This document shows, one piece after another, positions 1-56,212 of a stretch of DNA of 56,212 nucleotides. Location: the IMG/VR virus record IMGVR_UViG_3300050343_000186, positions 1 to 56,212 of that record. One strand, written 5' to 3'. Made by a program: the position numbers and the translations under genes. Origin of the DNA: a virus. The stretch's first letter is position 1. Each line of letters opens with the position of its first letter. A model generated the notes under the pieces. It saw only the letters and a list, made by a program, of their open reading frames with translations. It was not told the DNA's origin and did not search any database.

Positions 1-262
1 TCTGTCTCTTATCGTCTGTTTTACTTTTCAGATAATGGAGCGAGCCGCCAAGAGTTCCCCGAAGGATGGTGAGGGTGCTATATACGTCAAACGTAGACAG
101 CTACCACAGCCACCACCCACGCTGTGACCACAGCCACCACAACAGCCACCACCGCTAGGCAAAAAGGCTAAAAAAACGGACTGCAACGATTGAAACGACC
201 ACCCCACCCCCAAAAAAAAAATTCGTTTTCCTTTTCCATAGTGTTGCGTCATACATATATAT
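1..262. repeat. Direct terminal repeat, left copy
   Basis: The first 262 bases reappear at the right end (55951-56212), and the repeat begins exactly at base 1. By eye the copies differ at about seven substitutions (for example positions 58, 95, 102, 111 and 118-119) and one base in a C run near 190. The repeat carries a CCACCA-rich tract and a C run followed by an A run. It may be a T7-like short terminal repeat or the redundant overlap of a circular or permuted genome; the sequence alone cannot separate these. Confidence 0.9.
35..193 (+). other. Possible small proline-rich ORF with internal TGA (left repeat copy)
   Basis: ATG at 35 opens a frame of 30 codons starting MERAAKSSPKDGEG, stopped by TGA at 125-127. 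The same frame then stays open for 21 more codons, ending in GKKAKKTDCND before TGA at 191-193. Both halves end in PPPL, and reading the first TGA as GGA would give PPPLG twice. The GKKAKK string resembles the N-terminus of the small basic protein at 3236. Both repeat copies carry the TGA, so it is not a random error. Coding status is uncertain because all three frames and the opposite strand are also partly open here. Confidence 0.2.
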
Positions 263-296
263 AACCCAATTACTACACCTATCTGACAAAAAATAG

Positions 297-304
297 TATA
301 TTTG
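297..304 (+). promoter_or_regulatory. Bacteroidetes-type -7 promoter element TATATTTG
   Basis: A perfect TAnnTTTG lies only three bases before the ATG at 308. With the usual start site a few bases downstream, the transcript would be leaderless or nearly so. It would drive the two small genes at 308-624. Confidence 0.6.
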
Positions 305-307
305 CAT

Positions 308-457
308 ATGCAGTACGAGATAAGTTTACAGAACAGACTTCTTATAGGTTTTGCGTTAGGCTTTTCTTACTACGGGGTTGATAAAGATTTTAACTACGGA
401 GAGTTTATCTTGTACTTAGGTTTATTAAGTTTACACATTAAATACCAAAAGATATGA
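308..457 (+). CDS. Small membrane protein, 49 aa, unknown function
   Basis: A 49-residue protein with two short hydrophobic stretches (about residues 11-22 and 33-44) separated by a charged turn (GVDKDFNYGE), consistent with a helical hairpin at the membrane. No family is recognised. The start at 308 follows a -7 promoter element directly. Its TGA overlaps the ATG of the next gene (ATGA at 454-457), so the two are probably translationally coupled. It is the first rightward gene after the terminal repeat, a position typical of early or moron-like genes. Confidence 0.55.
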   Translation: MQYEISLQNRLLIGFALGFSYYGVDKDFNYGEFILYLGLLSLHIKYQKI

Positions 458-624
458 ATATAAAGAACAGATTGAAGGGCACCTTCACAAAAAGCAAAGA
501 TGGAGTTACAGGAATCCAACAAGCTGTTGAAAATAAAAAAGCCATCAAGAAGATGGAAAAAATCGCAATGCTTTCTGAGGGAGTTGCATTGGGTGAGATG
601 AAATCTAAAATATTCGGACTATAA
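454..624 (+). CDS. Small basic/helical protein, 56 aa, unknown function
   Basis: A 56-residue Lys-rich protein predicted mostly helical (QQAVENKKAIKKMEKIAM). It overlaps the previous gene by ATGA and ends 33 bases before a strong intrinsic terminator, so the two genes form a short transcription unit. No known domain is recognised. There is no hydrophobic segment, so it is probably cytoplasmic or nucleic-acid associated. Confidence 0.5.
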   Translation: MNIKNRLKGTFTKSKDGVTGIQQAVENKKAIKKMEKIAMLSEGVALGEMKSKIFGL

Positions 625-656
625 AATAGTTTGTTTATATTGTGTTTTAATTGTTT

Positions 657-690
657 AGAAGGGGTAATTTTCGGATTATCCCTTTTTTTA
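657..690 (+). terminator. Intrinsic terminator after the first small operon
   Basis: AGGGGTAAT and ATTATCCCT form a 9-bp stem with one G-T wobble around TTTCGG, followed by seven T residues. It separates 308-624 from the TGACGA repeat element that begins at 691. Confidence 0.8.
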
Positions 691-857
691 TGACGAAAGC
701 TGACGAAATAATGACGACTTTCTGACGAGAAGAATGAGTGATACTGTACATCCTGACGACTTGACGACTTTACCTCTTATTGTAGAGTTAGAATGAAAAA
801 TAATAATAGTAGTATATATATATATATATATAGGGAAAATGAGTCGTCATTCCGTCA
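691..857 (+). repeat. Iteron-like element 1 (TGACGA array, AT-rich core, inverted copies)
   Basis: TGACGA occurs at 691, 701, 712, 723, 754 and 762 (start spacings 10, 11, 11, 31, 8), that is, on one helical face. A TAATAATAGTAG then (TA)n tract and the box TATAGGGAAAA follow, then inverted copies TCGTCA at 844 and CCGTCA at 852. The same spacing recurs in the element at 47332. It fills most of the otherwise gene-free 625-911 gap upstream of groEL. It may be a replication origin, an operator array for the groEL operon, or both. Confidence 0.85.
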
Positions 858-882
858 TTTACATATTCTAAAGGTTTTTTAT

Positions 883-890
883 TATATTTG
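883..890 (+). promoter_or_regulatory. -7 promoter element TATATTTG upstream of groEL
   Basis: A perfect TAnnTTTG 21 bases before the groEL ATG (912). It lies just downstream of the inverted repeat copies at 844-857, so proteins bound to the array could control it. Confidence 0.65.
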
Positions 891-911
891 CTGCAAATAA
901 TTTAATCTAAT

Positions 912-2529
912 ATGAATGAATCAGGATACACTCCGAAGAACTTAAAGTTCGGTAAGGAGGGAAGAGACAAACTCATTAATGGTATCAAAACCATTTCAGG
1001 TGCAGTCAAGTCAACATTAGGACCGTCAGGTCAGACTGTACTCATCGAATCACCAAATCACACACACGGCATTACAGTAACCAAGGATGGTGTCACAGTA
1101 GCTAAGGCAGTTAGCTTAATTGACCCTGTAGAGAACTTGGCTGTTCGTATGATGAAGGAAGCAGCAGACCGAACGGCGTCATCAGCAGGTGATGGAACGA
1201 CAACAGCTATTGTACTGACTGAGGCTATGGTCTTAGAAGGTATGAAGGTGATTGACGATACAAATAAGACAGAGGTACTTCGTGATATGGTAAAGATAAC
1301 AGAGTATGTTGTCAAAGACTTGAAGCGTAAGTCTAAGAAGGTTACAAAGAAAAACCTCAAAGATGTGGCAACTATTTCTGCAAACAACGACCCGGAGTTA
1401 GGAAAGATAATAGCGGAGGTATATAAAGAGGTTGGAGAGAATGGTATAGTGACCGTAGATAGGTCGCAGACGTCTGAGACATACTATGAGTCCACTCGAG
1501 GTATAAAAGTGGATAGAGGGTACTCTAGTCCGTTGTTCATTAACGACCAAAAGAAGGATGAGTGTATCTTAGAGGATACATATGTATTAGTTAGTGATGC
1601 TGAGATAGCGAACATACTAAACATTGAGACCATACTTAAACCAATCATACAGGAGAACAAGAAGTTATTGATTATAGCACCTTGCTCTAGTAATGTGCTT
1701 AACACGTTAGCAGCGAATGTGATGAAGAGTAACTTGAAGGTATGTGTGGTGCAGCCACCTAACTTTGGTTACAAGCAGCACGAGCTGATGCAGGACATAG
1801 CTATCTCGGTAGGTGCGACATACTTCTCTGAGAAGACAGGTGATGACCTGAGTATTATGACGATGGCAGACCTAGGTCACGCAGCTAAGATTATTGCAGG
1901 TGACAAGTCAACTATTATCATTAAGGATGAGGACACGCATAACGAGGTGATTGATGAGAGGGTTGAGCAGCTATGGGAGCAGCATAAGAACGCAGCTAAC
2001 AAAGAGGCTAAGGAGTTTATACTATCTCGTATCGCATCACTAACAGGTGGTATAGGTGTGATATATGCAGGTGGCAAGACGGACCTTGAGCAGAAGGAGC
2101 TGTATGACAGGATTGATGATGCTGTCTGTGCAGTACGTTCAGCACTTGAGGAAGGTATAGTGACAGGAGGTGGTTAGCATTGTGGGAAATAAGTATTGAT
2201 GATTTGGATTGGGAAGATTCTTACAATTCGGATGCTGTTAAGATAATGGCAGAATGCATTAAAAGAACCACTTTAATCAGATTATAAGAAATGCAGGAGG
2301 CAACGTAGATGATATTGTGAAGCAAATGTTATATGGATATGATTGTAAAAACGATTACGACCATGGATACAATGCTAAGACAGGTGAGTTTGGTGATATG
2401 TACAAGATGGGTGTTATTGACCCATTGAAGGTAACTAAGAACGCACTACAGAATGCTGTATCTGTTGCGGTAACTATTCTATCCACTAACGCTATTATCA
2501 CAATGGCACGAAGCTACGAAGAGAAATGA
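912..2529 (+). CDS. groL: Phage chaperonin GroEL (Hsp60), interrupted by frameshifts
   Basis: Group I chaperonin, an ATP-driven folding ring. About 539 residues in all, close to the usual 540-550. The first 421 codons are continuous (912-2177): [10 protein letters not shown] phosphate loop, GDGTTT ATP motif at residues 93-98 and the equatorial RIDDAVCA with the catalytic-type Asp before EEGIVTGGG. The protein then continues in other frames through [30 protein letters not shown] and the conserved ALQNAVSVA, to 2529. At least three single-base shifts lie at about 2172, 2255 and 2275, most simply sequencing errors. There is no Gly-Gly-Met tail. It overlaps groES by ATGA. It probably folds phage capsid or tail proteins, alone or with host subunits. 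Confidence 0.95.
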
Positions 2530-2785
2530 AACCAATAGGAAAGTACATAGTGATTAAAACAATCGAGGAGGAAATCAAAACCTCCTCGGGGTTGTTGTTG
2601 TCAGCAGAAGATGCAAATCAGATGCGATATAAGAAGGGTTTAGTAATTAAGCCGGGTAGTACAGTAGAGGTCATCAATGAGAAGATGACAGCATATACTA
2701 CGATAAGCGAGCAGGGTTTACAATGCTGATTGAGAACGAGCCATACACCATCATTTCTGAGAATGATGTTGTCGTTGTTCTCTAA
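2526..2785 (+). CDS. groS: Phage co-chaperonin GroES (Hsp10), one frameshift
   Basis: The lid protein for GroEL, about 86 residues. [15 protein letters not shown] is the N-terminal strand. SSGLLLS fits the mobile loop with its hydrophobic tripeptide that docks on GroEL. A shift near 2695 takes the frame from AYTT into [19 protein letters not shown], ending DVVVVL at TAA 2783-2785. The gene order groEL then groES is the reverse of the usual bacterial operon, and the ATGA overlap implies coupled translation. The 3' end overlaps the convergent winged-helix gene by about 35 bp. Confidence 0.88.
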
Positions 2786-3193
2786 TGTATTTGTTCATAC
2801 GAGTAATCATATTACGATAGACCTTATCGGAGAATGATACGTTCTTAGCGAACATAGGGTTGCTGATTCGCTCATTGGTATCTCCTCACCATTAAGTTTC
2901 TTATATACAGAAGAAATCATTCGCTTTCCTTTGTACGATAATTCGTACAATGTCTTTTTATTACCTTGACGTTTTCTAAATACTGATATCCATCCATCGC
3001 TAAGCAATCTATTAAATCGGTTTATATCCCAAGATAGTAGTTTATCGAAGTCATTAAACTGTTGTTTGCCAAAGTATTTTTCAGAGTACAGGAATAGTAG
3101 CATATCTAAGTCTGCTGATTTTATACCGTATTTAGCCTGTACATAATATCTTATTACTTTCCAATATTTTAGGTAATCTTGATTTTTAGACAT
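2751..3193 (-). CDS. Winged-helix (MarR-like) DNA-binding protein
   Basis: About 148 residues. The start MSKNQDYLKYW (3193) is preferred over an upstream ATG because the divergent -7 element at 3219-3226 lies just before it. The pattern of helices (YGIKSADLDMLLFLYSEK, FDKLLSWDINRFNRLLSDG) followed by a wing (WISVFRKRQGNKKTLYEL) is that of a winged helix-turn-helix. A frameshift near 2860 moves the C-terminus into NPMFAKNVSFSDKVYRN, ending about 2751. It is the only leftward gene in this area and is divergent from the small basic gene cluster, so it is a candidate regulator of that promoter or of groEL. Confidence 0.7.
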
Positions 3194-3207
3194 AAAATAA
3201 ATTTCAT

Positions 3208-3226
3208 TAAATTTGCAATACAAAGA
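3208..3226. promoter_or_regulatory. Divergent pair of -7 promoter elements
   Basis: TAAATTTG on the + strand (3208-3215) faces the gene at 3236. TATCTTTG on the - strand (3219-3226) faces the winged-helix gene at 3193. The two are only three bases apart, so transcription in one direction should hinder the other. The same layout recurs at 10051-10075. Confidence 0.65.
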
Positions 3227-3235
3227 TAGTTTAAA

Positions 3236-3455
3236 ATGGGAAAGAAGGCTAAAAAGGATACTCGAAAGAACAAAGAATACAAATCAGGGGCTATGAAGGC
3301 TTTTGGAGATAAGTCTTAAAGATGAGTATGGTAAAAGTAAATTTTAAGACCGTGCTATTGCTCGTTGGAATAAAACAACTGCACCAACTAGAAAGAAAAG
3401 AAGACAAGCACCGAATCCATTTGGTAATATTAGGGGACTAGCAGGGATTTGGTAG
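3236..3455 (+). CDS. Small basic protein, frameshifted (~71 aa)
   Basis: Starts MGKKAKKDTRKNKEY; a shift after GDKS (about 3316) brings in LKDEYGKSKF, then one stop-like codon (TAA at 3337-3339, probably a misread AAA), then DRAIARWNKTTAPTRKKRRQ and PNPFGNIRGLAGIW ending at 3455. It is extremely Lys/Arg rich, so nucleic-acid binding is plausible. First of a run of small basic genes on one strand behind the promoter at 3208. Confidence 0.5.
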
Positions 3456-3483
3456 TAGACCACAATTAAGAAGAAAATAAATA

Positions 3484-3616
3484 ATGGCAATAACACTATC
3501 TAAAACCATATAATAAAAAGGCTAAGGTTAAAGAATGGAGTCCACGCTAAGTCTAAGACATCGAGAAATAAAGGTTCAAAGAACTATAAGAAACAATATG
3601 CATAGGACAAGGTTAA
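3484..3616 (+). CDS. Small basic protein, frameshifted (~44 aa)
   Basis: ATG at 3484 gives MAITLSK; after one or two shifts come YNKKAKVK and HAKSKTSRNKGSKNYKKQY, and a further shift gives GQG before TAA at 3614-3616. The Ser/Lys-rich composition and short length match its neighbours. The terminal GQG is a common ending of such small phage proteins. Function is unknown. Several frame breaks in 130 bases lower confidence in the exact product. Confidence 0.4.
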
Positions 3617-3619
3617 GTA

Positions 3620-3775
3620 ATGGCAGGAAGAACTAAAAAGAAAAGTAATAAGATATGTTCAGCAGGTATAGCTTGGGCAAAGCGAACCTTTGATACCTAT
3701 CCTTCAGCCTATGCGAATATGGCTGCAAGTAAATATTGCAAAGACCCTAACTACGCAAAGAAGAGTAAAAAGTAA
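3620..3775 (+). CDS. Conserved small phage protein, 51 aa
   Basis: An intact 51-residue frame: Lys-rich start (MAGRTKKKSNK), then CSAGIAWAKRTFDTYPSAY and ANMAASKYCKDPNYAK. The WAKRTFDTYPSAYAN block is a pattern I associate with small uncharacterised proteins of marine phages, but no function is known. Two cysteines could bind metal. TAA at 3773-3775 overlaps the ATG of the next gene by one base. Confidence 0.6.
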   Translation: MAGRTKKKSNKICSAGIAWAKRTFDTYPSAYANMAASKYCKDPNYAKKSKK

Positions 3776-3915
3776 TGAAGAAATTTAAAGTACATAATAT
3801 GTATAGTAAAACAGGAATTAAAAAAGTAGCTAAAACATTAGCTCAGCATAATTCTTTAAAGAAAAAAGGATACACACACACTAAGGCCAAAAAAATAATA
3901 TTATGCCAACAGTAA
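3775..3915 (+). CDS. Small basic protein, 46 aa
   Basis: An intact frame, MKKFKVHNMYSKTGIKKVAK then HNSLKKKGYTHTKAKK, ending at TAA 3913-3915. Strongly basic, no membrane segment, probably helical. It overlaps the previous stop by one base and extends 13 bases into the next gene, so the run is tightly packed and co-translated. Confidence 0.5.
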   Translation: MKKFKVHNMYSKTGIKKVAKTLAQHNSLKKKGYTHTKAKKIILCQQ

Positions 3916-4064
3916 AATATAAATGCTCTACATCGGGTAAGATGAAAACAAGAAAGTTCCCTTACAATGCAACAGGTAAAGCAAAAGCATCGGCTTTCGC
4001 AAAAATGATGGGAGGGAGTTTAAAGAACAACCCATATTACGGAAGTGAAAAGAAGTCTTACTAA
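3903..4064 (+). CDS. Small basic protein, 53 aa
   Basis: An intact frame: MPTVKYKCSTSGKMKTRKFP, then TGKAKASAFAKMMGG and NPYYGSEKKSY. A KxC...GKMKTRKFPY pattern followed by a KASAFAKMMGG helix suggests a compact small domain. Not assigned to a family. The TAA at 4062-4064 overlaps the ATG of the next gene. Confidence 0.5.
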   Translation: MPTVKYKCSTSGKMKTRKFPYNATGKAKASAFAKMMGGSLKNNPYYGSEKKSY

Positions 4065-4319
4065 TGGGTGAGTTAAAGAAGTGGAGAGACGAGAAGTGGG
4101 TACGCATCGGAACGGATGGGTCGATAAAGGGTGCTTGTGGTACAAGCAAGGATAAGAAGAACCCTGACCGCTGTCTGCCACTTGCTAAGGCTAAGTCAAT
4201 GACTAAGTCTGAAAGAGCATCTACTGCTCGTAAGAAAAAGACGTGCAGGGCGAAGAGGTAAAACTGTTGTAGCTAATACGAAGGCAGGAAGAGTAACTAA
4301 AAAATTTACAAAGCGATGA
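4064..4319 (+). CDS. Small basic protein of marine-phage type, one frameshift (~84 aa)
   Basis: GELKKWRDEKWVRIGTDGSI, then GACGTSKDKKNPDRCLP and LAKAKSMTKSERASTARKKK. The WxxxKWVRI and CGTSKDKKNPDRCLPLAKAKS blocks are typical of small uncharacterised basic proteins shared by many marine phages. A shift near 4240 continues into RAGRRGKTVVANTKAGRV, ending TGA 4317-4319, where ATGA overlaps the next gene. Two Cys residues might coordinate zinc. A structural or DNA-binding role is only a guess. Confidence 0.6.
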
Positions 4320-4426
4320 AAAAGATAAAATACAATGATATGGCTATGAAGGATAAGGATGTTGATGCATACTTAACCAAGAAGCAACAAAAGTTACCTG
4401 TTCGATTTACAGAAAAAAATATATAA
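4316..4426 (+). CDS. Very small protein, 36 aa
   Basis: MKKIKYNDMAMKDKDVDAYL then TKKQQKLPVRFTEKNI, ending TAA 4424-4426. The ATGA overlap with the previous gene supports translation. No recognisable domain. Confidence 0.4.
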   Translation: MKKIKYNDMAMKDKDVDAYLTKKQQKLPVRFTEKNI

Positions 4427-4454
4427 GTAGTAAAAAAGAAAAAAGTAAATAACC

Positions 4455-4745
4455 GTGGCAACTAAAAGTAAAATGAAGTGTAATCGGGTAATGAGGTCCG
4501 ACAGAGCAGGCAAGAAAAAAATGGTTAAGGCTTGTTCCGGTGGTAAGGAAAAGTTGATTCATTTTGGTGCTAAAGGTTATGGTCACAATTATTCAAAGGC
4601 AGCACGCAAATCATTTAAGGCTAGACATAAGTGTGGTACGGCAACAAATAAGTTAACTGCACGTTATTGGTCTTGTAAAAAATTATGGGCAGGTCCGGGA
4701 GGCTCAAAAAAGAGTTCACCGAAAAGTATACAAGGAAAATATTAG
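4455..4745 (+). CDS. Basic Cys/His-rich small phage protein, 96 aa
   Basis: Starts with GTG at 4455 (no ATG upstream in frame). KMKCNRVMRSDRAGKKKMVK and KACSGGKEKLIHFGAKGYGH are followed by FKARHKCG and ARYWSCKKLWAGPGG. The block from KMVKAC to the W-x-CK-x-LW end recurs in small proteins of unknown function in marine phages. Four cysteines and several histidines are arranged so that a zinc-stabilised fold is plausible. Last gene before the promoter at 4746. Confidence 0.65.
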   Translation: MATKSKMKCNRVMRSDRAGKKKMVKACSGGKEKLIHFGAKGYGHNYSKAARKSFKARHKCGTATNKLTARYWSCKKLWAGPGGSKKSSPKSIQGKY

Positions 4746-4753
4746 TATATTTG
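4746..4753 (+). promoter_or_regulatory. -7 promoter element TATATTTG
   Basis: A perfect TAnnTTTG seven bases before the ATG at 4761, at the start of the unit that runs through the tail-fibre genes. Confidence 0.6.
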
Positions 4754-4760
4754 CAATTAA

Positions 4761-4916
4761 ATGAAGTCAAAAGGATTAGGTGACGCAATAGAAAAAATTA
4801 CCAAAGCAACGGGAATAAAAAAAGTTGTAGAGAAAGCAGCTAAAGCTGCCGGTAAAGATTGCGGTTGCAGTGAAAGAAAAGACACACTAAATAGAATTTT
4901 TCCATTTAAAAAATAA
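4761..4916 (+). CDS. Small Cys-containing protein, 51 aa
   Basis: KGLGDAIEKITKATGIKKVV then AAKAAGKDCGCSERKDTLNR, ending FPFKK. An amphipathic helix followed by a CGCxERK knuckle. Similar short proteins sit beside structural genes in other flavobacterial phages, so a minor virion or assembly role is possible; I cannot name a family. It starts just after the -7 element. Confidence 0.5.
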   Translation: MKSKGLGDAIEKITKATGIKKVVEKAAKAAGKDCGCSERKDTLNRIFPFKK

Positions 4917-4919
4917 ATT

Positions 4920-5180
4920 ATGGCATATCAAAAATTACAAGCATATAGAGCTGCAAATGTTACCCCTTCGGACACGGCTTCTATACCATCAGTAGGTGGA
5001 GGTAGTGGAACAAATAACGGATGCGTTCTTTATGTTGGCGTAGAAGGTGACCTTAAGGTTGAAACGTCAGGTGGGGATGTAGTTACATTTAAAAACATGC
5101 CTGTAGGATACGTTCCTATACAAATTGTGAAAATTTTCGCAACAGGTACAACCGCAAACGAAATTATAGCACTTTGGTAA
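4920..5180 (+). CDS. Small virion protein (decoration- or spike-like), 86 aa
   Basis: MAYQKLQAYRAANVTPSDTA, then a Gly-rich linker and beta-rich CVLYVGVEGDLKVETSGGD, VTFKNMPVGYVPIQIVKIF and a C-terminal ATGTTANEIIALW. This pattern (a Val-rich beta fold with a TGTTA..I.ALW ending) is common among small head-decoration or spike-like phage proteins. No catalytic residues. It lies directly before the fibre genes. Confidence 0.6.
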   Translation: MAYQKLQAYRAANVTPSDTASIPSVGGGSGTNNGCVLYVGVEGDLKVETSGGDVVTFKNMPVGYVPIQIVKIFATGTTANEIIALW

Positions 5181-5345
5181 ATGGCATTTGTAAATGTAAT
5201 AGCAATAGGAGTAGGAGCAGGTGGTAGTGAACCATCAGAATCATTTTTAATTGCTTATACCGTAAATGTAAACGGAGTATTAGAGTCTTCGGGCAATTTT
5301 GATGCCTATCAACCACTCACACAATTTAACATCCAAGTAGAATAA
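5181..5345 (+). CDS. Small hypothetical protein, 54 aa
   Basis: MAFVNVIAIGVGAGGSEPSE and IAYTVNVNGVLESSGNFDAY. It starts immediately after the previous stop and its TAA (5343-5345) overlaps the ATG of the fibre gene, so it is part of the tail-fibre unit. The sequence looks beta-rich and may be a fibre accessory protein; unassigned. Confidence 0.45.
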   Translation: MAFVNVIAIGVGAGGSEPSESFLIAYTVNVNGVLESSGNFDAYQPLTQFNIQVE

Positions 5346-7078
5346 TGGCAATAGAAATAAATTTAACCAACGTCCAAGCACAATTAATAAGCGGGACTAA
5401 TATAAAAACCATAAATAGTGAGAGTTTACTAGGAAGTGGTAATATAGAAATAAGCGGCGGTGGTGCAGTCGATAGCGTTAATGGTTTAACAGGTGTTGTA
5501 TTATTAGATACGGACGAAATATCTGAGGGTACTACTAATTTATATTTTACAGATAGCAGAGTATCGAACAACACAGATGTAACAGCAAACACAGCAAAGA
5601 GAAGCTATCCTAGTGCGGATGAGACAAAGTTGTCGGGAATAGAAGCAGGGGCTCAAGTAAATTCTGTTTTAAGTGTAAATGGTTTAACGGGAAATGTAAC
5701 GGTACAGGATACTTTAGTAAGCGGCACAAATATAAAAACCATAAATAGTCAAAGTTTATTAGGGAGTGGCAACATAGTAATAAGTGGTAGTGGTGCAGTT
5801 GATAGTGTTAATGGTGAAACCGGAGATGTAATTGTTCAAGCTACTTTGGTGAGTGCAGTTAATATTAAAACTATAAACGGAAATACTTTACTAGGTAGCG
5901 GAAATATAACAGTGGGTTCAGTTAATACTGTTAATGGTCAAACCGGGGATGTCGTGTTGAACGCAAACAATATTTCTGAAACGGCTGACAAATTATATAT
6001 GACTGCTGCTGAAAGAACCAATTTAAGCAATCAAAGTGGTACTAATACGGGAGACCAAGATTTAAGCGGTCTACAAGACACTTTGGTGAGCGGTACAAAC
6101 ATAAAGACCATAAATAGTCAAAGTCTATTAGGAAGTGGTGACATAACAATAAGCGGTGGTGCGGTTGATAGTGTTAACGGTCAAACCGGTGTTGTAGTTT
6201 TAGATACGGATGACATATCTCAAGGTAGTGCTAACCTATACTATCCAAGTGCAGATGCAACCAAAGTAAACTTTATAACTGTAAATCAAGCTATAAACCT
6301 AGATAATGTGCCTGAATTGGACGGCTTTCCTTCAGCCGGTGAAGCACTATATTGGGGGAGTAGTAACAAAATAAAAGCTGACCCGTTGGTACGATTTGAA
6401 GGTGGAGGGATACAAATAGGTGCGATTGGTAGTAGTTCATTAGCCTCACTTAGATATATTAGTAATAGTAGTGGCGGAGCTATTATATACGATACAACAA
6501 TATCAGGGATTAGCGAGGATTTTCTCCACGAATATACCGGGGGTGGCAATCTAATATTCGATAGTGTTGGAGGTATAGAGCTCAATGCCGTTAGTGTGAG
6601 TTCAGATGAATACGGAGCAGGCAATAAGTCTGCTGCTGACCTGAGCAAAACAGAAAGCGACTTTCTGCTAGGATTAGCTACAGATGGTACGTTTATAGAG
6701 GTAGATAAAGCAACTGTTGCTGTTATTCCTATAGGCATAGCTTGTTCTGATGAAACAACTGCGTTAACAACAGGTACTGCAAAGGCAACATTTAGGATGC
6801 CTTATGGTTTTGAGCTTACAGAGGTCCGAGCAAATGTCACAACTGCACCTACAGGTTCTTTGCTAACTGTAGATATCAACGAAAATGGAACTACAATATT
6901 AAGCACTAAATTAACTATTGATGCAGGTGAAGAAACATCTACAACTGCGGCTATACCTGTTGTAATAAGCGATACTACTTTAGCCGATGATGCTAAGATA
7001 ACAATAGATATTGACACTGTTGGAAGTACAGTCGCAGGAGCAGGGTTAAAAGTTTGGTTAATTGGTCGTAAAATATGA
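5345..7078 (+). CDS. Tail fibre protein with internal repeats, 577 aa
   Basis: A long fibrous protein built from two interleaved repeats: NIKTINxxxLLGSGxI, present four times, and xSVNGxTGxVxL or close variants, present five times, within the first roughly 300 residues. These low-complexity beta repeats are typical of trimeric phage fibres. The C-terminal domain (from about residue 470, TAKATFRMPYGFELTEVRAN to KVWLIGRKI) is a beta-sandwich-like block seen at the ends of many phage structural proteins. Host receptor binding is the likely role. It overlaps the next gene by four bases. Confidence 0.8.
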   Translation: MAIEINLTNVQAQLISGTNIKTINSESLLGSGNIEISGGGAVDSVNGLTGVVLLDTDEISEGTTNLYFTDSRVSNNTDVTANTAKRSYPSADETKLSGIEAGAQVNSVLSVNGLTGNVTVQDTLVSGTNIKTINSQSLLGSGNIVISGSGAVDSVNGETGDVIVQATLVSAVNIKTINGNTLLGSGNITVGSVNTVNGQTGDVVLNANNISETADKLYMTAAERTNLSNQSGTNTGDQDLSGLQDTLVSGTNIKTINSQSLLGSGDITISGGAVDSVNGQTGVVVLDTDDISQGSANLYYPSADATKVNFITVNQAINLDNVPELDGFPSAGEALYWGSSNKIKADPLVRFEGGGIQIGAIGSSSLASLRYISNSSGGAIIYDTTISGISEDFLHEYTGGGNLIFDSVGGIELNAVSVSSDEYGAGNKSAADLSKTESDFLLGLATDGTFIEVDKATVAVIPIGIACSDETTALTTGTAKATFRMPYGFELTEVRANVTTAPTGSLLTVDINENGTTILSTKLTIDAGEETSTTAAIPVVISDTTLADDAKITIDIDTVGSTVAGAGLKVWLIGRKI

Positions 7079-8004
7079 TAATTAATTCATACAGATTTGT
7101 AAGTCCAATTACACCATTTCCTGCCGACTATGGCACAGGTGCTTTGATTGCATTTGGATTAAAATATTTGTCAAGTACCTATACAAGTGACGTTGTAAGA
7201 GTTAGAAGAAGTTCAGATAGTACAGAACAAGACTTCAATTCAACAGAGGTTACAAACGGAACGCTTACTACTTTTGTGGGTGCAGGAAATGATGGCTTTG
7301 TGACAAAATGGTATAATCAAGGTACAGGTGGCAGCACATACGATGCTACACAAGCTACAAGTTCACAACAGCCTAAGATAGTAGATAGCGGCTCTCTAAT
7401 TTTAAGAAACGGAAACGCATCTATAAAATACAATGGTAGTGGTCAGAAACTAGGTGTGGGAACTACTACTAATATAGCTTTTACTCATTATCAAAAGAAT
7501 AGTTTATTCGTCGTTCAGCAACCTTCACAATCTACTAATCCTGATGCTGTTTATTGGATGACAGGAACAGATACGTCTATAAGTGGAAAACGAAGCTATT
7601 ACGTCAGATATGAAGATAGGTCTGCTAATGGGTATAACAATGATATGGTTCACGTGATTGGTAATAATGACGTTGTTTTAATAAATGGTGTTAACCCAAA
7701 ATTACAAGACATATGGTCGAGTAACTCGTTAAGTGTCGCAAGAGTTTATTCTGACCCTACTAATAGTACTGCGTCACAACGGTCTAAAATGACTGTAAAT
7801 AATGCTACTTTTTTAACCCAAAATACTTACACAGCATCACCAAGTAGTGCTAGTGCAGCAGGACCATTATCCATAGGTGCTTCCGATGAAACTCAAACCG
7901 CTGATACTTGGATTGATTGTATTTCCGCTTACATACTTTATGACGAGGATGTGTATTCAGATGATGCTGATATTTATAGCGATTTAGATACAATGTATAT
8001 ATAA
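7075..8004 (+). CDS. Adhesin/tail protein with arabinofuranosidase-B- or LamG-like domain, 309 aa
   Basis: A domain starting near residue 20 (YGTGALIAFGLKYLS, then VVRVRRSSDSTEQDF, TTFVGAGNDGFVTKWYNQGT, YDATQATSSQQPKIV) resembles the concanavalin-like fold of the arabinofuranosidase B N-terminal region widely found in phage tail proteins. It probably binds, perhaps trims, surface glycans; I cannot identify catalytic acids. Its TAA overlaps the ATG of the next gene. Confidence 0.65.
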   Translation: MIINSYRFVSPITPFPADYGTGALIAFGLKYLSSTYTSDVVRVRRSSDSTEQDFNSTEVTNGTLTTFVGAGNDGFVTKWYNQGTGGSTYDATQATSSQQPKIVDSGSLILRNGNASIKYNGSGQKLGVGTTTNIAFTHYQKNSLFVVQQPSQSTNPDAVYWMTGTDTSISGKRSYYVRYEDRSANGYNNDMVHVIGNNDVVLINGVNPKLQDIWSSNSLSVARVYSDPTNSTASQRSKMTVNNATFLTQNTYTASPSSASAAGPLSIGASDETQTADTWIDCISAYILYDEDVYSDDADIYSDLDTMYI

Positions 8005-8399
8005 TGAAGTACATAATTATAAAACCCATAGACGGATATGATTCAAAACAACTTTGCGAAGCTATGAATAAGGAATTATGGCATATTTCAGTACCTGCAA
8101 CGGTTAAACAAGAAGACGATGTTACATCTAAACTATTTGGCGAAGTAGAACTTACAAGTGGAGAATATTCATTACATATTGACGAGGATTATGAGATAGT
8201 CGTTAATGATAGCTTAAATGTAGATGCACTTGTAGCGTTATTCCCTGAACTTACAGAAGTAGAAAAAAATGGGTTGGTAGCCTATATAGAAAGTAGTGAT
8301 TCATTCTTATTTAAAAACATAATTCCACAAGGAACCAATCTATACACTTATCAAGAAATGTTAGATTTAGGGTTACTTGAAGAAATAGAAGAATTATGA
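8004..8399 (+). CDS. Hypothetical protein after fibre genes, 131 aa
   Basis: YIIIKPIDGYDSKQLCEAMN, DDVTSKLFGEVELTSGEYSL and an acidic C-terminus ending LGLLEEIEEL. No signal peptide or membrane segment. Its place between fibre and lysis genes suggests a fibre chaperone or tail accessory protein, but this is inference from position only. It overlaps the next gene by four bases. Confidence 0.5.
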   Translation: MKYIIIKPIDGYDSKQLCEAMNKELWHISVPATVKQEDDVTSKLFGEVELTSGEYSLHIDEDYEIVVNDSLNVDALVALFPELTEVEKNGLVAYIESSDSFLFKNIIPQGTNLYTYQEMLDLGLLEEIEEL

Positions 8400-8812
8400 T
8401 AGCAATAATAGCATACTTAGCTACCATATTATTATATATAGCGGTAGCAGCAGTTGCAGTCCCTTACACTTGGATTAAAGCAATTATAATAGGTGTGAAA
8501 GCTATGAGTTTTAAAGTCTATTGGCAAACAATGTGGCAATGGTGCTACAAAGCGGCTTGGGGAATAGACCAAGCAGGCAGTCCATTATTATCTCACTTCG
8601 GTAATGACTTGCTTATCAAGCCAAACAGTACACATAGAATGGGTAGCCCTGACAAGACGCTGAGCCACTATCTAGGAATAAACAAGCAACAAGACACATT
8701 GTATTTTTTGGGGTTGTTTTGGGCTTACTTAGTAGACATAATAGCATTATTTTTTGGCGATTTCGACCATACAAACAAGGCAGCAAGAGCAGAACAATTC
8801 AACAATGATTGA
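8396..8812 (+). CDS. Membrane protein of the lysis region, 138 aa
   Basis: A strongly hydrophobic N-terminus (residues 1-24) followed by further hydrophobic stretches, and a second membrane segment near residues 102-118 (LYFLGLFWAYLVDIIALFF). A middle soluble part (GIDQAGSPLLSHFGNDLLIK, then NSTHRMGSPDKTLSHYLG) looks like a conserved phage membrane protein. Next to a holin-like gene and an amidase, it may be a holin or other lysis factor. The last eight bases overlap the next gene. Confidence 0.55.
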   Translation: MIAIIAYLATILLYIAVAAVAVPYTWIKAIIIGVKAMSFKVYWQTMWQWCYKAAWGIDQAGSPLLSHFGNDLLIKPNSTHRMGSPDKTLSHYLGINKQQDTLYFLGLFWAYLVDIIALFFGDFDHTNKAARAEQFNND

Positions 8813-9080
8813 CTTAATATCAGAGCACATAGACACATTAATAGCTTCGATTGTAGCGGGGGTGGGGAGTTGGTTCTTTACTAGAAAACAACAAGAGGCA
8901 AATATTAAAATAACGGAGGGGAATGCACTTGAAGGTATGCAGCGAGCTTATGACAAGCTAGTGGAAGATATGAATGAGAAGTTTGCGGAATTAAAGTTAG
9001 AGAATGCTGAACTAAAGTCAGAGATTCAGCTACTGCACAAAGAAAATATTGAGCTAAAAAAAATGCTGCGAAACTTGTGA
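8805..9080 (+). CDS. Holin-like protein: one TM segment plus coiled coil, 91 aa
   Basis: The start at 8805 (MIDLISEHIDTLIASIVAGV) is chosen because it leaves a short eight-base overlap with the upstream gene; an upstream ATG at 8754 would overlap by 59 bases. There is a single membrane segment at residues 9-22, then a basic flank and a long heptad-rich helix (YDKLVEDMNEKFAELKLENA onward). This layout is common for small holins in Bacteroidetes phages. It is immediately followed by the amidase, whose GTG start overlaps this stop. Confidence 0.55.
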   Translation: MIDLISEHIDTLIASIVAGVGSWFFTRKQQEANIKITEGNALEGMQRAYDKLVEDMNEKFAELKLENAELKSEIQLLHKENIELKKMLRNL

Positions 9081-9488
9081 GAGACGTAAATAAAATAATT
9101 TTGCACTGTACAGCTACTCCCGAAGGAAGAGATGTGAGTGTAGCAGAGGTTAGAGATTGGCACGTAGGTCATAACGGTTGGAGTGACATAGGATACCATT
9201 ATCTCATAACATTAAATGGTACGGTTGAAGTGGGTAGACCCGAATCAAAAGTAGGTGCTCACGTTAAGGGTGAGAACAAACATAGTATCGGAATTGCATA
9301 TGCGGGAGGAATGGATAAATCATTTAAGAATCCTAAAGACACAAGAACCCACGCACAGAAAGAAGCTCTTATATGGCTTATAGATGAATTAAAGAAAAGA
9401 TATCCGGGCAGCACCGTTCACGGTCACAATGAATATACATCTTACAAAGGCTTGCCCAAGTTTTGATGTATCTAAAGAAGGATACTAA
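9077..9488 (+). CDS. N-acetylmuramoyl-L-alanine amidase (endolysin), one frameshift
   Basis: An Amidase_2 / T7-lysozyme-like peptidoglycan hydrolase, about 137 aa. IILHCTATPEGRDV carries the first zinc His (residue 10), then HNGWSDIGYHYLI and IGIAYAGG. HGHNEYTSYK carries the second zinc His. A one-base insertion near 9450 hides the end; in the next frame it reads ACPSFDVSKEGY, supplying the conserved zinc Cys, to TAA 9486-9488. GTG start overlapping the upstream TGA. No signal peptide, so it needs a holin. Confidence 0.9.
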
Positions 9489-9852
9489 GTATAGCAAAAA
9501 TAGTAGTGTATATGGCAACCTTTCTAGTCCTTTTAAGTTTACTATCTATTTTCTTGTTCTCAGACATTAAATAAGTATTATTATCTGAGGCATCTTTTAA
9601 GACATCCTCACAAGACTTTAAGTTAATCTCTGCTATAGATACTAGCTCGTATAGTTTAACTTCCTTAGAAGAGCTTATAATAGCCTGTTCCATTAGGCTA
9701 TCTTTTTGAATTAGCTCAATGTATATGTTATCCATTTGCTCAATAGTTATGGCAACCAATGTGTCTCCGTTGTTATCTATTAATCCGACTTGCGAATAGG
9801 CTGATACGTTCAGAAGAAGGCAGTATATGATAATTGCTAATTTTTCTTTCAT
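9472..9852 (-). CDS. Envelope protein with signal peptide and C-terminal TM (spanin-like candidate), 126 aa
   Basis: An N-terminal signal sequence (MKEKLAIIIYCLLLNVSAYS), a periplasmic part with the motif DTLVAITIEQMDNIY and a helical region, and a hydrophobic C-terminus (VAIYTTIFAILSILL). Opposite in strand to the amidase and overlapping its 3' end. The topology and lysis-cassette position suggest a spanin or disruptin analogue; no lipobox Cys is seen, so a classical o-spanin is unlikely. It overlaps the next leftward gene by about 80 bases in another frame, an arrangement reminiscent of Rz/Rz1. Confidence 0.6.
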   Translation of the reverse strand: MKEKLAIIIYCLLLNVSAYSQVGLIDNNGDTLVAITIEQMDNIYIELIQKDSLMEQAIISSSKEVKLYELVSIAEINLKSCEDVLKDASDNNTYLMSENKKIDSKLKRTRKVAIYTTIFAILSILL

Positions 9853-10045
9853 AGTATATTTTTACTGTATCTCTTTTAGAATCCAAGCTATCAATAGACA
9901 TATACACCGTATCGGTAGATATAGTATTGTGTTTAGGCGATATAATCCTATTCTCTGCTTTTTTAACAAACAATAGATTAGTTATAATGGCTGTAGCTAT
10001 AAGTGAATATAAAGCTATAAAAATAATTACCTGTGGGCTCTTCAT
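9773..10045 (-). CDS. Membrane-anchored protein, i-spanin-like candidate, 90 aa
   Basis: The start MKSPQVIIFIALYSLIATAI (10045) is preferred because the -7 element TATCTTTG lies just upstream. One N-terminal membrane anchor (residues 5-24), then an extracytoplasmic tail (STDTVYMSIDSLDSKRDTVK). Its 3' part overlaps the 5' part of the neighbouring envelope protein in a different frame, as in nested spanin gene pairs. Function is inferred from topology and position only. Confidence 0.55.
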   Translation of the reverse strand: MKSPQVIIFIALYSLIATAIITNLLFVKKAENRIISPKHNTISTDTVYMSIDSLDSKRDTVKIYYERKISNYHILPSSERISLFASRINR

Positions 10046-10050
10046 ACTGC

Positions 10051-10075
10051 AAAGATAAAAAAGTTTTATATTTGT
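10051..10075. promoter_or_regulatory. Divergent -7 promoter elements
   Basis: TATCTTTG on the - strand (10051-10058) for the envelope genes and TATATTTG on the + strand (10068-10075) for the packaging operon that starts at 10091. Confidence 0.65.
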
Positions 10076-10090
10076 AGAAAATATAATCAA

Positions 10091-10323
10091 ATGAAAGAAT
10101 TAACAAAAGAAGAACTAGAGCTATTGCAAGGATTGGTAACAGAATATAACAATGTTAAAATCAGAATAGCTGACACCTTCATTGCACAGGATGCTTTATT
10201 AAAAGAGATAGAGTCAATGAAAGCTGCTTACATTAAGGAAGAAAAAAAATTATTAGAAAAATACGGAGATGATGCTCAGTCATCAACGTGCAAACAGGAA
10301 AAGTAACAAATGGCGATAATTAG
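10091..10323 (+). CDS. Small coiled-coil protein, one frameshift (~77 aa)
   Basis: MKELTKEELELLQGLVTEYN, a heptad-rich helical stretch to LLEKYGDD, then after a shift near 10278 SVINVQTGKVTNGDN ending TAG 10321-10323. Probably a helical homodimer. It heads the head/packaging operon behind the promoter at 10068 and may be an assembly or regulatory factor; function unknown. Confidence 0.55.
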
Positions 10324-10619
10324 TACATACCCAATATCAGGTCAAGTTAACCTAACAGATATATTAATAGGTTCTGAGCAGTAGACTAATCAAGATGCAA
10401 ATAAAACTAAAAACTACACAGTAGATGCTCTTGGAAATATTACTTGAGGTTGGTCTTTACCTATTTAATGGGTATGCAGTAACACTTCAGGTGAACTTTC
10501 AAATACAGGTATTATGCAGACAATGCTGCTGCTGTATCGGCAGGACTAGCAGTAGGTAGAATGTATAGAAACGCAGGAGACGGACTACAAGCTCTAGCGT
10601 TGTGTGCGTTGTTTATTAA
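10313..10619 (+). CDS. Broken small head-fibre-like protein (~100 aa)
   Basis: Starts MAIISTYPISGQVNLTDILI; a stop-like TAG at 10382, then TNQDANKTKNYTVDALGNI, further breaks, then NAAAVSAGLAVGRMYRNAGD and a VVCVVY end at TAA 10617-10619. The AAAVxAGLAVGxxYR motif is the signature C-terminus of small phage head-fibre or fibre-tip proteins. At least four breaks in 300 bases: either a decayed gene or a very error-rich stretch. Confidence 0.5.
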
Positions 10620-10846
10620 TGGGCATAATTAGAAAAATATCTATTGGACCTGACTATAAGTCGGGTGCTATGCACTATATAACAGGTCAGTCTGTCCTGA
10701 ACAATAGTCATACAATACATTTAATTAAATTTAATAAAGAAAAAAAATCAATAGAGATATGGATACAATCCGGGCAAGAAGTATTTGTTTGGAAAGAGTT
10801 TAATGAAACCGTACCCGTATCTATTGAATACAACATAAACTTTTAA
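10619..10846 (+). CDS. Conserved small phage protein, 75 aa
   Basis: The start at MGIIRKISIGPDYKSGAMHY (10619) is chosen because its ATG overlaps the preceding TAA; ATG at 10604 would lie inside the upstream gene. Beta-rich: QSVLNNSHTIHLIKFN and IEIWIQSGQEVFVWKEF. No known domain. Packed one base against the next gene in the head operon, so a structural or packaging accessory role is likely. Confidence 0.55.
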   Translation: MGIIRKISIGPDYKSGAMHYITGQSVLNNSHTIHLIKFNKEKKSIEIWIQSGQEVFVWKEFNETVPVSIEYNINF

Positions 10847-11409
10847 TGAAATCACCGTTTTACTTTATAGTAAAGCCATTAAAAGGAAGACGATACGACA
10901 ACACAAAAGAAATAGCAGGAATAGAGCTTGTCGTTAGTACATCTGAAGAAGACCATATGTTTTCAAACAGGTATGCTGAAGTTGTCGAGCTTCCAATAGG
11001 CTACGTAGGAGGAGTTAAGGTAGGAGACACCTTACTTGTACATCACAACGTATTTAAATTTTATAACGATATGAAGGGTAGGCAAAGAAGCGGAAGAAGC
11101 TTTTTTAAAGATGACCTATTTTTTGTAGACAATGAACAGTTCTTTATGTATAAGAATGATAATGGTTGGAACGCACACGACAGATATTGTTTTGTTGAGC
11201 CTATTAAAAAAGAAGATTCCGTTATATATAAAAATAGCATTGAAGAACCTTTAGTAGGTATAATGAGATACCCAAATAAGTATCTTACATCTATGGGAAT
11301 AAAGCCCGGGGATAGAATTAGCTTTACTCCTGAAAGTGAGTATGAGTTTACTATTGATGATGAAAAGCTATATAGAGTGTACGACCATCAAATAACAATG
11401 AGCTTATGA
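10846..11409 (+). CDS. Protein with possible GroES-like fold, 187 aa
   Basis: FYFIVKPLKGRRYDN, KEIAGIELVVSTSEED, AEVVELPIGYVGGVKVGDTL and LVHHNVFKFYND give the order seen in Cpn10/GroES barrels: a first strand with IVKPL, a mobile-loop position, V-x-V-x, then G-x-VxxGDxLLV. A second half (CFVEPIKKEDSVIY to GIKPGDRISFTPE) may repeat the pattern, suggesting a tandem fold. It lies immediately before the terminase genes. This is pattern similarity by eye, not a confirmed homology. Confidence 0.5.
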   Translation: MKSPFYFIVKPLKGRRYDNTKEIAGIELVVSTSEEDHMFSNRYAEVVELPIGYVGGVKVGDTLLVHHNVFKFYNDMKGRQRSGRSFFKDDLFFVDNEQFFMYKNDNGWNAHDRYCFVEPIKKEDSVIYKNSIEEPLVGIMRYPNKYLTSMGIKPGDRISFTPESEYEFTIDDEKLYRVYDHQITMSL

Positions 11410-11687
11410 ACGTAAAAGAAACAAAGAAAAAAATCATACAGGCAGGTCACAGGGCTGTTGAGCAACTAATAAAGGTTGCTAAAGAAGATATTATAAAGCA
11501 CGACCCTGAAGATGATTTAGCTGCCGACAAACTAAAGAATGCAGCAGCTACAAAGAAGTTAGCAATATTTGATGCGTTTGAGATATTAAATAGAATAGAA
11601 CTTGAAAGAGAGGCATTAGAGTCTGCTGATAAAGGAAAAAGTAAGATAGATACAAAACAAGGATTTGCAGAAAGAAGGTCAAAATAA
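11406..11687 (+). CDS. terS: Probable terminase small subunit, 93 aa
   Basis: An all-helical protein: VKETKKKIIQAGHRAVEQLI, EDIIKHDPEDDLAADKLKNA and KKLAIFDAFEILNRIELERE. Size, helical character and position directly before the large terminase gene fit a DNA-recognising small terminase subunit. Its last codons overlap the start of terL (about 23 bases). Assignment rests on context and general form. Confidence 0.65.
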   Translation: MNVKETKKKIIQAGHRAVEQLIKVAKEDIIKHDPEDDLAADKLKNAAATKKLAIFDAFEILNRIELEREALESADKGKSKIDTKQGFAERRSK

Positions 11688-13910
11688 CTTATACGTTACG
11701 CTAGAAGATTACGTCCCAAAGAGTGTCTTAAAAAATAAGAACAAGGCAAAAACGTGGGAGTATGGATATGACGAAAAGTATGATATGGTTATCATATCAA
11801 AGACCGGGGAGATAGGTGAGTAGTATCGATACAGGGATTGCCTATAGCGTTACCACTAGTGCCTAATAAGGTGTATAAAAGAAGTGGCAAGAAAGATGAG
11901 CAGTATTGGCAGAGAGAAGAAATACCAAAAGACTTACAGAAGATTCAATCTATATTCCAATGGAACGATAAACCATCTGAGTTTAAAGATAGGTGGGTTG
12001 ATTATATTGAATCTGAATTTGATTCAAGAGAGTACGGGCATTGGTTTATGAACAATGGCGTGCCTACATATATAACAGGAGCACATTATATGTATCTGCA
12101 ATGGACATCTATTGATGTTGGGTATCCTGACTATCGTGAAGCAAATCGTATACTTATATATTATTGGGAGGCTTGTAAGGCTGACAAAAGAAGTTTCGGT
12201 ATGACATATCTTAAGATAAGACGTTCAGGGTTTTCGTTTATGTCATCATCTGAGTGTGTTAATACAGGAACGCTTGCAAAAGATGCTAGGGTAGGTATAC
12301 TATCTAAGACAGGTTCAGATGCTAAGAAGATGTTTACTGACAAGGTTGTACCTATAAACAGTAGGCTACCTTTCTTTTTCAAGCCTATTATGGATGGTAT
12401 GGATAAGCCGAAGACAGAGCTTGCATTTCGTATCCCGGCAGCAAAGATCACCAAGAAAGAATATGTACGATACCATGACGATGAGTTGTTTGGTTTGGAT
12501 ACAACAATAGATTGGAAGAACACAGATGACAACAGCTATGATGGTGAGAAGTTATTATTGTTAGTACACGATGAAAGTGGTAAATGGATAAAGCCAAATA
12601 ATATTTTAAATAATTGGCGAGTAACTAAAACTTGTTTGCGATTAGGTAGTAAGATTATAGGTAAGTGTATGATGGGTTCTACATCCAATGCACTTAATAA
12701 GGGTGGTGATAATTTTAAGAAAGCTTGTATAATGACTCAAATGTACTAAATCGTAATTCAAACGGTCAGACTAAAAGTGGTATGTATTCTTTGTTTATTC
12801 CAATGGAATGGAATATGGAAGGATTTATAGATAGGTTTGGGATGCCTGTATTTAGAAATCCACAAAAACCTGTGGGGTGTTGATAATGAGATGATATATC
12901 AAGGTGCTGTAGATTATTGGGACAATGAGGTATCATCATTAAAGAATGATGCAGATGCGTTAAATGAGTTTTATCGTCAGTTCCCAAGAACAGAATCTCA
13001 CGCATTTAGAGATGAAAGTAAACAGTCGATATTTAATCTAACTAAGATATATCAGCAAATAGATTACAATGATGCTTTAATAAAAGAACATCATATAACA
13101 CGAGGTAGTTTTCATTGGAAAAATGGAATTAAAGATACGGAGGTTATATTTAGCCCTGATAAGCGTGGAAGGTTCAATGTAAGTTGGACACCTAATAAAA
13201 ACTTACAAAATAGAGTGGTTGATAGAAACGGAATAAAGTATCCCGGCAATGACCATATAGGTGCATTTGGTTGTGACTCATATGATATATCAGGTACTGT
13301 AGGTGGTGGTGGTTCTAATGGAGCACTACACGGAGTAACTATGTTTAATATGGATGAAGCACCAAGTAATGAGTTTTTTTTAGAGTATGTAGCTAGACCA
13401 CAGACAGCAGAGATATTCTTTGAAGAGGTATTAATGGCTTGTGTGTTTTATGGTATGCCAATACTTATAGAGAATAACAAACCAAGGTTACTGTATCATT
13501 TTAAGAACAGAGGATACAGAGGGTTCTGTATGAATAGACCTGACAAGTCATACAATAAGTTATCAAAAACTGAACGTGAGCTTGGAGGTATACCCAATAG
13601 TAGCGAGGATGTTAAACAGGCACACGCAGCAGCTATTGAGTCGTATATAGAGAAATATGTGGGATTTGATGCAGAAGGTACATATAGAGAGTCTGACGAT
13701 ATAGGTTGTATGCCATTTAATAGGACACTTGAGGATTGGGCTAAGTTTGATATAACGAACAGAACAAAGTTTGATGCTTCAATAAGTTCGGGGCTAGCTA
13801 TAATGGCTACGCAGAAGCACCTGTATGTACAAGAAAAAAAACAATCAAAAATAAAGATTAACTTTGCAAAGTATAGCAATAACGGAAATATTAGCGAAAT
13901 TATTAGATGA
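11665..13910 (+). CDS. terL: Terminase large subunit, frameshifted (~748 aa)
   Basis: The packaging ATPase-nuclease. The first part reads NLYVTLEDYVPKSVLKNKNK from a TTG near 11665. A shift at about 11820 leads to SIQGLPIALPLVPNKVYK and the long frame to 12749. YLKIRRSGFSFMSSSE fits the nucleotide-binding (Walker A position) loop of this group and LLLLVHDESGKW the Walker B. Two more shifts (about 12737 and 12868) lead to the nuclease part: FGCDSYDISGTVGGGGSNG holds the first RNase H-like Asp. It ends at TGA 13908-13910, overlapping the portal ATG. Unusual length for TerL but in line with large Bacteroidetes phage terminases. Confidence 0.88.
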
Positions 13911-16345
13911 ACGATGTTAAAGTAAACATATCATCTACAGGGCTTTCCAAGTCAATTTGTATCAGATGCTGAAAAAGCTACTGATGATTTGGGCTACAAA
14001 TAGGTCAAGCTATTCAGTATGAATGGTTCAAGAAGGATGGAAGGCAGTGTAGATTTTATAGCCAATGGGAGATTTTCACAGATTAAGATTGTATGCTCGA
14101 GGGGAGCAATCTGTGGGAAAATATAAAAATGAGTTAGCGGTAGATGGAGACTTATCGTACTTAAATCTAGATTGGACACCTGTTCCTATATTACCAAAGT
14201 TCGTAGACATAGTTGTTAATGGTATGTCTGATAGGCTATTTAAAGTGAAAGCATACTCTCAGGATGCTTTATCTCAATCCAAGAGAAGCAAGTTTCAACA
14301 ATTAATTGAAGGTGAAATGCTTGCTAAGCCTATATTAAAAAATATACAAGAGCAAATGGGAATAAATCCATTCTCTGTAGACCCACAAGAACTTCCATCG
14401 TCAGATGAAGAGTTAGCATTATATATGCAGCTTAACTATAAGCCTGCAATAGAGATAGCGGAAGAGACTGCTATTGATACAATGTTTGACGAAAACCATT
14501 ATAGACATTCGTAAAAGATTGACTATGATTTAACGGTATTAGGTAGTTGGTATGGCTAAGACTGAGTTTTTACCGGGAGCAGGAGTAAAGGTTGAATATG
14601 TAGACCCTGCTAATATTGTTTATAGTTATACCGAAGACCCTAACTTTAAAGATTGTTTCTATTGGGGTGAGATAAAAACTGTCCCAATTATTGAGCTAAA
14701 TAAAGATAGACCCAACACTAACTAATTCAGATTTAGAAGAGATATCTAAGTACGGGCAGTCTTGGTATGATTACTACAATGTAGCTCAGTATTACGACAA
14801 TGATATATTTTACAGAGATACTACTACTTTAATGTACTTTAATTATAAGACAACTAAAAAGGTTGTATATAAGAAAAAGATTAAAGATAGTGGAGCTATA
14901 TCAATGGTAGAAAAAGATGACCAATTTAACCCACCTGAAGAGATGATGGAGGAAGGGTCGTTTGAAAAAGTAGAAAAAACTATTGATGTATGGTATAATG
15001 GAGTTATGGTTATGGGAACTAATATAATTTTAAAGTGGGAGATGCTGAGAATATGGTTAGACCAAAGTCTGCTACGCAGCACGCACTTCCTAACTATGTT
15101 GCACAGCACCAAGAATGTATAAAGGTGCTATTGAGTCTTTAGTTAGACGTATGATACCATTTGCTGATTTGATTCAGATTACTCATTTAAAACTACAGCA
15201 GGTTATTGCTAAGGTTGTACCTGATGGTGTATTTATTGATGCCGATGGATTGAATGAAGTAGACCTTGGGTACAGGAGCAGCATATAATCCTGAAGATGC
15301 ATTAAGATTATATTTCCAAACAGGTAGTGTTATTGGTAGAAGCTATACGGGCGATGGTGAATTTAACAACGCACGAGTTCCAATACAGCAGTTGACATCT
15401 AACTCAGGTGCATCAAAAACACAGATGCTTATTGGTAACTACAATCACTATCTAAACCAAATAAGAAACTGTAACGGGGCTGAATGAGGCTAGAGATGGT
15501 AGTACTCCTGACCCGAATGCTTTAGTTGGTTTACAGAAACTAGCAGCAGCAAATTCAAATACAGCAACTAGACATATATTAGATGGAAGTCTTTATATGT
15601 ATAGAACATTAGCTGAAAGTCTTATCTTATAGAGTAAGTGATGTATTAGAGTATGCAGACTTTAAAGATGAGTTTATAAATAAAATAGGTAAGTACAATG
15701 TGTCATATTTTAGATGATATAAATGACTTATACTTATATGACTTTGGTATATTTATTGAGGTTGTCTCCTGACGAAGAGCAGAAGTCTCAGCTTGAGCAC
15801 AATATTCAGATGGCATTATCTAAAGGAGATATTAACCTTGAAGATGCGATTGATATTCGTGAAATTAGAAATATCAAGTTAGCTAATCAGTTGCTGAAAG
15901 TTAAGCGTAAAGCTAAGCAAGATAGAGAAGAAAAGATGAAAATGCAAGCACAAGCTATGCAAGCACAGCAACAGTTGCAGTCTCAGCAAATGGCTGCTCA
16001 AGCTTCTATGCAGAAAACACAGGCAGAAGCTCAAGCTAAGATGCAGTTGAAAGCAAGCAGAGGTAGCATTTGAAATAGAGAAGATGAAGAACGAAGCTAT
16101 GCTCAAAGTCTCAATTAATGGACAAAGAGTTTAACTTAAATATGCAACTAAGAGGTGTAGATGCTAGTCAACTTCAAAAAAGAGAAGACAAAAGAGAAAA
16201 GGCTAAGTCAGATAGAATTAGCCAACAAAACTCTGAGCAATCAAAACTAATAAATCAAAGAAAGAATAATTTACCACCTATGAACTTTGAATCTAACGAG
16301 GATAGTCTAGATGGATTTGACCTAGCTGAGTTTAACCCTAGATAA
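13907..16345 (+). CDS. Portal protein, many frameshifts (~810 aa)
   Basis: The head vertex ring for DNA passage. Recoverable pieces in order: FPSQFVSDAEKATDD; GQAIQYEWFKKDGRQCRFYS; WGDFHRLRLYARGEQSVGKY; LNLDWTPVPILPKFVDIVVN; EFLPGAGVKVEYVDPANIVY; WGEIKTVPIIEL; TIDVWYNGVMVMGTN; MYKGAIESLVRRMIPFADLI; YNPEDALRLYFQTGSVIGRS; NIQMALSKGDINLEDAIDIR; a Gln/Ala-rich helical tail; and DSLDGFDLAEFNPR. At least ten breaks occur, yet all pieces are collinear. It lies between terL and the scaffold, as expected. I treat it as one gene with sequence errors. Confidence 0.85.
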
Positions 16346-16366
16346 AAAACATAATTATTTTTTGTT

Positions 16367-16374
16367 TAATTTTG
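16367..16374 (+). promoter_or_regulatory. -7 promoter element TAATTTTG before the scaffold gene
   Basis: Matches TAnnTTTG, 16 bases before the ATG at 16391. It would let scaffold and capsid be transcribed separately from terminase and portal. Confidence 0.55.
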
Positions 16375-16390
16375 CATAAAATCAAATCAA

Positions 16391-17509
16391 ATGGAAATTA
16401 AAGTAAAAGAGGTGGGTGTTGTTGAGGAAAAGTCTGTACAACAAGTTGAACAGGAGCTACTCGAAAAGCACGAAGAAAAGCTAAATGAAGAAGTTTCATC
16501 TGAAGAGACAACTCAGGTTGTTAATAAAGAAGAAACGAAAAGTGTAGAGACAGAAGTTGAAGCACAAGAAGATACAGCTCAACCCTCAGAGCTAAATGAG
16601 GAAAGCGTTCTTTCATTTATTAAAAATAAGTACGGAAGAGAAATTAATTCTCTTGATGAGCTTACAGCGTATCAGGAAGTCTGAAAAGATGCCTGAAGAT
16701 GTTGCAGCTTATTACAAGTACAAAAAAGAAACAGGGCGAGGAATCGATGACTTTGTTAAGTTGCAAAGACTTCGATGAATTAAGCTCTGATGCATTGCTA
16801 CGAGAATATCTTAGTGCTACAGAAGAAGGCTTAGACTCCGAAGACATTGATATGTTAATGGATGATTACACCTTTGATGAGGATTTAGATGATGATGGAG
16901 ACATTAAGAAAATCAAAATAGCAAGAAAAAAGACTATTGCTAAAGCCAAGAAGTATTTCAATGAGCAGAAGGAAAAGTACAGAGTTCCCCTTGAGTCAAG
17001 ACGGAGTTCTATTTCTGAAAGTGATGAGAAAGACCTTGAGGCATATAAACAATATATAGAGTCATCAAAGACTTACGAAGAAGACGGTACAAAGAAAACG
17101 TGATTGGTTTTATAAAAAAACTGATGATGTATTCGGAAGTGAGTTCAAAGGTTTTGAGTTCACGCTTGACGATAAAAAGGTAACTTTTTCTCCGGGTGAT
17201 GCTACTGAATTAAAGAAAATTCAATCCGACCCAAACAACTTTATAGGAAAGTTTTTGAATGAAGATGGGCTTATCGAAGATGCAGCAGGTTACCACAAGG
17301 CTTTGTCTATTGCAATGAATCCTGAAAAGTTTGCCAAGTTCTTTTACGAACAAGGCAAGGCAGAGGCTACTGACGATGTGATGCGTAAGACGAAAAACAT
17401 TAATATGTCTGAACGTAGAACACCTGAAGTTACTTCTAAAGGCGGGATGCAAATTAAATCTCTCGGCAACGACTCGGGTAGAGGTTTAAAAATTAGAAGT
17501 AAAAAATAA
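16391..17509 (+). CDS. Scaffolding protein, frameshifted (~373 aa)
   Basis: A very acidic N-terminus (QVEQELLEKHEEKLNEEVSS), then SEKMPEDVAAYYKYKKETGR, FDELSSDALLREYLSATEEG, an Asp-rich loop and a Lys-rich helix. The C-terminus is basic (GGMQIKSLGNDSGRGLKI). High charge, helical content and location between portal and major capsid are those of a head scaffold. Shifts occur near 16678, 16772 and 17098. No protease motif is seen. Confidence 0.75.
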
Positions 17510-17534
17510 GTTTAAAAATTAAAAAAGAAAAATT

Positions 17535-18975
17535 ATGGCAGGAAGTGTTCAAACAACTCCGGGGTTTGATTTGCAGCCAAGTGCACAGCAAGTACCCACT
17601 CGCAACAAATTATATTACCAACTTTGATTTCTTGAATCAGTATCTACCTGATACTTATGAGAAAGAATTTGAGAGATATGGTAATCGTACAATCTCCTCA
17701 TTCCTTAGAATGGTAGGAGCAGAAATGCCTTCTAACTCTGACCTTATTAAATGGGCTGAGCAAGGAAGACTTCACACTAAATATGTACAACTGTACTTAC
17801 AGCAGTATTAGCAGATGATACAGCTACGTTTTTACAGTAAATGATGCATTAGTACCCTAGCAACCATTACTGATGCTAATGTTTCTATCGCTATTCGAGT
17901 GGGTCAAACTGTAATGATTTCAGGTACTGCAGGACAGCTTCAACAAAGCAATCGTTACAGCAGTTGTTCACGGCAGCACAAACTGAGTTTATGTTGCTTA
18001 CTACGAAGCAGGTGGACAGGCAGTTTTGCAGCAATTTGAAGTTGTAACTGTATTCATTTACGGTTCTGAATTCAAAAAAGGAACTTCCGGAATGGATGGT
18101 TCTTTAGAGGCTGATGATTTCATTTTCGAAACTCTCCAATTATCCTTAAAGATAAGTATGCAGTATCAGGTTCTGATATGGCTCAAATCGGATGGGTAGA
18201 AGTAACTACTGAGAATGGTGCTACAGGATACCTTTGGTACTTGAAGTCAGAGCACGAAACTCGTTTACGTTTTGATGACTACCTAGAAACAGCAATGATT
18301 GAAGCAGTTCCTGCTGAAGCTAGGTTCAGGTGCAGCAAATGCTGCTACTGACGTAGGTAACAAAGGTTCTGAAGGTATTTTCTACTCAGTAGAAAACCGA
18401 GGAAACGTATGGGCAGGTGGTAATCCTTCTACTTTAGCTGATTTTGACAACATCATTCAGACGATTAGATAAGCAAGGTTCTATTGAAGAGAATGTTATT
18501 TTCTTGAACAGAGATTTGGTTTTGATATTGACGATATGTTAGCAGCTCAAAATTCTTACGGTGCAGGTGGTACGTCTTACGGACTATTTGATAACGATAA
18601 AGATATGGCTTAAACTTAGGATTCACAGGATTCCGTAGAGGTTACGATTTCTACAAGACTGATTGGAAATACCTAAACGACCCAACTATGCGAGGTGGTC
18701 TTCCAACAGGAGGTCAGGTAGAGTAAACGGACTTATTAGTACCTGCGGGTTCTACTACTGTTTATGACCAAGTTCTTGGAAAGAACGCTAAGCGACCTTT
18801 CTTACACGTACGTTACAGAGCTTCAGAAACTGAAGACAGACGTTACAAAACGTGGATTACAGGTTCAGCAGGTGGTGCAATGAACAGCGACCTTGATGCA
18901 ATGGAAGTACACTTCCTTTCTGAGAGAGCTGTATGTACTATGGGTGCAAACAACTTCTTCTTGTTCAAAGACTAA
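17535..18975 (+). CDS. Major capsid protein, frameshifted (~480 aa)
   Basis: Pieces in order: GSVQTTPGFDLQPSAQQVP; ITNFDFLNQYLPDTYEKEFE; TISSFLRMVGAEMPSNSDLI; QQFEVVTVFIYGSEFKKGTS; DMAQIGWVEVTTENGATGYL; EHETRLRFDDYLETAMIEAV; SEGIFYSVENRGNVWAGG; GFTGFRRGYDFYKTDWKYLN; VYDQVLGKNAKRPFLHVRYR; and AVCTMGANNFFLFKD at TAA 18973-18975. Position after scaffold and before a strong terminator, length and beta-rich content fit an HK97-fold capsid of the flavobacterial phage type. At least eight single-base breaks. Confidence 0.85.
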
Positions 18976-18994
18976 GAAGAAACCAATATTATAC

Positions 18995-19025
18995 AGGGGG
19001 TGTGAAATATCACCCCCTTTTTTTA
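18995..19025 (+). terminator. Strong intrinsic terminator after the capsid gene
   Basis: GGGGGTG and CACCCCC form a 7-bp GC-rich stem with loop TGAAATAT, followed by seven T residues, 20 bases after the capsid stop. Confidence 0.9.
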
Positions 19026-19044
19026 AAATTGTAAATTAAATTAA

Positions 19045-19796
19045 ATGAAAAATAAAAAAATAGCTGTAGATAAAACCTACAGATTAAAATCAGACAAAGC
19101 TCCCTTATCGTTTATGATACCAACGAAAAGTTCTAGGAGCTATTCATTACTTTACTTTGATGAAGAAAGAGAATGAAAACAGACCACTTAGATATGCTAG
19201 AAACCAAAAGTCTCCATTTGAAGATGAGCAAGATGGCAATGTTATTTTAGAGCCAATTGTTTTTGAAGATGGTATGCTTGAGAGTTCCTAAAAACAATCC
19301 TGTGCTTCAAGAATTTTTACATTATCACCCTATGAATGGAAACAGATTTATTGAGGTTGATGAAGCTAAAGATGCAGAAGAAGAAGTTGAGATTCTTAAC
19401 TTAGAAGTGGATGCACTTGTTGAAGCTAGTAAGCTATCTATTGAGCAGATTGAATCATTGTCTCGTGTATTGTTCGGTAAAGATACGTCTAAGATATCTA
19501 CTGCTGAATTAAAAAGAGATATATTGATTTTTGCTAAAAGCAATCCAAGTGACTTTTTGGATGCTATTAATGACCCAACAGTTAAAATTCAAGGTACAGT
19601 ACAACTGTTCTTTGATAAGGGGTTATTAACCTTTAGAAGAAACAAAAAAGAAATATGGTTTAGTACACCATCTAATAAAACAAGAATGCTTGTTGTGCCA
19701 TTCAATGAAGACCCATTGTACTTAGCAACATCATATTTGCAGAGTGATGAAGGAATTGATTCACTAAAAATGCTTGAGAATCTTATAGAAGGATAA
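19045..19796 (+). CDS. Conserved protein downstream of capsid, frameshifted (~250 aa)
   Basis: Begins KNKKIAVDKTYRLKSDKAPL and SFMIPTKSSRSYSLLYFDEE; after shifts near 19170 and 19275 comes NRPLRYARNQKSPFEDEQDG and the long frame to 19796. A middle helical acidic part (EDAEEEVEILNLEVDALVEA type) and FGKDTSKISTAELKRDILIF are visible. No catalytic motif is recognised. It lies alone between two terminators, so it has its own expression level; likely a virion or capsid-associated protein. Confidence 0.6.
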
Positions 19797-19840
19797 TCAA
19801 TATTTCAATAAATTAAATATACCTGTATTCTAAAATCAGA

Positions 19841-19873
19841 AGAGTCCGATTTTTAATCGGACTCTTTTTTTTT
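19841..19873 (+). terminator. Intrinsic terminator
   Basis: AGAGTCCGAT and ATCGGACTCT form a perfect 10-bp stem with a TTTTA loop, followed by eight T residues. Confidence 0.9.
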
Positions 19874-19875
19874 GC

Positions 19876-19883
19876 TATCTTTG
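19876..19883 (+). promoter_or_regulatory. -7 promoter element TATCTTTG for the tail operon
   Basis: TAnnTTTG immediately after the terminator and 14 bases before the ATG at 19898; it starts the connector and tail transcription unit. Confidence 0.65.
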
Positions 19884-19897
19884 TACAAAAGTTTATT

Positions 19898-20829
19898 ATG
19901 ATAAACTCAGTAAGAAATACAGTGTTCTCGGTTCTTAACAAGAACAACTATGGGTATGTATCCCCACAAGATTTTAATTTGTTTGCTAAGCAAGCACAGT
20001 TAGAAATATTTGAAAACTACTTTAGTAATTACAACACAGCAATAAACAAAGAGAACGCTAGAATATCAGGAACGGAATATGCTAATAATACAAAAGGCAT
20101 TGAAGAGTCTATAGATTCATTTTCTACAATAAGAAATTTTGACCAAAAAAATTACAATAGATATTTTACACCATCTCAAGAAACAACAGGTGATGATTAT
20201 TATTTATTGAATAAGGTTTTAGCCTACACTACATTTTTAAAAGAAGGAACTAATCAGGGGACTTCTTCTCCAAACTTATTAGTTGATAGTGGATTTGATG
20301 GAATTGTTTCAGTTGGAGACATAGCGGTTAACTTAGTCACATTAGAGCAATCAATAATTTTAACGGTTTCAATACTACTTTAAACTTAGAGGATAATATA
20401 TTTCCTCAAGTCATAGCGGATAATGATGGATACTCTATATTCAAACCTGAAAACTACGAAGTAGAAAAAGTGACAAATGGTAAGATTAGTATGCTATCTA
20501 ACTCTTTACTCACTGCACCTACTAAAACTTTCCCGGCATACTCTTTAAATAACGATTCAATAACAGTATTACCTAATACGATAAATAATCCCGGTCAGGT
20601 ATTTAGTCAGTACATTAGATATCCAAAAGACCCTAAGTGGACATATAGTACATTGTCTAGTGGAGAGCCTGTGTTTGACCAATCACAATCAGACTATCAA
20701 GACTTTGAATTACCTATTGAAGATGAAGTAAACTTAGTCACTAAGATACTTCAATATTCAGGTATGCAAATAAGAGAGGCTCAGGTGGTTCAGTTTGCTA
20801 ATTTAGAAGAACAAAAAGATAACCAATAA
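19898..20829 (+). CDS. Structural/connector protein, one frameshift (~310 aa)
   Basis: VRNTVFSVLNKNNYGYVSPQ and DFNLFAKQAQLEIFENYFSN start a helical N-terminus. The frame breaks near 20345 and resumes with NNFNGFNTTLNLEDN through VSFKPENYEV-type beta segments to GMQIREAQVVQFANLEEQKD. Its position after the capsid block and before the tail-tube-like gene suggests a head-tail connector or minor structural protein; not assigned to a known family. Confidence 0.6.
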
Positions 20830-20831
20830 TA

Positions 20832-21755
20832 ATGGCATATTTATCACAATATCAATACTATGAAAATGGAGGAGAAGCTCCTGAAGATGAAAATTGGGGT
20901 TCATACCAATATGTCAGTTTATATGATATAGTCAACAACTTTATGTTGATGTATAGCGGAAACCATTCGCTAGTAAATAACGAAGAAAGATTTAAGGTGA
21001 TTTTTCACGCAAAAAGAGCAGTCCAAGAACTTAACTACGATGCTTTTAAAGAACTTAAAGTATTAGAGTTGAATGTCAATGACTCTTTACGATACATATT
21101 GCCTTCAGACTACGTTAATTGGGTTAGAATTAATATATATAAAGATGGTTTACTTAGACCACTAACTGAAAACATTCAGATAAACTCTTCATTAGCATAT
21201 TTGCAAGACAATAATAATAGAATATTATTTGATTCAAATGGCAATGCATTATCTCCTCAGTTTTCTCAGATTGATTTAGACAGAATTACAAAACAAAAGA
21301 AAAGTATTTATCTAAACCAAGGACATCAGTTTGATGGTTTTGAAGGATATTTTTACGAGGGAAATTGGTACTTTGACTACGGCATAGGTGCTAGATATGG
21401 TCTAAACACAGAGACCGCTAATTTTAATCCTACATTTAAGATTGATAAAAAATCAGGTGTTATAAACTTTAGTTCGGATATGGCTAACGAACTATGCATA
21501 CTTGAGTATGTATCTGATGGTATGGAAGGAGGAGATGACTCTAAGATTAGCGTAAATAAATTATTTGAGGATTACGTATACGCATATATAGAGTACGCTA
21601 TACTAAATAGCAAACTCAATGTCCAAGAATACGTTGTGAGAAGAGCACAAAAAAGAAAAACTGCTTTATTAAGAAACGCTAAGATAAGAATAAGCAATAT
21701 ACACCCGGGTAGATTATTAATGAATCTAAGAGGTCAAGATAAGTGGTTAAAATAA
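20832..21755 (+). CDS. Head-tail adaptor / tail tubular A-like protein, 307 aa
   Basis: YQYVSLYDIVNNFMLMYSGN, VIFHAKRAVQELNYDAFKEL, VNDSLRYILPSDYVNWVRIN and a helical C-terminus (YVYAYIEYAILNSKLNVQEY, RRAQKRKTALLRNAKIRISN). A helical N-part, a conserved LPSDYVNWVRI strand and a terminal helix bundle fit the podoviral adaptor (gp11/gp4-like). Intact, and packed two bases after the connector gene. Confidence 0.6.
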   Translation: MAYLSQYQYYENGGEAPEDENWGSYQYVSLYDIVNNFMLMYSGNHSLVNNEERFKVIFHAKRAVQELNYDAFKELKVLELNVNDSLRYILPSDYVNWVRINIYKDGLLRPLTENIQINSSLAYLQDNNNRILFDSNGNALSPQFSQIDLDRITKQKKSIYLNQGHQFDGFEGYFYEGNWYFDYGIGARYGLNTETANFNPTFKIDKKSGVINFSSDMANELCILEYVSDGMEGGDDSKISVNKLFEDYVYAYIEYAILNSKLNVQEYVVRRAQKRKTALLRNAKIRISNIHPGRLLMNLRGQDKWLK

Positions 21756-21756
21756 T

Positions 21757-24700
21757 ATGGCGAATATTACAAGGAACTTTATAAAAGGCAGAATGAATAA
21801 GTCGGTTGATGAACGACTTATACCTAATGGTGAATATGTAGATGCAATCAATGTTCGTATGGGTTCTACTGAAAACTCTGAGATTGGTGTAATAGAAAAC
21901 ACTAAGGGTAACTTAGGACTAACTGCTTTGCAATATAAAGGAGTTCCATTGAGTACATCTGCTAGATGTATTGGTGCGTATGAAGATGGAGCTAGAGAGA
22001 CTATATATTGGTTTGTCCACGATAGTGACTTCCTGTATCTAATAATGCACCACTAGGCAAGATTGACTTAATAGTATCATACAATACTTTAACAAACCAA
22101 ATCGTATATCACGTAACTAGTGTAAAGTTTGATACCAATAAAACTACATTAAATTTTGACCCTGATTATCTTATAACAGGAGTAGATTTAGTAGAAGATT
22201 TATTGTTTTTTACAGACAATGTAAATCCTCCTAGATTTATTAATATATCAAGAAACTATGCTAATCCTAAAATAATTCCTCCTGAAACAACAGCTTTTGA
22301 TTATGGTGGAGTTCCTTTGATTTTAGAAGAGCAGCTTCAGGTTATTAAAAAACCGCCTTTGTTTTCTCCTTCTGTTGATTTAATAAAAATAAGTTCTGAA
22401 GAAAGTTATTTAAACGACAGGTATATATGTTTTGCATATAGATATAGATATTCTGATAATGATTATTCAGCAACGTCACCATTTTCTGAGCCTGCTTTTT
22501 ACCCTGAGCCATTTAGGTATAGCCCGGATACTGCTCTAAATGAAGGGATGGTAAATAGATTTAATGCAGCTAATGTTACTATAAACACAGGCGGACCTTT
22601 AGTTAAGGGTATAGATTTACTATTTAAAGATGCTCAAAATAGCACAATAAAAATAATAAAAAAGTTAGACAAATCTATTTTAGGTTTGGCAGACAACTTT
22701 GATTATAGTTTTGTTTTTGATAATAGTAATATATTCACGATACTGCCTGATTCTGAAATATTAAGATTGTATGATAATGTTCCTCGTTTTGCTTTAGCCC
22801 AAACGATGATGGGGAACAGGCTCATATATGGCAACTATGTAGATGGATATAATTTAATTAGAGGATTTAACCCTACTAAGATTGAATATTTTATAGATTT
22901 AATAAGTAAAGAAAATCAAATCACTGAAATAGAGCCTGTAACTATTGTAAATACAACTTATCCGTTGAGTAATACAACCGTTGATGATGGGGCTGTGAAT
23001 TTTGATTTAAGCGGTATAGATAATTCAGATTTAATTCAAGGAGCAAATATTATTTTTGAGTTCTCTTTGTCTCACAGTCAGTACTCTCAATTATCAGGTC
23101 CTGTACCTGACTCAGGTCAAGAGCAGCCTACATTTGATTTGACTTTTACTTTTACTTTACCTAAAGATTATAATAATATATATGAATTAGCGAGCAGTCC
23201 TGAATTTAAAAATAAAATAGGTATTGGTTTTACAGACCCTGACAGGAATATAAAGCAAGTTTATTCTTCTGACCCTGCATTACCCACATCCTGTGATGGA
23301 GTGACATTTACAGACGTATTTAATTGTGCTATAGATAATTTAAAAACTACAAATTTGGGTAGTGTACAAAAACTTAGCAGTGGTACAGGAAATAATGAGA
23401 ATGGTCCTGTAAATGTTTTTTTAGATACTAGTGGGGGTGTGCCTAACAATAATCAGACAATAGAGGTATTTACTAGCCCCGCATCTAATGTTGTAGGGTT
23501 TAGATTTCCTTACGTTAAGTTTGTATTAGACCCTGCAAACAACCCTGATGTAAATTCAGGTAGGGTATATGAATTTTACAAGATAGTTAGTGCAGGTGCA
23601 GGATTTGCATTATTAGGGGATATAAGGAGTTTGCATAGTAACAGGAATTACGAGGTAGGGATTGTATATTTAGATAGTTTTGGAAGGTCTTCCACGGGTC
23701 TTGTTAGTGACAATAATACAATTTTTATTCCTTGCTCTAAATCTTCTTTTAAAAACTACATAAAAGCTACTATACCTGTAAGTCAAATTGCACCTGAATG
23801 GGCTACTAATTATAAGTTCATAATAAAACCTGACGAAGAAAATTACAATACAATATTTAGTAATATATTTTTTACAGGTGACGATGATGGAATGATTTAC
23901 TTTTTGCTTGATGGAGAAAATTCAGCAAAAGTAGAAAAGGGGGATAGGCTAATAGTCAAAAGAGATAGTTTAGGAGCTACCCCGAATTGTGTATACACAA
24001 CTGTTTTAGATAAAAATTCTTACAGTAGTGATGAAATAACTAGCGGTAATCCCGCAGGTGTATATATGAAAATAAGTCCAAATTCTATAAGTGTAACTGA
24101 AGACATTAATGCTGTAATAGACGGGGGATTAAAGACAAACGTAGAGAAAGTTAAAGGGAATTGTGCTAGGGTTGATTTTGATATGACCTTTAACGATAGT
24201 AATGATGCTTTTGATGTACCCCAAGGCTCTATTGTTGAAATGTTTTTTTCCTTTAACAGAAATGGTGGAATAGAATTTTTTGGGTGCGAACAGAGAACAT
24301 ATGAAGTCAGTATGCAAATTATAGCGACTAGAGATTATCCTAATTTTGCTGAATTTTTAGATGGAGAAAATTTTCAATCGTATTTAGACAATCCCGATGT
24401 TGACATTGTAGGAGTTGCGAGAGGGGGAACTCAGCTTGACCAAAAAACAGAATGGTTAGGCAAACAGACCTCTGTCCAATTCTGTAATCTAAGTAAAAAT
24501 GTTATTTATTATATTGACCTAGGTGCAAATGGTATAGTTTTAAGTGCGGTAGGTCCTCAGTCTTGCGGTTCACTTAAAAATAGAAGAGCAACTGCAAAAG
24601 GTAGGGTTAGGGTTGTTAGAGCTGATAATGCTGTTATTTTCGAATCAGAACCTCAAGATTCATTGCCTAACGTTTGGTATGAGTCTTCTGATACATACGA

Positions 24701-26291
24701 AGTTACCACAGATGGATTACATTTATCGGGAGATAAACCTTCAGACCAAGACCAAACTGCATCACTACCTGCTATTATTGAAACAGACTTCTTTAATTGT
24801 TATTCATTTGGCAACGGAGCTGAAAGTTACAAAATAAGAGATTCAATTGTAGGGAAAACATTTAATCTTGGGAATAGGGTTTTAACGACTGATGAAAAAG
24901 AGTTTAAAGAATCAGAACGTTTTGCTGATTTAACATATAGTGGTGTTTATGTCCAAGAAAATAATCTAAATAAACTAAATGAATTTAATTTAGGTCTACT
25001 AAACTTTAAATCGCTTGAACAGTCATTCGGCACTATTCAAAAACTATTTGGTAGAGAGACTGATATACTTACGTTGCAAGAAGATAAAATATCTTACGTG
25101 CTCCAAGGTAAAGAAATGATAACGGGTGCTACAGGTGGTAGTTCGTTAGTTACAGTTCCTGAAGTATTAGGAAAGCAGGTTGCTCGTATAGAAGAGTATG
25201 GTATATCCAACAACCCGGAAAGTTTTGTTCAATGGGGTGCAGATAAATACTTTACGGATGCTAAACGTGGTGCTGTAATACAGCTTAAAGGTAGTGCTGC
25301 TCAGAATGAAAAGCTAACTGTAATATCTGAGCAAGGTATGCGGAGTTGGTTTAGAAACTTATTTATAGATTCTTTCGAAACTCAAAAATTAGGTGGTTTT
25401 GACCCGTATATGGATGAGTATGTTATTAGTTCAAATGACATATTAAAACCAAGTGAAATAGAGTGTACTCCTTGTGGTGTTGGAAAAACATTTAAAGTTG
25501 AAGAGATAGAGCCTTTAACTTATTGTGTAAATGTAGGAGAGTTTGTTGGTGATGTTGGTATTGAATACCAAATCTTAGAACAATCAGAAACTCTTCCGGG
25601 AGTTAACATTAATGCTAACTACAATGGCACTGACTACAACACAGGTAGTGTTACGGTAGGTGGCACACTGACATTCCCTAAGCAATCCGTGTCTGAGCAG
25701 ATTGTTTATATAAGAGTAGAGCCAAACGATAGTGCTACAGTGCAGATATTAGTAAATTGCCCTGACTCTGAAAGGATAACAATAATTAATGTATGTTTTA
25801 CGGGAGATGATGAAGCAGGACTCTTTATACATAATGAATATAATTGGACAGATGGAACATTTACATCTCCATTACATTCAGAATCAGTTGAGTTTTCTTC
25901 AGGAAGTGGTAATCCTTTAGTATCTCAATACCAAAAAATTTCAGGTAAACAGGGAGGTGGCATTATACCATCTGATACAGCTACTGTAAAAATAATATCC
26001 AACAAGTTAGGGTTTGATGATTTTGTTTTTGACGAAACGAGACACAAATTTAAATATATAAGAAGTAACACCCTATTTGACGAAAATAACGATTCGGATA
26101 TGCAAGCATTGTTATCATTGGCACAACTAGCTACTCCAATAGATACCACAGGTGCACCGAACACATACTTTGCAGAGTTCAATATGCCTATTGGAGGTGA
26201 ATATTTATACTTTATTTGGGATTATAGAACAATAACTGAAGTGGATTTATGTTATGGAGAAACAGTTTCAGCAGCTTGCTGTGGATGTTAA
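21757..26291 (+). CDS. Tail tubular B / stabilisation-like protein, one frameshift (~1,511 aa)
   Basis: RNFIKGRMNKSVDERLIPNG, then EYVDAINVRMGSTENSEIGV and VIENTKGNLGL form the conserved N-terminal blade of podoviral tail-nozzle (gp12-like/stabilisation) proteins. A shift near 22031 (DSDF to PVSNNAPLGKIDLIV) breaks the frame; the rest is open for 1,362 codons. Repeated beta segments (DDLLFFTDNVNPPRFINI type, later NYEVGIVYLDSFGRSSTGLV) suggest a beta-propeller. Cys-rich C-terminus (CYGETVSAACCGC). An unusually large version of the family. Confidence 0.75.
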
Positions 26292-26302
26292 ATAATTAAA
26301 TT

Positions 26303-27226
26303 ATGGCAGAATTTTATATAAACGGAACAACACTTTCTAACTCAACGGCAGTTTTTCAGGATGAAGAATTAAACACCTGTGCAACGGATGGGTTTTACTC
26401 TGATGGCAATATAGTTAGGGAACAATCTAATTGCGTTTTATTACCGATAGTACAATGCCCTGAATGCTTAGTGGCTTGTGGTGGAGGACCAATCACTTAT
26501 AACTTAGGGGCAGGAGTATTTTTACTTAATATAGACTTAGGTAATACATCATCTGATGTTGGAGCAGTTATAGTTAAATTCACTCCCGCTAATATACCTG
26601 ATGGTATAAAAGCTACTTACAATAGTGTGGTGTATAATAAATTTAGTCTTGATAATGCAACTGAAGGGGGCTATAAAGGAAGTACGTTTACAAATGGATA
26701 CACTTATTTAGGTTACAATGGAGCTACTTGCGTTCCTGTTGCCGGGAATACATACAGTGATTTAACTGAATACAAATACGATGGTTCTAATTTTGTTGCT
26801 ACGGGAAACACTCAAGATATAACACCACAGGCGGGTGAATTGCAATTTAATACAGTTTTTAATCCGGGTACTTTTTATATGGTTATACCAAAAACCGACA
26901 CAAGCCCCTCTGATTTAAATATTGAAATATCAGGTGTTTGTACTGACACTGCATTTGGTGTAGAGGTTGAATGTCCTGTTTTATTGACAAGTTATTCTTC
27001 TAGTCTTGCTGCTCTTAGTTCAACTGCTGCCTGCAGTCTTTCTACTGTGACAACATATTACAATGCTCCTGTATCGGGTACAGCAGGGGACCCTCAAGTG
27101 AATGATTGGGTTTTCTCGGATGAGTATGGTCAGTCAGTATTAGGTGCAGGATTTTACAAAATAAACGCAACTGAATATATTGAAGTTGATTCAAATGGAA
27201 TAGTAATAAATAGAGCAAACTGTTAA
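26303..27226 (+). CDS. Tail structural protein, 307 aa
   Basis: EFYINGTTLSNSTAVFQDEE and LNTCATDGFYSDGNIVREQS; later a related YYNAPVSGTAGDPQVNDWVF, SDEYGQSVLGAGFYKINATE and VDSNGIVINRANC. Cys pairs (PECLVACGGG) and an all-beta middle point to an extracellular virion protein. It continues the tail operon after the nozzle gene, so it may be a tail-tip or fibre-attachment protein. Confidence 0.6.
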   Translation: MAEFYINGTTLSNSTAVFQDEELNTCATDGFYSDGNIVREQSNCVLLPIVQCPECLVACGGGPITYNLGAGVFLLNIDLGNTSSDVGAVIVKFTPANIPDGIKATYNSVVYNKFSLDNATEGGYKGSTFTNGYTYLGYNGATCVPVAGNTYSDLTEYKYDGSNFVATGNTQDITPQAGELQFNTVFNPGTFYMVIPKTDTSPSDLNIEISGVCTDTAFGVEVECPVLLTSYSSSLAALSSTAACSLSTVTTYYNAPVSGTAGDPQVNDWVFSDEYGQSVLGAGFYKINATEYIEVDSNGIVINRANC

Positions 27227-27229
27227 GAT

Positions 27230-28060
27230 ATGGCAAATTATACAATAACATATGACGAGGGAGTGCAAGGTTTTCCGTCATTCTACACCTACTATCCTGA
27301 TTGGATGATAGGAATGAATAATTATTTCTACACTTTCAAAGGAGGTAATCTTTACCGTCATAATGTGAACGATAATAGAAACACATTCTACACTGAGTTT
27401 TGGACTCAGGCAGAAACCCCTAGCGAGGCTTTTAAGCCATCTACCCTTGAGAGTGTATTCAATGAATCACCTCTAGAAAACAAGCTCTTTAAAACTATTA
27501 ATTTAGAGGGAGACGATAGTTGGGCAGCTACAATAGAAACCGACATACAAGATTCAGGATTTATTGATTCTGATTATTTTGAGAAAAAGGAGCAGAGTTG
27601 GTATGCGTTTGTTAGAAATGAAGGGTTAGGTTCTACTCCCGCTGATGTTCCTGAGTTCGCATTACGTTCACTAAATGGTATAGGTCAAAGCACTACAGTA
27701 GTTGCGGGTGCAGGTACTGCAACAATAAACTTTGCGACAACTGTTCAGATAGGAAGCATATTAAGTGTTGATGATTACTTCTACTTTTTGTCAGGCACTA
27801 ATGAACCTGTATATGCAGGGAATGTTACATCTATTAATGTGGACATTAGAAGAGGAACAAATAATGTGGTTATAGATACATCACCTGCCGGAACTTCACC
27901 AATACCATCAAATATAGAAGCCTTCTTGTTTATTAAAAACTCAGTTGCTGAATCTCACGGTGTATTGGGGCACTATGCGGTGTTTAACTTGACGTATTCA
28001 GAAAACACAAAGGTTGAATTATTTGCTGTTGAGTCAGAAGTAATGAAAAGCAATCCTTAA
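27230..28060 (+). CDS. Conserved phage virion protein with FPSF motif, 276 aa
   Basis: TITYDEGVQGFPSFYTYYPD, WMIGMNNYFYTFKGGNLYRH and NVNDNRNTFY form a block found in virion proteins of many marine phages; the beta-rich remainder (AFVRNEGLGSTPADVPEFAL, then TTVQIGSILSVDDYFYF) lacks catalytic motifs. It is the last gene of the tail-tube unit, ending just before the promoter at 28068. Confidence 0.65.
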   Translation: MANYTITYDEGVQGFPSFYTYYPDWMIGMNNYFYTFKGGNLYRHNVNDNRNTFYTEFWTQAETPSEAFKPSTLESVFNESPLENKLFKTINLEGDDSWAATIETDIQDSGFIDSDYFEKKEQSWYAFVRNEGLGSTPADVPEFALRSLNGIGQSTTVVAGAGTATINFATTVQIGSILSVDDYFYFLSGTNEPVYAGNVTSINVDIRRGTNNVVIDTSPAGTSPIPSNIEAFLFIKNSVAESHGVLGHYAVFNLTYSENTKVELFAVESEVMKSNP

Positions 28061-28067
28061 TTTTTAC

Positions 28068-28075
28068 TATCTTTG
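28068..28075 (+). promoter_or_regulatory. -7 promoter element TATCTTTG
   Basis: TAnnTTTG six bases before ATG 28082, implying a leaderless or very short-leader transcript for the acetyltransferase and the following internal virion genes. Confidence 0.6.
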
Positions 28076-28081
28076 TGGTCA

Positions 28082-28492
28082 ATGATGTTTGACGTTAAGC
28101 CATTATCTGAAACTGACTATGACGATATACTTGTAGATTGGTGGAAGGATTGGGATTGGGCAGCACCTCCAAAATCATTTTTACCTGAAAATGGGACAGG
28201 TGGCTTTATTGTTTATGACGAGGATATCCCTGTATGTGCAGGTTTTATATATAGAACAAACTCAGAAGTTTGTTGGGTTGATTGGATAATTTCTAATAAA
28301 AACTACAGAAAGAAACCAAACAGGTCAATGGCTATAGAGTTATTAATTAATACGTTAACCAAAATATGTAAGATGAATGGTGCATCAACAGCATATGCTC
28401 TAATAAAACACAGAGGTCTTATAGATGTCTATAAAAAGTTAGGGTACATAGAAGGAGATAGTTATTCATCTGAAATGATAAAAAAATTATAA
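28082..28492 (+). CDS. GNAT-like acetyltransferase, 136 aa
   Basis: The start at 28082 (MMFDVKPLSETDYDDILVDW) is preferred because the promoter element covers any earlier start. The order beta-alpha-beta (GGFIVYDEDIPVCAGFIYRT, EVCWVDWIISNKNYR, then NGASTAYALIKHRGLIDVYK and KLGYIEGD) fits the GCN5-related N-acetyltransferase fold, with the acetyl-CoA loop region around NKNYRKKPNRSMA. The phage substrate is unknown; such genes are common beside internal virion genes. Confidence 0.7.
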   Translation: MMFDVKPLSETDYDDILVDWWKDWDWAAPPKSFLPENGTGGFIVYDEDIPVCAGFIYRTNSEVCWVDWIISNKNYRKKPNRSMAIELLINTLTKICKMNGASTAYALIKHRGLIDVYKKLGYIEGDSYSSEMIKKL

Positions 28493-28493
28493 T

Positions 28494-29132
28494 ATGGCAG
28501 TAGCAACAGCATTAACAGCAGCAGCAATAGGTGTGGGAGCAGCACAAGCAGTAATTGGATTTTCTGAAGCAGCAAAACAGAAACAAAAAATGAAAGAGGC
28601 TGAGTTGGAAGCAGAAAAAGCAATGAGTCAAGCTCGTAAGAGCATTGAAAAAAATTATATGGAATCATTGGCTATTCAAAAAGAGCCATATGAACTAGAA
28701 AGAGAGGCTTCGCTAGTAGCGGGGGCACAAGGCATAGAGGCTCTTAGAGAGAGCGAAAGAGGTTTGGGCAGGGTAGGTGCTATCCAAGCACAGCAACAGC
28801 AAGCACAGAGACAAATAGCATCGGCTATGGGTCAAGAGCTATTTAACTTAGATTACTTGACTGCTCAAGAAGATTCAAGACTTCGTGATATAGGGACTCA
28901 ACTTGATTTAGGTGAAGTGACAGGAGCACAGCTAGCAGCAGCAGAAGCTGAGGAAGCTAGAGCACAAGCAATACAGCAAGGTTTACAAGGAGTACAAACA
29001 GCGGTATCAGGAGGACTAGATTTTATTCCTGAAGCATCGTTTGACCCTGCTATAGCCGGCATGAATAAACAGAAACGCATGAACAATAGATACCTTAGAA
29101 CAGGCAAAGGTTCTTACACACCTATTAATTAA
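28494..29132 (+). CDS. Internal virion protein B-like, 212 aa
   Basis: An N-terminal hydrophobic Ala/Gly-rich helix (ALTAAAIGVGAAQAVIGF), then a long charged coiled coil (AELEAEKAMSQARKSIEKNY) and Gln-rich AIQAQQQQAQRQIASAMGQE. This layout matches small internal core proteins (T7 gp14-like) that enter the host envelope at ejection. It lies upstream of two large internal-protein candidates. Confidence 0.65.
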   Translation: MAVATALTAAAIGVGAAQAVIGFSEAAKQKQKMKEAELEAEKAMSQARKSIEKNYMESLAIQKEPYELEREASLVAGAQGIEALRESERGLGRVGAIQAQQQQAQRQIASAMGQELFNLDYLTAQEDSRLRDIGTQLDLGEVTGAQLAAAEAEEARAQAIQQGLQGVQTAVSGGLDFIPEASFDPAIAGMNKQKRMNNRYLRTGKGSYTPIN

Positions 29133-29133
29133 G

Positions 29134-31014
29134 ATGGCAACTAAATTTGGATATGTAGATAGAGACGCAGATAGCCGAGTCAATTGGGCTGACATTGGCA
29201 AGAGCTTCTCAGATATGCTTATCACCACAAGAGAAAAGGGTGAAGCAGAATTTAAGGCACTTGATAACTTAGCTACCGTAGCTGCTGACATAGAAATTCC
29301 ATTAGGGCAAAACACTACTGCAAATTCCATGATGATGGACGTTGGTAATGACATAAAAACATGGAACGTTTTAAATAATAAGGCTTGGAAAAATGGAGAA
29401 ATTACAACATACGAATACCAACGAAGATTACAGAACTTAACGGATAATACGGACTTGGTTTTAAAAACATTTAAAAATTTAAACGCACAGATTGCCAACC
29501 TTAATGAATCAAATATGTCGGGGAATATGTCTGAATATACTCGTCAAAATTTAGATGACTTTATGAAGTTTTCTAATCTTAATGACACAAAAATAGTTAT
29601 TCAAAAAGACGGGACTATGGTGGGCAACAAACTTATTTCTGATGGTCAGGGTGGCTACGTAAACAGCACAAACCCTGAAGATTCTGTTAGCTTACAGGCT
29701 TTTGCGAATATATTCTTGCAAGATGTAAATAAATATGATTACGATAAACATATAGATGATATTGTTAAAACTTTAGGTAAGTATCAGTATGTGTTTCAAG
29801 AGATAGCATCAACGTCAAAAGCAGGGGCGTTTTTTAAAGTTGAAGACATTACAGCAATGGGTGCTGATGCTGTTCTTAGTGAAGAAGTAAAAGAGGCTAG
29901 CAAAGAGTTTCTTGATGCTGAAGAAAAGTATATAAGTGCTATGCTAGCTAATCCATATGAAGCTGTTTCTGTTTTAATGGATGGCGTAAAAGATATTGAT
30001 GGAGATGGTTTTAAGAACTGTCCTCCGGGAGTAGATTGTAAGGAGCTTAACAAAATAAGACAGATTTACACAGGAAATAGTGTGCTTAAGCCTGAGCTAA
30101 CAGAAGAACAGGAAAAAGTTGCAAAAGATTTTTTAAGGTCGCAACTTAGAAGTAAGCTAGACAGAACAGTAACAGCAGGTAGCACAGGAAGAAAGAGTAT
30201 TCCTAGAAGCGGAGGCGGAGGCAGAGGCAGAGGCGGTAAAAAAATACCTGAAATCGCTTTGCTTTGGAATGAAGTATATTCTTCATCTCCTGAACGACAG
30301 GAATTGCTACTTGGACAAATAGGTCAAACAGATAGAATGAAAAAACTAGGTTTTGAAAAAGCAAGGTTTATTGAATTGACAGATGAAAAAACTAATGTAA
30401 AGTACAAGGCAATGGAGATTTATTATGACGGGAAAAAGCAAGGTAAATCAAGAACAGGCAAGAACGCTGTTCCACTTCAAATAATTAAAATGGGTGAAGA
30501 TGGTAAATATTATGCAGCTAACCCCAATAAAGCAGAATGGAATCAAATGGGCGAAGAATTTACCGGTGGTGGTAACATAATACCTGCCAAGGGAGAGTAT
30601 GTGCCAACTGAGGTAGGATTAGAAACAAGGGTTGATAACCCTGTTGAAGATGCTAAGGATTATATTCGTGCAATTAAAACTAAGATTGTTGATAAAGAAG
30701 GAAAATTTAATTCTGACGAAGAAGGGTTTACAAAAGATTTTAATAAGTATTATGAAAACTTAGGTTTTAAAGCTAGTGATACTTTTGACCCGGGGTTTAA
30801 TAAAGTAAGAATTAATAACACAGTAGACGATTCGTTTATTGATGTAAATCTTGATAATGAAAACGAATTAAATGATTTGATAAACTTCATGAATACGGGC
30901 TTATTGTATGAAATTGCAGAAAACTTTATGACTTCATTAACTGATAGGTCGGCTACAACACCAACACAGCCGCAAACAGGGAGTACTGAGAATAAATCAG
31001 GAGAACTAGATTAA
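29134..31014 (+). CDS. Internal virion protein, 626 aa
   Basis: KFGYVDRDADSRVNWADIGK and SFSDMLITTREKGEAEFKAL start a mostly helical protein with several Asn/Asp-rich stretches and a Gly/Arg-rich linker (PRSGGGGRGRGGKKIPE) near residue 355. A calcium-binding-like DIDGDGFKN lies near residue 288. No enzyme signature. Position between the gp14-like gene and the polyvalent protein suggests a core/ejection protein (gp15-like role). Confidence 0.6.
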   Translation: MATKFGYVDRDADSRVNWADIGKSFSDMLITTREKGEAEFKALDNLATVAADIEIPLGQNTTANSMMMDVGNDIKTWNVLNNKAWKNGEITTYEYQRRLQNLTDNTDLVLKTFKNLNAQIANLNESNMSGNMSEYTRQNLDDFMKFSNLNDTKIVIQKDGTMVGNKLISDGQGGYVNSTNPEDSVSLQAFANIFLQDVNKYDYDKHIDDIVKTLGKYQYVFQEIASTSKAGAFFKVEDITAMGADAVLSEEVKEASKEFLDAEEKYISAMLANPYEAVSVLMDGVKDIDGDGFKNCPPGVDCKELNKIRQIYTGNSVLKPELTEEQEKVAKDFLRSQLRSKLDRTVTAGSTGRKSIPRSGGGGRGRGGKKIPEIALLWNEVYSSSPERQELLLGQIGQTDRMKKLGFEKARFIELTDEKTNVKYKAMEIYYDGKKQGKSRTGKNAVPLQIIKMGEDGKYYAANPNKAEWNQMGEEFTGGGNIIPAKGEYVPTEVGLETRVDNPVEDAKDYIRAIKTKIVDKEGKFNSDEEGFTKDFNKYYENLGFKASDTFDPGFNKVRINNTVDDSFIDVNLDNENELNDLINFMNTGLLYEIAENFMTSLTDRSATTPTQPQTGSTENKSGELD

Positions 31015-31019
31015 TAATA

Positions 31020-34000
31020 ATGGAAGAGCTGCAGAAGTTATTTAACGTATTAAAAAGAGAAGGTTACTACACAAAATCTTTTGAGGATTTTCAATCTAAA
31101 TACCAAGATGAAACATATAGAGATAAAGTTTTTAACGTAGTTTCTAGAGATGGATTTTACACAAAAAGTAAAGAAGAATTTTTATCTAAGTTTTCATTGG
31201 GTGAAGTAAAAAAAAAAGAAGAATCAGAGCCTTCTTTGGAGGAGGTCATTACGGAATCTACTACAGAGCAAGTTCCGGCAGAAAATGGTTCATCGGCATC
31301 TCAGCAAGATGAGAGAATATTTGACCCAATGGCTGTTGAGCCTGAAGTGGCACCTGCAACAGAGCAGCGAATAGCAGAGCCTTTTATACCTCAAGACCAA
31401 GTACAAATACTAGATGAAGCAACTCCAATTGGACCTTCTGAGTTCGACCCTGAAGAGTTTGTAGCACCTGAGCAGCCCTTAGTACAAGATGCATATCCGG
31501 GATTGTTTGAAGCGGAATCTGATTTGGTTGACAGAGTTGGAGATAAGTTAGCTAGAAAATATGATAGATTAGGGGAAGATGTAGAAGAGTTTATGCCTGA
31601 AATATACGCAGATGCTCTTGACGAGGCTAGAAAGGATAAAAAGTTTATTTCATCATATGACGCATTACCTGAAGAGTTAAAAGCTACAATAGAGCCGGGT
31701 CTAATTAGAGAGAATGGGGAAATAGTTGGGCTTGACCAATCATTAATACCAACGGAAAGTGTTAAGGAAATAGTTAGGCAATACGACAAGGATGAATTTG
31801 AAGACACCGGAGGTGTAATAGAAAATTTGGCAGGTGCTATAGAGAGTCAAAGGAAAGAAGACTTTTTTGTAAAATTAAAAAAAGCAGGTCAACTCCAAGA
31901 AGATATACTAAACAATAAGGTAAAAGTTGATGAGCTTAGAAAGCAGGGTAATAACTTATTAGCAGACCAATTATCTATACCTTTAAATGAAACAATAGAA
32001 GAATACAACAACTTAGTAAAAGAAGCAAATGATGATTCCATAATTATTAATTCTTTAGATATTATATCTGAAAATGAAGATATGTTATGCTATAGAGTCA
32101 GGCTTCTAAGAACCGCTGTATCGGTACACTTTCTGCCTACTGCATCATCTGCCCCAAAAAAGATTATTGCTACATTAGCACACGTAGCAAATAAAATAGG
32201 TTATAGCCCGGGGTTAGTTCCTAGCCTTCTAATGTATATGAAAATATTAGTGAGTCTGCTATGCAAGATGCATTAAAAATAGAGGATTTGGCAAGAGAAT
32301 CTTTTGGTCAAGATTATAGAGACAAAAAAGCAAACTTTGTAGGAGAGACTTTAGGTCAAATTGGCTTTGTCGTAGCTTCTACTGCACTTGGTGGGACTCC
32401 TGCTGCTCTTTCAGCAGGTTATACAATGTCCACAGGAGAGATGTACAGGGAAGCTATAAATAGTGGATTAAGTCATAATGATGCTATGAATCTTTCTGTG
32501 GTTTATGGAGCTATTTCAGCTCCATTAGAGAGGCTTCCTTTTAGAAATGCATTTAAAAAAGTAGGAGAAAGAACCGTTAGAAAAAAAATAATACAAGAAA
32601 TAATAAAAAAAGGAGGAAAAAATTTCACAAAAGAATTTGCAAAAGAGACTGTAAAATTATCTTTAAAACCTATATTAAAAGAAACATTAAAAGAAGCAGC
32701 AGAAGAGGGGTTTCAAGAAGGGGTTCAGTATTTATTAAGTAAAGGCTTAGCAGAAACATACAACTCTTTAAAAGATGAAGACAAGCCCGAGTTTTTAAAA
32801 GCAAAGTTAGGTTCAGACGAATTTATTGAAGAGCTTATACAAACTGTAGCACTAGGTTCAGTTGCGGGCTCTATTGGAAGCGTTTCATTGAACTTAGCGG
32901 GAGGAAATGTTTTTGTTGGTAGCGATTATAAAGCTATGGAGAATATGTTTACCGACCCAAATCAAATGGCTAAGATAGACCAACAGCTTGATTCTTATAG
33001 AAAAACAGGACAGATAAAAACAGATGAAGAGCTTCAAAGTGCTAAAGAGCAAGTTGGAATTGTTGCACAGGCATCATCAGAAGTTCAAAATGCAACAAAA
33101 AATAGTAAAATCTCCATTGGTCTAAAGAAACAACTGTTTAAACTTACATCGGAAAAAATATCTTTAGAAAAAGCAATAGAAGGTGTAAAAACTACTTCTT
33201 TGGTTTCTGATAAAAAACAAACGATACAGGACTTAGACCAAAAGATATCTGATATTGTTTCAGGTAAGGTAACTGAAAAGGATATTATAGCAGAGCAAGA
33301 AACAGCAACAGAAGAAGCTCCTGAAGTAAAAGTTGAAGAAGAGGTAACTGAAGAGGTTGCACCTGAAGAAGTTACTCTGTCTAAGAAGGTTGATAATATA
33401 TTTAATGAAACAAATCCTGAAGTAGCAGAAACATTATCAGACAATTTAGTTAGAAATAAATCTGCTGAATTTGAGCTTTCATCTATAGGTCAATCAATAG
33501 TAGACCAAGCAACAAAAGCTGCTGTTGCTATTCAGAGAGTAGCACCTAATGTTAGAGTGGTCCTCCACGATACAACTAAGGAGTATACTGATTTTGCGAA
33601 AGAGGGCTCTAGAGGTTCTTACAACCCTGCAACAAAAACAATACATATAGATTTATCAAAAGCTAATAAAAAAACCGTAGGACACGAGGCGTTCCATAGT
33701 ATATTATTCAATACGATAGGTACAGAAAAAGATATACAAGCCGCAACAGACGATATGTATAAGTCTGTTAAGCGTTCATTGGCTACTAGTCCTTTGATGA
33801 AAAGAAAGCTAACAAAGTTTTCTGAAAAATATTCTGACAACATACGAAGCGAGGAGGCATTATCTGAATTGTTTGGTATGCTATCAAGCGACTATAAGAA
33901 ACTAAGTGCCCCTGTTAAGATTAAGATTAAACAGTTTGTAAATAAAGTTGCAACTAAGTTTGGTTTAGGTGATATAATTAAATTATCAGAACAAGACCTA

Positions 34001-37000
34001 TCAGACATAGAGACCATTGATTTGTTAAATACAATGGCTACCCGGGTTAAAGAGGGAGAGGCTATAACTGAAGAGGAAACTAAACCGCTTACTGATAGAG
34101 ACGTTGAAGAGAAAGTTTCTGATAAAAGAAAAGAACGTCAGCAAAAAATAGATGCAACTCAAGTTAGAGCTAAATATAGACCCGGAAAAAGAATATCTCC
34201 ACAAAAAGATTGGTATCAAAATTTAAGGTTGGCTGAACTTACGTTAATTGCATACAAGGATAATCCTGCAATGACTCAAGATATGGTTGACTTCCAACAG
34301 AAAGTTTCCGATACGGGACTAGATGGACCTACAGGTGCTAGAAAAAGGTATAAAAAAAGCAGAACAAAGAAAAACAAAGAAGCGTTACAAAAAAAATTAT
34401 CTCAAATACAAAAAGTGCAAGGTGTATTAACATCTTTAATAGGAACTAAAATAAAGGATGCGAACCCTGCTTATCAATCTTACTATATTAGATTGTATAC
34501 AGAATTAAATGTAACAAAAGATTACAATATACTTAGACCTGATGGAGAAGTAATGCAAGTTGCAACTAAAAAAGATGGGACTAAATCTAAAGTAGCTTGG
34601 GGTTCTTATGTTGAAATAGGTAAAGGCGTATCTATATACAATGATGGTAGTCAAGAAAACATAACTAAAACTCTTGGCGAAATGCACAAAATAAGAAACT
34701 TCTATAATAACATTATAGACCCTATGAGTGAGGATGGTGACGTTACTATAGATACTCACGCTGTTGCTGCAGGTTTATTGAAGCCATTATCAGGTAATTC
34801 AAGAGAGGTTAAAAATAATTTTGGTTTAGACACAAGTAACTCAGGAGCAAAAGGAGTAAAGGGAGTATATTATGCGTATTCTGATGCATATGCGTTAGCA
34901 GCAGAAGAATTAGGGTTACTACCTAGACAAGTTCAAAGTATAACTTGGGAGGCTGTTAGAGGATTATATACAGATTCTTTTAAAAGAGACAGTAAAAAAG
35001 TAAAATCAATTAACGATATTTGGGAAAGATATCGAAAAGGAAAAATAACTATAAATGAAGCAAGAAATGAAGCAATTGAAAAAGGAGAAGGAATTAACGA
35101 CCCAACTTGGGCAGAATCCGTTTCTGCAAGGATTGAAGGAACTGTTGAAGATATCAGAGGAAGAGGCGTTAGAGCTGACGGAGATATTGTCGGGGGGGAT
35201 AGAGGAAGGAGAGTAACTCGTGAGCAGAGGTTAGAAGATTCTAAGACTCCGGGAGAACGAATAACTACTACGGCAAAGGAAATTTTATTCAAGGGAATGC
35301 AGCCTAAAACAAAGGAGGGCAAACCATTCTCGGTACACACTATTAAGAAAGGGTCGTTTGCTGCTGTTGATAAGGCTCTAGCGAGCGATTACAAGGGAGA
35401 TAAGCCACTAAAACAATTCACTATACCTGAAGGTACTACTGTTGACGTAGTAAAGGTTGGAGAGACTAACCAAGGTGTAACAAAGGTTAGGAGATTAGAG
35501 GAAGAGTTGATTGACAATTCAGATGCTCAGATTGTAAAACTAATCACGCAAGATACGAGAGGGTATTCAGAGCAATACATTATAAAGGATGATAGTATAC
35601 TAGAGTCCGGGGTAGATGTTGTAGAAGAAATTACAAAAACCATTAAGCAAAAAGATGAAAGAAAAGAAAAAATCGCAGAAGGAAACAAACTATTCAACAA
35701 AAAACAGCTACAGGACGCTACAAAAATTGCGAATAGAATTAGCGAAAGAACAGGAATTGATTACAAGGATGCTGAAAGAATATCAAAGTTAGATAAGGAA
35801 AGAGCAAAAAAGATTTCTGATGCATATGAAAAAGCAAAATCAGAACCTGAAAAAAGAGAGGTAAAGGAGGCTTATTCTGCATTAATAGACGAAACCATAT
35901 TGCAATACGAAGAGATATTGTTAGATGGATACACCGTTGAGGTAAGTAATGATGAGTACTTAAACTCAGGAGAAATGATAGATGATTTGATAGAAAACAA
36001 GAATATGAGAATATTTTCTACCGAATCAGGTTTTGGTGCAGAAGGTATAACAGATGCAGCACGTAAATCCAATCCTATGCTAAAGAAAACTAAATTCAAA
36101 GATAAAAACGGAGTTCCATTATTAGTGAATGATGTTTTTAGGTTTGTACACGACTTCTTTGGTCACGCAAAAATGGGTAATGGTTTTGGACCGTTAGGTG
36201 AGGAAAATGCTTGGAATGTTCATTCAAGAATGTACTCTCCTCTTGCAAGAAGAGCAATGACTACAGAGACTAGAGGTCAGAACTCTTGGGTTAATTTCTC
36301 AGGAATAAATGAAAATGCTTTTAAGGTTAGGGATGAGGCTAGAGCATTAAGGAAAAAAGCACAATCTTCTGATAATAAAAAGGATGCTATTGCTTTACTT
36401 AGGGAAGCTGAAAGAAAAATAAATGAAGTCTATGATATGATGAGTTTTGCTGAGCAGAAAGTGGCTTTATTATCTGAAGAATTTACAAAAACAGACGATG
36501 AAATATCTACAGAAACTGAAACCACTCGTGCTGTTCGTGAGCAGAAGGATGACGAAATCCCTGAGAAAACTAAAAATAGAATAACAAAATTAGCAGACAG
36601 GCTAAAAAAGAAGTTCAATAAAGATACAGACCCTAATATAATACTTGAAGATGTACTAAATAATTTACAGAGATTAGATAAGTGGTATGAGACAGCAAAT
36701 GATACTCAGAGAGAGAATGCTGTAAGATTTGCAAGAAAATACCTTAAGTTTAAAGAAAAAACCATCCCTAAAATTGTTGACTATAAAGGGAAGGTTAGAA
36801 AAATATTTAATCTAATTACCGACATAAACAAAATAGATTTAAAGGAGCAGATAGACATAGCTAAGAGCTTAAAGCAAAGAGCTAAGCTGACTGCGAAAGA
36901 AAAGAAGGTATTAGATGATAGTTTGAACGAGACCTTAAAAGAATTAGAAGGTCAAGGAAAACTAACAACAAATCAAGTAAAAGCTGTATTTAGAAAGTTT

Positions 37001-40000
37001 CAGAATGTTGATGTATTTTCTACATCTCAGGTTGAGTCTTTCGTTGATTATATGACAAAGGTATTTGCAGATGCAGACTATCTTGCGAAGATAAGAGATG
37101 CCGATTCAAAGCTACCTAAAGCAAGAAATAATATTAAGAAAGGGAAAACAGGGATTAACGAGGTAGGTCCTTTACTGAGTAAATTATTTAGAATTAACCC
37201 TAGATTAATACCATCTCAGTTTTTAGATAAATACTTAGATATAGTAGATACACTTTCTAAACGAAAGAAAGAACTTGAGTTAGATTTAGAATCAATAACT
37301 AAAAATACTGAAGAGATTCTTAACTATATGGATTCTGAATTTAGTAAAGTAAATTGGTTAGCTAGTGGTTTTGAAGACTATGTTGCTGAAAATAAATCAA
37401 AAGTTAAAGGAAAGTCTTTTACAGAGATAGTTTCTCTTATGAAAGAAGATGGTGTTATAGATGATAGCGATGCTGTTATTATGAAAAAATACCGTTCAAT
37501 AATAAGTCCAACTAAAAAAACTACGAAAACAGAAAAGGAAATACAGGAAGAAAAGGATGAGTTAATAGGAAGTATAAAAGAAAACTCTAAGGAAAAGAAT
37601 CCAATATTTTCTACAAATGAAGAGTTAGCATTGGCTAAACAACTAAAAGAGTTAATTAACACTAAGGGTATAGAAGAGTTGTCTGTAAATGAGTTAAAAA
37701 CACTACTACAGGTAATTAATAATATAAACCAAGGTCTTGTTACAAATAACGCTAGTGAGCTTAGAATAAAATTAGATTCTTTAAAGAACTCTAGTCCTGT
37801 AAAAAATCATTATTCAATGCTACTGTTGGTGCGATTGAAAAACGATACAATAAAGTAAAGTCATTCCTTATAAAGGGTAAGAAGAATTACATTCAAAAAA
37901 CACTTGAATCTAATCCGTTATATTACATAGACCAAGTATTCGGAGATGGTAAAACTAAAGATTTATTTAATTCTCTAATTAGAGGTATGGCTGAAGGTGA
38001 GCAAAACTTTAATTATGATATAAGAAAGATTTATAAAAAACTTGATGATGCTAGTAGATGCTGTAAGAAAATCTTTTAAAGGAAGTAGAAATAAGTTAAT
38101 TGAGTCATCAGCTAAACAATTTTTCTATATGTTGGAGCTAGAGTATAATTCCAATAAGGATAAAACAAAGGTAAAAAGAGCATCAGAGTACCTTGAAGAA
38201 ACAATAAATTTAGCAAAGGTGAATAAAAGAGACATAGATATGCTTGAAAAAATAAAAGAAGCATATGTTGTTGATGGAATAGTTGATATGGATAAACTTT
38301 ACAGCTCGTTTAATAGTGCTGAGAAAAAATCCATAAAAGTTGCTCAAGAAATAAATCAATCTCTTGCTCCAAAAGCATTGTTATTGCAGGGGTTATAAGA
38401 GGTCAAAAAATAAATCTACTTAATAACTATGTTCACCACGTTGTTGTAAATGATAAATTTGATGGAGAAGTTATTGACGATTCACACGAGTTAATGAAGT
38501 CAATGAATGAAAGTTTAAAACCTTCAACTAAAGCTAAGCCAGTAATCGAAAGACAAAATGTTGTTACTGCTTTAAACTTTGACATATATAACTCAGTAAA
38601 GCGAGGCTCTAAAAGCACTCTTTTAGATTTTCATTTAACAGCACCCATAAAGACTTCAAGAGCTACATTAAAAGAAACAAAAAAAGCATTAGAGAAGGAT
38701 GGCTCTTATAAAAGTAAAAAAGATATATATGAAGGTTTAGATTCCCTTATGGAAAGCACAATATCTAATTTTATATATAACTCTGTTGCATCTTCAGGAG
38801 ATATGATTGGAGAAAAAGTGCTTGCAAGAATAGCTAAGATAGGATATCAAAGGGTATTAGCCGATACAGGAAGAATGACTAGAGAGTTAATATCTAATAT
38901 GTCCTTTATATTAAATAGAGGAAGAGAAGAATATTATGAAGGTCTAAAGTATCGTGGTGTTTCTTCTGAGACAACTGCTCAAGCTATGAGAAACCTTGGT
39001 TCTTTGCAGACAGGAAGATTATTTAGCGATTTAGGTATAAAATCTAGATTTTCAGAAAAACTTTTTGAAGACAAACTAGGAGTAAGAGGGAAAAGAAAAT
39101 AAAAGTAAAATTATGGATACGTTAGGTATTATAAATTACTATTCTCTAAACCCTCTTGTTAGGGGAGTGGATACACTAGCTGATGGCATCATATCTAAAC
39201 CTGACCAAATAATGAGTAGACCACTTTGGAAAGGTGCTTTTGCATCTACTTTTAAGCAGGAGACAGGGGAGTCTTTCCCGGAAGATGGATTTGAAAGGAT
39301 TGCTGCTAATGACCAAGCGTTTATGTCAAAACATAAAAATGCACTTGAGGTTGCGACCAAAAAAGCAGATGACATAAGTATAGAGGCTGCTGCTTCTAGT
39401 GGTTTATTTACAGGAATATCTAGAGGTAAAGATGCTTCAAGAAAAAGAGATATAGGGATGTTTTTTGCTAACTTCAACAATTATATGTCTACATTTTTAA
39501 ATTATGAATATCAGTCTTTTCGTAAAGGATTAATGGCAGCAAGAGGAAATGGAATGATTTCTGAAAAAGAAGGTAGGCAGCTTATGGCAGCAGTTTCAAC
39601 TAGAATGTTTATGTATACTTTTTTATCTTCTGTAATAACAAAAGGGCTTCTTGGTACATTAAGGAGTATTCTTGGATATGCAGAGGGGGAAGAAGAAGAA
39701 GATAAAAACTTACTTAAAGAAGGAGCTAAGAGTGTAATTCAAACATTTATTGGTTTATTTTTAGGTAGAAATTTTGGAAACTTAATGAAGGGTATTCAGA
39801 ATACTATAATAGAAGGTGTTAATGAAAAGTATTTAGATTTTTTAAGAGATGGAGAATATGATAAATATAAAGATTCACTAGGGTATCCATTAGCACCAAA
39901 AAAGAAAGATTACGAAGATGCAAAAATAGCAGATTATATATATACTTTTTCAGGACCTTACGGTAAAGCATTAGAATTAGGAGATAAAACACTTAAGGTA

Positions 40001-40267
40001 GCAGGATGATATTTTAGACCCTAGTAAAAAAGCAGATGCTAAGAAAAGAGAAAAACAACGACTAAAAAGATTTGTATTTTTTGAGATTCCTGCTTTCTTT
40101 GGATATGCTCCGTTTGCTAGAGAAATAGAAAAAGAGTTGAATAGTTTTATGTATAAAGACTTCAGAAAAGGCGGTAAGTCAAGTGGATTGATGTAGGAAC
40201 TGAGGCTGAAGAGTTAAGCATTTAAACGTAGACCCTGAAGGGTATAAAGAAGATTTACGGAAAATAA
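31020..40267 (+). CDS. Giant polyvalent internal virion protein, frameshifted (~3,080 aa)
   Basis: Begins with a tandem repeat (LFNVLKREGYYTKSFEDFQS, then VFNVVSRDGFYTKSKEEFLS) and an acidic linker. Near residue 888, TVGHEAFHSI (33683-33697) is an HExxH zinc-protease motif. Later blocks: DVTIDTHAVAAGLLKPLSGN; RQVQSITWEAVRGLY; RFVHDFFGHAKMGNGFGPLG with EENAW and SPLARRAMTTETRGQNSWVN (about 36138-36290). The C-terminal LNNYVHHVVV and ISKPDQIMSRPLWKGAFAST part resembles the LPD38-type domain of polyvalent proteins. Shifts occur near 32090-32240, 37800, 38045, 38385, 39095, 40005 and 40195. Probably injected with the DNA, with protease and other counter-defence or ejection activities. Confidence 0.8.
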
Positions 40268-40269
40268 TT

Positions 40270-40428
40270 ATGCCATTTAAAAGCGAAGCACAGAGACGAT
40301 ATATGCATAAGAACCTCCCTGAGATTGCAGCGAGGTGGGAGAAGGAATACGGCTCAGGTAAACTGCCTGCTAGAGTAAAGCCAAAGAAGATGAAGAACAT
40401 CTTCAACCTAAAAAAGTTACAAGATTAA
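40270..40428 (+). CDS. Conserved small basic phage protein, 52 aa
   Basis: MPFKSEAQRRYMHKNLPEIA and ARWEKEYGSGKLPARVKPKK: a short basic protein seen in very many phages, function unknown. Two bases after the end of the giant gene and the last rightward gene; its 3' end overlaps the convergent small membrane gene by 12 bases. Confidence 0.65.
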   Translation: MPFKSEAQRRYMHKNLPEIAARWEKEYGSGKLPARVKPKKMKNIFNLKKLQD

Positions 40429-40506
40429 CTTCAAGGCGAACAAAATTATAGCTGCATTAATTAGTATAGCTATAGCGAACTCTTCGTAGTTTGGTCCTTT
40501 GCTCAT
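40417..40506 (-). CDS. Very small membrane protein, 29 aa
   Basis: MSKGPNYEEFAIAILINAAI then ILFALKLIL: a short polar N-terminus and one hydrophobic helix. It is the last gene of the leftward replication operon and overlaps the upstream gene by four bases. A tiny membrane peptide; role unknown. Confidence 0.4.
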   Translation of the reverse strand: MSKGPNYEEFAIAILINAAIILFALKLIL

Positions 40507-40769
40507 ATGTTGTGGTCTAGTCTTATGAAGATTGGTGAACCCTCTCCTACATACGAACCGTGTATGTTATAGTAAAAATACTCTACGGCATCCTCATAGG
40601 GCATATCTTGTGCTATTATATCTATACACTTATCTATATCGTAAGATGCCACTAGATTGCCTCTGAAGTCGCAATAACCCATTAGAGCTTCTCCAAACCC
40701 TGTTACAATCATTGCATCAGAATCTCTGAGTACCTCTAGTGTTCTTAATTTATCATCGTATGTTGCCAT
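40503..40769 (-). CDS. Conserved hypothetical protein, 88 aa
   Basis: DDKLRTLEVLRDSDAMIVTG, FGEALMGYCDFRGNLVASYD and MPYEDAVEYFYYNIHGSYVG, ending PIFI. Alternating hydrophobic strands with a conserved-looking CD...YEDAVEYFYYNI helix; resembles small uncharacterised phage proteins. It overlaps the upstream nuclease gene by 17 bases. Confidence 0.55.
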   Translation of the reverse strand: MATYDDKLRTLEVLRDSDAMIVTGFGEALMGYCDFRGNLVASYDIDKCIDIIAQDMPYEDAVEYFYYNIHGSYVGEGSPIFIRLDHNI

Positions 40770-41172
40770 TTTTTAATTCTTTTTGTTTATCGTAATATAC
40801 CATTATTTCTTGGTCATTTGCTGCACCGGGTCTTGGAGTTCTTCCACCGTACCTTACAGCTCCTTTTAACTTAGAAGGCTGACCGTATATGATGCCATCA
40901 TTGCAAGCCCATATAATAACTCCTTCTAGTTCTTTGTCTGCTAGTTTAACTAACTTTCTAGCAGCTATCGGTAGTGGATATGCATCTTTCATATCTCGTA
41001 TCCTACCTTTCACCTCAGCATAGCATATAGCATTACCGTCATTGTCAAATATCTTGTAGTCTATATCGTGTGGTCCTAGCTTGATTGCCGAACCATTGAA
41101 TACACTTAAGAATTTTTTTATTGCTTTGGACTCTCTATCCAAATCTTTTTTTGATTCAAATCTTTTTGTCAT
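40753..41172 (-). CDS. PD-(D/E)XK nuclease-like protein, 139 aa
   Basis: LGPHDIDYKIFDNDGNAICY then AEVKGRIRDMKDAYPLPIAA: the spacing of D36/D38, E53 and K55 fits the D...E-x-K core of PD-(D/E)XK nucleases, with a C-terminal beta-rich part. Probably a small endonuclease or resolvase acting in phage DNA metabolism. Catalysis is inferred from motif spacing only. It overlaps the phosphoesterase gene by ATGA. Confidence 0.6.
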   Translation of the reverse strand: MTKRFESKKDLDRESKAIKKFLSVFNGSAIKLGPHDIDYKIFDNDGNAICYAEVKGRIRDMKDAYPLPIAARKLVKLADKELEGVIIWACNDGIIYGQPSKLKGAVRYGGRTPRPGAANDQEIMVYYDKQKELKNGNIR

Positions 41173-41885
41173 AGCTCCATCATACAGTTAATCGCTGTAT
41201 GTCCACCGAATACTACGCCACATCCAATAGCTTGCTTCTTGAAGTTCTTAGCATACGCTGCTGCATATGATTTACTATCAACTCCGCAACCTACCTGCAT
41301 CCCGAATATCTTGAAGTTTTTACCTACACTCCATTCAGTATATGCCTGTGTATGAATATGACCTTGTACGGTTGACATCATATCATTCTTAGATTTAGTC
41401 CGGGCTGTTCCTCCTTCACCGTGAACGTATTGTACACCATCGTAGACAACCTGCTCAACCCAATTCCAATTTGTTCCAAGAACATCGTTATAATCTTTTA
41501 TCCAACGTGAAGGAATTTGAGAGTCAAATGCCTTACGCATTATTATTCTATCGTGGTTTCCAATACATACATCTGCTTTTGTAAACTCATCACGCCACTT
41601 TGAAATCTCATAAATAGCATAGTCGAGCTCATCTCCCCCACCCATACCATCCGGGTCAGTTGCGTGGAATGAAGAATAGTGGTTGTCAATAATGTCTCCA
41701 ATAAATATTACTTGATTGCAGTTATACTTTGCATAAGTTTCCTTACAAAAATCAAAATAACCATCAATAGTAAATGGAGCGTGAAGGTCACCTATAATAA
41801 GTATACGTTTTTCATTTTTGGTTAAATTTAGATAGGCGTCTTTCTTGTTGCCTTTTAGCCTTGGTCTAAAATCCTTATAATTCAT
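41169..41885 (-). CDS. Calcineurin-like metallophosphoesterase, 238 aa
   Basis: The full motif set of the family: GDLHAP (32-37), GDIIDNH (63-69), GNHDR (109-113), VHGEGG (154-159) and GHIHT (175-179), which bind two metals. Closest in form to phage phosphoesterases in replication operons; the substrate may be DNA ends or nucleotides, not predictable from sequence. Intact. Confidence 0.88.
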   Translation of the reverse strand: MNYKDFRPRLKGNKKDAYLNLTKNEKRILIIGDLHAPFTIDGYFDFCKETYAKYNCNQVIFIGDIIDNHYSSFHATDPDGMGGGDELDYAIYEISKWRDEFTKADVCIGNHDRIIMRKAFDSQIPSRWIKDYNDVLGTNWNWVEQVVYDGVQYVHGEGGTARTKSKNDMMSTVQGHIHTQAYTEWSVGKNFKIFGMQVGCGVDSKSYAAAYAKNFKKQAIGCGVVFGGHTAINCMMEL

Positions 41886-42063
41886 CTGTAATCGATAATT
41901 GAATCTCTTTTAACTCCTCGATTAACTCTACAAGAACAACATTCAAATCATAAAAATCTCTATCAACTAGAAGTTCGTATATATCATCTACGTGTTCATT
42001 AATAACTCGCATCTTGTAATTAATGTGAGATAATCTTTCTCTCTCGTACGCAGATATTCTCAT
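41875..42063 (-). CDS. Small helical protein, 62 aa
   Basis: RISAYERERLSHINYKMRVI and NEHVDDIYELLVDRDFYDLN, ending EELKEIQLSITDEL. Two or three amphipathic acidic helices, perhaps a coiled-coil adaptor. It overlaps the phosphoesterase start by 11 bases. Upstream is an AT-rich stretch with a TATTTTTG box and an inverted repeat ACAAATAC/GTATTTGT (42067-42103), so it may have its own promoter. Confidence 0.5.
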   Translation of the reverse strand: MRISAYERERLSHINYKMRVINEHVDDIYELLVDRDFYDLNVVLVELIEELKEIQLSITDEL

Positions 42064-42113
42064 GTATACAAATACAAAAATATATTTTTTTTATGTATTT
42101 GTCAATTTTTTTA

Positions 42114-42281
42114 CTATATAGGTGAATCTTCTTCTTCATCATACCAAACAAAACTATTTGATTGCTGAATGCTCATTAGTAGATATCTGTTCTTGCCTCC
42201 TGATTTAATTCTACTGAATATTTTATGTGGTAGATTTCTGTATTGAATAGTCTCTCCTACTGAGTATTTATATTTTTTCAT
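42114..42281 (-). CDS. Small hypothetical protein, 55 aa
   Basis: KKYKYSVGETIQYRNLPHKI then FSRIKSGGKNRYLLMS, ending WYDEEEDSPI. A basic, beta-rich start and an acidic tail. An SH3-like small barrel is possible. Intact frame from 42281 to TAG 42114-42116. Confidence 0.45.
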   Translation of the reverse strand: MKKYKYSVGETIQYRNLPHKIFSRIKSGGKNRYLLMSIQQSNSFVWYDEEEDSPI

Positions 42282-42306
42282 CTTATAAATAAATTTTATT
42301 ATAGAA

Positions 42307-42561
42307 TTATTTTTCTACTTTTAATTCTCCAATCGGAAGCCCTAGGACTTCGTCATCTATTGAGTTTAATACTACGTTAAAGTTATGTACACTCCTCTGA
42401 TGTGCTTCGCTGCTCACATCTTCCATTTTCACCTGCACTTCCTCCGCAAATCTGTTAAGACCTCTCATAGACTTCTTGATTCCCTTCTCAGGGAGGTTAA
42501 TTTCATCCATAAGAGACAAGGCTCTGAGGGTTATTAAGTATAGTTCGTATTGTGGGCTCAT
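42307..42561 (-). CDS. Hypothetical helical protein, 84 aa
   Basis: YELYLITLRALSLMDEINLP and NRFAEEVQVKMEDVSSEAHQ. It overlaps the end of the DnaA-domain gene by four bases, so it is co-translated with it and may be a partner. No known domain. Confidence 0.5.
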   Translation of the reverse strand: MSPQYELYLITLRALSLMDEINLPEKGIKKSMRGLNRFAEEVQVKMEDVSSEAHQRSVHNFNVVLNSIDDEVLGLPIGELKVEK

Positions 42562-42968
42562 TGTCTAAGTTCCAAAATTTTACCTTCAATCTTTAATGCT
42601 AAGTCTGTATCCATAGGCAGCGTTTTACGAATAAATTCAAGTACTAATTCTATTGGGTCTCTCTCAGCAGTATCTAGTATTAAAGCTATATCTTTATAGT
42701 CTTGCTGCATTTTCTTTTCAATAGCCAAAAGGTCATTTATCTTTCTCACTGCGTGGATGACCGTAGAGTGGTCTTTATGACCTATGAACCTTCCAATAGA
42801 TTTGAGGCTAGCGTCCTTCACTCTTTTCCTCGATATGTAGCAGTACATCTGACGAGGCTCTGCCAAGTATCTATATCTTCTTTGACTTAAGAAGTCTTTT
42901 TTATCTAGTTTGTAATACCGACAAACTGTATCGGCAATCTCCTCTAATTTAATGTCTTGGTTGTTCAT
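42558..42968 (-). CDS. Stand-alone DnaA domain IV (DNA-binding) protein, 136 aa
   Basis: EEIADTVCRYYKLDKKDFLS, QRRYRYLAEPRQMYCYISRK, SLKSIGRFIGHKDHSTVIHA: an almost canonical C-terminal DnaA domain, with the signature GHKDHSTVIHA at residues 63-73 that contacts DnaA boxes. The AAA+ ATPase domain is absent, and a helical C-terminal tail follows. It could mark an origin, compete with host DnaA, or recruit it. It sits in the primase-helicase operon. Confidence 0.85.
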   Translation of the reverse strand: MNNQDIKLEEIADTVCRYYKLDKKDFLSQRRYRYLAEPRQMYCYISRKRVKDASLKSIGRFIGHKDHSTVIHAVRKINDLLAIEKKMQQDYKDIALILDTAERDPIELVLEFIRKTLPMDTDLALKIEGKILELRQ

Positions 42969-43003
42969 ATTGTTTGTTTTTTTAGTGTTTTTATTTATCT
43001 TAT

Positions 43004-43243
43004 TTATCCTCTGTAAACTTCAGTTTTAAACCCAAAGTTGTTTAGTTCTTTTAGTCTATACTCTTGTAGCTTTGATAGCTTTCCTGTCTTAGTTTTTATT
43101 TCGCTAAAAATAACAGCAGCATCCGGACGAATAGCTAAAACATCGGGGATTCCGTTTTTATTTGTCTTAACTAATTTTAGAACATAATATCCTTGCTCTT
43201 CTAGTTCTTTTATCCTTTTACTTTGTATCTGCTGTTCGGTCAT
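43004..43243 (-). CDS. VRR-NUC-type nuclease, 79 aa
   Basis: RIKELEEQGYYVLKLVKTNK, GIPDVLAIRPD, and IFSEIKTKTGKLSKLQEYRL: the PD...E-x-K core (D34, E48, K50) and the K-LS-LQ-x-x-x-x-L helix are typical of phage VRR-NUC proteins, proposed Holliday-junction or flap nucleases. Full length for this small family. Confidence 0.8.
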   Translation of the reverse strand: MTEQQIQSKRIKELEEQGYYVLKLVKTNKNGIPDVLAIRPDAAVIFSEIKTKTGKLSKLQEYRLKELNNFGFKTEVYRG

Positions 43244-43527
43244 TTCTTTGTCGATTTACCGTTCTGCCCGTTTCTAGCACGGTTACGACTTCGTTTTTCT
43301 TTAACTAATCGTCCACTCTTCGTATGACTCATATCCATACCATCTCCATTGCCATATGTACCTTCTTTCTTATTAGCAGCGTTTAGCCTAGAACGGTACT
43401 TCTTTCGTCTTTTGGTAGCATTGTATTTTTTATCGTATTCTCTTTTACGTTTGATTTGTTCATCAGACATACCCTTCTTATCATACGATGGGTGTTTCCC
43501 GGCACGAGAATTTCTTTTGCTTTTCAT
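43240..43527 (-). CDS. Basic conserved phage protein, 95 aa
   Basis: SRAGKHPSYDKKGMSDEQIK, RKREYDKKYNATKRRKKYRS, NKKEGTYGNGDGMDMSHTKS and GRLVKEKRSRNRARNGQNGK. Extremely basic. The GDGMDxSHTKxGRLV...SRNRARNG block recurs in phages near nucleases and is reminiscent of an HNH-like or DNA-binding fold, but I see no firm catalytic triad. It overlaps the VRR-NUC gene by ATGA. Confidence 0.6.
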   Translation of the reverse strand: MKSKRNSRAGKHPSYDKKGMSDEQIKRKREYDKKYNATKRRKKYRSRLNAANKKEGTYGNGDGMDMSHTKSGRLVKEKRSRNRARNGQNGKSTKK

Positions 43528-43529
43528 TT

Positions 43530-44963
43530 CTACAAATTTATCAAATCTTTCTTAAAGTGTTTTAATGTATAGTCCTTCTTATTAGATACAGCCTTATATA
43601 TCTTATCTTCAATACCACCTTTTGAAAATATCCAATACACGTCACTCTCTAATCTATCTTTAGTTGTCATTCTATCCCTGCTCTGCCAATAACTTGTAGC
43701 ACTAAAGTCTATATTGTAGTACACTAAAGCCTTGGCTTCTCTTAGACTTATACCTTCTCTACCTGACTGAATCTGTAGGGCTATGGTTTTATCTGTTGTA
43801 TTGAACTCATCTAACTCTGTGCATAGATTATCCCCGTAGACCTCTTTTAAAGCGTTGTACTCCTCTTTAAACTTGTAGAAGATACCAACCTTCACATCCC
43901 CAAAGTTATCGTGTATAAAGCCCGCTTTACTTAAGTCAAGTATTTTTGAGTTACCTGATTCAAACTTAACCGTTCCTGAGTATATCTGATGCAACTTAGT
44001 CATTAGCTTTACGCTAGTGTCTCCAAGTATTACTTCGTCCTTACCTTCAACTACCAAATCTTTTTTAAGTTTATTGGCTACTTTATATATAACATCATCC
44101 ATCTTCACATACAGCTTATGCTCACGGGTATTAACTTTGAAGCCCGCCTCTTTCTGTGAGTAGCTAATTGTATAGGGTTTCATTATATCAATGATACTCT
44201 GATTACCATTAGAATAATCTCTGATATTCAAACCATTTATCTTCTTCTCAATTACCCTAACATAATCATCACAAAACCTGTAAAAGTTTTTATATTTCTT
44301 AAATGGGTTGTTGGGTATACCATATACCTGATGATACATCTGACTGAATGATTCAGGAGTTGGTGTACCTGACATCAGTACCACATAAGGATTGTTTTTA
44401 GCTATCAGCTCACGCACCTGCTTAGAACGTTTACTTGGTTTAGGAAACGCACCCATACTATGTGACTCATCGCATATAATAAAGTCCCACATATCTTGTG
44501 GTAGCTTATGTATACTCTCGTAGTTCATAACCACTATTTTGTATTTAGGATTAAGCATTGCGTAGTCAGACTCGATTGTACTTATTGCCTTTTTTTTAGT
44601 CAAGAATAATACATTACCTACGCCCATCTGATTAGCTATGCCAAGACTTGTTAAAGTTTTTCCTGTACGGACTTCCATAGCTAAATATAAAAAACGTTTA
44701 TCTTTAAGAACACGTGCCCCCTTAGAGATGATAGTTCTTTGATAGTCTCTAAATTCAAACCCTCTATTTAAATGTCTATCCATACTCACTTCTTTTTTCA
44801 TTTTCACATTTAACAGCTTCCAATTAGTTCTATCCTTGTGAAGTATTTTTTTTCGGTTCATTAATCGAGAAAATAATACGTCCTTTTCATCCATATCCCC
44901 AAAAACAGTATCGCTTATTACTCTTCTGCCTTTTGATGCATATACCTCTATTAGTCCTTTCAT
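43530..44963 (-). CDS. SF2 (SNF2/DEAH-like) helicase, 477 aa
   Basis: FRDYQ (71-75) as Q-motif, VRTGKT (98-103) as Walker A, CDESHS (164-169) as Walker B / DEAH-like box and MSGTPTPE (197-204) as motif III. The second RecA domain shows ALQIQSGREGISLREAKALV and YYNIDFSATSYWQSRDRM (motifs V and VI). It probably remodels or unwinds phage DNA during replication. Overlaps the primase gene by four bases. Confidence 0.88.
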   Translation of the reverse strand: MKGLIEVYASKGRRVISDTVFGDMDEKDVLFSRLMNRKKILHKDRTNWKLLNVKMKKEVSMDRHLNRGFEFRDYQRTIISKGARVLKDKRFLYLAMEVRTGKTLTSLGIANQMGVGNVLFLTKKKAISTIESDYAMLNPKYKIVVMNYESIHKLPQDMWDFIICDESHSMGAFPKPSKRSKQVRELIAKNNPYVVLMSGTPTPESFSQMYHQVYGIPNNPFKKYKNFYRFCDDYVRVIEKKINGLNIRDYSNGNQSIIDIMKPYTISYSQKEAGFKVNTREHKLYVKMDDVIYKVANKLKKDLVVEGKDEVILGDTSVKLMTKLHQIYSGTVKFESGNSKILDLSKAGFIHDNFGDVKVGIFYKFKEEYNALKEVYGDNLCTELDEFNTTDKTIALQIQSGREGISLREAKALVYYNIDFSATSYWQSRDRMTTKDRLESDVYWIFSKGGIEDKIYKAVSNKKDYTLKHFKKDLINL

Positions 44964-47347
44964 CTGTTAATAATATACCATTTCCCAAGATTGTCTTTAC
45001 CTTGCTCTATATTGTCGTTACCCGTTGTGTATTTTGCATATGCTCTAATATAGCTATTAAACTTTGTTCGGCTTAATTTAATACTACCGGTCTTACCATA
45101 GTCAGGGTAATCATCGCAGAACTCAACATACAGCCTGTTAAGGTGTATTCTCTCTTCCGTAGGGAGCATATGGTGTCTCTCACCTGTCTTTACTCCACAC
45201 CACTCCGCAAAGTCTTCTGAAGTCTCTAATATGAATGCTTTGTATTTACCGTTTACAAGTTCACTCTCTATTAGACCTGTTCTCATATAGCTACTTAGGC
45301 AGTTTACCATATAGCTATCGAATAAGCACCATTCATCTGAATCCCAATCATTGAATAGATGTCTCTTGAACTCATCGAATGGAGTGTACTGCTTATTATA
45401 GTGTGGGTGTAATTCAATCTCAAACTTACGTCTCGCAAATGAATTACCCGTGCCTCGTATAGCATAGTTGGTTGTTATTGCAACCTTAGGTGAACGAGTG
45501 TATGGTATCTTGATTGCGTCCTTGTTTTTCTTCTCCAATGTAAGACCTTCAGTAATTACGCTGAACAATCTCTCGAAGTCAAAGTTGCGTTTTACATCAT
45601 CAAAGCATAGCAGTTGCGTATCTACAGATACGGTTTGATATGGGAATGACTTTTCAAAGTTGAATGATTTACCATCAATAACCACTAACTTTTTCATATG
45701 AGCCAATGCATTCATAAATATTCCTTTACCTGTGCCACCTTCAGGGTTCTCACTTGCTACCTCATCATTTAGTATTATTGCCGGACAAGATGAAAGGTTT
45801 TTATATCCGTGTAACATAAAACCAATTGTTGATTCTACGGTGTCTACTCTATCTTGACTACCACCACATATCCTTGATATGAATGTTCTGTAATCACAAT
45901 CGTAGTCTCGACACATCCTAAAGTTCCTATCTATAACGTGGTCTCTCCAAACATAACCATCCAAATCAAGATACTTGATTGTCTCAATATCATTTGTGGT
46001 TACCTTGACTGCACAATTTTCGTAATACAGGAATGACGTATCTTTTGTATCCATAATAAAGTGTATGTCAATAGTAGATAGCAATGTAAGGAAGTCTTCC
46101 TTGAATAAACTTGTTTTATTAGCATAGTGATTGTAAACCGAAAGGTCATCAATATCTAACAGATAGTTAAGAATGAAATCTTTTATCTCTTTGTCTGATG
46201 TATTGTCTACTAAATTCTCAATAACACGAACAAAAACAAAATTATTAGAACCTTCGGGTGAATACTTATAAAATCCATTTTCCTCTAGAAAATTCTTGAA
46301 TAGTATTGGTATATTTTTTATTATACCCTTATCGCTCTTAGACCAAAACTTTATATTAGTTCCCTCTTCCTCCACACGATTAATAACTAACTCAACATCA
46401 CATTCAGGATACGACTTATTGTTATTATCTAACTCCTCAATAATCTCTTTCTTAGATGCTCCATTCTTTAACTTTAGCCTGACTAAGTTGACAGCAGAAT
46501 CATCTTCATAGAACTTTGTCTTAAACTTATCTGTATTGTTGTAAGCACCATCTATAGTTGCTTGTATCTCTTTGATAGAAAAGTCTGTTTGTTCGTATTG
46601 GTTTAGTACATAAGATGCTAATGACTTATTAACACCGTACTCATTGAATGCCATCGCAAGTGTATATGCATTTTGGTTTCGAACACCCTCGTGCATTGGG
46701 AACTTTTTCTCCCACCACTTTACAAGTATCTCTACAATCTTATTCTCATCAGTGATTGGCAAGGTAGCTATCTTGGATGTTATATCAACCTCAGTATACT
46801 GCCTCTCCTTTATCTTATCGTACACCTCAGAATCTTCGTTGATGTGAATTAAGTTATCCCAAGACTCGTAGCACACCCGACTTACATTCTTTGATGTCTT
46901 ATCAAAGTATGGTGAGCCAAAATAATCCTCAAGTGAATTGAAATAATTTATGTGGTTATCTACATCATCAGGTATCTTAACCAATACCTTTAGACCATTA
47001 CCCGAAGGAGATACGAAAACAGAGTATACATACTTGTCTTTTGATATCTTATCCTTATGCTCCTTCATTATGGTTTTCTTCTCGTATGCATCGAAGTCCA
47101 AACAAATAAGACCACTATGCTTAACCAATGATTTGTCGTTTCTTTTATTAAATTTCCCACTAAAACATATAGCAGGTAGCTGCTGCTTTAGTTCTGCTTT
47201 TTTGTTTTTATCCTTCTCAGACCTTATTCTCTTTACTAGTTCTTTACTCTTACCGTCCTTGATTCTCTCAAGAACTACACCAACATTAACATTGAATGGT
47301 GTCTGTGTTTCTTTTATGTTTTTAAATATAGTGACGTTGTGTGACAT
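44960..47347 (-). CDS. Primase-helicase: BT4734-like N-domain plus D5/SF3-like ATPase, 795 aa
   Basis: The N-terminal domain (residues about 20-160: SGLICLDFD at 78-86, VSPSGNGLKVLVKIP at 112-126, SRVCYESWD) is the BT4734/VirE_N-like primase-associated domain typical of Bacteroidetes. A helical middle is followed by a D5/VapE-type ATPase: PEGGTGKGIFMNAL (Walker A near 536), LLCFDDVKR (Walker B), AITTNYAIRGTGNSFARRKF (sensor 1/Arg finger). Main initiator of phage replication. The start ATG (47347-47345) lies inside the second repeat of iteron element 2, so binding there could auto-regulate it. Confidence 0.9.
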   Translation of the reverse strand: MSHNVTIFKNIKETQTPFNVNVGVVLERIKDGKSKELVKRIRSEKDKNKKAELKQQLPAICFSGKFNKRNDKSLVKHSGLICLDFDAYEKKTIMKEHKDKISKDKYVYSVFVSPSGNGLKVLVKIPDDVDNHINYFNSLEDYFGSPYFDKTSKNVSRVCYESWDNLIHINEDSEVYDKIKERQYTEVDITSKIATLPITDENKIVEILVKWWEKKFPMHEGVRNQNAYTLAMAFNEYGVNKSLASYVLNQYEQTDFSIKEIQATIDGAYNNTDKFKTKFYEDDSAVNLVRLKLKNGASKKEIIEELDNNNKSYPECDVELVINRVEEEGTNIKFWSKSDKGIIKNIPILFKNFLEENGFYKYSPEGSNNFVFVRVIENLVDNTSDKEIKDFILNYLLDIDDLSVYNHYANKTSLFKEDFLTLLSTIDIHFIMDTKDTSFLYYENCAVKVTTNDIETIKYLDLDGYVWRDHVIDRNFRMCRDYDCDYRTFISRICGGSQDRVDTVESTIGFMLHGYKNLSSCPAIILNDEVASENPEGGTGKGIFMNALAHMKKLVVIDGKSFNFEKSFPYQTVSVDTQLLCFDDVKRNFDFERLFSVITEGLTLEKKNKDAIKIPYTRSPKVAITTNYAIRGTGNSFARRKFEIELHPHYNKQYTPFDEFKRHLFNDWDSDEWCLFDSYMVNCLSSYMRTGLIESELVNGKYKAFILETSEDFAEWCGVKTGERHHMLPTEERIHLNRLYVEFCDDYPDYGKTGSIKLSRTKFNSYIRAYAKYTTGNDNIEQGKDNLGKWYIINR

Positions 47348-47488
47348 ATTGGTGACCGTTTTGTGACGTTTAAAATGTTGATTTTCAAATAGTTTGACCG
47401 TTTGACCGTTTTTTCCCTATTATAAATAAAAAAAAATATAATATATATAGTAGTAGTAGTAGTAGTAGTATAGGAAAAAAAATGGTCA
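47332..47488 (+). repeat. Iteron-like element 2 (TGAC array overlapping primase start)
   Basis: TGAC-core repeats start at 47332 (TGACGT), 47342 (TGACAT), 47353 (TGACCG), 47364 (TGACGT), 47395 and 47403 (both TGACCG): spacings 10, 11, 11, 31, 8. Then come TTTTTTCCCTAT, an AT-rich tract with (AGT)7, the box TATAGGAAAA and an inverted copy TGGTCA at 47483. Same geometry and same + strand orientation as element 1 (691-857). It fills most of the 47348-47550 gap between two leftward operons. A likely replication origin and/or operator for the primase operon. Confidence 0.87.
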
Positions 47489-47501
47489 CTTTTATATTCA
47501 A

Positions 47502-47527
47502 ATAAAAGGGAGCTGAAACAACTCCCT
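47502..47527 (-). terminator. Intrinsic terminator of the early operon
   Basis: On the - strand GGGAGTT and AGCTCCC form a 7-bp stem with loop GTTTC, followed by TTTTATTT. It lies after the SSB-like gene and just before iteron element 2. Confidence 0.75.
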
Positions 47528-47550
47528 GATTATCTGATTTTTAGGTTTTG

Positions 47551-47823
47551 TTAAAATGGCAAATTTTCCTCAGTAGCAGTGACCGTTTCTATAACATCAC
47601 TTTTTTCCTTTGGTTTTGTTGGCTGCCAAGTGTCGAGTTGGCAATAATATTTACCACCTTTACTCTGTTTAATGTCTAGATTTACCCATCCATTCTTTTG
47701 ATTTGCTTGAAGAAATGCAATTGCTTCTTCTACTTTGATTGATTGTGACCCAACAACAAAGTCAGGTGCGTTTTCTTTTCTCTTGAAGATGAATCCATCT
47801 GCAAAAATTGTCTCGTTTGACAT
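47551..47823 (-). CDS. SSB-like protein with acidic C-terminal tip, 90 aa
   Basis: IFADGFIFKRKENAPDFVVG, SIKVEEAIAFLQANQKNGWV, and GGKYYCQLDTWQP with a tail ending EENLPF. The acidic-Pro-Phe tip is the interaction tail of single-stranded DNA-binding proteins, and the beta-rich body suits a small OB fold. It probably coats ssDNA and recruits recombination or replication partners. Last gene of the early operon, next to the exonuclease and annealing genes. Confidence 0.65.
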   Translation of the reverse strand: MSNETIFADGFIFKRKENAPDFVVGSQSIKVEEAIAFLQANQKNGWVNLDIKQSKGGKYYCQLDTWQPTKPKEKSDVIETVTATEENLPF

Positions 47824-47898
47824 AATAAATTATATAAATTTTATCCCAATTAATTTAGGTATGGCACGATTGGGAAGTACGAACCTACCTTATCATAA

Positions 47899-48630
47899 TT
47901 AAATTAACTCCTCCTCTATATAGTAGTCGTAAATGCTTTCCTTTGCGTTTTCTGCAAAATACTTTTTGTATACCTCTACTGCTCTCTCAACCTTTTCTTC
48001 CCCACGTTCAAGGAACTCTGTAGTTGGTCTATATATACCCATCCTACCTGTTAATTTCTCTATTGCGTAGAATACTAATGGCTTACCGAACAATGTTTGG
48101 TATATGTATGCTTGACTGTCGTAGTTGTATCTCCTTGCACTCCACTTGAAGTCATCTATGTTAGATGTGGTCTTCAAATCTATTATCATATCAGGGTGTA
48201 TAATGTCTGCTTTACCCTTCCACATATGACCGCATATCTTTCCAATAGCAGGTACTTCATACTCGTTACCCTCGTTTCTGATATCCTCAAAGAATGTGTA
48301 ATTGCTTAACATCCTTTTAACTAAGCCTTGGATATCTATAACCTCACTCTCAAGTAACACATAAGGTACGTTATTATCTTGGCAATACTGCTTGTATACT
48401 TTTGTAGTCCTCGTACTCGCCTGCACATACTTAACATCCTCTGCTTTACTTGGCTCAAGTATTAACTGATGGAAGTATCTACCCTTAGCAAAGTTTTGAT
48501 TGTCGGGTTGCGATACACCAAACTTACTCGGGTCTTTCAGTAGCGTACCTATATCTGAATTAGATAGGTACTGCTTACCGAAGTCACCATAGTAGTTGGC
48601 ATCATCTCTTAACATTTCAACTATATCCAT
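47899..48630 (-). CDS. PD-(D/E)XK exonuclease (RecE/RecB-like), 243 aa
   Basis: A motif series: AKGRYFHQLILEP (48-60), WKGKADIIHPDMIIDLKTTS (137-156, with Asp142, Asp151 and Lys153 as core) and DSQAYIYQTL (171-180). This is the PDDEXK_1-type phage exonuclease used with single-strand annealing proteins. It starts at the stop of the annealing gene (one-base overlap), supporting a functional pair for recombination and concatemer formation. Confidence 0.85.
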   Translation of the reverse strand: MDIVEMLRDDANYYGDFGKQYLSNSDIGTLLKDPSKFGVSQPDNQNFAKGRYFHQLILEPSKAEDVKYVQASTRTTKVYKQYCQDNNVPYVLLESEVIDIQGLVKRMLSNYTFFEDIRNEGNEYEVPAIGKICGHMWKGKADIIHPDMIIDLKTTSNIDDFKWSARRYNYDSQAYIYQTLFGKPLVFYAIEKLTGRMGIYRPTTEFLERGEEKVERAVEVYKKYFAENAKESIYDYYIEEELI

Positions 48631-49217
48631 TACTTAAGTAGCTTTTGAAGTTCTTTCTTGGTAGTTGCATTGATGGTATACTTCTTAGATAGATTGACAA
48701 CAATCTCATCTATATTTAAGCTACCCTTGTTCTGCAATACATAACGCTTTACTTTCTCCCAATTAGAATCACCAATCTTCAAGCCCATCTTCTTAACAGG
48801 CTCTGCTTTGGTTATCATCTCGGGAACATCCTCACCCTTCCATAGTGACAGACCCAATCCGTGCATTGCAATAGCCTTAGCAGTTGAACGCTGAATTGTT
48901 TTGTTTACATCCATAGATGTAATGTCATCTGCTGAAATAGCTTTGTTTCGAAAGTCCATAATGGGCAGGTAATCTATATGCTCTATATCTTCAATAGAGA
49001 TACCAACCTTCACCCAACAACTCTTACCATCAGAGAAGTAGTTCCACCCCGTTGCAGGGTCTTCGTATACAATACGTTGTGCTAATGGATATTGTTGTTT
49101 AAGCATATGCCACGCATTTGCCCACGATAAGTAATCCATTCTACCTTTTCTTTCTACCTTGTCCTTTACGCTTATAGCTGACAATACTTCATAACTTTTC
49201 TTACTTTGTTTGGTCAT
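48630..49217 (-). CDS. DUF1071/Sak-type single-strand annealing protein, 195 aa
   Basis: RKGRMDYLSWANAWHMLKQQ, SCWVKVGISIEDIEHIDYLP, and MDFRNKAISADDITSMDVNK with TIQRSTAKAIAMHGLGLSLW: the conserved core of DUF1071-type phage recombinases (YLSWANAW and AKAIAMHGLGL). With the exonuclease at 47899 it forms a Red/RecET-like pair. A C-terminal helical extension lies from residue 150. Intact. Confidence 0.82.
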   Translation of the reverse strand: MTKQSKKSYEVLSAISVKDKVERKGRMDYLSWANAWHMLKQQYPLAQRIVYEDPATGWNYFSDGKSCWVKVGISIEDIEHIDYLPIMDFRNKAISADDITSMDVNKTIQRSTAKAIAMHGLGLSLWKGEDVPEMITKAEPVKKMGLKIGDSNWEKVKRYVLQNKGSLNIDEIVVNLSKKYTINATTKKELQKLLK

Positions 49218-49599
49218 TTGTTTTTTTGTTTATTTTGTTGTATTGCGACATCAAAGATACCCTTGTTGCCTTTAGTTGATTGATTAACTTTTCGTTACGC
49301 TTACCATTAACTTCGTCTCGAATACTCTTCTCGACTTTGTCTAGTTTTGAACGATAGTTCGACAAAGTTACTGCATACACTCCATATCTCCAACCCTTTT
49401 CTTTAAATGTATTAAATAAGTTAGATGTTAGTTTTTGGTAATATCTCTTACTTGTGTTTAGTAAATCAACCTCGTGCGTGTAGTCATCTTTAATAATCTT
49501 AACATCTAATAGACTAACAGATTGGTATCCGTTCTGTATTATTTTAGCTGACTTCTTATCGTTAAACGCTTGGTTGAATATTTCGTCTAAACTGAACAT
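49201..49599 (-). CDS. Hypothetical protein upstream of annealing gene, 132 aa
   Basis: FSLDEIFNQAFNDKKSAKII, KGWRYGVYAVTLSNYRSKLD and a basic coiled-coil C-terminus (KLINQLKATRVSLMSQYNKI). It overlaps both neighbours (17 and 13 bases). No known domain; part of the recombination gene block. Confidence 0.5.
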   Translation of the reverse strand: MFSLDEIFNQAFNDKKSAKIIQNGYQSVSLLDVKIIKDDYTHEVDLLNTSKRYYQKLTSNLFNTFKEKGWRYGVYAVTLSNYRSKLDKVEKSIRDEVNGKRNEKLINQLKATRVSLMSQYNKINKKTNDQTK

Positions 49600-49877
49600 A
49601 TCTTTTGTTGTAGCTTTATGTAATACCTGTCTTCTGTGTTGCTCATTCTTGTTATTCCGTGAATGATTGTTGAATGACCTATATCATATCCATTGTCTCT
49701 CATCATTCTAACGATTGTACTTATCTTAAAGTCTCCATCAAAAATACAAGTCCAATAAAGCATCTGTCTTGCATCTACAACCTCTCGTTCTTTGGTGTTC
49801 GTAAATAATAATTCTCTTGAGATACTAAACTCTTTTAGTATCTTCCTTACGTATGTGTTAAACTGTTTTTTTTTCAT
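49587..49877 (-). CDS. Second DnaA domain IV-like protein, 96 aa
   Basis: RKILKEFSISRELLFTNTKE, VVDARQMLYWTCIFDG, KISTIVRMMRDNGYDIGHST with IIHGITRM. The helix order and the GHSTIIHG signature (67-74) mirror the DnaA DNA-binding domain (GHxDHSTVIHA in the protein at 42558), but the loop Asp-His pair is reduced. A shorter, divergent paralogue in the early operon. It may bind a different site set from the first copy. Confidence 0.7.
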   Translation of the reverse strand: MKKKQFNTYVRKILKEFSISRELLFTNTKEREVVDARQMLYWTCIFDGDFKISTIVRMMRDNGYDIGHSTIIHGITRMSNTEDRYYIKLQQKICSV

Positions 49878-50016
49878 ATATAATAATCTTATTTGAATTG
49901 TTTAATCTCTCTCTGTTAATCTTCTCCCACTCTCTATACCAATAATCTGAATCGGCATATTGTGAGTAGTATTCTTCGGGTCTTATGTCATCTAATAGTT
50001 GCTTAATCTTGCTCAT
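49858..50016 (-). CDS. Small hypothetical protein, 52 aa
   Basis: SKIKQLLDDIRPEEYYSQYA, DSDYWYREWEKINRERLNN, ending YEKKTV. The short aromatic-rich YYSQYADSDYWYREW segment is distinctive. Intact, and overlaps the DnaA-like gene by 20 bases in another frame. Confidence 0.45.
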   Translation of the reverse strand: MSKIKQLLDDIRPEEYYSQYADSDYWYREWEKINRERLNNSNKIIIYEKKTV

Positions 50017-50074
50017 TTTATTATATGGTTTAATTGTTGTTCAAATATATATTAATTATATGTAGATTCCAAGC

Positions 50075-50305
50075 CTAATCCAATGTATCGAAATCCTCTT
50101 CATCTTTTTCATTGTTCGCCACAATAGCATCTTCAATCTCATTTTTGTATGATACAACTTCTTCACATAACCTAAGTAGTTCTTCTAAGGCATCTACCTC
50201 ATACTGACTACCTAAGTCATTAATTTTTCTGTCTTCGATTGCCTCTAGGCAATCTTGTAAATCTCCCGCAGTGTTTTCAAATCTGCAATAACTCATGTTT
50301 CCCAT
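50075..50305 (-). CDS. Conserved small phage protein (MSYCRFENT family), 76 aa
   Basis: GNMSYCRFENTAGDLQDCLE, AIEDRKINDLGSQYEVDALE and an acidic tail. The MSYCRFENTxxDLxxCxE start is widespread in phage early regions, function unknown. Start 50305 or the internal Met at 50296. Upstream lie two palindromes (50344 and 50382), so its expression is probably tightly controlled. Confidence 0.65.
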   Translation of the reverse strand: MGNMSYCRFENTAGDLQDCLEAIEDRKINDLGSQYEVDALEELLRLCEEVVSYKNEIEDAIVANNEKDEEDFDTLD

Positions 50306-50343
50306 AATTGTTTTTTTTTAAATTGTTTTAGGTGTTTTGGGTG

Positions 50344-50361
50344 GTTTGGGTTAACCCAAAC
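50344..50361. promoter_or_regulatory. 18-bp perfect palindrome GTTTGGGTTAACCCAAAC
   Basis: A perfect dyad in the gap upstream of the leftward gene at 50305, 20 bases from the GTGTAC palindrome. A likely operator for a dimeric regulator. As RNA it would form a hairpin of at most eight pairs without a T tract, so a terminator is less likely. Confidence 0.6.
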
Positions 50362-50381
50362 TATTTCTTTAATTAAAAATA

Positions 50382-50397
50382 GTGTACTATAGTACAC
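50382..50397. repeat. Recurrent palindrome GTGTACTATAGTACAC, copy 1
   Basis: A perfect 16-bp dyad (18 bp with flanking A/T) covering the last codons of the leftward transglycosylase gene and upstream of the gene at 50305. Identical to copies at 52821 and 54190. Confidence 0.8.
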
Positions 50398-50863
50398 TTT
50401 GTACTTTATTCCAATATTTTATTGTTGTTGTTTTTTTATGTCCTATCGGACCTCCGTTCCATCTTCTTGCTACTATCTCTGCATACTCTATAAACGTATA
50501 TTCCTCGCAGCATTCATACTCCTCTGATATGATGTTGAACATCTCAATAGATTTGGCTCTACTATATCTATCCTCTAATGTATACACCAATGGTATATCA
50601 TTACTGCGTAAGATTCGGTTTACCTCTCTCACACATATAGGATGTATCTGTAAGCAACCAACCGCCTTACCTTTATCGCCAATGGCAGAGTCATTACCTC
50701 TACTCTCAACGTAAATGATTGCGTTGATAAGCCTACCCCAATCAGACAAGGTGTCAACCTCGTCTACAGAGATGATAGTTCTCTCCGTTGTTAGATTGTG
50801 GTCGGCAGTAAATACCACCGACCCAATCATAAACATAACAACAATAAATCTACTAATCATCAC
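50387..50863 (-). CDS. Secreted lytic transglycosylase-like protein, 158 aa
   Basis: A signal peptide (ISRFIVVMFMIGSVVFTA), then WGRLINAIIYVESRGNDSAI with Glu53 in the position of the transglycosylase catalytic acid, GKAVGCLQIHPICVREVNRI and ARRWNGGP. This matches the E-S-R-G-N ... G-x-x-Q-I-H ... A-x-x-W-N-G-G pattern of SLT-like enzymes. In an early operon rather than the lysis cassette, so it may act in DNA entry repair, superinfection exclusion or early envelope remodelling. Confidence 0.75.
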   Translation of the reverse strand: MMISRFIVVMFMIGSVVFTADHNLTTERTIISVDEVDTLSDWGRLINAIIYVESRGNDSAIGDKGKAVGCLQIHPICVREVNRILRSNDIPLVYTLEDRYSRAKSIEMFNIISEEYECCEEYTFIEYAEIVARRWNGGPIGHKKTTTIKYWNKVQSVL

Positions 50864-51144
50864 AAAATATCTTTTGTTCGTACATACACATACCCTTCGT
50901 GGGTAATCTTATCTGAATTAGACCACCATTGATTCTTCTTAGGTAAATGCCCACCTTCCATACATATTTTAAGTGTTCTTTTTCTAAGCCAATAGGTCAA
51001 CTCTGCTTTATGCTCAATTAGAGAATCGGTCTCGTCTTCTGCATTTACTGCATACAAATCCTCTGTACCCCAAAGAGTACCTGCGATGTCGGTTACGTCT
51101 ATAAATACAACCCCATCTTTACATACTATTAATCTATTCTTCAT
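50860..51144 (-). CDS. Hypothetical protein, 94 aa
   Basis: KNRLIVCKDGVVFIDVTDIA, GTLWGTEDLYAVNAEDETDS and YWLRKRTLKICMEGGHLPKK, ending YVRTKDIL. It looks like a small beta-alpha protein. Overlaps the transglycosylase gene by four bases. Confidence 0.5.
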   Translation of the reverse strand: MKNRLIVCKDGVVFIDVTDIAGTLWGTEDLYAVNAEDETDSLIEHKAELTYWLRKRTLKICMEGGHLPKKNQWWSNSDKITHEGYVYVRTKDIL

Positions 51145-51233
51145 AATTCTTTTACTTGTTTCTTAGTTATTATTCCTGTTTTGATATACTTGCGTAGGAA
51201 GTATATAGTTAACATTTGCTTTATTTTCTTCAT
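51141..51233 (-). CDS. Very small basic protein, 30 aa
   Basis: KKIKQMLTIYFLRKYIKTGI then ITKKQVKEL. A strongly basic amphipathic helix. The ATGA overlap with the next gene and a four-base overlap with the previous one support translation. Function unknown. Confidence 0.4.
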   Translation of the reverse strand: MKKIKQMLTIYFLRKYIKTGIITKKQVKEL

Positions 51234-51436
51234 ATCATTAATATATTTTTTATTGCTTGGAAGCTAACACTCTCACGTTCACAAAGGCTCTTTAAGAACA
51301 ATATCTCTTTATCTCTATCTATTTCAGACTCCTTACTTTTACTTTTCTTAATCCCTTTAGACCATCTTATCTCTGTGTTTGATTTCTTAAATGTTCTGTA
51401 CTCTACACCTATTGACTGTATTTTATCTGATATCAT
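51230..51436 (-). CDS. Small basic hypothetical protein, 68 aa
   Basis: ISDKIQSIGVEYRTFKKSNT, EIRWSKGIKKSKSKESEIDR and a helical C-terminus. Basic middle, possibly nucleic-acid binding. In the tightly packed early operon. Confidence 0.45.
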   Translation of the reverse strand: MISDKIQSIGVEYRTFKKSNTEIRWSKGIKKSKSKESEIDRDKEILFLKSLCERESVSFQAIKNILMI

Positions 51437-51451
51437 AATGTTATAATTGTA

Positions 51452-51652
51452 TTATCTAATAATTATACATTCGTTCATTTTCAAAAAGTCTTTCCAATCT
51501 CCTTCCGTATTATACTCAGACTCCATAAACTCTTCTTCACTCATCTCAGTAGTCTTAAACTTGGCAACTAAATTCTTGCCGTTATACTTGCGTATTGTAA
51601 ATGTTCTCTTTGAATAGTTTGGTTTTACTGATATTATTTCTCTTGTATTCAT
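51452..51652 (-). CDS. Conserved small phage protein, 66 aa
   Basis: NTREIISVKPNYSKRTFTIR, KYNGKNLVAKFKTTEMSEEE and FMESEYNTEGDWKDFLKMNE. A compact beta-beta-alpha looking protein with a conserved-looking acidic and aromatic C-terminus (EYNTEGDWKDFLK). Unassigned. Confidence 0.55.
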   Translation of the reverse strand: MNTREIISVKPNYSKRTFTIRKYNGKNLVAKFKTTEMSEEEFMESEYNTEGDWKDFLKMNECIIIR

Positions 51653-51656
51653 TTGT

Positions 51657-52385
51657 TTAATGCATTAATATTTTTATATTCTTCTTACCTTTACCTTGTG
51701 TACCACTGCACAGTCCACACTTATCGCAGCTAGACTTAAAACCCATCTCTTGGCTTGCAGGACATCCTGCAGCATCTTTTGCACTGATGAAATGGTATCC
51801 GGGACTCTCTGTAGCTATAAAGCTACGATATCCTGCCGCAGTAGCTTGGGCTGCTTCGTCTTCATTGTGTGTGCTTGCCATAAAGTACTTACCGTACTCC
51901 TTCGCAAATGGTTTCTGCCATTGGTGCGTGTAACCCGTCCAACTACTCGATAGCAGAGACATACTCTCTACCATATAGCTTGGTAATAGAGATGGCTCAC
52001 CGTACGTTCCAAATCTTACATATGTATCTTTGGACATATCTAATACTTTTCTGTACTTGGTCTCATCTAATGGTGTAAGTAAAATTTTATCTATGCTTCG
52101 AAGCATTGACAAGAAGCCTATATACTGATTGAATTTGTGTGTGTAACATCCACCGCCACCGTTACCCACACTGAATGGACAATCTAAGCAGTTACTGCCG
52201 TCCAAAGCAAAGAAATCCTTCATCTTAAATCCTTTACTTGTTGTCGCTAACTTGTATTGGTCTAGACTAAATGTGTACGTCTGTACAACTTGTGTGCCCT
52301 TCGAGCGTACAATTTTAGCGTTTTTTGTCTTTGATTTACTTACAACAAACAAGTTATTGTTTTCAATCCATACTATCTTACTCAT
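51657..52385 (-). CDS. Cys-rich conserved phage protein (DUF7227-like), 242 aa
   Basis: FFALDGSNCLDCPFSVGNGG with CYTHKFNQYIGFLSML, then RFGTYGEPSLLP, SWTGYTHQWQ, YFMASTHNEDEAAQA, CPASQEMGFKSSCDKCGLCS and GKGKKNIKIL. At least eight conserved-looking Cys and several His give a likely metal or Fe-S site. This block is widely conserved in phages under an uncharacterised family name. It may modify nucleotides or nucleic acid; function unproven. Confidence 0.7.
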   Translation of the reverse strand: MSKIVWIENNNLFVVSKSKTKNAKIVRSKGTQVVQTYTFSLDQYKLATTSKGFKMKDFFALDGSNCLDCPFSVGNGGGGCYTHKFNQYIGFLSMLRSIDKILLTPLDETKYRKVLDMSKDTYVRFGTYGEPSLLPSYMVESMSLLSSSWTGYTHQWQKPFAKEYGKYFMASTHNEDEAAQATAAGYRSFIATESPGYHFISAKDAAGCPASQEMGFKSSCDKCGLCSGTQGKGKKNIKILMH

Positions 52386-52386
52386 A

Positions 52387-52557
52387 TTATGTTAGTTTAT
52401 CTATTATTGTTTGAAATTCTCTTATGTCTTCCTCATACATCTCTTTTAGAAAATCTAAATTTGTTGATTCCATTTTATTTCTAATCTCCAAAATCTTACT
52501 CTCTAATGATACTATAATTCTGACCTCTTCGTACATTGTTAATCTCTCTCTATTCAT
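52387..52557 (-). CDS. Small coiled-coil protein, 56 aa
   Basis: Start chosen at MNRERLTMYEEVRIIVSLES (52557), avoiding overlap with the next upstream gene. Two charged helices (SKILEIRNKMESTNLDFLKE) without a known domain; probably a dimer. Confidence 0.5.
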   Translation of the reverse strand: MNRERLTMYEEVRIIVSLESKILEIRNKMESTNLDFLKEMYEEDIREFQTIIDKLT

Positions 52558-52567
52558 ATTGTTTTTT

Positions 52568-52777
52568 TTAGTTTCGTTTCCATCCATAACCTTCAATTTT
52601 TCCCTCATTAAACATTTCAATAAGACTTTTATACGCTTTTGTTGCAGCAGGTCTTTTGCAGTGTTTTACAGCGTAAATAATTTCCGTAAAATATTTGTCT
52701 TCCTTTATTAAAAAAAATGTAGTTCTATACATATGTCCTTTTAGTTTTATTTTAAATTGTTTTATTGTTTCTACCAC
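52568..52777 (-). CDS. Small basic hypothetical protein, 54-69 aa
   Basis: ETIKQFKIKLKGHMYRTTFF, LIKEDKYFTEIIYAVKHCKR and KAYKSLIEMFNEGKIEGYGW. Start is GTG at 52777 or the internal ATG at 52732. The leader between the palindrome at 52821 and this gene holds a 9-bp hairpin (52783-52806) that could affect translation. Confidence 0.5.
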   Translation of the reverse strand: MVETIKQFKIKLKGHMYRTTFFLIKEDKYFTEIIYAVKHCKRPAATKAYKSLIEMFNEGKIEGYGWKRN

Positions 52778-52782
52778 CTCAA

Positions 52783-52806
52783 CCCCATAGCGTTTCTGCT
52801 ATGAGG
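52783..52806 (-). other. Leader hairpin
   Basis: On the - strand CCTCATAGC and GCTATGGGG pair (9 bp, one G-T) around loop AGAAAC, ending five bases before the GTG start at 52777. No T tract, so a translational or processing element is more likely than a terminator. Confidence 0.5.
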
Positions 52807-52820
52807 CAAGATGATATTTT

Positions 52821-52836
52821 GTGTACTATAGTACAC
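52821..52836. repeat. Recurrent palindrome GTGTACTATAGTACAC, copy 2
   Basis: A perfect 16-bp dyad three bases after the stop of the ArdC-like gene (leftward) and upstream of the next gene. See copies at 50382, 54190 and 54515. Confidence 0.8.
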
Positions 52837-52839
52837 TTT

Positions 52840-53766
52840 TTATCGTTGAAGATAGTCAACTACTTTGGTAGCTTGTTGCATCGCAAACACACACTCCTTT
52901 GGTTTGTCTTTTAGATGCTTACACCACCCTTGTATATATGCTTGGCTATTGGTCATATGTGGCTCGAGTCCAAGCAACCCAACCATATACATACTACTTA
53001 TCTCTGCGACCAACTCTTCCTTTGCATATGTCTCATCGCCCCAAAACATAACCTCTGTCAATGACTTTCGGTTAAGTCTATCCTCGTGACCCGTGCTATG
53101 TGCTAATTCGTGAAACAATACCTTGTAGTAGCTATCTGAATCAGTAAAGTCTTCAATCTTTGGTACGTTCACATAGTCTGATTTTACATTGTAAAATGCT
53201 TTACCACTATCTGCGTGTACTATCTTAAACTTTGGCTCATTGGTAAGGTATCTCTTGACCACACTCTCTGCTACTTCTATTGGATTATTCTCGGTCTTCT
53301 CTACCTTCGGCTCATCTGCACCTATTGGTACAATACCTTCGCATTGCTCGACATTGAATACCCTATAGTATTTGATTGAGAATGTCTTTTTGTAGCGTGG
53401 CTTACCTTCAAACTTCTCGTCGATGTTTACATACTTACTGTCCTTGACAAACTTCTTTGTCTTCTCATCAAACCAACTCATCGACCATAGGTACACTTCA
53501 GTTGACTTCTCACCCTTCTTAACCTTACCACCACTGTTGGTTACTGCTTTGAAACTCAGCCATTGATTATACTGATATCCCTTAACCCTCATTACTGAGT
53601 TAAGCATAAAGATATTGAATCCATTGTACCTCCGTTTGCTTACATAGTTTATAGGAAACATCTGCTCACCCTCTCCGAATGGCTTGAACCAATTCAAACC
53701 ACCCTTCTTCAATCCTTCAATGACTGCGTCATTAATCTTTTCGTAAATAAAATCTGTCTTACTCAT
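52840..53766 (-). CDS. ArdC-like antirestriction protein with zincin domain, 308 aa
   Basis: An N-terminal ssDNA-binding ArdC domain (residues 1-140: EGLKKGGLNWFKPFGEGEQM, RRYNGFNIFMLNSVM, WLSFKAVTNSGGKVKKGEKS) plus a C-terminal zincin-like peptidase with HELAHSTGHE (219-228) and ELVAEISSMYM as the third zinc ligand helix. Such proteins protect incoming DNA from restriction and are common in phages and plasmids. Its place at the front of the early operon fits immediate-early expression. Confidence 0.88.
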   Translation of the reverse strand: MSKTDFIYEKINDAVIEGLKKGGLNWFKPFGEGEQMFPINYVSKRRYNGFNIFMLNSVMRVKGYQYNQWLSFKAVTNSGGKVKKGEKSTEVYLWSMSWFDEKTKKFVKDSKYVNIDEKFEGKPRYKKTFSIKYYRVFNVEQCEGIVPIGADEPKVEKTENNPIEVAESVVKRYLTNEPKFKIVHADSGKAFYNVKSDYVNVPKIEDFTDSDSYYKVLFHELAHSTGHEDRLNRKSLTEVMFWGDETYAKEELVAEISSMYMVGLLGLEPHMTNSQAYIQGWCKHLKDKPKECVFAMQQATKVVDYLQR

Positions 53767-53999
53767 ATTCTTGGTAAAAAATGTTCGTCTTGTTTTAATA
53801 ATCCTACGAAGTCGTGCTTAAGGTCATATGTACTGAAACCTTGGTCGCTGAAAAGTCTCTCTACCCATTCGTATTTCAGTTCAATTAGTTGCCTGCATAG
53901 GACTCCTAGTCCAACTCCTCTTGCCTCTGCAAAACCTTCAAAAAAGTTCGCATCATCGTTACTTACAAGTAGTAAGTGTAATCTAAATGTATCTATCAT
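53763..53999 (-). CDS. Hypothetical protein, 78 aa
   Basis: IDTFRLHLLLVSNDDANFFE, GFAEARGVGLGVLCRQLIEL and KYEWVERLFSDQGFSTYDLK. It looks alpha/beta with a Gly-rich turn. Overlaps the ArdC-like gene by four bases and may work with it. Confidence 0.5.
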   Translation of the reverse strand: MIDTFRLHLLLVSNDDANFFEGFAEARGVGLGVLCRQLIELKYEWVERLFSDQGFSTYDLKHDFVGLLKQDEHFLPRI

Positions 54000-54003
54000 T
54001 ATT

Positions 54004-54177
54004 TTATTTGTTTATTATACCTTGTTCTATTAAACTCTGTGCAGTCCTACCAAACCAACCTTGTAGTTGGTATGCAAGACCCGTGTCGTGCAGATGTTGC
54101 CAAGCATCTATAATTTCATCTTCACTTTCGGTTTGTATCCAACCTTCAGCTATTCCCGTGGCTCTATAATTACTCAT
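54004..54177 (-). CDS. Conserved small phage protein, 57 aa
   Basis: SNYRATGIAEGWIQTESEDE then EIIDAWQHLHDTGLAYQLQG and WFGRTAQSLIEQGII. The DAWQ-x-LHDTG-x-AYQLQGWFGR block is a very common motif in small phage proteins of unknown function. Start ATG at 54177 (another ATG directly upstream at 54180). The palindrome at 54190 lies just before the start. Confidence 0.7.
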   Translation of the reverse strand: MSNYRATGIAEGWIQTESEDEIIDAWQHLHDTGLAYQLQGWFGRTAQSLIEQGIINK

Positions 54178-54189
54178 CATATTCTTATT

Positions 54190-54205
54190 GTGTACTATAG
54201 TACAC
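54190..54205. repeat. Recurrent palindrome GTGTACTATAGTACAC, copy 3
   Basis: A perfect 16-bp dyad one base after the stop of the leftward gene at 54207 and 9-12 bases before the next start codon (54180/54177). Confidence 0.8.
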
Positions 54206-54206
54206 T

Positions 54207-54482
54207 TTAATCGTGAACATACTTCACTACTAGTGTGTATATTGGTTTTCTCGTAAATGTCAGTCTTATATCTGAATCAATTTCTACAATAAATTGTTCG
54301 TCATCTGTTGTGCCTCTGTTTAAGATATTAGATGTATCCAAGTCTAGTTTTTCAATCCAATGTTCTCTGATGTAAGCTAATGAGTTTAAAGCAATCTTCT
54401 TGTTTGTGAAGTTTATATCTTCAAAGCAATATCCTTTCCTTAAGTTGAATCCTTGTATGTTATAAATGTATCTCATATCCAT
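54207..54482 (-). CDS. Hypothetical protein, 91 aa
   Basis: Start chosen at MDMRYIYNIQGFNLRKGYCF (54482). The frame continues upstream through the palindrome at 54515-54530, which would otherwise be translated. FEDINFTNKKIALNSLAYIR and DEQFIVEIDSDIRLTFTRKP. Beta-rich. Flanked by palindromes on both sides. Confidence 0.5.
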   Translation of the reverse strand: MDMRYIYNIQGFNLRKGYCFEDINFTNKKIALNSLAYIREHWIEKLDLDTSNILNRGTTDDEQFIVEIDSDIRLTFTRKPIYTLVVKYVHD

Positions 54483-54514
54483 TTTAGTTCTTCGTTGTTC
54501 ATATTGTTTTTTTT

Positions 54515-54530
54515 GTGTACTATAGTACAT
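54515..54530. repeat. Recurrent palindrome, copy 4 (one mismatch)
   Basis: GTGTACTATAGTACAT, one base different from the other three copies at the last position. It lies four bases after the stop of the leftward gene at 54535 and upstream of the next gene. Confidence 0.75.
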
Positions 54531-54534
54531 TATT

Positions 54535-55179
54535 TTACTTCATTAAGTCCTTAGCTATATCCATAAGTTTCTTCGCTAATTCCTTAGCATCTACCCCGCT
54601 TATGTTATACTCACCGCTAGATTTTAGGCTGAAGATAGTACCTTCACCTTCGCTCTCACCTTCGCTCTCACCTTCGCTCTCACCTTCGCCCTCTTCGCTT
54701 TGCTCTTTGTCATCTTTAGCTTCCCACGCTTTGAACACGTCACATATCAACTCAGCACTATAGTTGTCACCATCGTTTTCAAGGACCGCATAGACCTTCA
54801 AAACCTGCTTGATGTCAAGCGTGAATCTTCGTGGACATAGGTCACCAAACTCAAGGTATGCGTCAAAAAACGAGTCTTCGATGTTGCCAAACTTGTGTAC
54901 TCGGCTAATCATTGACTGACCGATGTTGTATATCTTTTGCCCGTACTCAACCTTAGTCTCGAATACCCCGTACTCTTTTCGCAACTCCTTACCTTCCTTT
55001 GACTGCAACCAATCGCAGCCTTGTGCTACCAACTTGTACTCCGCGATAGTGCGTTTCATTGCCTCCACTTTGTACTTCTGTGCCGATAGCGACTTGCGTC
55101 CGAAATCTGCCAATTTTAGGTTAGACTTTACTACTTTCTTGTTTAAAAAACTTACTTCTTGTTGTGTTAAATTTGTCAT
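54535..55179 (-). CDS. Hypothetical early protein with Glu/Ser/Gly repeat linker, 214 aa
   Basis: TNLTQQEVSFLNKKVVKSNL, MKRTIAEYKLVAQGCDWLQS and YGQKIYNIGQSMISRVHKFG start a helical part; DSFFDAYLEFGDLCPRRFTL follows. Near residues 160-180 comes a GESE repeat linker encoded by about 3.7 direct 12-bp repeats (54647-54690), then a short C-terminal helix (DAKELAKKLMDIAKDLM). No known family. It comes after a terminator-like hairpin in the leader. Confidence 0.55.
   Translation of the reverse strand: MTNLTQQEVSFLNKKVVKSNLKLADFGRKSLSAQKYKVEAMKRTIAEYKLVAQGCDWLQSKEGKELRKEYGVFETKVEYGQKIYNIGQSMISRVHKFGNIEDSFFDAYLEFGDLCPRRFTLDIKQVLKVYAVLENDGDNYSAELICDVFKAWEAKDDKEQSEEGEGESEGESEGESEGEGTIFSLKSSGEYNISGVDAKELAKKLMDIAKDLMK
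54647..54690 (-). repeat. 12-bp tandem repeat inside an early gene
   Basis: Unit CCTTCGCTCTCA (+ strand) repeated three times with a partial fourth; it encodes GESE on the - strand. Length is divisible by three, so slippage would change linker length without breaking the frame. Confidence 0.8.
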
Positions 55180-55204
55180 TTTGTTATTGTTTTATACCAC
55201 CAAA

Positions 55205-55231
55205 AGCCCACACCGTCTAGCAGTGTGAGCT
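55205..55231 (-). terminator. Terminator-like hairpin in the early leader
   Basis: On the - strand AGCTCACAC and GTGTGGGCT form a 9-bp stem (one G-T wobble) with loop TGCTAGACG, followed by TTTT. It lies between the small gene at 55317 and the gene at 55179, so it may attenuate readthrough into the early operon. Confidence 0.6.
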
Positions 55232-55316
55232 GTATGTTACACCTTCTTTGGTTAAGTTGGTGTACCTTGATGTTATAGTCTTCTTGGATGGCTACCTAGC
55301 CTCATATAAGCTATTG

Positions 55317-55491
55317 TCACTTATATGTCTCATCACTGCTGTTAATAACGTCATACGTTCGTGTTCGTATATCCGCCCAAGCTACACCGCCATTGGTAGG
55401 TGTATCACTCGTGATGTGTCAAGATGTCAAAGAACTGTCCTTCACACGTTACTACTCCTTGGTAGGGAGTCTCGAAGCATTTCAACTTCAT
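55317..55491 (-). CDS. Small early protein, one frameshift (~58 aa)
   Basis: MKLKCFETPYQGVVTCEGQF then FDILTHHE in one frame, continuing after a shift near 55408 as SDTPTNGGVAWADIRTRTYD and VINSSDETYK to TGA 55317-55319. The two halves read well as one protein with one missing base. This is the first leftward gene after the non-coding end and a candidate host-takeover protein. No family recognised. Confidence 0.45.
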
Positions 55492-55950
55492 ACCGTGCAA
55501 TTGGCTGAATCTGTCATTTTTGGGACATACCCCGTTTCGTTCAACACTGCAAAGTACATTTCAATATTTTTAATAAACAAGCATTGAACGAAAATAAAAC
55601 GAAAATAATTTGTAACTTACTGACAATCAGCGAGAGAAATTTTATTTTAGCATTTAGTATCAGTCTAATTCTAGTCCAATATCACCTCATCCCTTAATTT
55701 CATTGGGGTTGAACGAGTAATGAACAGAATCACCTCTGTAACTTACTGATTCTCAGTCGATTAGATTATCTTTTCTTTTAGGTACTTTGGGTCCACTTTG
55801 GTACTAAAGTCGCTTAAAATGGCTAAAAATGCCCTTAAAACGAATTGACAAGAATATTATCTTTTCTTGATAATAACTTTATCTTAAGATTTTATGTCAA
55901 AGTTCCCCGCTATTTGTTTAGTCCGCTGAAAATGCGTGCAGGGGTTATGC
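55492..55950. other. Non-coding early leader / genome-end region
   Basis: No credible gene in about 460 bases. TTGAACGA occurs at 55584 and 55709, with an inverted copy TCGTTCAA at 55537. TGTAACTTACTGA is repeated at 55611 and 55737, each followed by a TCAG that makes a small CTGA/TCAG dyad. GTACTTTG and GGTACTTTGG boxes and an inverted repeat TTATC/GATAA (near 55858-55873) are present. It must contain the promoter of the leftward early operon, but no perfect TAnnTTTG is seen. It ends where the terminal repeat begins. Confidence 0.6.
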
Positions 55951-56212
55951 TCTGTCTCTTATCGTCTGTTTTACTTTTCAGATAATGGAGCGAGCCGCCA
56001 AGAGTTCGCCGAAGGATGGTGAGGGTGCTATATACGTCAAACGTGGACAGCCACCACAGCTACCACCACCGCTGTGACCACAGCCACCACAACAGCCACC
56101 ACCGCTAGGCAAAAAGGCTAAAAAAACGGACTGCAACGATTGAAACGACCACCCCACCCCCCAAAAAAAAAATTCGTTTTCCTTTTCCATAGTGTTGCGT
56201 CATACATACATA
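55951..56212. repeat. Direct terminal repeat, right copy
   Basis: The second copy of positions 1-262, with a few substitutions and one extra C. The window ends where the match ends, so the repeat is truly terminal here. Confidence 0.9.
55985..56143 (+). other. Possible small proline-rich ORF with internal TGA (right repeat copy)
   Basis: The counterpart of 35-193: MERAAKSSPKDGEG, then a proline-rich part, TGA, and a second open part ending GKKAKKTDCND. Differences from the left copy change three or four codons in the proline-rich part but keep the frame. Low confidence as a gene. Confidence 0.2.

Follow-up and report, generated by a model that had tools for sequence, protein, structure and literature searches.

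The DNA analysed here, referred to as the window, is the whole of a 56,212-nucleotide virus record (IMG/VR IMGVR_UViG_3300050343_000186). The sequence at positions 1–262 returns at 55951–56212 with about 8 differences, and the contig therefore closes on itself as a circular map. We read this imperfect terminal redundancy as circular closure, with the mismatches owed to strain variation or an assembly error, and not as a perfect terminal repeat. Two iteron-bearing elements, E1 and E2, are found on this map (Table 1). E1 is preceded by short ORFs and followed by a groEL-like gene, and E2 occupies the boundary between a primase-helicase gene and an SSB-like ORF, with its first two A iterons falling inside codons 1–6 of the primase-helicase. 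The exonuclease and the Sak annealing protein are encoded upstream on the same strand as the SSB-like ORF, for which no Pfam match was found, and the primase. D1 and D2 sit on either side of the primase gene. The window groEL ORF, at 421 aa, looks truncated relative to the 526–581 aa of relatives and to the 539-aa open frame of a 96% identical copy in contig G026. A 16-bp palindrome, GTGTACTATAGTACAC, with T/A-run flanks recurs at 50378, 52817, 54186 and 54511 (one copy mismatched), at four gene boundaries, each of them to the right of E2 within the early region, and is operator- or terminator-like. The ORF at 5345–7078 contains diverged internal repeats of about 95–120 bp at 5384–6247 and probably encodes a structural or fibre-like protein.

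Table 1. Coordinates of the two elements, their parts and the surrounding genes in the window.
Feature	Position	Strand	Remark
E1, whole origin-like element upstream of groEL	691..857	+	conserved upstream of groEL in relatives
E1 A iterons, TGACGA at 691, 701, 712, 723	691..728	+	steps 10-11-11 bp
E1 spacer, diverged M-box GAGTGATACTGTACATCC	733..753	+	equivalent of family box TAACTTATTGATTATYARTA
E1 B pair, TGACGACT TGACGACT	754..769	+	tandem 8-bp units
E1 AT-rich stretch, (TA)n and TATAGGGAAAA box	783..840		84.5% AT; presumed unwinding element
E1 inverted iterons, GTCA at 846-849 and 854-857	844..857	-	read directly
groEL-like chaperonin gene downstream of E1	912..2177	+	ORF shorter than in relatives
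D1, stand-alone DnaA domain-IV protein	42558..42968	-	136 aa
Primase-helicase, proposed initiator	44960..47347	-	795 residues; BT4734-like AEP primase, weak PriCT-1, DUF5906/SF3-like helicase
Primase-helicase residues 700-795	44963..45250	-	predicted winged-helix origin-binding domain; co-varies with E1 and E2 cores
E2, whole origin-like element, primase-helicase start to SSB-like gene	47332..47488	+	same place in relatives
E2 A iterons, TGAC at 47332, 47342, 47353, 47364	47332..47369	+	steps 10-11-11 bp
E2 spacer with M-box ATGTTGATTTTCAAATAGTT	47373..47394	+	IHF-like
E2 B pair, TGACCGTT TGACCGTT	47395..47410	+	tandem 8-bp units
E2 AT-rich stretch, TAG repeat and TATAGGAAA box	47413..47483		presumed unwinding element
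E2 inverted iteron GGTCA (GTCA part 47485-47488)	47484..47488	-	read directly
Terminator-like hairpin, downstream of SSB-like gene	47507..47527	-	borders E2
SSB-like ORF, acidic C-terminal tail EENLPF	47551..47823	-	90 aa; assigned from position and tail
Exonuclease, DUF3799	47899..48630	-	exonuclease VIII-like
Sak-type single-strand annealing protein	48630..49217	-	
D2, stand-alone DnaA domain-IV-like protein	49587..49877	-	96 aa; below Pfam cut-off

An earlier note on this DNA had described two six-site arrays with equal steps of 10-11-11-31-8 bp, and we find both exactly where it placed them. When TGAC is required at offsets 0-10-21-32-63-71, the 56-kb window contains two matches, both on the plus strand and without mismatches. 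The same pattern is absent from 100 dinucleotide shuffles of the window even with 3 mismatches allowed, so the equal spacing is not a common product of chance, which would have weakened the note's proposal, and the reversed control pattern has no match. Moreover, a scan of the whole window for this geometry with a free core word returned E1 and E2 as the sole places. Their reported separation of 46.6 kb holds as a linear distance but not on the circular map, where the short arc from E2 to E1 is 9,309 bp; across five genomes this arc measures 9.3–14.4 kb. A nucleotide search of phages with E1 gave low-complexity matches only, an Rfam search found no RNA in the window, and we found no description of these elements in the open-licence literature.

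Relatives of the primase-helicase are found in at least 562 viral contigs by one alignment-based scan, the contigs being metagenomic, uncultured and in some cases partial; another primase scan gave 44 loci, and two more scans added sequences. Nearly all sampled loci have the same organisation upstream of the primase start, built on other core words (TATGTCG, TATGTTG, TGTTA, GTGCTC and TGACG are found in these regions). Two loci, G018 and G023, have a primase upstream region without the element, and L128 and L161 are further exceptions to the conserved E2 organisation. The second element, E1, is likewise seen upstream of groEL in the same contigs, and nearly every genome sampled retains both elements; in one contig (G007, 49060–49640) a SET-domain-like gene, its name guessed from sequence, lies between E1 and groEL. 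The architecture is thus present in close and distant relatives, where its absence would have weakened the earlier proposal, and the spacing-aware TGAC search proposed there finds the strict pattern in two other contigs, one with E2 (primase 88% identical) and one with E1 (groEL 96% identical). A strict whole-genome element finder proved specific, yet it missed several known elements. The elemo and Panino phages were considered as cultured relatives for testing and set aside, their replication module being different.

In the sampled members of the family the parts follow one order: A iterons spaced by ~11 bp, an M-box near TAACTTATTGATTATYARTA, the B pair, an AT-rich stretch with (TA)n and a TAGGG-type box, and one or two inverted iterons. 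The tandem B step is 9 bp in 82 of 87 cases and 8 bp in the other 5, the window among the latter, and the two inverted iterons of the window E1 repeat the 8-bp step of its B pair. The M-box matches the IHF consensus in 34 of 92 E2 elements versus 3 in shuffles, and the diverged variant of the window E1 recurs identically in the relative L112. The AT-rich stretch of the window E2 is 80% AT over 47413–47487. Of the two tail features that the earlier note had singled out, the TATAGG(G)AAA box is common in relatives, a (T)ATAGGG-type box occurring in 27 of 33 E1 and 57 of 92 E2 elements, but the TAG microsatellite is lineage-specific, with three or more TAG units in 10 of 92 E2 and 2 of 33 E1 elements. 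The inverted copy on the far side was correctly noted for both elements, E1 having two inverted iterons and E2 one. Neither E1 nor E2 is systematically degenerate in relatives, and both possess the full set of parts.

The conservation of spacing, exact in the window, is not universal among relatives. The distance from the last A iteron to the first B unit agrees within 1 bp between E1 and E2 in 13 of 24 genomes and is off by about one or two helical turns in the rest. Over the family these distances cluster at 30–31, 41 and 52–53 bp, which we read as a helical register, although the clustering could partly reflect the 11-bp A lattice when the last A iteron decays. That one element arose from the other by a recent duplication was rejected, since the spacers differ and each element follows its own position in relatives.

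The iteron core varies from genome to genome (TGTCG, TGTTA, TGACG, TGCTC) and is common to E1 and E2 within one. Among 39 genomes in which both regions are available, the iteron words of E1 and E2 have a mean cosine of 0.66 within a genome versus 0.47 when permuted (p=5e-5), and the B core is identical in the two elements in 29 of the 39, against 21 expected (p=1e-4). About six E1 elements in this set were placed wrongly by the automatic finder, an error that should weaken the likeness test and not favour it; in three of the affected genomes (G031, G036, G044) the element tail is visible upstream of an inserted gene. We find no support for the suggestion that each element has its own reader, the two being related: in most genomes E1 and E2 share one core and, as described below, the cores of both track a single domain of a single protein, which makes one reader for both the simpler account.

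That protein, the primase-helicase, combines a primase and an SF3/D5-like helicase in one chain (Pfam BT4734-like_N, weak PriCT-1 and DUF5906), and its GGTGKG Walker A, FDD Walker B and TTN motifs are visible and conserved. AlphaFold predicts residues 652–795 with a pLDDT of 89 as an N-terminal helix followed by a winged helix (700–795) of the order helix-strand-helix-helix-wing. The same fold recurs in the full-length model, which has a pLDDT of 73 and is weak in 554–639. With the full-length model, Foldseek retrieves AsfvPrimPol (3e-8) and the SaPI5 primase-helicase (4e-6); with the isolated domain it finds no match in the PDB at E<0.001. The structural neighbours of 700–795 are winged helices generally, the P4 origin-binding domain (1KA8, Z 4.8) being tied with many others, and a PDB sequence search with primase profiles returned nothing useful and no match to the P4 origin-binding domain.

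To relate this domain to the iterons, we compared iteron distance with protein distance by partial Mantel analysis, controlling for the rest of the primase. For E2 iterons in 69 genomes the partial correlation is 0.34 for residues 661–795 and 0.37 for 700–795 (p=0.001), with no significant association for other primase segments; shared ancestry is not fully removed by this procedure and can inflate such values. With 92 distinct genomes the values are 0.31 and 0.36 (p=0.001), and the first primase segment, whose first codons overlap E2, gives 0.095 (p=0.04). A sliding window peaks at 701–796 (0.37), and no window clear of that end exceeds 0.13. E1 iterons (n=33) follow the same region, with 0.25 for 661–795 (p=0.0065) and 0.29 for 700–795 (p=0.0035), and are not significantly associated with primase segments before 661. 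Because E1 is far from the primase gene, gene linkage is a poor explanation for this association. The primase-helicase, already named in the earlier note as a candidate binder, is thus the best candidate reader by its co-variation with both elements.

The strongest co-varying residues, 736, 762 and 789, are located in the helices and wing of the winged helix. At position 789, in the wing, Arg is present in 45 of 45 TGTC-type genomes and Lys in 7 of 16 TGTT-type and 4 of 6 TGAC-type genomes; residue 736 is Lys in 44 of 45 TGTC-type genomes. A tree-aware ranking places 736 first and 762 third among 315 columns on the basis of few informative independent pairs, and in a stricter but underpowered tree-based single-residue test none is significant, 736 and 789 pointing in the expected direction with 2–4 informative pairs. 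Column-wise mutual information computed without tree control had indicated the same domain; since it is confounded by clade, it was replaced by partial Mantel analysis and independent pairs.

Taken together, these comparisons make it likely that E1 and E2 are two origin-type sites read by one phage primase-helicase through its C-terminal winged helix, and of the options offered in the earlier note, whose overall interpretation is partly supported, paired origins is the best supported. Binding, melting, firing and a division of labour between E1 and E2 we infer from sequence as follows. The winged-helix domain would bind the A iterons, which are one helical turn apart and therefore on one DNA face, together with the tandem B pair, and a bend at the IHF-like M-box would join A and B. 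On the inverted iteron or iterons beyond the AT-rich stretch a second, oppositely oriented assembly would form. The AT-rich stretch would melt, the SF3-type helicase would load onto each strand and the fused AEP domain would prime; as the helicase would load itself and priming would be supplied by the fused domain, a separate loader would be unnecessary. The overlap of E2 with the start of the initiator gene may add autoregulation. The presence of two sites on a circle, and of exonuclease, annealing and SSB-like genes next to E2, makes plausible a scheme like that of SPP1, in which one site would start theta replication and the other would act as a second origin or as a fork barrier leading to concatemers.

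The replication signals bear on whether both sites are origins. In the unrotated profiles of five genomes GC skew has its minimum no more than about 1 kb from E1, which is consistent with, but not proof of, an E1 origin because transcription diverges there too; rotated minima at E1 were discarded, being partly forced by the rotation. Of the two elements, E1 alone coincides with a switch of GC skew in the skew check suggested in the earlier note, third-codon skew does not flip at E2, and E2 may for that reason not be a bidirectional origin. It is accordingly possible, if on balance doubtful, that one element is the true origin and the other an accessory site for the same protein, serving as a looping enhancer or as a fork barrier leading to concatemers. 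In phage P4, which has two cis regions, ori and crr, crr is an enhancer-type accessory site held by looping. The second origin of SPP1 (oriR) has been proposed as a barrier (PMC3485210), and the adjacency of the exonuclease and the Sak annealing protein to E2 would suit such a role. Both elements, however, have all the parts, including the AT-rich stretch and inverted iteron, with no systematic decay of either, which favours two origin-type sites.

Both sites also lie upstream of genes, E2 overlapping the primase start and E1 preceding the groEL promoter region, as would be expected if they were operator arrays for the primase and groEL operons bound by a transcription regulator. We consider this improbable: the orientation of the element relative to its downstream gene is opposite at the two places, the co-varying protein is the primase-helicase and not a regulator, and the AT-rich stretch, inverted iterons and IHF-like box exceed what an operator needs. 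Autoregulation could nevertheless coexist with an origin role.

The DnaA-domain proteins offer another candidate reader. D1 and/or D2, both without an AAA+ domain, are detected in the great majority of loci, and the common B word TGTCGATAA is one base off the reverse complement of the DnaA box TTATCCACA, which would fit D1 and D2 reading the iterons as diverged DnaA boxes and recruiting the primase-helicase. With the A iterons D2 shows a weak association (0.27, p=0.007); for D1 the values (0.07–0.11) are not significant, and neither protein follows the B pair. D1 and D2 were therefore rejected as the main readers. Moreover, close TGAC-type relatives with the same iterons differ in the recognition helix of D2, and the window iterons are no longer DnaA-box-like. 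On this evidence recognition by D1 and D2 is unlikely, while the D2–A iteron association leaves room for a second reader that may act beside the primase-helicase. DnaA boxes with DnaA-trios were likewise discarded as the basis of the elements: there is no canonical box (TTWTNCACA) near E1 or E2, the single window copy being at 31155, and TAG repeats are not conserved. Canonical boxes are depleted overall, with 1 in the window versus 8.6 expected and 28 in six genomes versus 54.5 expected. Finally, a function in partition, packaging or site-specific recombination instead of replication, which two directly repeated sites flanking a 9–14 kb early region might suggest, is very improbable given that the primase-helicase is the only protein found to track the elements in a comparison that covered the primase-helicase, D1 and D2.

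The preferred reading, two origin-type sites with one primase-helicase as their reader, has partial counterparts in known systems. SaPI Rep recognises an iteron origin beside its gene by means of its C-terminal domain, as does Cch2 in vitro (PMC7581432). The phage system resembles SaPI Rep and SCCmec Cch2, to judge from sequence, in having an initiator helicase, short iterons, a C-terminal domain as the putative reader and an origin-type site beside the gene, and differs from them in belonging to a ~56–65 kb phage with a BT4734-like AEP primase, in having two origin-type sites, one of them 9–14 kb from the initiator gene, and in placing the gene-proximal site upstream where theirs is downstream. 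In SPP1, oriL and oriR consist of direct repeats and AT-rich DNA, are about 12–13 kb apart on the circular map and share one binding protein, and the change to concatemers involves an exonuclease, an annealing protein and SSB (PMC6316719, PMC3485210). The window and its relatives share with SPP1 two sites of repeats and AT-rich DNA on a circle (here 9.3–14.4 kb apart), one of them at the initiator gene, both carrying the repeat of one candidate binder (shared core, p=5e-5), and exonuclease, annealing protein and SSB-like genes in the early region. Unlike SPP1, which uses gp38, a loader and a DnaB-type helicase, they unite primase, helicase and proposed origin binding in one unrelated protein, and inverted iterons and an IHF-like box belong to the element.

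The P4 alpha protein recognises repeats through a winged helix (PMC4234260). Like the protein described here, it is a fused primase-helicase whose winged helix (predicted in our case) is C-terminal, and it is served by two cis regions; it differs in its TOPRIM-type primase and in serving a small satellite, and we detected no sequence relation. C-terminal winged helices of AEP proteins have been suggested as origin recognisers (PMC5862659). With the basal unwinding system of oriC (PMC8287927) the elements share the succession of boxes, a brief G-rich step and AT-rich DNA built partly of trinucleotides, as well as the resemblance of the common B word to a DnaA box, and they differ from oriC in the lack of a canonical DnaA box nearby, the rarity of TAG repeats and the tracking of the iterons by the primase-helicase. 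By analogy, an initiator of the SaPI/P4 type would here operate on a two-site layout of the SPP1 type, and we file the system under neither.

The iteron type has changed at least 15–18 times on the primase tree. We tentatively suggest, with less confidence than we place in the two sites and their reader, that the winged helix has been retargeted repeatedly, with two unlinked origins 9–14 kb apart following in register and D1 and D2 as additional parts of the origin complex. With a single origin in most replicons, joint changes of specificity in initiator and origin are difficult to follow. In this large family each genome has a pair of origin-type sites, one member of which is remote from the initiator gene, and dozens of natural core variants occur, so that linkage can be separated from recognition and candidate residues are indicated. 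The anatomy of the element, in turn, provides a sequence rule for locating origins in hundreds of metagenomic phages, and the concerted change of both repeats with the winged helix makes initiator–origin co-evolution directly testable.
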